Below are positions 1-34,432 of a stretch of DNA of 34,432 nt, piece by piece. The stretch spans positions 1 through 34,432 of the forward strand of contig PUMZ01000124.1 of NCBI GenBank assembly GCA_003551565.1, given 5' to 3'. Every line of letters begins with the position of its first letter. The first letter of the stretch is position 1. The DNA is from Candidatus Brocadiaceae bacterium. Its GTDB lineage: Bacteria > Planctomycetota > Brocadiia > SM23-32. The position numbers were made by a program, and so were the translations under genes. The notes under the pieces were generated by a model. The model saw nothing but the letters and a program-made list of their open reading frames with translations, searched no databases and was not told the origin of the DNA.

Positions 1-49
1 ATCGGCGCACACTTTTACGATTTGAGAGCCCCTGTTTTTGAGACCCCTT

Positions 50-68
50 CCGGGTTGCTGCAACCCGG
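50..68. other. Stem-loop downstream of the HU gene
   Basis: An 8-bp perfect inverted repeat (CCGGGTTG / CAACCCGG, 3-base loop) lies 18 bases past the HU stop codon. No U-run follows it on the minus strand, so it is not a canonical intrinsic terminator; it could stabilise the 3' end of the transcript. Confidence 0.4.
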
Positions 69-85
69 TGATATTTTCCATTTCC

Positions 86-391
86 TTAAAGTCTTCCCAA
101 ACACTCCTGCACCGCCTCGCCCATCTTCTTCCCCGTCTTGAATCTCACAGCTACACCGTCTTCAGTATAGACCGTTTCGCCCGTCCTCGGATTCCTTGCC
201 TTTCTCCCCCTTTTCGTCCTCGGTTCAAAAACCCCGAAATCCCGAAGCTCCAGCCGGTTGCCCGAGCCAAGCTCTTCTATGATTTGATCAAAAACGCTCT
301 TGATAATATCGCCGGCCTCCATATGTGTCATATCATGCCTCTTCGCCACCGCTTTTGCCAGGTCCTTCTTCGTTACCGTGCGAGCTGCCAT
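86..391 (-). CDS. HU/IHF family DNA-binding protein
   Basis: A 101-residue histone-like protein of the HU/IHF family, which binds and bends DNA as a dimer and helps organise the nucleoid. The N-terminal helical half (KKDLAKAVAKRHDM... IIKSVFDQIIEEL) is followed by the family beta-arm signature (residues ~46-75, LRDFGVFEPRTKRGRKARNP), where the Arg/Lys-rich arm contacts the minor groove, and a short basic C-terminus (RFKTGKKM). Its length matches the family (~90-100 aa). The ATG at 391 is preferred over one 14 codons upstream because a GGAGGG ribosome-binding site sits 8 bases before it. It stands alone, reading away from the tRNA fragment. If the tRNA-linked element hypothesis holds, this could be an element-borne rather than a chromosomal HU; the sequence alone does not decide that. 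Confidence 0.93.
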   Translation of the reverse strand: MAARTVTKKDLAKAVAKRHDMTHMEAGDIIKSVFDQIIEELGSGNRLELRDFGVFEPRTKRGRKARNPRTGETVYTEDGVAVRFKTGKKMGEAVQECLGRL

Positions 392-433
392 GTCGCTAGC
401 CCTCCATACGATTGGAATATCAGTAAGTCTCAA

Positions 434-1090
434 CAGATACGCTTATAACATACGCCAAAACACACCGGGATGTCAAGGTCTGAATGCGGCCCCGATGCCT
501 GCACCTTTTAACCTCTCAGGTGGGGCACTGGCTTCTCTCTGAGACCTCACAGAATCGCTCACAAGGCGATCTTTGAATGGTGTAAGGGGGTAGGCACCTC
601 GGTTTTTATTTCATAAGATTTTCTCTTCTTTTTTTGTGTTTTTTCGGGCTTGGTTCCAGAGTGCAAGTGCCGGCTGAATGTTTTGGAATACAGGTTTGAT
701 ATTGTAACACTTCACACGGAATTGGACTTTTGCCCCAACATGGCTGGACCTTACGGGGCAGAAAGGCCGACTCTGCGAGAACGCTTTTATGAGGGAATCA
801 CCCGATAGCATCACTCCGGAATCCGGCAGCAAGGCGCAATCCCAGCGATCGGTGTTTTCCAGTTGCAGACAGCGGGTTATTCCGGTAGAATCAATGATAA
901 GCGTGGTGTGGCTGGAAGATGCTCAGAAGCTGGCATATGAGGCTTTGGAGCGTGATCCGGGTCGCATCGTGTTTGTAACGTGTGGGGCGATGGGATCGAC
1001 TTTCATTGTCCGGGTTCTTTTTACTCATCAATTGACCGCTTTTAGTCCCCCTGATAGTAAAATCCATGAAATGATAGCAATTGAGGAAGA
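434..1090. other. Gene-poor stretch, AT-richer than its surroundings
   Basis: No ORF here has both a ribosome-binding site and recognisable content. One plus-strand ORF (789-1103, 104 codons) has fairly protein-like composition in its second half but no Shine-Dalgarno sequence and no family I recognise; it may be a decayed or very short gene. The base composition is visibly less GC-rich than the GH3 gene that follows, with T-rich tracts around 605-650. This would fit the degenerate end of an integrated element. Confidence 0.4.
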
Positions 1091-1091
1091 T

Positions 1092-1116
1092 GAAAAGGGC
1101 TGAGAAGCCCGTTTTC
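1092..1116. terminator. Two-way terminator-like hairpin
   Basis: GGGCT-GAGA-AGCCC has a GNRA-type loop and is flanked by GAAAA on the left and GTTTTC on the right, so it could end transcription in either direction. A second, overlapping 8-bp inverted repeat (CTGAGAAG at 1100-1107 with CTTCTCAG at 1120-1127) could form an alternative structure. It lies immediately before the tRNA-Arg fragment. Confidence 0.5.
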
Positions 1117-1139
1117 AGCCTTCTCAGGGTTTCAAGATA

Positions 1140-1188
1140 CGGTTTCCTAAACCGCAGGTCGCAGGTTCGAGTCCTGCCGGGCGTACCA
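1140..1188 (+). pseudogene. 3' half of tRNA-Arg(CCT), probable attachment-site remnant
   Basis: From 1140 onward the sequence is a textbook tRNA 3' half. It has four pairs of the anticodon stem (CGGT/ACCG) around loop TTCCTAA with anticodon CCT (1146-1148), a 5-base variable loop, a 5-bp T stem with loop TTCGAGT, the 3' acceptor strand CGGGCGT, discriminator A and an encoded CCA ending at 1188. Upstream the match stops: position 1139 mispairs, no D arm of normal length exists, and a tRNA drawn to the nearest acceptor-like bases would be too long for a class I tRNA. The intact tRNA is therefore not here. Integrative elements often duplicate exactly this 3' segment of their target tRNA, so this is most simply the distal attachment site, with the element lying to the left. 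Confidence 0.72.
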
Positions 1189-1194
1189 CCCTTC

Positions 1195-1237
1195 AAAGCC
1201 CCGGAAGTCGCCTGAAAAGCCCATCCGGGGCTTTTTT
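1195..1237 (+). terminator. Intrinsic terminator after the tRNA fragment
   Basis: A 10-bp stem (AAAGCCCCGG / CCGGGGCTTT, overlapping the T-run) with a 20-base loop ends in six T residues. It is 6 bases past the CCA of the tRNA-Arg fragment and is likely the original terminator of that tRNA gene. That supports this side being the ancestral chromosomal flank. Confidence 0.75.
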
Positions 1238-1462
1238 ATGGGCTTGTCAGTTAAAGTCCACTTTTCCCGATCCGTCTCCGTTTGTTCATGCCCCTCCCAC
1301 ACTAAGGCCCTTTGTTGATTCGCTTTGCATTACAGTTCGTAGAGAGCCCCTTCAGGAGCTCTGGAATCCGGAAAAAACAACGCTAATTCAGGAACACTTG
1401 AAAACGCCATCGCCTTCATAGTACACTCTGTTCTATCGTGAACCTCCCTTACTGGATAAAAT

Positions 1463-1519
1463 GTTGTTAAATAAACAACTATTACACAATAAGTTAGGCT
1501 CCCGTGTATATGTACATAT
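1463..1519. promoter_or_regulatory. Palindromes upstream of the GH3 gene, possible operators
   Basis: In the AT-rich leader of the GH3 gene, GTTGTT-AAATA-AACAAC (1463-1479) is an inverted repeat and ATATGTACATAT (1508-1519) is a perfect 12-bp palindrome about 32 bases before the ribosome-binding site. Both are suitable for dimeric regulators, for example a sugar-responsive repressor. I could not identify a convincing -35/-10 pair. The rest of 1238-1562 shows nothing else. Confidence 0.35.
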
Positions 1520-1562
1520 GCAAAAGCGCCTGAAATATTGGGATTAATGTGGAGGAAATGCT

Positions 1563-4043
1563 GTGGCCGGAAACAATCCTGTGGATATGGAAGCTGTGGA
1601 GGACGAAGTGAAGGGTTTGCTGGAGCGCATGACGCTGGAGGAGAAGGCATGTTTGCTTACCGGCCTTGATTTCTGGCATCTGCGCGGTGTCGAACGCCTC
1701 GGTGTTGAACCGGGGGTGCGCTGCACGGACTGCGGGCACGGCGTAACTCCCCTGAACGACACCCCGATCAATGGCACCTGTTTTCCCACCGGTGTGGGAC
1801 AGGCCGCCACATGGAACGCGAATTTGCTCGAAGAACTCGGCGGGGTGCTGGGCAGTGAAACCAGGGCGCTTGGCAGCCAGGTTCTTCTCGCCCCCAAGGT
1901 CACATTGCACCGGCTGCCGGTCGGGGGACGCAATTTTGAGACCTATTCGGAAGATCCGCTGCTGGCCGGCAAGCTGGGTGCGGCCGTGATCCGCGGGATT
2001 CAGTCCCGGGGTGCCGCCGCATGTGTCAAGGCTTTTACCGCCAACAACCAGCAGGTTGATCAGTCCAGCGTGAGCGTCGAGGTGGACGAACGTACGCTGC
2101 GTGAGATCTATTGTACCGCTTTCCGTATCTGCATCGAAGAAGCCGGTCCTCTGGCCCTGATGACCAGCTACAACCGCGTTAACGGCGATTATGCCTCGGC
2201 AAACCGCCATTTGATCCGCGATATTGTCAAGGAGGATTGGGGCTACCGGGGAGTGGTGCTTTCGGACTGGCGTGGAGTGCATGGCCCGGAAAGCATTGCG
2301 GCGGGACTGGATCTGGAGATGCCGGGTCCCGGCAAGTTTATGAGAACCGGCGATATTATGGATGCTCTGGAGCGTGGGGAGCTGTCTGAGGCGGACCTGG
2401 ATGATCGTGCAGGGCGCGTACTGCGCCTGATCCTGGCATGCCGGCGCGACGAATTGCCGGCGGCGGAGGGCCCCGATACCCCTTCGCACGGCCGGCTGGC
2501 GCGGCGTGTGGCAGAGGAATCGATCGTATTGCTCAAGAACGAAGGCGCCCTGCTGCCGGTGGACAGGGATGCACTGCGCACCGTGGCGGTTATCGGCCCC
2601 AATGCGCGGGAAGCCAGGCTGGGGGGGATGGGCAGCGCAAGCGTATGCCCCCCCTACGCAGTCGGCCCACTGCAGGGACTGATCGAGGCAACGGAAGGTC
2701 AGGTGGAGATCTCCCACGAAGAAGGGTGCTGCCTGATCGGCACCTGCCTGGCTATCCCGTCCGGCGCCCTTCTCCCCCCGTCCGGCTGTGAAGGCGAGGG
2801 ACTCAGAGCCGAGTACTTCCGTCGTAACGACCTGGCCGGAACACCGTACCGGGTGGAATATCACGAGCAGGTCGATTTTTCATGGGGATGGGCTTCGGCC
2901 GTTCCGGGGCTGCCCGTACACAATTACGGCGTGCGGTGGAGCGGCCGGATAAGGGCACGCGAATCGGGTACGCACGGAATCGGGGCGTTCACAGCCGGCG
3001 GCGGTTTCAGACTCTACATCAACGGGGAACTGGCTTTGGACGAATGGAGTGATCCGGACGAGGATGCCACATGTGTTGAGGCAGAGGCCACATGCGATTT
3101 GCGCCTGGAGGCAGGGGAAACGTTGGATGTTCGGCTCGAATACGGAAAGGTCTGCCACCCCGCCGCCGTACGGCTGGTATGGCGGGAGCCCGGTGGAATC
3201 GACGGCGTGCAACGTGCCGCTGAGGCCGCGGCGCGCGCCGACCTCGCCGTCGTCTGCGCGGGCCTCTCCAACGTCCATGAAGGCGGAACCATGGATCGTG
3301 CGGATATGGGCCTGCCCGGCGACCAGAACAGGCTCATAAGGGAGGTGGCCGCAGCAAACCCCCGAACCGTGGTGGTGCTCTTTGGCGGCAATCCCCTGGA
3401 TATGACCTCCTGGATTGACGAAGTGCCGGCGGTCCTGCAGGCCTGGTATCCCGGCCAGGAGGGGGGAAACGCGCTTGCACATATCCTGTTCGGCGACGTC
3501 AATCCGTCGGGCAAACTTCCTGATACGTTCTGGCGCCGGCTTGAGGATTGTCCGGCCTGGCCCCACTATCCCGGCGACGGGCAGCAGGTGCATTATTCCG
3601 AGGGCCTCTTTACGGGCTATCGCCGTGCAGAAAACCACCGCCGCGTGGAACCGCTTTTCCCCTTTGGATACGGCCTCTCTTATACCAGCTTCCGGCTGGA
3701 CGGACTGAGAATATCGAGCGATACCCTTAAAAACGGCGAAACATTGAACCTCTCCGTTGACCTGACCAACACCGGCGACCGTACCGGAAAGGAAGTGCTG
3801 CAGCTTTACGTGAGGGAAAAAGACCCCGCAGTTCGGCGTCCCCTTTACGAGCTGAAGGGCTTTTGCAAGGTTGAGCTGCAGGCAGGCGAAACCCGTGAAA
3901 TCAACTTTACTTTGTGCGAACGCGATCTGGCATTCTACGATGTGGAACGCAAAAGCTGGCGCGCCAGGCCCGGCGAGTTCGAGGCAAGGGTCGGAAGTCA
4001 TTCACGCGACGGCCTGAGTGCCGGGTTCCGATATTGCGGATGA
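1563..4043 (+). CDS. Glycoside hydrolase family 3 beta-glycosidase with PA14 insertion
   Basis: An 826-residue GH3 enzyme, likely a beta-glucosidase removing non-reducing-end sugars by a retaining mechanism. The (beta/alpha)8 domain carries HRLPVGGRNFETYSEDP, MTSYNRVNG and VVLSDWRGVHG, with Asp235 as expected nucleophile. The alpha/beta-sandwich domain is interrupted by a PA14 domain (residues ~412-542) and resumes with the acid/base-region motif HEGGTMDRADMGLP and GYGLSYT. An Fn3-like domain follows (~728-800). No signal peptide is visible, so it is probably cytoplasmic and acts on imported oligosaccharides. The GTG start is chosen because GGAGGA lies 6 bases upstream; the ATG at 1558 is out of frame and soon stops. 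Oddity: the usual Lys-His of the sugar-binding KHF motif reads KAF (Lys156-Ala157), which may change subsite -1 specificity. It stands as a single gene, convergent with the giant minus-strand gene. Confidence 0.93.
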   Translation: MAGNNPVDMEAVEDEVKGLLERMTLEEKACLLTGLDFWHLRGVERLGVEPGVRCTDCGHGVTPLNDTPINGTCFPTGVGQAATWNANLLEELGGVLGSETRALGSQVLLAPKVTLHRLPVGGRNFETYSEDPLLAGKLGAAVIRGIQSRGAAACVKAFTANNQQVDQSSVSVEVDERTLREIYCTAFRICIEEAGPLALMTSYNRVNGDYASANRHLIRDIVKEDWGYRGVVLSDWRGVHGPESIAAGLDLEMPGPGKFMRTGDIMDALERGELSEADLDDRAGRVLRLILACRRDELPAAEGPDTPSHGRLARRVAEESIVLLKNEGALLPVDRDALRTVAVIGPNAREARLGGMGSASVCPPYAVGPLQGLIEATEGQVEISHEEGCCLIGTCLAIPSGALLPPSGCEGEGLRAEYFRRNDLAGTPYRVEYHEQVDFSWGWASAVPGLPVHNYGVRWSGRIRARESGTHGIGAFTAGGGFRLYINGELALDEWSDPDEDATCVEAEATCDLRLEAGETLDVRLEYGKVCHPAAVRLVWREPGGIDGVQRAAEAAARADLAVVCAGLSNVHEGGTMDRADMGLPGDQNRLIREVAAANPRTVVVLFGGNPLDMTSWIDEVPAVLQAWYPGQEGGNALAHILFGDVNPSGKLPDTFWRRLEDCPAWPHYPGDGQQVHYSEGLFTGYRRAENHRRVEPLFPFGYGLSYTSFRLDGLRISSDTLKNGETLNLSVDLTNTGDRTGKEVLQLYVREKDPAVRRPLYELKGFCKVELQAGETREINFTLCERDLAFYDVERKSWRARPGEFEARVGSHSRDGLSAGFRYCG

Positions 4044-4051
4044 AAGATTAC

Positions 4052-4079
4052 CCCGCGTTGTTTTCTGAAACAACGCGGG
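4052..4079. terminator. Perfect 12-bp hairpin between convergent genes
   Basis: CCCGCGTTGTTT and AAACAACGCGGG pair perfectly around loop TCTG, 8 bases after the GH3 stop and 24 bases past the stop of the opposing giant gene. No poly-T tract follows on either strand beyond the bases within the stem. It is probably a shared transcript-end structure. Confidence 0.6.
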
Positions 4080-4103
4080 CGATCAACGGGCCAAGCCCGG
4101 CGA

Positions 4104-7100
4104 TCAGCAGCAGGAAGGATCAAACTTCCGCAACCGGCTCTTATTCCTGACAGCCAGAATCATAACCAGACCCGGCACAACGACCAGCAGAACAAGGGCA
4201 TACCAGCCGTGCATGAGCAGGTATGCCATGCCGGATACGGGCAGTAGCGCAGCACCCGTGATCATCCTGAGCGCGGGACGGCCTTCGATGGCCGCTGCGA
4301 GGCGCGGGCTATGCCTGTAATAAGCGGTCACAAAACCCCTTCCCGGGCGGTTTGTGAGCAGATACCGGTCTCTGAACTCGCGCAAAACCTGCACCTGTAG
4401 CGCATCGGCCGAACCAAACGCGGCGGTGGCTATAAAACAGTAGCTGCTGCCGGAGACGCGCCTGACTCTTTCAGCCCCGTCGCCGATACCGAAGACCACG
4501 CCGCTGAAATCGTCAGGATATTGAGGCCGGGTGATTTTGATGGCAGGATCGCCGCTTATTTCAACTATTACATACCCGTCGAACCCCTCCAGATAATGTT
4601 CGTGCTCCGGATCCGTCGGGACAGGTTCGCTGCGGGGCTCGCAAGCCACCCAGTCTTCGAGCGTTTTGTCGAACCAATAAACAATTTTATCGGAGGGCTC
4701 GGTGTAATAGATTTTCAGCATCACCTCGGTCATGTCCGTATCATCAAGGATGAGGAGCTGTGTGAAGGATGCCGTGGCCGAGTGACGGAAAGCTACACCG
4801 GTGGTGTTCTGCGTTCCGGTTGCGCAGACTTCGCCGCCGTCGGTCTCCACAGCGGTACCCTGTCGGGTGTCGACGGACGGCTCGCCGGACCTGGCGACGC
4901 CGGCGCTTCCGGTGGTTTCGGCGCCGAGCCATGGATCAAAATCTACGTTGCCGACGATACCGTCGCCGAAGGCGCCGGGGTTGTCCTCATGGTCAGGACC
5001 GGTATCGTCGCCCCACCAGTTGGAAGTCGCCTTCAGTGCCTCTCCCCCATCCCAAACGACGCCCTTTTCGTTGCCGAAGATGTTATTGAAAACAGCCAGG
5101 GCGTCCGGGGGCGAAGTTCCGGGCTCATTCACGATTCCGGCTGCTGAGCAGCGGGTTATCGTATTGTTCGACACCCTGGCTCCGCTCCCCGTCTCCAGTA
5201 TGTGGATTCCGTATCCGGCGTCTTCAATGCTGCAGCCGTAGATCCTTGCCCCCTCCCCCCCGACGGAAATACCTTTGACAACCTGGCCGTTGCGTCCCTC
5301 CGGTCCAGCCCCGTCGCCATCGAACCCGCAGACGCCGTCCACCACGTTGTCGCCGATCCTGGCATTATCGCCCAGGATGAGGATGCCGATTTCGGAGAAG
5401 TCCGCGATCCAGAACCCTTCCACCGTCACGTTCTCGGCTTCGATGGTGATGGCGACAACCTTGCATTCGGCCGAGATAAAGGTCGCATCCCGCCCTCCGG
5501 TCGAGCGCAACGTGAAGCCGTCGGCGCCTTCCGGTATCGTGATCGGGCCGAAATAAACGCCGGGCTCAACCACGACGGTATCGATTTCCGGATCGTCAAC
5601 GGCCGCATCGATCATATCCTGAATGACGCCCACGATCGTCAGGACGCCGCTCACAAACTCGATGTCGTAGTTGTCCGAAGTCAGACCGGAAGGTGTGATG
5701 CCGTATTCCCCCGTCTCCTCGCCGTCCGGCGCGCGGACGAACGCGAGTTCACCGCCCAGCACCGTGTCGTTTTCACCGGCGACAAAGCCGTCGTAAGTGA
5801 CGGTGAACGCGGGATCGTCCGAACCGTGAACTTTGAACTTGTCGTCGGCGGTGACGGTCAGCGGGGCGGGTGTGATCGCGAAGAGGGGCGGATCGGCTGC
5901 CATCACGAGAGTGTAATTATCGTCCACAGTAAGATCACCCAGCGTGAAGTCGTACTCGCCCGCGTCTTCGCCTTCCATGCGCCCGAGCGCACCGGTGATC
6001 GTATCCGTACCCACCAGATCGGTGTGCGTGCAGGTGAGTTCGGGGTCGTCTTCTCCGTAGACTTTACTCTGATCCGCGTCGGGAGTGATAACGATCTCCA
6101 GGGTCGAGATCGCGAAGGTGGGCGGTTCAGGCGCCAACACCAGCGAGTAATTGGGGCCGGCGGTCAATGTGCCTGTGGTGAAGGCATAATTGCCGACGTC
6201 CTCACCTTCCACGCGCCCCAGCGCGCCTGTGATCGTATCCGCACTCACCAGATCGGTGTGCGTGTAGGTGTATTCGGCGGGATCAGCCTCACCGTAAACC
6301 TTCCCCTGGCCCGCATCGGGAGTGATAACGACCTGCAGGGGGAAGATGTCCGCCTGCAGCTCCGGCTGCGCCAGCGTGTAGTTGCCGGCATCGTTGCCGC
6401 CGAGCGTCATGGCGGTTGCCACGTTAATATTTATGCCGACGCCGGACTGCGCAAACGTGCCCGTCCCGTGATTTTCCAGCGCAACGTCGTCACCGTCCAC
6501 AACGCCCGAAAGCTGCGCGCCGGTCACCACGGCGTCGGTCGTACCGTCGTACGCCCTGTCCTGAGCAACGGCGCCTGTCACGGTCAACTCTTTTGTATTC
6601 ACCGTCACGCTCACCGTGCCGCCGATGGCGTAAACGTCTTGATAACGCACGTCTTCCGGGGTGAAGGTCACACCGACGTCGTGCGTTCCGGCAGCGAGCA
6701 CATCGCCGGGGTTATCGAACGTAAAATCGCCGGCCAGACCGGTTTCATCGCCATCCAGAACCGATTCGGAGAGCGGCTGGCCGTAGGTGATGGCGGAGGT
6801 CGTCGGCCATGCAGCGACGATCAGGCCGAATTCAACGCTGACGTCAACATCCTCATCAATGCCTTCAAGCGTGTAGTTCAGCCCGATGAAAGGCTCGGGC
6901 GACGGATTGCCGTCCGGGACGAGATCGCCGTTGAGCTTCCACTCTGCGGCCATGTAGCCCGCCTCCGGTTCGGCGGTGAAATCGACGTCGGCGCCCGCAA
7001 GCACCGGCGTTCCGCTCACGATCCCAACATCGCCAACCTTTGCCGACAGCACGCCATTCTCGCCACCGGCCACTGCAAAATCGACGACAAAGGCGTCGGC

Positions 7101-10100
7101 CAGTCCCGGCGCAGGCTCCTGGACGTTAGCGGTGAGGAAGGGATAGGAGACCTTGGCTTCCCCGGCGTCGGCCACAATCGACCAGACATCGTCGAAGTCC
7201 CAGCCCGTGAAGGTCGCCCGGAGCATCATCTCCGCCGTGGTCCTGCCGTAAAGTTGCTCATCCGATCCGGCGCTCAGTGTCTGTCCGGTGGTCTCGACGT
7301 CCCAGTAGGAATCATTGACGCTGCCGCCGGCGTGCTTGCTGCCGGCCAGCCCGCCGACGTTTTCGGTACCCGTGACCTCATCCGCAGCGTAGCAATGATT
7401 GACGGATATTCCGGAGCCAATGTATCCTGCCAGTCCGCCGACACGTCTCTCGCCCAGAACGCTGCCGGTTGCATGGGAAAAACTTATGTGAGCAGGCGAG
7501 ACGACAGAAGCACTGTAGCCCGTAAGACCGCCGACATCATCTTTGCCTGTAACATCGCCTGTGGAATATGAGTATTCGATGATGCTGTTGTTCAGACAAG
7601 CTCCGGCCAGTCCGCCGGTATAGTTCCTGCCGCTCACGTTCACGCCGGCAGATGAATATCTGATCGCGCTGGAATTGTTCAACATTCCCACCAGCCCCCC
7701 TACAAAATTGTTGGAACTGATGACGTTCCCGGTCACGTGGACGCGTTCAATGATACTGGAATTATCTGAATATGCCGTCAGTCCGCCCACGGACATTCGT
7801 CCGTTAACGTTTATTTCTTCAAAAGTTAAGCTATAGATAAACGCGCCGTTGGCATATCCGAAGAGGCCGATATAATCCGCACCTGGCCGGTTGATGGTCA
7901 GGCCGCTGATGGTGTAAGCGCCTCCTTCTCCGTCCTCGCCCCTGAGGGAGCCGGTGAACCAGTCATAGTAGTCGCCGACCGGTTCAAAACCGGCGGCGCC
8001 ATTCCAGTTCACCGTATCCGAAGCGTCGATATTGTCGGTGAGCGCGTAGTGCGCGTCAGGTTCCACCATCATCGACTGAAGCTGGTGGACGTTGGCGATG
8101 CCGTAAGGCTCCAGTTCCGTTCCGCTGCCGGAGTCAAACGTCACATCGAACGGCTCAGAAACGGCCGCATCGAGGCCTGCCGCAGTGGCCTCGAGCGTGT
8201 AGCCCTCGCCGACAATTCCTATGAAGACGCCCGGGAATGCGGCCTCGCCGGCGGCGGCATCCACCACGGCCTCGCCCCAAAGGGCGACGTCGCCGTCCCG
8301 GACCGCGAGCGTAATCGAGTCGCCGGCGCCGCCGATCAGGTTCCCGTATGCATCCTGAACCTGCACACGCACGTCGGGGTCGAACGCGACCCCTGCGGGG
8401 CTGTCGCCGGGCTGCACGCTGAACGCGAGCTGCGTGGCCGGGCCCGGGTTGACGGTCAGTCCCGTGGTATTTTCAAGGTCGCCACCGGCCGTCGCATACA
8501 TTGCTTTGATCGTCCATGAGCCGGCTTTCTCCGTAGTATAGGCGCCGCCGACCCACCAGCCGCCCGCTTCCGAATCGATCGCCCACAGAGCGGCCTGAGT
8601 TACGTCGCCCAGATCTTCGTCTTCTTCATCGTACGCGGTGGCCGTGTATGCGACAGTCTGTCCGGCGGTTGCCGTATGGTCAACGGGACTGATCATTATA
8701 TAATCGATATTGGCAGGATCGGTAATCGTGCCGGTGGTGGTCGGTGCATCGTCGAGCGACAGCTCGTAGTTGCCGGCATGCACGCCGGCGAGCATGCTGT
8801 CCCCGGTCAGAGTGACGGTTTTATCCACCCCGACTTCCGCGTTTTCAAACACGGTGACCGGTATCAATGTCACGTCGTCACCCGGGACAACGCCATCAAG
8901 TTCGAGCGAATTATCATCGATCGTGGCCGCGGCATTGCCGTCGAAAATTTTGTCCAACACGGTAAATTCACCACCGATCGTCAGCGTCTTTTTCTCGACA
9001 GTCAGTATGCCGGGGACATAGGTGATGTCGTAGTTATCGAGCCCTGCGCCCTGCGCTTCGCCGATGGTGATCGCATAATCGCCCACCGCGGCCGCGGCCG
9101 GCGCGCCGTCGCTGGCCAGCGCGACGTCATCGACCCTGTCGTCACCGACCAGACCGTCGGTGCTGAACTCATCGCCGTCAAACGCGTAAAGCGTGCCGTA
9201 TTCCTTCCCGAAACTCTCGGCGGTTATTTCCAGCGCTTTCTTTCCGACAGTCAGCGTGCCGTGAACATAGGTGATGTCGTAGTTATCGAGTCCGGCACCC
9301 TGCACATCGCCCACGGTGATCTCGTAACCGTCCACCTCGGCCGCGGTCGGCGCACCGGCGCTGGCCAGCGTGACGTCATCGACACGGTCGTCGCCGAGCA
9401 GGCCAGTCACGTAAAAATCATCTGAAGGCGTCACTTCATCGAAAACCAGCTCATCTCCGTAGGTCTTGGTGCGGTCCTCGGCCGTTATCGTCAGGGCCGC
9501 CTTGACGACCTCGAAAGATCCGGAAGAGAGCGGCTCGAAACTGTAATTGGCAGCCTGCGCCGTTCCCATGTCAATGGTGGTGTTGTATGTGCCGACGGGA
9601 TTGAACTGCTCGTAGTCCGTGCCCAGCACAAACCCGGTGTCATCCAGGTCGCTTTCATCATCGCCGGGGACGAATCCTTCGTACTCGACCCGCACCGCCG
9701 GTGGAGCGTCGCCGTAGGTTATATCATCGGCAACGGCAGTGACCTGAAGGTTCTTCTTGTTCACCGTCACGCTCACCGTGCCTCCGACGGCGTAGGTCTC
9801 CTCGTACCGATCGTCGTCCGGGGTGAAGGTCACACCGACCTCGTGCGTTCCGGCCGCGAGCACATCGCCGGGGTTATCAAAAGTGAACTCGCCGGGCAGG
9901 CCCGCCTGGCCGCCGGTCAGATCCGATTCGGAGAGCGGTTGTCCGTAGGTGATGGCGGAGGCTGTCGGCCATGCGGTGACGATCAGGCCAAACTCGACAG
10001 TCACGTTGATGTCGTCATCGATGCCTTCGACCGTGCAGTTCAGCCCGATGAAGGGATCCGGGAGCGGGTTGCCGTCCGGAACGACATCGCCGTTGACCTT

Positions 10101-13034
10101 CCATTCGGCGGCCATGTAGTCCGCATCGGGTGCGGCGGTGAAGACCACGTCTTTGCCTTCCAGCACCATGTCGCCGGATGCTATGGGCGCGCCGTCCACT
10201 TCGGCGGTCAATGTGCCGTTTTCGCCGACGACCGAGAACGTGACTGTGATCCCGCCCGACACGCTGAAATTGCGACCGGCGAGCCTGTACCGGGCAACTT
10301 CGTATGCAATATCGTCCTCGTTGTCCGTGGCGTGATACCGTGCCGCGGCCAGGTAGGCGGCGTAGTCGGCGGCATCGAGCTCCTCCAGCAGGTACTGCGA
10401 AATATCTGCTTCAAGGAAATCCTCCAGTACGCTTTCGTCTGCGGTAATATTCCATACCATCAGGTTGAGCTGGTTGACGACATCATCGACGATTTCTTCC
10501 CATTCCAGAGTTACAGGGCTGACGACCGACGCCCCTTCTTCAGGCGCCGTGAAGACCGGCGGCGCCGCGGGCTTGGCCAGGAACTCGTCCTGGTCCGGCT
10601 CGCCGAACCAGACCGCGGTCACCATGCCCGTGCCGTCATTGAACCTCAGCGAGAGCGCGTACCAGCCGTCCATGAGCCTGGCAAGCTCGTCGGCCGCATT
10701 TTCTTCGTATCGGATGCGGTCACCGTCCCGTTCCCATATATCATCCCTGCCGTACCGTTCGGGCGACCACAGTGCGGCGCTTCCAATATCGAGCGAGTCG
10801 AGGTCGTCGAATGCGACCTCAAACAAAAATTCTTCGGGGCTGTTCGACGTGCCGCGCCGCAGCCATACCGACTCTATGAAACTGAAATCCGGATTGCCGG
10901 CGGTATCGAAAAGCAACCGCGACTCGCTGACGCGTGCGACGAAAAACTCCACGTTTTCGGGCGTTGAGCCCTCCTCGATATCGGCCAGAGCGAGCCCGCC
11001 CTCGTAAACGGCGTCAGGGGAGAGTGCGGTGAAGGTGTGGGATGTCGCGCCGGCGCCGGGCCATGCTCCGTCTTCATGCTCATGGTCAACACCCTCGATC
11101 CACACGATAAGATGTTCGAAATCGGGTTCCGTGATTTCGTGCCAGGCAACTTGCAGGTCGCCGGAAACGCCGGAGACTCCATAACCCGGCGTGATGACTG
11201 ACGGTATGCTTTCCGGGTTTTTGTCAAGCGTTACACCGGCCGTGGTTTCAAAAACTTCTCCGCCGGTCAGCGTAGCTTCGACAAGGTAATCTCCGTGCGG
11301 AAACATATCGGTCAGCTGCGCCAGGTCGTCCGGCCCGACCATGAGTTCGTACCACCATAGCCCCTCCTCTCCATCACCTTCCATGTCGTACCATACTCCG
11401 TGCGGAGACTTGAATCGTATGGAGTCCACATCCTCCCCTGCCTCCACTTCTATTTCGAAATAATGGGCAACACATACCGCTGCCCCGCCGGGACCCCGCT
11501 GAAAACTCGAAAGCCAGAATATGCCGATATCATAGATCGGATCCGGCATAATGCTCCACTGATGGATCGGATAAGCATTTCCTTCATCGATTGCCCAGAT
11601 GTCATCAAAATCCCAGCCGGCGCCGGTGAACGTGGCCTGCTGTTTCATTTCTTGGGTCGTCTTCCCTTCGGCGCCGAAGTTTTCCGTATCTTCAAAGCCC
11701 ACACCGGGCAATGTTGGATTCATATCGGCATCCCAGAAGGAATCTTCCACCAAACCGCTGTTCGCGGGTGAGAAATCGGCGGCATCAATACCTTGAGCGC
11801 CCACAAGAGCTCCGGTCGGACCATCAACACCGCTAACCACGCCAACGGCATAGGAACGCTTCACGACACCTGCGAATACTTTCCCGTTTTCTTTGAGACC
11901 GTTCATCCCCACCAGCCCGCCGACGTATCTATCGCCACTGACTTCTCCAGTTGAGTAGCAGTCCTTAATCTCTGCATCTTCTAAATTTGCGCCGACCAGT
12001 CCGCCAACGAAGAAATTGCCGCTGACATGACCGGTGGCATAGGACGAGCGTATGATCGTTTCATCGGCATTCTCTCCCACAAGTCCGCCGACACCGTCGT
12101 AGCCGCTGACATCGCCCGAAGCCCAGGAGTCCTCGATCACGCATCTACCATACGCTTCTCCAAACTTGTAGGCGACACCGACCAGCCCGCCCACGGCCCC
12201 TCCTCCGTCTTCCTCCGCACCGATCACCCTCGCGGTGGAATAACAGCGGTCAACGCGGCCGCCTTTATCAATGGTGCCCACAAGACCACCGACATCCAGA
12301 TATCCGGTCACAGTACCGCCGGTGACCGCGCTGCTCCTTACCACCCCTCCTTCGATCCAACCGATCAGCCCGCCCACGAGTCTTGCGGCAGAAACATCCA
12401 TATCCACAGCGGAGCAGCCAATGACCTCACCGCCGAAATCAACCTTACCTATCAGCCCGCCAACGTCCACACCGGTATCGTTATCCGTATCCAGCGGGTC
12501 GTCGATCCACACCCCCCGCACCTCGCCGCCGATTACAGCGCAGTCTTCGACCCTGCCATTGTTATAACCGACCAGCGCTCCAACGCCCTTTTCACCCGTT
12601 ACGTCCATATCTTCCAGCGAGAGGTCAATGATGACCCCATCTTCGTCAAGAATGGCAAAAAGCCCCACCCCGTCCTTTTCCGGCCGGTTGATCAAGAGAT
12701 TCCGGATGCTGTGGCCGTCCCCGTCAAGATGTCCGCCGAACCAGGGGATCGGCTCCCACCCGGCGCCTTCGTTTGCCATTTCGGAGGCATAGGTGTGGTA
12801 ATCAGGGGTATGCTGGTCCAGATCCTGTGTCAGCACATAATCGGCCCCCGGATTATGTCTGACATTATCCAGTTCTTCCCATGTGGAGATCGAAACCGGG
12901 CCGGCGTAGACGGCGCTGGTGAGTTGGAAGAGGACGGCCGCACCGAGCGCCAGGACAATGGCTGTCAGGTGTTTTGCGGCGCTGCTGCGGGATGAACGAC
13001 ATCTTGCACTGGAGTCCATGGCGTCATCGAACAC
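4104..13034 (-). CDS. Giant exported GLUG/MBG/beta-helix protein with CFI-box C-terminus
   Basis: A 2976-residue surface or secreted protein. Order of parts: signal peptide (~20-45, ending near SAVYA-GP); GLUG-type repeats (~120-490, recurrent GGLVG followed by YSTG/YATG); Fn3-like region (~500-870); Gly-Glu-Asn-Gly module then tandem MBG/YDG domains (~935-1440, repeated TYGD and NYDITYV motifs); Big-like region (~1440-1637); a second GLUG array (~1638-1968); a second module plus MBG array (~1983-2465); a right-handed beta-helix (~2465-2705) with NNTITRCSAAG-type turns; and a C-terminal CFIATAAFGS box (Cys2866) with FRDRYLL and YYRHSP, then hydrophobic segments and a basic tail. The last part matches the CFI-box-CTERM class of proposed envelope sorting signals. 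The GTG start has GGGAGG 6 bases upstream; an ATG five codons later is possible. Likely an adhesin or matrix-type protein, possibly a client of the upstream cluster. Confidence 0.92.
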   Translation of the reverse strand: MFDDAMDSSARCRSSRSSAAKHLTAIVLALGAAVLFQLTSAVYAGPVSISTWEELDNVRHNPGADYVLTQDLDQHTPDYHTYASEMANEGAGWEPIPWFGGHLDGDGHSIRNLLINRPEKDGVGLFAILDEDGVIIDLSLEDMDVTGEKGVGALVGYNNGRVEDCAVIGGEVRGVWIDDPLDTDNDTGVDVGGLIGKVDFGGEVIGCSAVDMDVSAARLVGGLIGWIEGGVVRSSAVTGGTVTGYLDVGGLVGTIDKGGRVDRCYSTARVIGAEEDGGGAVGGLVGVAYKFGEAYGRCVIEDSWASGDVSGYDGVGGLVGENADETIIRSSYATGHVSGNFFVGGLVGANLEDAEIKDCYSTGEVSGDRYVGGLVGMNGLKENGKVFAGVVKRSYAVGVVSGVDGPTGALVGAQGIDAADFSPANSGLVEDSFWDADMNPTLPGVGFEDTENFGAEGKTTQEMKQQATFTGAGWDFDDIWAIDEGNAYPIHQWSIMPDPIYDIGIFWLSSFQRGPGGAAVCVAHYFEIEVEAGEDVDSIRFKSPHGVWYDMEGDGEEGLWWYELMVGPDDLAQLTDMFPHGDYLVEATLTGGEVFETTAGVTLDKNPESIPSVITPGYGVSGVSGDLQVAWHEITEPDFEHLIVWIEGVDHEHEDGAWPGAGATSHTFTALSPDAVYEGGLALADIEEGSTPENVEFFVARVSESRLLFDTAGNPDFSFIESVWLRRGTSNSPEEFLFEVAFDDLDSLDIGSAALWSPERYGRDDIWERDGDRIRYEENAADELARLMDGWYALSLRFNDGTGMVTAVWFGEPDQDEFLAKPAAPPVFTAPEEGASVVSPVTLEWEEIVDDVVNQLNLMVWNITADESVLEDFLEADISQYLLEELDAADYAAYLAAARYHATDNEDDIAYEVARYRLAGRNFSVSGGITVTFSVVGENGTLTAEVDGAPIASGDMVLEGKDVVFTAAPDADYMAAEWKVNGDVVPDGNPLPDPFIGLNCTVEGIDDDINVTVEFGLIVTAWPTASAITYGQPLSESDLTGGQAGLPGEFTFDNPGDVLAAGTHEVGVTFTPDDDRYEETYAVGGTVSVTVNKKNLQVTAVADDITYGDAPPAVRVEYEGFVPGDDESDLDDTGFVLGTDYEQFNPVGTYNTTIDMGTAQAANYSFEPLSSGSFEVVKAALTITAEDRTKTYGDELVFDEVTPSDDFYVTGLLGDDRVDDVTLASAGAPTAAEVDGYEITVGDVQGAGLDNYDITYVHGTLTVGKKALEITAESFGKEYGTLYAFDGDEFSTDGLVGDDRVDDVALASDGAPAAAAVGDYAITIGEAQGAGLDNYDITYVPGILTVEKKTLTIGGEFTVLDKIFDGNAAATIDDNSLELDGVVPGDDVTLIPVTVFENAEVGVDKTVTLTGDSMLAGVHAGNYELSLDDAPTTTGTITDPANIDYIMISPVDHTATAGQTVAYTATAYDEEDEDLGDVTQAALWAIDSEAGGWWVGGAYTTEKAGSWTIKAMYATAGGDLENTTGLTVNPGPATQLAFSVQPGDSPAGVAFDPDVRVQVQDAYGNLIGGAGDSITLAVRDGDVALWGEAVVDAAAGEAAFPGVFIGIVGEGYTLEATAAGLDAAVSEPFDVTFDSGSGTELEPYGIANVHQLQSMMVEPDAHYALTDNIDASDTVNWNGAAGFEPVGDYYDWFTGSLRGEDGEGGAYTISGLTINRPGADYIGLFGYANGAFIYSLTFEEINVNGRMSVGGLTAYSDNSSIIERVHVTGNVISSNNFVGGLVGMLNNSSAIRYSSAGVNVSGRNYTGGLAGACLNNSIIEYSYSTGDVTGKDDVGGLTGYSASVVSPAHISFSHATGSVLGERRVGGLAGYIGSGISVNHCYAADEVTGTENVGGLAGSKHAGGSVNDSYWDVETTGQTLSAGSDEQLYGRTTAEMMLRATFTGWDFDDVWSIVADAGEAKVSYPFLTANVQEPAPGLADAFVVDFAVAGGENGVLSAKVGDVGIVSGTPVLAGADVDFTAEPEAGYMAAEWKLNGDLVPDGNPSPEPFIGLNYTLEGIDEDVDVSVEFGLIVAAWPTTSAITYGQPLSESVLDGDETGLAGDFTFDNPGDVLAAGTHDVGVTFTPEDVRYQDVYAIGGTVSVTVNTKELTVTGAVAQDRAYDGTTDAVVTGAQLSGVVDGDDVALENHGTGTFAQSGVGININVATAMTLGGNDAGNYTLAQPELQADIFPLQVVITPDAGQGKVYGEADPAEYTYTHTDLVSADTITGALGRVEGEDVGNYAFTTGTLTAGPNYSLVLAPEPPTFAISTLEIVITPDADQSKVYGEDDPELTCTHTDLVGTDTITGALGRMEGEDAGEYDFTLGDLTVDDNYTLVMAADPPLFAITPAPLTVTADDKFKVHGSDDPAFTVTYDGFVAGENDTVLGGELAFVRAPDGEETGEYGITPSGLTSDNYDIEFVSGVLTIVGVIQDMIDAAVDDPEIDTVVVEPGVYFGPITIPEGADGFTLRSTGGRDATFISAECKVVAITIEAENVTVEGFWIADFSEIGILILGDNARIGDNVVDGVCGFDGDGAGPEGRNGQVVKGISVGGEGARIYGCSIEDAGYGIHILETGSGARVSNNTITRCSAAGIVNEPGTSPPDALAVFNNIFGNEKGVVWDGGEALKATSNWWGDDTGPDHEDNPGAFGDGIVGNVDFDPWLGAETTGSAGVARSGEPSVDTRQGTAVETDGGEVCATGTQNTTGVAFRHSATASFTQLLILDDTDMTEVMLKIYYTEPSDKIVYWFDKTLEDWVACEPRSEPVPTDPEHEHYLEGFDGYVIVEISGDPAIKITRPQYPDDFSGVVFGIGDGAERVRRVSGSSYCFIATAAFGSADALQVQVLREFRDRYLLTNRPGRGFVTAYYRHSPRLAAAIEGRPALRMITGAALLPVSGMAYLLMHGWYALVLLVVVPGLVMILAVRNKSRLRKFDPSCC
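6595..7085 (-). repeat. Internal duplication, copy 2 (second MBG-containing module)
   Basis: Residues ~1983-2146 of the giant protein repeat residues ~935-1098 almost segment for segment: GENG..L, YMAAEWK.NGD.VPDGNP, PFIGLN, SAITYGQPLSES, FTFDNPGDVLAAGTH, GGTVSVTVN. The DNA is also clearly similar, which points to a fairly recent duplication or to gene conversion. Confidence 0.8.
9740..10230 (-). repeat. Internal duplication, copy 1 (first MBG-containing module)
   Basis: This is the partner of the segment at 6595-7085, about 3.1 kb away in the same gene. Both copies are followed by MBG-type domains and lie about 3.1 kb apart, as do the two GLUG arrays (about 3.4 kb), so the duplicated unit may originally have been GLUG plus module plus MBG. 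Confidence 0.8.
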
Positions 13035-13304
13035 GGTACACCTCCCATTTTCCTGGTTTCTGGGCTACAAACTGACAATAGCTGGAGATTGGCGCATCCG
13101 ACGCGTCATTCTATCCAGTCGTATCATTGCGCTGTTATGGCTTTGCCATTTTCCTGCGCATGGAAATACAACCAAACGAATTATCAAACTCGATCCTCAG
13201 TCCACCGTTCGTTTTTCCGGCTCTGTCTTTCCGGATTTTTTGCGTGGCAGACAAAAACCAACTCCGCCGCACAACGATCCCGGCTCATTGAAAATCATTC
13301 AATC

Positions 13305-13334
13305 AATTTACACCATTTTGGAGAACAAAGTCAA
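13305..13334 (-). promoter_or_regulatory. Possible promoter for the giant gene
   Basis: On the minus strand TTGACT (13329-13334) is followed after 18 bases by TAAATT (13305-13310), about 270 bases before the GTG start. The -10 is only a 4/6 match. The 422-base gap (13035-13456) between the twin-VWA gene and the giant gene has no ORF of its own and is AT-rich around 13290-13350, so a separate promoter here is plausible. Confidence 0.35.
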
Positions 13335-13456
13335 CAGAACAATTCAGGACAGGATTTTGCGGTGCGGCGTCAATGTATGTAATCGACAGTCCGGGAACCT
13401 ACTCAATGATTTTGTTCAGTTTGCTCAGTTTGTTGAACATTAACCAGAAGAACAAA

Positions 13457-16400
13457 TCATTGAACCGCCGCTCCGCAGCCGGTGCAGAACCGGGCGTCTT
13501 GGCCGATCCTCCCGCCGCATTGCGTGCAAAAGCGGGGTGGGGCAGCGGGCTCCGTCGGTTCCACGTCTTCGACCTCTTTCTCTCCCCGGTCATCATAATG
13601 TTCAGGTGCGGGAAGATCTTCGACCGTTATCAGCGTGGCACGCCCTTTTCTGACCCGTATCGGAATCTCCGCCACCCCGTCATCTATCATAGCCCTCAAT
13701 GCATAAGTCCCTTCCGGGAGCTCATGACTGTCTCCGAATTTTCCAGCGAACACCTCCTGCCCCTCTCTGTCGTACAAGGCATAACGGATTACCGGACTGA
13801 TTGCCTGTTCCAACGACCGTACCAGCGACGGGCCGTCCGTTGCATTATAATAAACTCCTTCGCCGCCGTCCGCCATGCCGCGCAGATTCTCCCTGTCCAC
13901 CATCTGATCAATCATAAAGCCTATTACGATATACTCCATATCGGGATGCTGTTGGCGCAGTGCACGGCTCTTGGCCACCGGATCTCGCCGGAAGCTCTCG
14001 ACGCCGTCGGTCAAAACAATCACCCGGGGCCGATCCAATCCGCGCAGGTCGCGGGGTATCTGCTCTATGGTATGGGCCAGTGGCGTGGCGCCTCGGGCAT
14101 TTATACTCCTCACCGTCCTGATGAACGCCTCACGGTCAAGCGGACCAACCGGTATCAGCAGTTCCGAATCAACCGCAGCTCTGGCCCGCTCATCGCCGAA
14201 CGAACGGTAACGGTGCCCGTAAACCCGCAGCCCAACCTCGGCATCGTCGGGCAAAGTGTTGACGACCTGCTCGATAACATCGAAGGCCACGTCCAACCTG
14301 GTGCGGTCTTCAAGCTCGATCAACATGCTGCCGGAGGCGTCCAGAACGAAGAGAATGGGCAAATTTTCACCTGCCGGAGCTTTTGTAATAAATTGCCCCG
14401 GCTGCCGCCGCCGCACGTGGAAACGCAGTGCATAATCCACCGGGGATTGCACGTCGCGTAAAACCTCTTCATAAGATTCAACAAGCTCATGATCGGCCTG
14501 GGGTTCGAAGTATCGCCCGTTACAAAACCAGGCGGCATTGAACAATCCCCGAGCCGCCGTCCATCCGGTGTTGCTATCCATGTGGTCCAGCCTCAGCGTC
14601 TGGCTGCCCCACCCGACCGTATAAAGACGCTGGCTGGTCATATGCAATCGGTCCCACATGGTAAAATAATTTCCGGAACCCACACCGTCAGCCACCAGCA
14701 CTTTCGCCCCGATCCCCCCGGAAGGAAGGTTATCATCGGCCCATTCCAGCATATCGCGCAGAAAATTGTACCAATCCGAACCGCCACGCCGGGCATCGAA
14801 CATCGCTCCGTTTGCCTGCTCTAACGCTTCGGCATCCCGCGAATAAGGGCTGAAAAGGGTGAAATGTTTTCCCGTCTCCGGATCTTTCAAGGAGGAAGCA
14901 AGAGCGATATAGACCCCTTCGGGCAAATCTTTCAGCAGCCCCGGCAGACTGCTCCGGGTGATGGGCAGCGCGCGTCCCATGCTACCGCTGGTATCGAATC
15001 CCATAAACAGGTAAACAGGTGCCGAAGTCACTTCGACCAGGTAATCTCCCGGATCCACAGAAAGTTGGTAAATAAGTGAAGTCCCCCCCCTCCGTTCGGG
15101 TTCCGGGATCTCGACAAGTTTCCCTTCTCCATCCAGAACGCGCACGCGTCCCCGCACAAAAGGCGCCATATGAAGCTGAAGTTCCGGGACTTCCGTGCGG
15201 CTCTGATAATCCACCGTGATACGATAAGAATGCTGCAGCTCCGGCCCGTCGAGGCGGGAGCCGGCCCACTCGTTCTGATCGAGTTTTGCGGCATTTTCCG
15301 GGAAGAAATCGGCTTCTATCTTGCGCACTTTTGCCGCATCCTCACCCATCAGCGAATCCAAAGTCGGCTGCTCCCGATGGCGCCATCCGACGCCGTCGCC
15401 ACGGATCAGGACGCTCTCGTAGCCGGGAGCGCTCCCTTCCAGCACAACCAGCTCACCTATACTGATCTCGTCAAATTCCTCCCTGTGTTTAAACTCCAGC
15501 CGCAGAAATCGTGCAGCGACGGGTTCCGGGAACTCGATTCGCCAGGGAAGCTCGCCAGTCATTATTTCGTATTCCCCCACGGCTGTGTAGCCCTGAAAGG
15601 GCTCTTCCTCCGATGCCGATATCTTCATAAGATGCGGCAGATGACGGCGTCTTTCCTCGTGATCGGCGGGCCAGAGCTCGATCGAGTCCACGAGTGCGGT
15701 TCGGTTGGCCTGAAAGGCCAATATGACGGGGCTGGTCCAGGATTTTTCGTCACGACGCCATCGAAAGTAATCGCGTCCATCCGGCGCTGTGAGCAGATGC
15801 GCTACGTTTCTCCGCGTATCCTCCGTCGTATGAAAAACAGAGCCCCCGTAATCAATCCGCGAGATGTTCGATCCTCCCCGCGACAAAACCGACTCCGACT
15901 TGTCGTCCAGCGGCCCTTCGAAAGCCATAAATTCAATCAAACGCGTATGCATGCGGCTGCTTTCCTCGCTTCCGATATCTTCAACCGTCAGGCGTATCTC
16001 CTGCGTCTCAACCGGATCAAACTCGAGGACCCGCATGTGGGTTTCAACCATTCGCTCATCCTCAATCGCGGCAATGGTCATGTGTCCGTCCTCTCCATCC
16101 GGAACCCCGATCGTGAGCTTCAGGTCCTCCTCCCAACGCGACAAGACCATTGCCAGACGGTTGATACCGGCTCTGTGCATCCCGGCGAGTTCAATCTGAT
16201 ACCCCCCGATATACAGCCTTCGCCCGCTGACGTCCAGCCGCCCGTTATGGACTTCCAAAAGACGGTAATCGCTCTCATCGGTATGCGTACTGACCCTTGC
16301 TCCCAGCGGACGCAGCGCAAGGTTCACGCCGTCGCGGTTCTGCCTGCGCACCCACGATTCCATCTCATCCTCTCCGACAATCCGCATCCGGGCAAGGCCC

Positions 16401-18871
16401 GTCAACTGCATATCTTCCTCAGGTTGTTCCTCCTCCGGTTCACCCCCCCCTACCGGATCCAGCACCAGCAAAGGTTCATCGTCCTCAGGCATTGCAACTT
16501 CAACCTCATCCGGTGCCTCGGCCGGTTGTTCCGCCGCTTCAACAGGAAGGGGCCCGGGTTCTTCCACCACGGGATCCGTCTCCTCCACAGGCACGGATTC
16601 CTCAAGTTCGGCCAGCTCGACAATCTCGGCCAGACTGAAACCCCGATAGGACAGGCGCAGCTGCGTTTCATTGTGGTCGATCAGGTAGGCAAGCTGAAAA
16701 CTGCGCTTTTCGCCGTTCGGCACCCAGACATTCTCGACCGGACGGTAGATGCCTTCGAACGTGGCCCTGTGCGGACGGCTCTGGCGTCCCCGCGCATCCA
16801 CATACTGAAGCTGCTCGGAGGTCTGAAAAAACTCGGGTTTATCACCGGCATTGCTCACCGTCACATCCAGCACCATAAACCGCTTCCCATCTATGGCCTG
16901 GATGCCGGCAAAGCTTTCGGCCGCCGACTGCGCCGTCACCGCCACCTCGACGGTATCGTCCACGACGCTCCAGAGCACGTCTCGCCCGGTCGGCTCCGGC
17001 GGTTCGCCGTGCAGCCTGAATCTTACGGGCTGCGGCCGCATCAGTTCCCCGCCCGGCAGCCTTGCGTTGGGAAAGTCTCCGCGCAGCTCCAGCGACTCGA
17101 AATTTCCCGGGGCTAAAAACACCACACGCCCGCCGGTCATTGTATCGGGCAGAAATCGCGGGTCCTCAGGCAGCGTGGAGAGGTCCGGCTCCGGCGCATA
17201 AGCGTACTCGCCGTCAACGACGAGGTGAGTGTACTTTGTGGCCTCCAGCCAGTCAGAGACCGTGCCAATCTCGATTTTTTCTCCCCTTTCCGCCCCGGGG
17301 ACAAAGGCCGTGGCGTCGGTCTGAAAGGTCAACATGCTGCGTGCTCTCAGGTCAACGGAGATGAATGCCATCCCCGGCGGCGCTGTGCGCCCGTCGAGTT
17401 CATCGGCAAAGTCCGTGCCATATACTGCGGCCTCTACGATCTCGTTGACCGCCGGAGGGAATGCAGGCTCCTCGGGTTTTCGATCGGCGCGGGGATCAAT
17501 CGCATCGAGCACATGCGCCGTCATATGGCCGTGGGCAAAATCGTAGAACCGGAACTCGAGTGTTTCCGGTTCTGCATCCGCCGGTATTTCATACGCCAGC
17601 GTTCCCCGCTGTTTGTTTCCTTTATCGGGCAACAGAATTTCGGTTTCTTTTCCCAGCAGGCGGGGGATTCCATCGATCTCACGCATCGGCGCCACGCGCC
17701 ACCCGTCCTTGATCAGGTAGAGGTGGTTGCCCAGAACCGGAATATTGTAAGCCACTGGCAATTCCCGCTCGCGCACCCACTGCGGGGCCAGGAGATTCTC
17801 CCACTCCACATCAAAGACCAGCCAGCGGCGCCCCTCCGGCGCAAGCGCCGGACCAAGTGAATCCAGCGAGGAAACGGAATGGACCGTCATCCGGACGGCC
17901 CTGCTTTCCACTTCCAGGCCCAGCGAATGCGTCCGTCCGGCGGCCAGCTGCGACGGCGGCCCGATCGGTTCGAAAGCAACGACCGGGCCCTCTTGCGCGG
18001 GCGAGAGTAAAAAATCGAATTGTCCGCCGGTTCCCGCATAATCCAAATGTTCCTGTTCCGGCGCAGGCAGAACAACCACCCGTCCTGCGACGCGACCTTC
18101 GCCGTACACCGCAGCCCTGTTCCCTCCCGCCGGGCTGAGGTGTACGCCGCCGCAGGCGGCCTCTGCCAGCTGCACCCCGCCGCGTCCGGAGCACAGAACA
18201 GCTTCCAGCCGGGGAAATTCCTGCCGCAGAGCGACAGCTTCGGCCAGTGGCAGATCCGCCAGAAGGACCACAGCATCGGCCTCCGGAGCGCGCGCGAGGG
18301 TCCGGGCAAGGGCTTCCGGCGGGGAAACGTAGGTTATGCCCGGTATGGTTCCCCTGCCGGGCAGATCCATGGAGGGACTGCGCCCTGCCACCCCGATAAA
18401 AACAACTTTCCATCCGTCCCTTTCCACTGCCACGTAAGGGTCCCAGGTTTGATCGGGCATGGTAAAGCTTGCCGATATAAAGCCGGATTCACAGCCTGCT
18501 AACGCTTCCCTGAATTCAACGGCATCACCTGTCAGGTCGCGATGCGCAAGGTTCACCACATCCACTCCGGCAGCTTCGAGCATAGCGACGGCGAATGCTG
18601 CCTCCCGGCCGGGAGGCGCGCCCGCGGAACTCAGGGCTCCTCCGGTTACAACCAGCATGGACCCGGGCGCTGCATCGGATGCTTCAAGAAGCGAGTCGCG
18701 TCCATGCCGCGCGATCAGCCAGTCACCGGGGTCGCAGAGGTGAACGACACTCCGTGCGGCCTGTGCATCCGGGCCGAAAGCGACGAACAAAGGGAGCGCC
18801 AGGCAGGCAAAAAAGCACAATAAAATGCCTTGCCGGCGTTTTTCCTGGAGACGTCTTGCTGTGTTTGCCAT
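13457..18871 (-). CDS. Exported twin-VWA protein with C-terminal zinc ribbon
   Basis: An 1804-residue protein with a signal peptide (hydrophobic ~18-36, ending DAQA-AR). Residues ~40-270 resemble the 5'-nucleotidase metallophosphatase fold (VVNLAHRDL, DGWKVVFIGVAG), but the metal-binding NHE motif is lost, so it is probably inactive. Two DUF4352-like beta-sandwich regions follow, then an acidic Pro/Glu linker (~760-825), discoidin-like regions (~850-1150, RFLRLEF...EISIGELVVLEG), and two VWA domains with MIDAS motifs DTSGSM (Asp1293) and DASGSM (Asp1511, with LTDGVES). The last 24 residues are a four-Cys zinc ribbon. The ATG at 18871 has AGGGGAG 10 bases upstream. An ATG at 18880 overlaps the preceding stop (ATGA), implying translational coupling, but sits too close to that ribosome-binding site. 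Probably an envelope scaffold or metal-dependent adhesion protein. Confidence 0.9.
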   Translation of the reverse strand: MANTARRLQEKRRQGILLCFFACLALPLFVAFGPDAQAARSVVHLCDPGDWLIARHGRDSLLEASDAAPGSMLVVTGGALSSAGAPPGREAAFAVAMLEAAGVDVVNLAHRDLTGDAVEFREALAGCESGFISASFTMPDQTWDPYVAVERDGWKVVFIGVAGRSPSMDLPGRGTIPGITYVSPPEALARTLARAPEADAVVLLADLPLAEAVALRQEFPRLEAVLCSGRGGVQLAEAACGGVHLSPAGGNRAAVYGEGRVAGRVVVLPAPEQEHLDYAGTGGQFDFLLSPAQEGPVVAFEPIGPPSQLAAGRTHSLGLEVESRAVRMTVHSVSSLDSLGPALAPEGRRWLVFDVEWENLLAPQWVRERELPVAYNIPVLGNHLYLIKDGWRVAPMREIDGIPRLLGKETEILLPDKGNKQRGTLAYEIPADAEPETLEFRFYDFAHGHMTAHVLDAIDPRADRKPEEPAFPPAVNEIVEAAVYGTDFADELDGRTAPPGMAFISVDLRARSMLTFQTDATAFVPGAERGEKIEIGTVSDWLEATKYTHLVVDGEYAYAPEPDLSTLPEDPRFLPDTMTGGRVVFLAPGNFESLELRGDFPNARLPGGELMRPQPVRFRLHGEPPEPTGRDVLWSVVDDTVEVAVTAQSAAESFAGIQAIDGKRFMVLDVTVSNAGDKPEFFQTSEQLQYVDARGRQSRPHRATFEGIYRPVENVWVPNGEKRSFQLAYLIDHNETQLRLSYRGFSLAEIVELAELEESVPVEETDPVVEEPGPLPVEAAEQPAEAPDEVEVAMPEDDEPLLVLDPVGGGEPEEEQPEEDMQLTGLARMRIVGEDEMESWVRRQNRDGVNLALRPLGARVSTHTDESDYRLLEVHNGRLDVSGRRLYIGGYQIELAGMHRAGINRLAMVLSRWEEDLKLTIGVPDGEDGHMTIAAIEDERMVETHMRVLEFDPVETQEIRLTVEDIGSEESSRMHTRLIEFMAFEGPLDDKSESVLSRGGSNISRIDYGGSVFHTTEDTRRNVAHLLTAPDGRDYFRWRRDEKSWTSPVILAFQANRTALVDSIELWPADHEERRRHLPHLMKISASEEEPFQGYTAVGEYEIMTGELPWRIEFPEPVAARFLRLEFKHREEFDEISIGELVVLEGSAPGYESVLIRGDGVGWRHREQPTLDSLMGEDAAKVRKIEADFFPENAAKLDQNEWAGSRLDGPELQHSYRITVDYQSRTEVPELQLHMAPFVRGRVRVLDGEGKLVEIPEPERRGGTSLIYQLSVDPGDYLVEVTSAPVYLFMGFDTSGSMGRALPITRSSLPGLLKDLPEGVYIALASSLKDPETGKHFTLFSPYSRDAEALEQANGAMFDARRGGSDWYNFLRDMLEWADDNLPSGGIGAKVLVADGVGSGNYFTMWDRLHMTSQRLYTVGWGSQTLRLDHMDSNTGWTAARGLFNAAWFCNGRYFEPQADHELVESYEEVLRDVQSPVDYALRFHVRRRQPGQFITKAPAGENLPILFVLDASGSMLIELEDRTRLDVAFDVIEQVVNTLPDDAEVGLRVYGHRYRSFGDERARAAVDSELLIPVGPLDREAFIRTVRSINARGATPLAHTIEQIPRDLRGLDRPRVIVLTDGVESFRRDPVAKSRALRQQHPDMEYIVIGFMIDQMVDRENLRGMADGGEGVYYNATDGPSLVRSLEQAISPVIRYALYDREGQEVFAGKFGDSHELPEGTYALRAMIDDGVAEIPIRVRKGRATLITVEDLPAPEHYDDRGEKEVEDVEPTEPAAPPRFCTQCGGRIGQDARFCTGCGAAVQ

Positions 18872-18876
18872 AGCGA

Positions 18877-21195
18877 TCATTCTCCCCTGGCAGCCCTGAC
18901 GGCTCTATCGGCCCTGTTCATGGCGCTCAGCGCCTGATTTGCCGTGCCAAATATGCTGCCCAGATGTGTCGCCCCCATCTTTTTTGAAATGGCTTTACCG
19001 GCGCCAAGCTTCCCTCCCGCACCTTCCGTGCCGGTCAGGCAGAAGGCAAACCCCGCAGCAGCTTCTGCTTCCCCGCGAGCCCCCGATTCAAGGCCCGAAC
19101 CGAGGGCCTGGAGGAAACACTTGAGGTTTTTGATAGTCTGTTTCTGTATTTTAGAATACTCCGACAGCGCCTGCCCCTCCCCGCCATCTCCGCGTCCTAT
19201 TGCCGCACATGTGGCAGGGTCTATGCTCCACCAGCTGTTCGGAGCCACGCCCCCGGCAAAAAGCACGGTGCGGCCCGCTTCGTTATGCTCTATTCCCCAT
19301 TCTGCAAGTGGAGCTGGACTGTCATGGGGCGCATCATACGGATAAAACAGCTCCGCCTCGGCCAGTGCGGTATGGATTGTTACGGGCGGGACGAGTTCTC
19401 TCAGCAGCAAGGCCTCAAAAGCGGTGGAAGCCACGCCCAGGGATACATTCGAGCGGGCGGCCGTTTGGGAGTGGAGGGATTCCCGGGGTCCCAGGTGGAG
19501 TGCGTCCCAAACCACATCAAGAGAAGTCCTTGCCAGAACCTGCCGGGCTTCACCATCGCATCTGATCTGTGTGGTCCACATGCTCACTGCGGGGCCGGGC
19601 AGAATCGTCAGATCTGGATTTTGTACCTTTTGCCGGCCGGCCAGCGCCAGACGGGCAATCTGCCACTCGTAAAGCATCCTCGGCATTCGCACCGGAGCAT
19701 CGTCCGGATATCCGGAGGGATCGGCGGCAGCCAACACCTCCGCCCACACCCCGGCATTGGCAGTTATTGCATCCAGCGTCATCCAGAGCATCGACGCCGG
19801 CCCTATCGGCCCTCCGGCCGCAACGATATCGGCGTGGAAAACCGGCGACACCCCCTCCCGGAGCGGTCCGTAAAGCAACCTCCGCTGGCGGACCACGGGA
19901 ATTCCGGGGCGATCGATATCAAGTGCCAGAGTTATCGTTTTGAGGCCCGTTGCGGCATCCTCCGCCTCCTCCCGCGGCGGGCCGAACAGCCCACCAAAAG
20001 CATCCTGTATTCCCCTTCCGATCTGCCCTGCAACTGCTATTCGCCCGTCGCCGCCGACCTCGTGGAGCTGCCCCGTCGTATCGAAGACCTGCGAAGTATA
20101 TCCCTCCGCCCCCACCAGCAGCACCACCTGGAACCGGTCAAATCCTTTGACGTATTCATACCACTCTTCGGCTTTCCACTCTCCCGGCCGGGCTCCGGCC
20201 CCTTCCCCGCCAACCGGCACCACTTCCAAGCGCATTGGTTTCCTGAAAAGATCCCCGAGTTCTTCGGTATATTCAAAAATTTCAACCTGTTCGGCATCTT
20301 CACCTTCCTCTGCGGCCAACGTCATTTCCATGCGGAGCGTCAGAGTTGCGATCCGCTTCGGGGGAATGTCAGAAACACGCCGCGCCTCCGTCCAATCCAC
20401 CTGCTTTGCGTCGGGACCGAGTTCCAGAAGGATCCATCCGTCCGGGGTATTCACTTCGACGGCGACCGCCTCTGCCGCAGCACGTTTCAGGCTCCTCATC
20501 CATGCCGGAAAATCAAAACCGGCCGCCGGGCCAATTGGAGGCTCGGCCAGCCGGTGCACGATAAAATCCGCATGGCGCTCGCCGGCATCATAGGCCTCAT
20601 CCAGGAGGCGCCGCCACCGGGCGGAGGCGTTTGCCGTCAGGATGGTGCGATCCCGCACCGGCACGCCGTAGCGCCGGAGCAGTTCGGTGTTGGAAGTTTC
20701 GTCGGCATAGCCGCCGGGTTCGGATTCAGGTATCAAGCCGCTTGCATCCGCGGCAAGAAATTGTTCAACAACCTCTTCCCGGCCTTTTTCATCCCGAGGC
20801 GCCACGACAAACCGTACGGGATAGCCACCGGCTTCAAGCACGGCCCGGAGCAGCGCCGCCCTGTCCCAATCGCCGCCGGCCCCGGCAGAAAGAGTGCCGG
20901 CGGGGCCACGCACCACGCCCAGTTCGGGCTGCCAGGCGATCCATTCACGAATCGCATCGGCAAGATCATAAGGGCTTCGGCCCACGGAACACACCACCGC
21001 CACAGGATCGTGCGGGGAGTTATCGACCTGCAGGACATCCTGCCTGATCTGCCGGGCGAGGCGGACATAGGCGCCGGAAGCACAAACATCGGCTATTGCT
21101 AAATCACCCTCGTCCGTCCGGGACACGGTTCCCGGGAACATCGAAACCGAGACAATCACAAACAGCCATAAAACCCGGCGCCATTTTATGGACAT
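18877..21195 (-). CDS. Exported protein with degenerate transglutaminase-like domain
   Basis: A 772-residue protein with an N-terminal signal peptide (RRVLWLFVIVSVSMF). Residues ~70-130 match the transglutaminase-like core (GGDWDRAALLRAVLEAGGYPVRFV). The later segment EAVAVEVNTPDGWILLELGP (~240-260) corresponds to the usual His-Trp-Val-Glu...W..LDP stretch. The expected Cys is absent and the His reads Ala, so peptide crosslinking activity is unlikely; a binding or scaffold role is more probable. The rest (~260-772) has no domain I recognise; it ends in a Gly/Ala-rich, basic tail without a zinc ribbon. AGGAG lies 5-8 bases before the ATG. It follows the small ribbon protein by 92 bases and its stop overlaps a potential start of the twin-VWA gene, so it is in the same transcript. 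Confidence 0.85.
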   Translation of the reverse strand: MSIKWRRVLWLFVIVSVSMFPGTVSRTDEGDLAIADVCASGAYVRLARQIRQDVLQVDNSPHDPVAVVCSVGRSPYDLADAIREWIAWQPELGVVRGPAGTLSAGAGGDWDRAALLRAVLEAGGYPVRFVVAPRDEKGREEVVEQFLAADASGLIPESEPGGYADETSNTELLRRYGVPVRDRTILTANASARWRRLLDEAYDAGERHADFIVHRLAEPPIGPAAGFDFPAWMRSLKRAAAEAVAVEVNTPDGWILLELGPDAKQVDWTEARRVSDIPPKRIATLTLRMEMTLAAEEGEDAEQVEIFEYTEELGDLFRKPMRLEVVPVGGEGAGARPGEWKAEEWYEYVKGFDRFQVVLLVGAEGYTSQVFDTTGQLHEVGGDGRIAVAGQIGRGIQDAFGGLFGPPREEAEDAATGLKTITLALDIDRPGIPVVRQRRLLYGPLREGVSPVFHADIVAAGGPIGPASMLWMTLDAITANAGVWAEVLAAADPSGYPDDAPVRMPRMLYEWQIARLALAGRQKVQNPDLTILPGPAVSMWTTQIRCDGEARQVLARTSLDVVWDALHLGPRESLHSQTAARSNVSLGVASTAFEALLLRELVPPVTIHTALAEAELFYPYDAPHDSPAPLAEWGIEHNEAGRTVLFAGGVAPNSWWSIDPATCAAIGRGDGGEGQALSEYSKIQKQTIKNLKCFLQALGSGLESGARGEAEAAAGFAFCLTGTEGAGGKLGAGKAISKKMGATHLGSIFGTANQALSAMNRADRAVRAARGE

Positions 21196-21287
21196 TCTCT
21201 CCTCCCCTTACCCGGCTGCTGGTTGAGAAAAATTTGATCTATTTGCCCTCCGCGGCACACCGCTTTAGATTGCCTTTTTGCTTTGAG

Positions 21288-21890
21288 TCATTGAATTTTC
21301 TCACCACATTGGGAGCAAAAATTGTCGATTTTTTCGACTTCTGCACTGCACCGGCCACAAAAATCCTTTGCCGCGGTCTGTGCCCTCCTCCACACACTTT
21401 GAGCGACCTCAGGGCCATAAATCCGTTCAACAGTTCCTCGCCGTTCACTCCAGGAGTGGAAGTGATGCGCTCGCCGGCGACTCCCAACCTCGGGGACTTT
21501 CGCCCCATAGCGCAGCGGGCTCCGGAGATAACGGGCACTGCTTGTGGCCAAAGGGCCCGACTCTCCGAAGCGGCTGCCGCGAGAAACTGCGCGGGCAGAT
21601 TTCGGAGCAATAACGCCGTACCAAAGAAATCTTTCCGACCAGACCGGCCATGAAGACGGATGGTGGCGGGCCGCCAAAGGCATGACATGGTGAAACGCAG
21701 GTCGTTCCAAAGAGAAATATAATATTGGTTTGCATTGCCTCAAGGGGCGGTTGGCACCGGTATAAGCCCCTTCCCGGGGTTCTTCGCCCATGACGGGAAG
21801 GGACAGCAGCATGACAGACAACGCTACCGCGAGCATTACGGAACCAGCGGAAAAACGCTCCGCTGCATTTTTAACCGAGCAGCTTTTCAT
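21288..21890 (-). CDS. Small exported protein with C-terminal zinc ribbon
   Basis: A 200-residue protein of unknown function. The N-terminus is a clear signal peptide (hydrophobic VMLAVALSVMLLSLPVMG, cleavage near Gly-Glu). The last 24 residues (177-200) are a four-cysteine zinc ribbon with the same spacing and terminal Gln as the ribbons of the neighbouring CsgG-like and twin-VWA proteins. The start at 21890 has GGAGGGGGAA directly upstream; an ATG ten codons earlier has none. The central part (~40-150) is Arg/Ser/Pro/His-rich, has unusual composition and matches no family I know. Both other minus-strand frames are also open across much of it, so a pair of compensating frameshifts or a sequencing error cannot be excluded. 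Its position between the CsgG-like and transglutaminase-like genes implies shared expression. Confidence 0.7.
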   Translation of the reverse strand: MKSCSVKNAAERFSAGSVMLAVALSVMLLSLPVMGEEPREGAYTGANRPLRQCKPILYFSLERPAFHHVMPLAARHHPSSWPVWSERFLWYGVIAPKSARAVSRGSRFGESGPLATSSARYLRSPLRYGAKVPEVGSRRRAHHFHSWSERRGTVERIYGPEVAQSVWRRAQTAAKDFCGRCSAEVEKIDNFCSQCGEKIQ

Positions 21891-21921
21891 TTCCCCCTCC
21901 CCGATAAATGTTTTAAGCAAC

Positions 21922-21957
21922 TAATTCTTTTTCAAGACTTCGCTTGAAAAAGAATTA
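21922..21957. repeat. 15-bp perfect inverted repeat, hairpin family copy 1
   Basis: TAATTCTTTTTCAAG and CTTGAAAAAGAATTA pair perfectly around ACTTCG, 32 bases upstream of the start of the small zinc-ribbon gene. It is followed by an ACGAC/ACGAG-rich tract (21962-21990). A related element lies at 24789-24813 upstream of another minus-strand gene. The rest of 21958-22135 shows nothing else. Confidence 0.7.
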
Positions 21958-22135
21958 ATAAAACGACCACGAGAACGACTACGACTGAGCGGCAAACGAC
22001 ATCATTTTTCAGTACATCTGCAATTTGTTGTCGATGTTGCGCCCTTAAGCGCCAGTTTCCATGCCACAAATCGGCGCCTGTTTTCCAGATCGCATTGGAC
22101 GTATTTTTGCACGCAATCCAGGCCACCTTAATACC

Positions 22136-23035
22136 CTACTGAACCGCCGTGCCGCAACCGCCGCAGAACGCTGCATCGGCTTGAAGCTCCCCGCCGCACT
22201 GCGAACAAAACCTGGCTGTGGCCGGTGGCGCTGCGTCCGTAGATACCGGTGCAGCCCTGACCAGTACACGCTGGTCTATTTCCGGCAGCATCTTTCGCAG
22301 AGTATCGTCGAATGCCAGACGCATAACACGTCCTGCATCGTCTTCGGAAATGACAACTTCCGCATCTCCTCTGCCTCCTACTCCCGCCACCTCGATACCC
22401 ATGCTCCGGGCCGTGTCCTGCTGTCGGAACTGGCTGAAATGTGCGGATTCCATCTCTCCCGTGGTCGGATCGACAAGGCGCAGGTCCACGCCCATCTCGA
22501 ACGTGATGACCGTCTCCTCCTGTTCATAGCCCCCCGTAACACCCTCAATCTGGTCCGAGAGCCACCCGCGGCCCACGCCGAGCTGACGTCCGGTCCTTTC
22601 GGTGGTGACCCGGAACCCGGTGATTTTACCCAGCAGCAGGTAGTCCACGCCGCGCACCTGGGCGGGCTGCGCCATCTCGCCGGCCCTCACGATTCCCTCC
22701 AGATCCTGTTCGGCAAGCAGCTGGCCCAGCTGCGCCCGTTCGATCACGTTAAATCGCCCCGTACGGTGCATCAGCGTCGTCAACTGATCCGCCGCCATAC
22801 CGTCAAGCCTGACGGTACTGAAACCAAATCTTCCCCGGGGCTCTTCCACCGAAAAAGGCGGCACTCCCACCCTTACCCTCTGCGCACCGGGCGGCGGAGG
22901 GTCATAAATCCCCACGTGGGCAGTTGTGGGATCCCGCTCAGCCCTCTGCCCAACATCAGCGCAGCCCAAAAATCCAATTGCTCCCCCGCATAACAGACCG
23001 ATCAAAATAACCTTCCCCCGCCTTACTTTTCTCAT
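22136..23035 (-). CDS. CsgG-like lipoprotein with C-terminal zinc ribbon
   Basis: A 299-residue protein of the CsgG/HfaB type. CsgG forms an oligomeric outer-membrane channel for curli subunits, and relatives take part in envelope assembly. Evidence: a hydrophobic leader with a lipobox-like FLG-C (Cys25), RVRVGVPPFSVEE, MAADQLTTLMHRTGRFNVIERAQLGQLLAEQDLEGI, GVDYLLLGKITGF and a beta-rich segment ending FDDTLRKMLPE. The usual CsgG family ends there; this protein adds a Pro/Ala linker and a 24-residue zinc ribbon (276-299). The start at 23035 has GGAGGG 7 bases upstream; an ATG 21 codons earlier lacks a site and would spoil the signal peptide. It is first in the exported-protein cluster, about 180 bases from a strong promoter. 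A pore role is inferred from the family, not shown. Confidence 0.87.
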   Translation of the reverse strand: MRKVRRGKVILIGLLCGGAIGFLGCADVGQRAERDPTTAHVGIYDPPPPGAQRVRVGVPPFSVEEPRGRFGFSTVRLDGMAADQLTTLMHRTGRFNVIERAQLGQLLAEQDLEGIVRAGEMAQPAQVRGVDYLLLGKITGFRVTTERTGRQLGVGRGWLSDQIEGVTGGYEQEETVITFEMGVDLRLVDPTTGEMESAHFSQFRQQDTARSMGIEVAGVGGRGDAEVVISEDDAGRVMRLAFDDTLRKMLPEIDQRVLVRAAPVSTDAAPPATARFCSQCGGELQADAAFCGGCGTAVQ

Positions 23036-23222
23036 CGCACGACCCTCCTGATAACAATGAAACCATTCTATCCCTGTCCGAGATTTTCCACGAACCATTC
23101 ACCTGCTGAAACACTCCTGGTCCAGCGACTGCTGCCCCCTGGCTCAATTATTATATGCAGCATATACCAGTTAGCATTAAAATGACCAGCATTGAAAATC
23201 TTTTTTTCTCCACCTAAAGGTA

Positions 23223-23251
23223 AGTATACCCAATGGAAAGCCGAAAGTCAA
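23223..23251 (-). promoter_or_regulatory. Sigma-70-type promoter for the exported-protein cluster
   Basis: On the minus strand TTGACT (23246-23251) and TATACT (23223-23228) are separated by exactly 17 bases, 5/6 matches to both consensus boxes. The transcript would begin near 23216 and carry a leader of roughly 180 bases. The leader contains the near-perfect inverted repeat TATATGC-A-GCATATA (23152-23166), a possible operator or leader structure. Upstream, 23252-23473 is AT-rich and shows no gene I can support. Confidence 0.65.
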
Positions 23252-23473
23252 TCGGTATTCACCGCTTTTAAAAAAAACGTATAGGGTTGGCATCAAGGTT
23301 GTTACTTATCTTAAAAATAAACCGTGTTTTAGACTTTGATCGCCGGGCTGACTTCGCGGAAAGCAGCCGGGACTTTTACATCCAGAGATATTCACGCGCC
23401 GCACCGGGCCACACATCGAGAAGACACGGCTTGCGCATGGTGAAGAAAAATGCCGCCTTTTTGCCGCACGTTT

Positions 23474-23689
23474 TCAGCTCAAAACGTCCTGCACGGATAA
23501 GCACCGCGCATAATCCTCAAGGCTCCCGGCGACGATGATTTCCTGAACACCCCTCTGACCGCAAAAATCGTACAGCATATGGCAATTGTCGGGATCACGT
23601 GTCGGATTAATTTTCACGATATTGTCCGAGTTCAAGATGCACTCATAATCATACGCTTCCCCTTCATGCACTTTTGTCCTGAAAAACAT
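23474..23689 (-). CDS. Small 71-residue hypothetical protein
   Basis: A short protein beginning MFFRTKVHEGEAYDYECILN, with acidic, mixed alpha/beta-looking composition, three cysteines (two within a CHMLYDFCGQ segment) and no signal peptide or membrane segment. I do not recognise the family. The start at 23689 has GGGGAGG 5 bases upstream, the best support that it is a gene; an in-frame upstream extension has no site and poor composition. It lies alone between the isomerase-like gene (162 bases upstream) and the cluster promoter. Possible roles cannot be assigned from the sequence. Confidence 0.62.
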   Translation of the reverse strand: MFFRTKVHEGEAYDYECILNSDNIVKINPTRDPDNCHMLYDFCGQRGVQEIIVAGSLEDYARCLSVQDVLS

Positions 23690-23850
23690 GTCAACCTCCC
23701 CGATTGAAAACAGACCTGATCTCGCCCCGAACCAGGGAACCTGCAGGCACAGCAAACACCATCTCAATTCAAGGCCGAGCATAAAAAGTCGCTAAAACGA
23801 GAAACGGCCGACGAACGATTAAAATACTTGCACATATCGGCAACAGTTCA

Positions 23851-24732
23851 TCACCGGTCATCGACTTCGGCGACAAAACGCCGCAAATTTGCGTGCCCGA
23901 TTTCAATGCCTTTCAGGACATCCTCCATGCCCTCGAACTCAATCGACAACACGCCGTCATAGCCGGACTCGTGCATAATGCGCAGGCACTGAACGACGGG
24001 CACGTCGCCATGTCCGATGATGGCTCCGCGGCGATAGTTGCCCCCACGGGTGAGGGACCATCCGGCACCGGGCCATGGGTGCGTTCCCGGTTTCAGGTGA
24101 AAGTCTTTGGCGTGGATATGGAAGGCGTAAGGCATGAGCCGGCCGACCGCCTCCGCAGGGTCTTCGTCCACGCATACAAAGTTCCCCATATCCACCAGCG
24201 CCCCGAAATTGGGATGATCCACCGCATTGATCAGCTTCTCCAACCGCACGCTGTCCTGACAGAAGTGTCCATGGTTCTCGACCATGGTTTTTATACCCCG
24301 TTCAGCGGCATATTCGGTCACGGCCCGGCAGCCTTCCGCAAGAACCGCAACGGCATCATCAAATCCTCGGGCACGTTGATGCTCCTTTGGAAAGCCCCCG
24401 GAAGCATCATGCCGCATCCCGGGAACGCCCAGTATTTCGGCCACGCGCACCTCGCCTTTGACACGCTCGATTTCCGCATCGAGATCGCCGCAGGACCCTT
24501 GCAGGAAATCGGCCCCGATCGTATAGTTGGCGATCGGGATGCCCACGCGATCGCATTCTTCTTTCAGCTCCGCGGCAAAATCCTCCGGTTTCTTGCCCCC
24601 GGGCACGGAAATGGTGGAGAATTCAAGCACGTCGAATCCCATTTCCTTCGCCTTTTCCGGCACCTCTGTCTGCAGCAGCCGCCCGGTCCGGACGAGCCCG
24701 TTGTAACTGTAAGAACTTACACCAATTTGCAT
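23851..24732 (-). CDS. Sugar phosphate isomerase/epimerase family protein (xylose isomerase-like TIM barrel)
   Basis: A 293-residue single-domain TIM barrel of the AP-endonuclease-2/xylose isomerase-like superfamily, whose members isomerise or epimerise sugars and related polyols using a divalent metal. Expected metal ligands are visible: Glu152 (VENHG), Asp181 (LVDMGNF), the HIHAKDFH motif and a C-terminal Glu (SIEFEG). Length fits the family (~270-300). The ATG at 24732 is preferred to an ORF extension of 17 codons because it gives the normal MQIGVSSYSY beta-1 start, with GAGGTGG nearby. No signal peptide, so cytoplasmic. The exact substrate cannot be read from the sequence, and there are no transporter or dehydrogenase neighbours to suggest one. 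Confidence 0.9.
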   Translation of the reverse strand: MQIGVSSYSYNGLVRTGRLLQTEVPEKAKEMGFDVLEFSTISVPGGKKPEDFAAELKEECDRVGIPIANYTIGADFLQGSCGDLDAEIERVKGEVRVAEILGVPGMRHDASGGFPKEHQRARGFDDAVAVLAEGCRAVTEYAAERGIKTMVENHGHFCQDSVRLEKLINAVDHPNFGALVDMGNFVCVDEDPAEAVGRLMPYAFHIHAKDFHLKPGTHPWPGAGWSLTRGGNYRRGAIIGHGDVPVVQCLRIMHESGYDGVLSIEFEGMEDVLKGIEIGHANLRRFVAEVDDR

Positions 24733-24788
24733 CGTTATCCACCTCTTACTTGTGTGGTAGCAGCGAAAACAAAACAATCCCAATAATT

Positions 24789-24813
24789 GTTTTTCAAAGC
24801 GGAGCTTGAAAAA
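24789..24813. repeat. Hairpin family copy 2
   Basis: GTTTTTCAA-A-GC / GC-TTGAAAAA forms a bulged stem around GGA, 57 bases upstream of the isomerase-like start, and is followed by an ACAACAACGG tract. It shares TTTTTCAA...GCTTGAAAAA and the trailing A/C-rich tract with the element at 21922-21957, and has the same position relative to a minus-strand gene. Confidence 0.55.
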
Positions 24814-24935
24814 TTAAAAAACAACAACGGCATGCGGTAACGGCAAAAGGCTTCACTTTATCAGTCTATCGACATTTCTTGCTGATGTGGAAAACTTAAG
24901 CGCCTGAACTTATTCTTACCCCATTTATTTTAGCA

Positions 24936-25002
24936 CATAAGGCGTCCTTATGCGAACACTTCTTTTTTTTCACTTGCAACTCTCCGTTGCGCAGTGTATT
25001 TT
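24936..25002 (+). promoter_or_regulatory. Hairpin, T-tract and possible promoter upstream of the YggS-like gene
   Basis: CATAAGG-CGT-CCTTATG (24936-24952) is a perfect 7-bp hairpin; a run of eight T residues begins about 10 bases later. TTGCAA (24974-24979) and TATTTT (24997-25002) are 17 bases apart and could promote the YggS-like gene, about 200 bases downstream. Matches are moderate. Confidence 0.35.
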
Positions 25003-25073
25003 ATCCTTTTCCATGATGATGAAAGTTATTCTCGGGGCGTGGCCGAAAAGCGGGCTCGAAGTGACGCTTTTAA

Positions 25074-25095
25074 GCCTGCCTGCCGGCAGGCAGGC
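25074..25095. repeat. 22-bp perfect palindrome related to the dispersed repeat
   Basis: The half-site GCCTGCCTGCC is followed directly by its reverse complement. The same CCTGCCTG...CAGGCAGG core forms the centre of the repeats at 26084-26121, 28300-28337 and 33175-33212. It lies in the leader of the YggS-like gene. Confidence 0.75.
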
Positions 25096-25201
25096 GTCCC
25101 AGAGCCGGCGCCGTATTATCCGGAGTCCGAGCCCATGAAGGGGCTCACTACGAATCCTGTTGCGACCTTTTCGGCTGTGCTCACCGGTGGAGGGTGTTAA
25201 T

Positions 25202-25873
25202 TTGGGACGAATCGGAGACAATTACAGCCGGATCCGCGCCGAACTGCCGCCCGCAGTGGAAATCGTCGTGGCCGCAAAGAGCCGTAGCGCCGGCGAAGTC
25301 GCCGAAGCGATTGCAGCGGGTGCGCGGATCATCGGCGAAAATTACGTCCGGGAAGCCGAAGACATCCGGCGGAAGCTGGACCCCGAAATTCTGAGCGGCG
25401 CCGCATTCCACATGATCGGCCACCTGCAACGCAACAAAGTGAACAAAGCGCTTGCAGTTTTTGATACGTTTCAATCCGTCGACTCGCTACGACTGGCCCG
25501 GGCCATCGACAAGCGCGCGGACGGCGCATCGCCGGTGCCCGTAATGGTGCAGGTGAACGTTGCGGACGAACAATCAAAATTCGGCATCAAGCCCGGAGAA
25601 TTGCAGGGGTTCCTCGAGAGCATGGCGTTGCTGAACAATATCAAGGTGAACGGCCTGATGGGCATGGAACCGTACTGCCGCGATCCGGAAGACGCCCGCG
25701 TTTATTTCCGGAAGATGCGGGAGCTTTTCCTTTCGGCCTCAACCTCCCACGTACAGGGGGTAGAGATGCGCACGCTGTCGATGGGCATGAGCCATTCGTA
25801 TGCAGTGGCCGTGGAGGAAGGCGCCAGCATGGTGCGGCTGGGCACGGCTATCTTCGGGCCGAGGGAATACTGA
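25202..25873 (+). CDS. yggS: YggS/PLPBP family pyridoxal-phosphate homeostasis protein
   Basis: A 223-residue single-domain PLP-binding protein of the YggS (PLPHP) family, which buffers pyridoxal phosphate and affects amino-acid and vitamin B6 homeostasis without known catalysis. Family motifs are in order: VVAAKSR with Lys26 as the expected PLP lysine, GENYVREA, FHMIGHLQRNK, VMVQVNVADEQSKFGI, LMGMEPY and the PLP-phosphate region LSMGMSHSYAVAVEEGASMVRLGTAIFG. The start is inferred to be TTG at 25202 because GGAGGG sits 7 bases upstream and the next in-frame ATG would remove the PLP lysine. An ORF extension to 25160 passes through the ribosome-binding site. Cytoplasmic. It is the first of a plus-strand series but about 390 bases from the next gene, so probably transcribed alone. 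Confidence 0.92.
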   Translation: MGRIGDNYSRIRAELPPAVEIVVAAKSRSAGEVAEAIAAGARIIGENYVREAEDIRRKLDPEILSGAAFHMIGHLQRNKVNKALAVFDTFQSVDSLRLARAIDKRADGASPVPVMVQVNVADEQSKFGIKPGELQGFLESMALLNNIKVNGLMGMEPYCRDPEDARVYFRKMRELFLSASTSHVQGVEMRTLSMGMSHSYAVAVEEGASMVRLGTAIFGPREY

Positions 25874-25979
25874 AACGTGCCGGCTGCGGCCGTAGCCGCT
25901 CCCGCAGGCGCTCGCCGGCGGCCGCACGGTGCGGGGTAAGTGATCGCGGTTGATGGTTGGAGAACCGATCCCGCGTATT

Positions 25980-26137
25980 ATATAAACCAAAAAAAACATT
26001 TAACATAACGGACGTAACAACAGTATAATAAGTGGCTTTTTTCAGGGTTTCAGATTCTGCAGTATGCATCTGTGCCGGACAAACGGCGATTGACCTGCCT
26101 GCTGCAGTCAGGCCCTGCGGGGCGTCCTCAGCGGCAC
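25980..26137 (+). repeat. Dispersed repeat, copy A
   Basis: It starts with ATAAACCAAA in an AT-rich tract and ends GTCCTCAGCGGCAC. The segment 26042-26137 matches 28258-28354 almost base for base (CAGATTCTG, ATCTGTGCCGGACAAACGG, TGACCTGCCTG and so on). The 38-base core at 26084-26121 contains a CTGCCTGCTGCAG palindromic centre. A GCGGC-GAAAA-GCCGC hairpin follows (26142-26156). There is no transposase, so it is MITE- or REP-like. It sits in the leader of the pseudopilin gene. Confidence 0.75.
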
Positions 26138-26263
26138 ATCTGCGGCGAAAAGCCGCACTTCACGTCGACAAAAGCGGCGGCGTTTGCTTTCTGCCGTCTC
26201 TGTCTTACGGAGAACGCAAGAAAAGCGGGCTATCTGAATTATTCGATGATGGGAGGCGGGCCA

Positions 26264-27109
26264 ATGCAGGATATCCGGGATATGGGGGATGGCGGGGGGC
26301 ACAGCATACGGTTCACCCTGATCGAGATGATCGTGGTGCTCGCGATAATCGCCGTCCTGGCCGCCATGCTCATGCCGGTGCTGGCGGGCGTACGCGGGCG
26401 GGGACGCTCGACGGCATGCAGGAGCAACCTTCGCCAGGTCGGGCTCGCGCACACCGCATACCAGGACGACCATTATGGCAATGTTCTCCAGCACCTGGAT
26501 AAAGGAAATTACGGAAGCTGGATAAACTACCTGCATGTCGATATGGGATTCCCTGAAAATATCTTCCGGTGCCCGGCCGCATCCGTCCATTTTCGTCCGT
26601 ACTCGGGGGAGAATGCCGCAACGGACTATAAGAACCTGGGAATCAGAGCCAGCTATCTTATGAATATTATACGGGACAGGGAGGCTGGCAACGCTTTTGG
26701 AGACTGGGAAGTGTATGGATGGCAGGACGGGGTCAATGCCGCACGGGTCGCCCACCCCGCGAACACAATCTTTATTACCGAGATAGCCGATACATTTGCC
26801 AAATTTGGAAAAGAGATGCATCGAACCAACGCGGCGAAAGGCGTCAAATATATCGGGTATCCGGACGGCTGGGAGTATACGGGCGATGAGGAATCAAAGG
26901 ACAACTGGATGGGAGGAAGGGACGGATGGATCCGGGATTGCAATACGGATCTGGGGAAACCGATTGAGGGGAATTTTTTTTACAATCCCCCGCGGCGCCA
27001 GGTCGGAGACCATCACCACGGCGGGTTCAACGCCCTGATGGGCGACGGAAGCGTGCACCACATGCCCCGCAGCTCTCCGTCCATGTGGATCGCATACGAG
27101 CAGCAGTAA
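26264..27109 (+). CDS. Type II/IV pseudopilin-like protein with H-X9-DG-type end
   Basis: A 281-residue protein with a prepilin N-terminus: leader to Arg16, then FTLIEMIVVLAIIAVLAAMLMPVL (residues 17 on, in part), with Glu21 as the conserved fifth residue of the mature form. It would be processed by a prepilin peptidase and inserted in the inner membrane for a type II secretion or pilus-like machine. CRSNLRQVGLAH follows the helix, and the C-terminus GDHHHGGFNALMGDGSVHHM is the DG-containing end typical of the DUF1559-like pseudopilins abundant in Planctomycetes and Lentisphaerae. The residue before the cleavage site is Arg instead of the usual Gly. The ATG at 26264 is preferred because GGGAGG lies 7 bases upstream and the upstream ORF extension translates repeat copy A. 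No other secretion gene is adjacent, so it is an orphan pseudopilin. Confidence 0.9.
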   Translation: MQDIRDMGDGGGHSIRFTLIEMIVVLAIIAVLAAMLMPVLAGVRGRGRSTACRSNLRQVGLAHTAYQDDHYGNVLQHLDKGNYGSWINYLHVDMGFPENIFRCPAASVHFRPYSGENAATDYKNLGIRASYLMNIIRDREAGNAFGDWEVYGWQDGVNAARVAHPANTIFITEIADTFAKFGKEMHRTNAAKGVKYIGYPDGWEYTGDEESKDNWMGGRDGWIRDCNTDLGKPIEGNFFYNPPRRQVGDHHHGGFNALMGDGSVHHMPRSSPSMWIAYEQQ

Positions 27110-27148
27110 CCGGTTGGGGGATGCCGGCGTGCAGCAGAGCGATGGGCC

Positions 27149-27166
27149 GGCAGGTCCGTGCCTGCC
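27149..27166. other. Hairpin in the pseudopilin-truA gap
   Basis: GGCAGG-TCCGTG-CCTGCC forms a 6-bp stem 40 bases past the pseudopilin stop. It resembles a half-sized version of the CCTGCCTG repeat cores. The remainder of 27110-27332 shows nothing definite. Confidence 0.4.
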
Positions 27167-27332
27167 CGAAACGTAAAGACAGGCTCGTCATGCTCACCTT
27201 CGGGGGGGATAGAAGCACCCGATGACCTGCTGCAGGCGATACAACATGCAACGTTTTATCGGAACCGCGCTTTCGGTCAGGCGCTGACTTACACAAACAA
27301 CTGTCAACATCAAAGATCGCCTTACCGCTGCT

Positions 27333-28142
27333 ATGGGAGAGCAACGTACCGTCATGCCACGTCGGGCCATAATAATTGAATACGACGGAACGGATTTCTG
27401 CGGTTGGCAGCTTCAGCCGTCGGTGCGCACCATACAGGGCGAGCTCGAACGCGCCATAGCGCTTGCTGCGGGGCATGAGGGACGGATTGTTCTTCACGGC
27501 GCCGGCCGCACGGACTCGGGAGTTCATGCGCGGGCGCAGGTGGCCCACTTTGATTCAGATTGCGCCCACAAACCCGACACGTGGAGGCGCGCCATCAACT
27601 ACTGGTTGCCCGACGACGTCAGCGTCACGGCGGTGCGGGAAGCAAGTCAGGAATTTCATGCCAGATTCTCGGTGGAGAGGAAAACCTACGTCTATTCGGT
27701 AATAATCAGCGGGGTGGAGCGTCCTCTTCACCGGCGCTTCAGGATCCGGTGCCGTCGGCGGCCCGACGTACACAGCATGAACGCCTGCGCACGCTTTATT
27801 GTCGGAGAAAACGATTTCGCGGCTTTCACCGCATCCGGCGCCGACACCGAAAGCACGGTCAAGACCATTTTCCGCAGCGAATGGATCGAGGATGGCCGGT
27901 TTCTTTCGTACCTGGTCGAAGGGGACGGTTTCACATACAACATGGTCCGGACCCTGGTGGGGACGATGCTGGAGGTCGGAGCGGGGAAGGCGTCATGCGA
28001 AGATTTTGCATCCGCGCTGGAAAGCAAGGAACGCATCCGGGCGGGTCCGACCGCCCCGGCCAAAGGGTTGATGCTGACCGCCATAAAATATCCGAAGATT
28101 ATCGACCCATTCCGGGAGCCCGGCCGGAAACATGGCTCGTAG
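27333..28142 (+). CDS. truA: tRNA pseudouridine(38-40) synthase
   Basis: A 269-residue TruA-family enzyme that converts uridines 38-40 in the tRNA anticodon stem-loop to pseudouridine, acting as a cytoplasmic homodimer. Motifs in order: IIIEYDGTDFCGWQLQP, TIQGELERAI, the catalytic GAGRTDSGVHA (Asp61), VAHFDSD, INYWLPDDVSV, FHARFSVERKTYVYSV, NDFAAFTASGADTESTVKTIF, YLVEGDGFTYNMVRTLVGTMLEVGAG and APAKGLML. Length fits the family. Two starts are possible: ATG 27333 (no clear ribosome-binding site) and ATG 27354 (GGGAGAG 12 bases upstream); the second gives the more usual N-terminus directly before IIIEYDG. It is followed by a repeat and is probably not in an operon with the helical protein downstream. 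Confidence 0.95.
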   Translation: MGEQRTVMPRRAIIIEYDGTDFCGWQLQPSVRTIQGELERAIALAAGHEGRIVLHGAGRTDSGVHARAQVAHFDSDCAHKPDTWRRAINYWLPDDVSVTAVREASQEFHARFSVERKTYVYSVIISGVERPLHRRFRIRCRRRPDVHSMNACARFIVGENDFAAFTASGADTESTVKTIFRSEWIEDGRFLSYLVEGDGFTYNMVRTLVGTMLEVGAGKASCEDFASALESKERIRAGPTAPAKGLMLTAIKYPKIIDPFREPGRKHGS

Positions 28143-28183
28143 TGGACGCTTTCAAGCATCGCGGGATTAACGCGCATATTTCA

Positions 28184-28354
28184 TAAACCAAAGACATAAT
28201 TAAGATGAAAAATTTAACAAAAACATTTCCCCGGGCCCCTTTCAGGGTGAGCCCCGCCAGGGTTCCAGATTCTGCCGGTGTGTATCTGTGCCGGACAAAC
28301 GGCGGTTGACCTGCCTGTTGCAGGCAGGCCCTGCGGGCGCGTCCTCAGCGGCAC
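28184..28354 (+). repeat. Dispersed repeat, copy B
   Basis: It begins ATAAACCAAA like copy A, contains the nearly identical segment 28258-28354 and the 38-base core at 28300-28337 (two or three differences from copies A and C). It occupies most of the 362-base gap between truA and the next gene; the remainder (28355-28504) has no feature I can support. Confidence 0.75.
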
Positions 28355-28504
28355 CACCGGGAACGCAGGGAACGGCAGCCCGGGGTCTCCGGAGGCGGGA
28401 TTTGCTTGAAACACGGAATGTTCACCCTGTATAATCCGATCACACAAGGAAGCTCACAGAATCGTGTTTTTTCTTCCTGCCGGCACAAGTCCGGTGGTTT
28501 CGCC

Positions 28505-28801
28505 ATGCAGCATGTTACCCTCAACAACAACCGGAGGACCGGATTGTCAAAGCCGACAACGCCTCATCAACGTGGGATCATCAGGCGCTATTACGCGAAC
28601 CGGGACAACCTGATGGCGCAGAAGCTCTCAGAGATCGTCTCCGAACTCTACCTCTGTACCGATCAGAAAAAAGCGGTGCGGCTCTGGAAAAGCGCACGGA
28701 CCGCACTGAAAAACCTCAATGCCCCCCCGAATAAAGTTGAAACGTGCGTTGACAACCAGGATCTTGAATTGCTGGCCCGGCTGATGAGTGACCTATTTTG
28801 A
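28505..28801 (+). CDS. Small conserved-looking helical protein of unknown function
   Basis: A 98-residue protein, mostly predicted alpha-helical: HQRGIIRRYYANRDNLMAQK, LSEIVSELYLCTDQKKAVRL and WKSARTALKNLNAP, ending with a DLELLARLMSDLF helix. I recall similar small proteins (YY.NRD.LM.QKL.E.V.ELYL....KK..LWK) in planctomycete-type genomes, but no function is known to me. The start at 28505 has a weak GGTGG 7 bases upstream; the longer ORF from 28406 begins in the repeat-rich region and is less likely. It ends 30 bases before the GYF_2 gene, so the two are probably co-transcribed. No signal peptide or membrane segment. Confidence 0.72.
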   Translation: MQHVTLNNNRRTGLSKPTTPHQRGIIRRYYANRDNLMAQKLSEIVSELYLCTDQKKAVRLWKSARTALKNLNAPPNKVETCVDNQDLELLARLMSDLF

Positions 28802-28831
28802 AACGATTTGATTTGCATTGCGGCGGCATCC

Positions 28832-29713
28832 ATGAGCGAGAGCAATAACACATGGTATGTAATGCTGAACGGGCGCCGGCACGGCCCGCTCCGTTTGGAC
28901 CGGTTTGTACAGATGATTGGTACGGGACGGATCGGCCCGGATGATCTGGTCTGGCGGCAAGGGTTCCGGACATGGAAAACGGCAAAGGAAACAGATGTCT
29001 TCCAAAACGCTGTTCAGCAAAAGAAAGCCCGGACGGCGGCTGCTGAAGAAACGTGGTACTCTATGCGCGGGGATCATATCATGGGACCATTTACCACACA
29101 AGACATGTTTGCATCGATTCGTGATGGTATGATCATGGCGCATGATCTGGTATGGAGGAGCCGGTGGCAGAAGTGGGTCACCGCGGACAAGATCAAAGAG
29201 TTCGCCGGAGCGCTGGACGACGCTCGCGAATCGATGGAAAGCGAGTTGTGGTATTATAAAGACAACGATGAGATCAAAGGCCCTTTGAACTTCGTCCAGT
29301 TGCGTGAGCAAGTCATAGCGGGCGAATTGCCAATGGATCTGCCGGTCTATTCCAAACAGCTGGGCAATTGGAAAAAGATCGCCGATGTGGACCGATTAAA
29401 AGGCCTGGCGCCCGACGCTCCTCCGGCCGGAGAGGAGGAGGAAATGTGGTATTATCGCAAGGACAAAGAGACCATTGGGCCCGTTTGCACCGATGCCCTG
29501 ATACGCAGAATCCGGGACGGCGAGCTGAAGCCGGGCGATTGGGTCTACAACCTGTCTGCTAAAACATGGCGCCGCAACGAAGAGGTGGACGAATTAACCG
29601 CCCCGCCGGAGCGATTTGATGAAAGCACAGAGAACGGTTCCGATCCCGCCCCCGACGCATCAAAAGAAGCCGTAACCCCCGAACTTTCCGCACGCAAAGA
29701 CGTCAAAAAATGA
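28832..29713 (+). CDS. Protein with four GYF_2 (DUF4339-type) domains
   Basis: A 293-residue cytoplasmic protein made of four repeats about 66 residues apart, each opening with W-Y followed by a short loop, then G-P and an L/F-rich helix: Trp8 (NTWYVMLNG..HGPL), Trp75 (ETWYSMRGDHIMGPF), Trp140 (ELWYYKDNDEIKGPL) and Trp206 (EMWYYRKDKETIGPV). Each has a matching later WxxW/K..W segment. GYF_2 domains are thought to bind proline-rich peptides, so this may be an adaptor. The C-terminus is acidic then Lys-rich, without a membrane anchor, unlike many GYF_2 proteins. The ATG at 28832 replaces a TTG 8 codons earlier; neither has a clear ribosome-binding site, which suggests coupling to the helical gene 30 bases upstream. 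Its end is 24 bases from the convergent Fe-S gene. Confidence 0.85.
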   Translation: MSESNNTWYVMLNGRRHGPLRLDRFVQMIGTGRIGPDDLVWRQGFRTWKTAKETDVFQNAVQQKKARTAAAEETWYSMRGDHIMGPFTTQDMFASIRDGMIMAHDLVWRSRWQKWVTADKIKEFAGALDDARESMESELWYYKDNDEIKGPLNFVQLREQVIAGELPMDLPVYSKQLGNWKKIADVDRLKGLAPDAPPAGEEEEMWYYRKDKETIGPVCTDALIRRIRDGELKPGDWVYNLSAKTWRRNEEVDELTAPPERFDESTENGSDPAPDASKEAVTPELSARKDVKK

Positions 29714-29737
29714 AAATGAAAGTGAAAAGGTCCTGAT

Positions 29738-30535
29738 TCAAAAATCACTCCCGGGTGACCGTCCGGTTCCTTCACATATTTCCAGCAGGTTGTTCTGCAT
29801 ATGTCCGTAGTCCCCGCCGAATACCGGGTGGCAGTGGCGCACATCCATCGCACCCCCGTGAACCTTCACAGCGAAGGCCAGGCATGAGGGCTCGCCGCAG
29901 CAACGGCAGTTAATGCCCGGCAGGCGCCTGTAGATCTCCACGGCCGGCGGCTTTGCACGCAGTTCGTAGCTGGGCTCTATCTCAGCACGTCCGCCCCATA
30001 CCCGGTTGGCCATCAGCCTCACGTTCTCCAGCACCCGCCAGGCATCCACGATTTCATCGGCCTTTGCAACACAGATGCGTCGGGGATAGGCGGATATAAT
30101 GCGGTAGCCGTCCATAAATGTAAAGGTGGATCCGCGCACGTTGTAGGAGGCGTCCTTCACCCTGGCGTTCATGTAGGGGAAAACATCTGTCAGGTCGCCC
30201 GATATATGAGCGATCACCCGGATCCTACCCTCATCGGTCGAGCAGGAACCAAGCACCATGATCCGCGCATACCCGAAAATATCCTCGTCGAACACGGGAG
30301 GAGACCGATCCGGCACCCCGACAGCCGGCCGAACGCAGTCGACCCAGCCCGAGCAGACAATATCGCCGAATTCCCCGGCAAAAGCCCTTCTTGTCTTCAC
30401 GTCGATATCCAGGGCCGGAACGCCCACCAGCGCATAAGCCGGTTCGGGAGAAATAACCTCGCAGGGCAATCCCATCGCGTCCAAAAGCCGCACCGCCTTT
30501 TCAAACTCGCTTTGCTTTGGAAAAGTCGTCAGCAT
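29738..30535 (-). CDS. DUF3343-like protein fused to a 4Fe-4S domain
   Basis: A 265-residue cytoplasmic protein. Residues ~1-70 (TTFPKQSEFEKAVRLLDAMGLPCEVISPEP) resemble DUF3343 proteins, small putative S/Se-carrier-like domains. The C-terminus (~210-250) is an Fe-S domain like that in corrinoid/acetyl-CoA-pathway gamma subunits and Rnf-type proteins: LPGINCRCCGEPSCLAFAVK, then GG and C-H-P, giving four Cys in the family spacing. The middle (~70-205) carries a Cys-rich GSCSTDEGRIRVIAHISGDLTD segment with no recognised family. The start at 30535 is selected because the upstream ORF extension overlaps dprA; the ribosome-binding site is weak (AAGGGA). A redox or sulfur/selenium-transfer role is inferred only. 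It lies 128 bases from dprA on the same strand. Confidence 0.75.
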   Translation of the reverse strand: MLTTFPKQSEFEKAVRLLDAMGLPCEVISPEPAYALVGVPALDIDVKTRRAFAGEFGDIVCSGWVDCVRPAVGVPDRSPPVFDEDIFGYARIMVLGSCSTDEGRIRVIAHISGDLTDVFPYMNARVKDASYNVRGSTFTFMDGYRIISAYPRRICVAKADEIVDAWRVLENVRLMANRVWGGRAEIEPSYELRAKPPAVEIYRRLPGINCRCCGEPSCLAFAVKVHGGAMDVRHCHPVFGGDYGHMQNNLLEICEGTGRSPGSDF

Positions 30536-30663
30536 ACAATATCCCTTTTCAGGATTCAAAATTGTCGGGAGAATACTTCCGACAATTATGTTTTTACAAA
30601 ACTTCACATATGCCGCCGGAACCGATTGACCAGCCGGTTGAAGGCCGGGAAAGCATCGCCAAG

Positions 30664-31644
30664 CTACGGACCGGGCAACTCGGGATCTTTGTCCGGGAAG
30701 AGAGGATTCTGCCGTTCTCGGGGCGGCGCTTCGAACGCGAGCAGCATCTTCCCGAACTCTTCCGCCGCAGGCATACGGGAACAATCGAGGGCAACTGCCC
30801 CCCGCTTCAGGAGCCGCTCCCTCCCGTCCCTTTGCGGTTTTCCGTCCCTGAACGAAGCCACGAATAACGGTTTTCTCATCTTCAACGCCATGTTGGAGCT
30901 GTGCCACGTGCCTCCGCGGTCCCGGGGCTCGAATGCGACAACCGCGCTGCCCAGCGCTGTTATCAGCCTGTTACGGATCAATGCATGTTGCGTTTTCCAG
31001 CCCGCAGAAGGAGGAAATTGTGAAGCCAGGCACCAGTTGTTTTTATCCAAAACCGTCCCGGCCATCCGATTCCCCCCGAACCGCAGGACACCTTCCGGCG
31101 GTAAAAAAATGGTATTGCCTTCCGACAAGGCCCCGGAATGGCCGCAGGAATCAATGCCGGCCGCCGCGCCGCTCACGATCGTCCAGCCATGCCTGGCCAG
31201 ATCGGCAGAGAAGCATCGTGCGGCCTCGGCCGCCTGCCGTGAAGGACGGCGCGACCCGACCACGGCGATCGATGGAGAGATGAGCAAGGTGGCGCACCCA
31301 CCGGTGAACAGCACCAACGGCGCCTCACGCCCCAGATGCTCCGTCAGGGACGCCGGGTATCGGTCCTCATCCTCCCATATCATTTCCACCCCCCTGCTCT
31401 CGAGTTGAACGGACATCCGGCGCCCGCGCTCCACCGGGCAATCCAGCGCCGCCAGTTCGGCGGCTGCCAGAGCGCCGATCCCCGCTTCGTTTTGCAATTC
31501 AGTTGCAGAGAAACGGCTTATGGCGGCAACACCTGTGCCGTGATTGCCTGCAAGCTTCAGAATCTTCCTCAGACTGACCGGCCCCACGTTCTGGAGGCAA
31601 GCGGCCGCAATCAGACAAAATCTTTCGGAACTGTCATATCGCAT
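30664..31644 (-). CDS. dprA: DNA-processing protein DprA (divergent)
   Basis: A 326-residue DprA/Smf-family protein, which binds incoming single-stranded DNA and loads RecA during natural transformation. An N-terminal SAM/helix-hairpin-like part (ACLQNVGPVSLRKILKLAG) is followed by the Rossmann-like domain with SIAVVGSRRPS, GWTIVSGAAAGIDSCGHSGAL, NTIFLPPEGV and IRNRLITALGSAVVAFEPRDRGGT. The usual SEYPPG...FP.RNR reads SQFPPSAGWKTQHALIRNR and the SGALITA stretch reads RGGTWHSSNMAL, so it is diverged but recognisable. No winged-helix C-terminus is seen. The ATG at 31644 is favoured over a TTG 16 codons upstream; neither has a strong ribosome-binding site. It lies 150 bases past holA on the same strand. 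Confidence 0.88.
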   Translation of the reverse strand: MRYDSSERFCLIAAACLQNVGPVSLRKILKLAGNHGTGVAAISRFSATELQNEAGIGALAAAELAALDCPVERGRRMSVQLESRGVEMIWEDEDRYPASLTEHLGREAPLVLFTGGCATLLISPSIAVVGSRRPSRQAAEAARCFSADLARHGWTIVSGAAAGIDSCGHSGALSEGNTIFLPPEGVLRFGGNRMAGTVLDKNNWCLASQFPPSAGWKTQHALIRNRLITALGSAVVAFEPRDRGGTWHSSNMALKMRKPLFVASFRDGKPQRDGRERLLKRGAVALDCSRMPAAEEFGKMLLAFEAPPRERQNPLFPDKDPELPGP

Positions 31645-31794
31645 CCGGGCCCACCGGGAATTGGATGAAGGTCTTAACTTTGCTTTTTTCAAGGATTAGA
31701 CAGGCCAAAAGATCCACCTGCGGCCAGTCGGAACCCTCTGTGGATTGTATTGCAGAGCGACAGCAAAACACGTTTTCATGTTCGCAGGGTCCGG

Positions 31795-32817
31795 CTAGCG
31801 TTTCCAACGTGTGCCGCAGAGTCTGGAAACAACGTTGGTGAGCCAGATCGTACGCAGGCGGGACGGCAACGACGAGGTTTTAAGCTCGCTGTCGGCCTCT
31901 GTGAGGATATTCAACCTGTCGGCAAACCACCTGTCGGGGTGGTCCCGTACCGATCCGAGTGCACGCTTGACGGCAAACTCCGGCACACCAACTTCGCTTG
32001 CGATCTGACGTGCCGGGGTGCTGCGGCGGGCCAACCGCGCCATCTGCCAGAGCTCACGCATGCGGACACCGAGGAAGGCAATGACCATTTCCGGAGACTC
32101 GCCGTGGAGGAGCAAAGTTTCTCCCAGGGCGATTGCCTCCCCGTGTGCGGAACGGGCAATGGCGTCGCTCAGGTCATAAACGGTGCGGGAACGGCTTTCC
32201 GGCACGATATCATCGACGGCGCGCTGATCGATGACCTTGCCATCTCCGGCATACAAAATCAATTTCTCCAGCTCGCGTTTCAATACAGACATGTTCGGCC
32301 CAACGGCCTGCACAAGTGCATATCCGGCCGCGGAATCCAGCTTCCTTCCGTGCCGGGCGGCCTCTTCACGCAGCCACCGGCGTGCATCACTCCACCTCAC
32401 TTTGCTGCAATCCACACAGACGGCGCTTGCGGCCAGCTTCCGGCCGGGATTTCTGCGCCTGTCCAGCTTCTCGCAACACAAGACCAGAACCGAGGTGGAG
32501 GACGGAGCGGCGGCATACTCGGCAAGCTGCTCCGGGGCCGAATCCACCAGATCAGTCCCACTCCTGACAACGACCATCCTTTTGCCCGCCATGCCCAGGA
32601 AAGGCCGGGTATACAATTCGTCGAATATGCATCTGTGATCATCGACGGAGTCGAACTCAACCGCCATGCTGCCCGGCATGTCCCCGGACTCGTTCATCTG
32701 TTTCAGGGCGGACAGGGTGGCGGAGATCAGAGCCTCGTCCTCACCACAGAGCACGTAAACCGGGGCAAGGCCATTGCCGTCAAGATGCTTTTTGATCTGA
32801 AGAGCCGGGATATTCAT
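31795..32817 (-). CDS. holA: DNA polymerase III subunit delta
   Basis: A 340-residue HolA protein, the delta subunit of the clamp loader that opens the beta sliding clamp. It has the normal N-terminus LAPVYVLCGEDEALISATLSAL, a degenerate AAA+ fold with FLGMAGKRMVVVR and SVLVLCCEKLDRR, the domain 2 region FALVQAVG-like GYALVQAVGPNMSVLKRELEKLILYAGDG, and the C-terminal collar helices (EMVIAFLGVRMRELWQMARLA). Length is typical (~330-345). The ATG at 32817 gives the usual MxIPALQIKKHL start; the frame stays open 57 codons further upstream but that extension has no family match and no ribosome-binding site before it. None is obvious before 32817 either, so the start is moderately certain. Confidence 0.9.
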   Translation of the reverse strand: MNIPALQIKKHLDGNGLAPVYVLCGEDEALISATLSALKQMNESGDMPGSMAVEFDSVDDHRCIFDELYTRPFLGMAGKRMVVVRSGTDLVDSAPEQLAEYAAAPSSTSVLVLCCEKLDRRRNPGRKLAASAVCVDCSKVRWSDARRWLREEAARHGRKLDSAAGYALVQAVGPNMSVLKRELEKLILYAGDGKVIDQRAVDDIVPESRSRTVYDLSDAIARSAHGEAIALGETLLLHGESPEMVIAFLGVRMRELWQMARLARRSTPARQIASEVGVPEFAVKRALGSVRDHPDRWFADRLNILTEADSELKTSSLPSRLRTIWLTNVVSRLCGTRWKR

Positions 32818-33090
32818 GGGACGATAACAGCAGGCGTTCAGGAACCACCACCTGCCGGCAAATTGTTGGTATGCGTAACGTCCGGGTTGTGAATTCACCA
32901 TGTTCAGGCGCCAAAGTCCAAAATCCTCCAGGCCCGGCGAAAGGGAGCCCCAAAAATGACGCCGTTCGGTGCAAGCCTCCGAGAACATATTACAAAGATC
33001 GGCCGATGCTTTGCAAATCCATTCTGTGTTAAACTACCAGAGGCGTGGCCGAAAAGGTTAAAGATTGCGATTGGCAATGGCATTCATAGT
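32818..33090. other. Intergenic region upstream of holA
   Basis: No convincing gene. The holA frame continues open to about 32988. At 33043-33056 the sequence GCGTGGCCGAAAAG recurs from 25037-25050, in the leader of the YggS-like gene, so a short piece of repeat is shared by both sites. Confidence 0.35.
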
Positions 33091-33101
33091 CTTTTTCTTG
33101 A

Positions 33102-33212
33102 GCCCGCGAAACGGGCGAGACATTTTTAGCCCCGGGTGACCGAAGGAAACCCGGGGGAAACGCTTTTCCTCAGGCCCGCAGGGCCTGCCTGCAGCAGGCA
33201 GGTCAACCGCCG
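33102..33212 (-). repeat. Dispersed repeat copy C with two further hairpins
   Basis: The 38-base core at 33175-33212 is the reverse-orientation copy of those at 26084 and 28300. Two stems precede it: GCCCG-CGAAA-CGGGC (33102-33116) and CCCCGGGT / ACCCGGGG (33130-33137 with 33149-33156, loop of 11). The group forms a compact run of palindromes between holA and tRNA-Ser. Confidence 0.65.
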
Positions 33213-33252
33213 TTGCCGTTGCCGTAACCCATCACCCACCCCCAGCATCAAT

Positions 33253-33346
<94 letters not shown>

Positions 33347-33353
33347 GCATAAA

Positions 33354-34432
33354 TCAATGCTTGAAATGGCGGCAGCCGGTCATCACCATCGGAAGACCCA
33401 GGTTATCGGCGGCCTCGATGACGGACTCATCGCCTTTGGCGCCCCCGGGCTGGATGACGGCCTTGACGCCGGCCTCGGCTGCGACCCGGACCGCATCGGG
33501 AAACGGGAAGAAGGCGTCGCTGGCCAGAACGGCGCCTTCGGCCCTGTCCCAGGCCTTTCTCACCGCCACCAACGCGGCGTCGACCCGGCTCATCTGCCCG
33601 GCGCCCGCCCCCAGAAGCATCCCGTCCTTCGCTATAGTTATCGCATTGGATTTGACGTGCTTGCAGCACAGCCACGCAAACTTGAGGTCGTCCATCTGCT
33701 GCGCGGTCGGCTTTTCGCGGCCTGCGACCTCCAGTTTCAACGCTTCCGCCCCCAACATGTCCCTGTCCTGAACAAGCATACCTCCTGTCACACGCCGCAT
33801 ATCCCATTCCTGCCGGTCGAGCACATCCCCATCCGGCTCGCCGCACTCCAGTATGCGCGTACGCTCCGCCCAGCCCACGCCGGACTGCAAAGCCTCCACG
33901 CCGTCCTGTTCCACCCGCGGGGCGATGATAACCTCGACGAAATACGGCATTTTTTCCCCGTTCTGTTCGACCCTGAACCCGGCGATGAGCTCCGCCACTT
34001 CCCGGTTGAAGGGGCGGTTCAGCGATACAACGCATCCGAAAGCGCTGAGCGGATCGCCCTGGTAAGCGCGTCGATACGCCTCGCCTATCGCATCCGCTAT
34101 GCCGGCGCCACACGGGTTGGTATGCTTGACACAGACCGCCGCGGGCTGATCGAATTCCTTGACCAGTTCCAGCGCGGCATTGGTATCCAGGATATTATTG
34201 AACGACAATGCCGGGCCGGCGACCTGCACGGCGCTGCCAATGCACGGCTCGGCGGTATTCCCTTCCGTATAAAAGGCCGCTTTCTGGTGCGGGTTTTCGC
34301 CGTATTTAAGGCCCTGTTTTCTGTTGAGCTCGATGAACACCCGCTCAGCAAACGCATCATCTTCCGCACCTCTGCCGCCAAGGTAACCGGCGATGGCCAT
34401 GTCGTAATGGGCAGTATGGCGGAAAGCTTCCA
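33354..34432 (-). CDS. purH: Bifunctional purine biosynthesis protein PurH, C-terminal part (5' end beyond window)
   Basis: This is the C-terminal AICAR transformylase region of PurH, which transfers a formyl group from 10-formyl-tetrahydrofolate to AICAR and then (N-terminal IMP cyclohydrolase domain, outside the window) closes the ring to IMP. The frame is open to the window edge; residues before the first visible Met read EAFRHTAHYD, as expected at the linker to the missing domain. Motifs: KYGENPHQKAAFY, FNNILDTNAALELVKEF, the catalytic VKHTNPCGAGI (Lys-His), GDPLSAFGCVVS, LKFAWLCCKHVKSNAITIAKD, GAGAGQMSRVDA, SDAFFPFPDAV and the C-terminal QPGGAKGDESVIEAADNLGLPMVMTGCRHFKH in part. About 359 of the usual ~510 residues are present. 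It reads into tRNA-Ser, with which it may share a transcript. Confidence 0.95.
   Translation of the reverse strand, partial: EAFRHTAHYDMAIAGYLGGRGAEDDAFAERVFIELNRKQGLKYGENPHQKAAFYTEGNTAEPCIGSAVQVAGPALSFNNILDTNAALELVKEFDQPAAVCVKHTNPCGAGIADAIGEAYRRAYQGDPLSAFGCVVSLNRPFNREVAELIAGFRVEQNGEKMPYFVEVIIAPRVEQDGVEALQSGVGWAERTRILECGEPDGDVLDRQEWDMRRVTGGMLVQDRDMLGAEALKLEVAGREKPTAQQMDDLKFAWLCCKHVKSNAITIAKDGMLLGAGAGQMSRVDAALVAVRKAWDRAEGAVLASDAFFPFPDAVRVAAEAGVKAVIQPGGAKGDESVIEAADNLGLPMVMTGCRHFKH

Follow-up and report, generated by a model that had tools for sequence, protein, structure and literature searches.

Four-cysteine zinc ribbons of the Zn_Ribbon_1 type are typical of the cytoplasm. The locus described here raises the question of what such a ribbon does at the C-terminus of proteins that appear to leave the cytoplasm. 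It lies on a contig of a Candidatus Brocadiaceae bacterium (Planctomycetota), of which 34,432 nucleotides were analysed (hereafter, the window). The stretch under study, 13457–23035, spans 9.6 kb and carries four minus-strand genes, with the following features.

22136–23035, minus strand: P0001, csgG-like lipoprotein gene (signal peptide, lipobox ...GFLGC, CsgG domain, Ala/Pro-rich linker, ribbon).
22136–22210, minus strand: C-terminal zinc ribbon of P0001, FCSQCGGELQADAAFCGGCGTAVQ, then stop (motif and Pfam; model pLDDT 80–93).
21288–21890, minus strand: P0002, orphan frame (signal-peptide-like start, unassignable middle, C-terminal ribbon).
21288–21362, minus strand: C-terminal zinc ribbon of P0002, FCGRCSAEVEKIDNFCSQCGEKIQ, then stop (motif and Pfam).
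18877–21195, minus strand: P0003, predicted exported transglutaminase-like protein (weak Pfam match, syntenic orthologues); this gene, between the ribbon genes, has no ribbon.
13457–18880 (start at 18871 or 18880), minus strand: P0004, giant VWA/DUF4352 protein of 1,807 aa (Pfam, orthologues).
13457–13531, minus strand: C-terminal zinc ribbon of P0004, FCTQCGGRIGQDARFCTGCGAAVQ, then stop, with the VWA-type signature FCTxCG...RFCTxCG.

The initial annotation had described a C-terminal ribbon common to P0001, P0002 and P0004, and this was confirmed: all three frames end in F-C-x2-C-x9-F-C-x2-C-G-x2-[VI]-Q, with the stop codon directly after the glutamine. Pfam Zn_Ribbon_1 matches are found at residues 297–318, 187–208 and 1784–1805, respectively; their scores are just under the curated cut-off for the whole proteins and above it in the genome-wide search. 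The genome (3.8 Mb) contains six copies of the unanchored motif (none of the reversed control). Anchored to the stop codon, it occurs three times genome-wide (control, none), always inside the 9.6-kb stretch; the chance of three genome-wide copies landing within 9.6 kb is, by a rough estimate, about 6e-6. The other ribbons of this genome are found in a SpoVG-like tail, at N-terminal or mid-protein positions in membrane proteins and on one apparently foreign contig. The 9-kb contig G000:C7 (L031) consists of a single open frame that encodes Ig-like repeats, a single transmembrane helix and a tail with four ribbons; it is probably a contaminant of the MAG and of archaeal origin.

A ribbon at the C-terminus is in itself nothing new. 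Among the other stop-anchored matches in the phylum, cytoplasmic SPFH/band-7 proteins form the majority, and the C-terminal zinc ribbon of the band-7 protein YdjL of B. subtilis has already been published (PMC11237479); the position alone is not unusual, contrary to what the initial annotation had supposed. The YdjL type resembles the window proteins in that a flexible linker leads to a ribbon from the same Pfam family at the very end of the chain; the YdjL-type proteins, however, are cytoplasmic, lack a signal peptide and have an unrelated main domain, and Pfam gave no band-7 match in P0001–P0004. The knuckle spacing, Cys-x2-Cys-x10-Cys-x2-Cys-Gly, is that of the families Zn_Ribbon_1 and DZR (PF13240, PF12773). 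What differs is that the ribbon is here predicted to be extracytoplasmic and is a single unit of 24 residues, with doubling confined to certain CsgG and split VWA proteins.

P0001 has a CsgG domain (PF03783; E = 1.1e-16, 61 bits against a cut-off of 20.8), and a profile search of the PDB also finds CsgG (1e-4). Its AlphaFold model (pLDDT 79.6) is poorly predicted in the linker before the ribbon. The top Foldseek matches of this model are 4uv2, 4uv3 and 6l7c (E about 2e-8, TM score 0.4–0.5 by target); 4uv2 and 4uv3 represent the pre-pore and membrane forms of E. coli CsgG. Like curli CsgG (PF03783; 4uv2, 4uv3), P0001 combines a lipoprotein signal with the CsgG domain, and its predicted fold has the long beta hairpins and the helix at the C-terminus; it differs in the Pro/Ala linker and zinc ribbon that follow this helix, and in sharing its operon with genes for VWA and transglutaminase-like proteins. 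None of the curli partners CsgA, CsgB, CsgE and CsgF was found among the window proteins scanned, a set that takes in part of the small frames. In the model, the long strands 191–209 and 216–235 would be compatible with a nonameric transmembrane pore. LpoB, PelC and GNA1162 share the CsgG fold, and not every lipoprotein with this fold is a pore. Some CsgG orthologues in other genomes carry two tandem ribbons (L114, L110, L115, L125), followed in L115 by an additional domain of about 140 residues; in several genomes two different ribbonless csgG copies adjoin as a tandem pair (L063, L071, L118–L122).

If the proteins were not exported at all, the ribbon would be an ordinary cytoplasmic one, as is typical of Cys4 ribbons of this type and as the similar C-termini of SPFH proteins of the same phylum might suggest. 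Three observations argue against this. The lipobox cysteine, the predicted acylation site, is invariant among 33 aligned CsgG homologues; hydrophobic signal-like N-termini are present throughout, as a signal peptide with lipobox cysteine in the CsgG orthologues and as a signal peptide in the VWA proteins; and the P0001 model contains no transmembrane segment able to bring the C-terminus back into the cytoplasm. We regard a cytoplasmic location as highly improbable, and the claim that the ribbon sits on exported proteins holds at the level of these predicted signals.

The third ribbon protein, P0002, is doubtful. Its codon score is -0.125 (-0.33 for wrong frames and +0.18 for true genes), and all three frames are open in this stretch. 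No relatives were detected in the family of the genome or in plasmids, no frame has a Pfam match beyond the ribbon, and syntenic loci such as L034 and L068 lack P0002. A structured RNA beneath it was considered and rejected, there being no Rfam match. The case for an intact gene is weak; since the signal-like start and the ribbon share one frame, P0002 may be a decayed or young gene (or else a frameshifted one). The interpretation below leaves it aside.

The genes csgG, transglutaminase-like and giant VWA constitute an old, patchy operon of Planctomycetota and Verrucomicrobiota-type MAGs. In a genome of the same GTDB family (G001), csgG with ribbon, the transglutaminase-like gene and the beginning of the VWA gene follow one another as in the window, and the VWA C-terminus with its ribbon is on a separate contig. 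A search of named genomes with P0004 as query gave no match; the search with a CsgG alignment gave 25 loci, from Planctomycetota, Lentisphaeria, Kiritimatiellota, Opitutales and Verrucomicrobia MAGs, together with three weak outliers. Most of these loci, and further genomes from the phylum searches, show the three-gene neighbourhood in varying gene order. Its distribution is patchy, with 20 of the 392 genomes of the phylum and two of the 75 of the class at E<=1e-20. The association of the ribbon with CsgG-like and VWA genes, which had been proposed as a check, is found as a CsgG + VWA operon across phyla. A ribbon, FCGSCGCRMAPDTRFCQSCGAKRQ, also ends a short, unrelated lipoprotein from a different Planctomycetota genome (L041 1084–1575, G009), which indicates that exported C-terminal ribbons are not confined to this operon.

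The transglutaminase-like member is predicted from its sequence to be inactive. P0003 has only a weak Transglut_core match (0.0064, below the cut-off), and its core motif GGDWDRAALL lacks the catalytic cysteine; the motif (GGDWDRAALL/ANAADQALL) is cysteine-less in all 12 orthologues where it was located. A ribbon is never present on the transglutaminase-like protein.

P0004 is composed of a signal peptide, a remotely UshA-like N-terminal part, DUF4352, VWA, a Pro/Glu linker and the ribbon. The VWA model (pLDDT 88.4) shows a standard VWA domain and a beta domain, a disordered linker (below 50 at 259–271) and the ribbon (83–89). Ribbonless VWA orthologues end right after the post-VWA beta domain. 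In many genomes, CsgG and VWA proteins alike bear the 24-residue Cys4 ribbon on a flexible Pro/Ala/Glu-rich tether, as a clean add-on to a preceding domain that needs no ribbon to be complete. At their N-terminal end the giant VWA proteins are similar to UshA-like (seleno)proteins (NCBIfam NF041198; 1.8e-31 for P0008 at L034 2–2161, 6.9e-5 for P0004). Their middle differs by lineage (P0004 compared with L033, L069, L107 and L125), with either F5/8-like and second VWA domains or a squalene-cyclase-like toroid. A second VWA copy in the genome of L068 (L174, G745:C70) ends in a half-ribbon, TRFCTGCGAPVR, as if a deletion between repeats had removed one knuckle.

The ribbon state of the CsgG and VWA proteins was tabulated for 26 genomes. 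Both carry it in 13 genomes (G000, G001, G745, G431, G821, G321, G327, G243, G297, G312, G288, G313, G620), CsgG alone in four (G398, G028, G430, G822) and neither in nine (G058, G823, G824, G432, G131, G433, G152, G590, G827); no genome has the ribbon on VWA alone. The association is significant with genomes counted as independent and kinship ignored (one-sided Fisher p = 2.3e-4). Among phylogenetically independent pairs, which are too few, two agree and none disagrees; with only two such pairs, the coupling is suggestive rather than established. The ribbon has been gained or lost several times: the CsgG tree requires at least six changes, and well-supported branches make four of these unavoidable. 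The finished Kiritimatiellota genome B12222 yields just two Zn_Ribbon_1 matches at E<=0.003 (38.3 and 34.3 bits), and both belong to this operon, one at the CsgG tail and one at the VWA tail. The four CsgG-only genomes showed no other exported ribbon protein at the threshold used, and a CsgG ribbon beside a ribbonless VWA protein implies that it has some other use, at least there. A shorter, split VWA protein in G288 and G312 has its ribbon or ribbons N-terminal, directly behind the signal peptide; G312 also has a separate DUF4352 protein with a C-terminal ribbon.

The ribbons of the two proteins bear different signatures. Those of VWA read FCTxCG-x7-RFCTxCG nearly throughout; those of CsgG have a variable first knuckle, and their second is mostly FCGGCG or FCGSCG. 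Each ribbon has thus resided for a long time on its own protein. An origin of the tag by local copying was ruled out by the same comparison within genomes (FCTxCG...RFCTxCG in VWA against mostly FCGGCG or FCGSCG in CsgG). Of the proposal that the ribbon is a transferable local tag, the shared tail on exported proteins stands; the age and separate signatures of the CsgG and VWA ribbons, and the doubt over P0002, speak against the rest. The CsgG ribbon of G620 (L160) has its last cysteine changed to aspartate (FCPTDG), FCPRCGTKLPGGAKFCPTDGQAIQ.

Given its repeated gain and loss, the ribbon might have accreted neutrally and persisted through drift or hitch-hiking, with no role specific to this system. 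Ribbonless orthologues indeed look complete, and similar ribbons occur on unrelated cytoplasmic proteins. Yet judging from substitution patterns the ribbon is under purifying selection, dN being well below dS and lower than in the linkers in four pairwise comparisons (of only 23–26 codons each). The four-cysteine knuckles are kept nearly everywhere, across two phyla, while the linkers vary, and the ribbons are paired within one operon. Neutral accretion is accordingly quite improbable.

Docking, retention, sorting and redox or metal control had been listed as possible functions, and docking appears to us the best of these. The explanation that we prefer is that the ribbon, on its flexible tether, serves outside the cytoplasm as a docking module that links the CsgG-type assembly with its VWA partner; we give it a probability of roughly one half. 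The operon would encode an envelope complex with three members, namely an outer-membrane lipoprotein of the CsgG type and two exported proteins, one transglutaminase-like and inactive, the other a giant VWA protein. The ribbon would adopt its zinc-bound fold in the periplasm. Members of the CsgG family assemble into rings (nonamers in E. coli), which would place a ring of ribbons near the periplasmic mouth of the pore. This ring would capture the VWA ribbon, either by ribbon–ribbon contact or through a shared partner, and the captured VWA protein might then be held at the CsgG assembly or passed through it. The more specific idea that the zinc ribbons of the CsgG ring and of the giant VWA protein pair with each other, as a periplasmic zinc-ribbon zipper that holds or selects the partner at the secretion pore, is a tentative one and the odds are against it. 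Outside the cytoplasm, the cysteines of the ribbon could form disulfides instead of a zinc site.

In another interpretation, the ribbon responds to zinc or to redox conditions: in the periplasm its four cysteines would switch between a zinc-bound and a disulfide state and gate or report the state of the CsgG assembly, the VWA ribbon being read independently. The near-universal retention of the Cys4 knuckles beside variable linkers would fit such a switch, as would the persistence of the CsgG ribbon without a VWA ribbon in four genomes. It does not predict, however, that VWA ribbons occur only alongside CsgG ribbons, and the aspartate in the G620 ribbon fits metal binding better than a disulfide switch. 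We consider this interpretation unlikely.

A sorting or retention signal for a dedicated export machinery, similar to CTERM signals, was also considered. The exact C-terminal position in most cases and the tail shared within the window suggest it, and the neighbouring protein P0005 has a domain of this type: it is a 2,976-aa repeat protein (4104–13034, minus strand; MBG, YDG, GLUG and beta-helix repeats) with a CFI-box-CTERM domain at its end. The CFI motif is absent from all related loci scanned. CFI-box-CTERM and other sorting domains are likewise short C-terminal domains shared by otherwise unrelated exported proteins; the ribbon tail differs from them in being Cys-rich, in having neither a transmembrane or hydrophobic helix nor a basic tail, and in being restricted to one operon. 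Sorting fits poorly with CsgG, which is already lipid-anchored as a lipoprotein, and with the VWA proteins of G288 and G312, where the ribbon follows the N-terminal signal peptide. Moreover, many orthologues lack the ribbon, and B12222, which has just these two, offers no broad set of sorted cargo. This part of the initial proposal is very unlikely to be correct. For the docking module, the N-terminal ribbons of the split VWA proteins suggest that the tether matters rather than the position.

In the open-access literature searched, we found no description of an exported CsgG/VWA ribbon pair, and nothing relevant on CsgG with a zinc ribbon or on CsgG together with VWA and transglutaminase. Nor does a paper on secreted SH3 domains and zinc ribbons (PMC5906684) describe the exported pair. 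If the conserved, paired use of the ribbon on exported proteins is true, zinc ribbons of this type, which are seen as cytoplasmic modules, would also fold and act outside the cytoplasm. The finished genome of B12222, with just these two ribbons, makes the docking idea directly testable. The paired use would offer a first approach to the function of the CsgG/VWA operon, which is large and so far uncharacterised, in Planctomycetota and Verrucomicrobiota.
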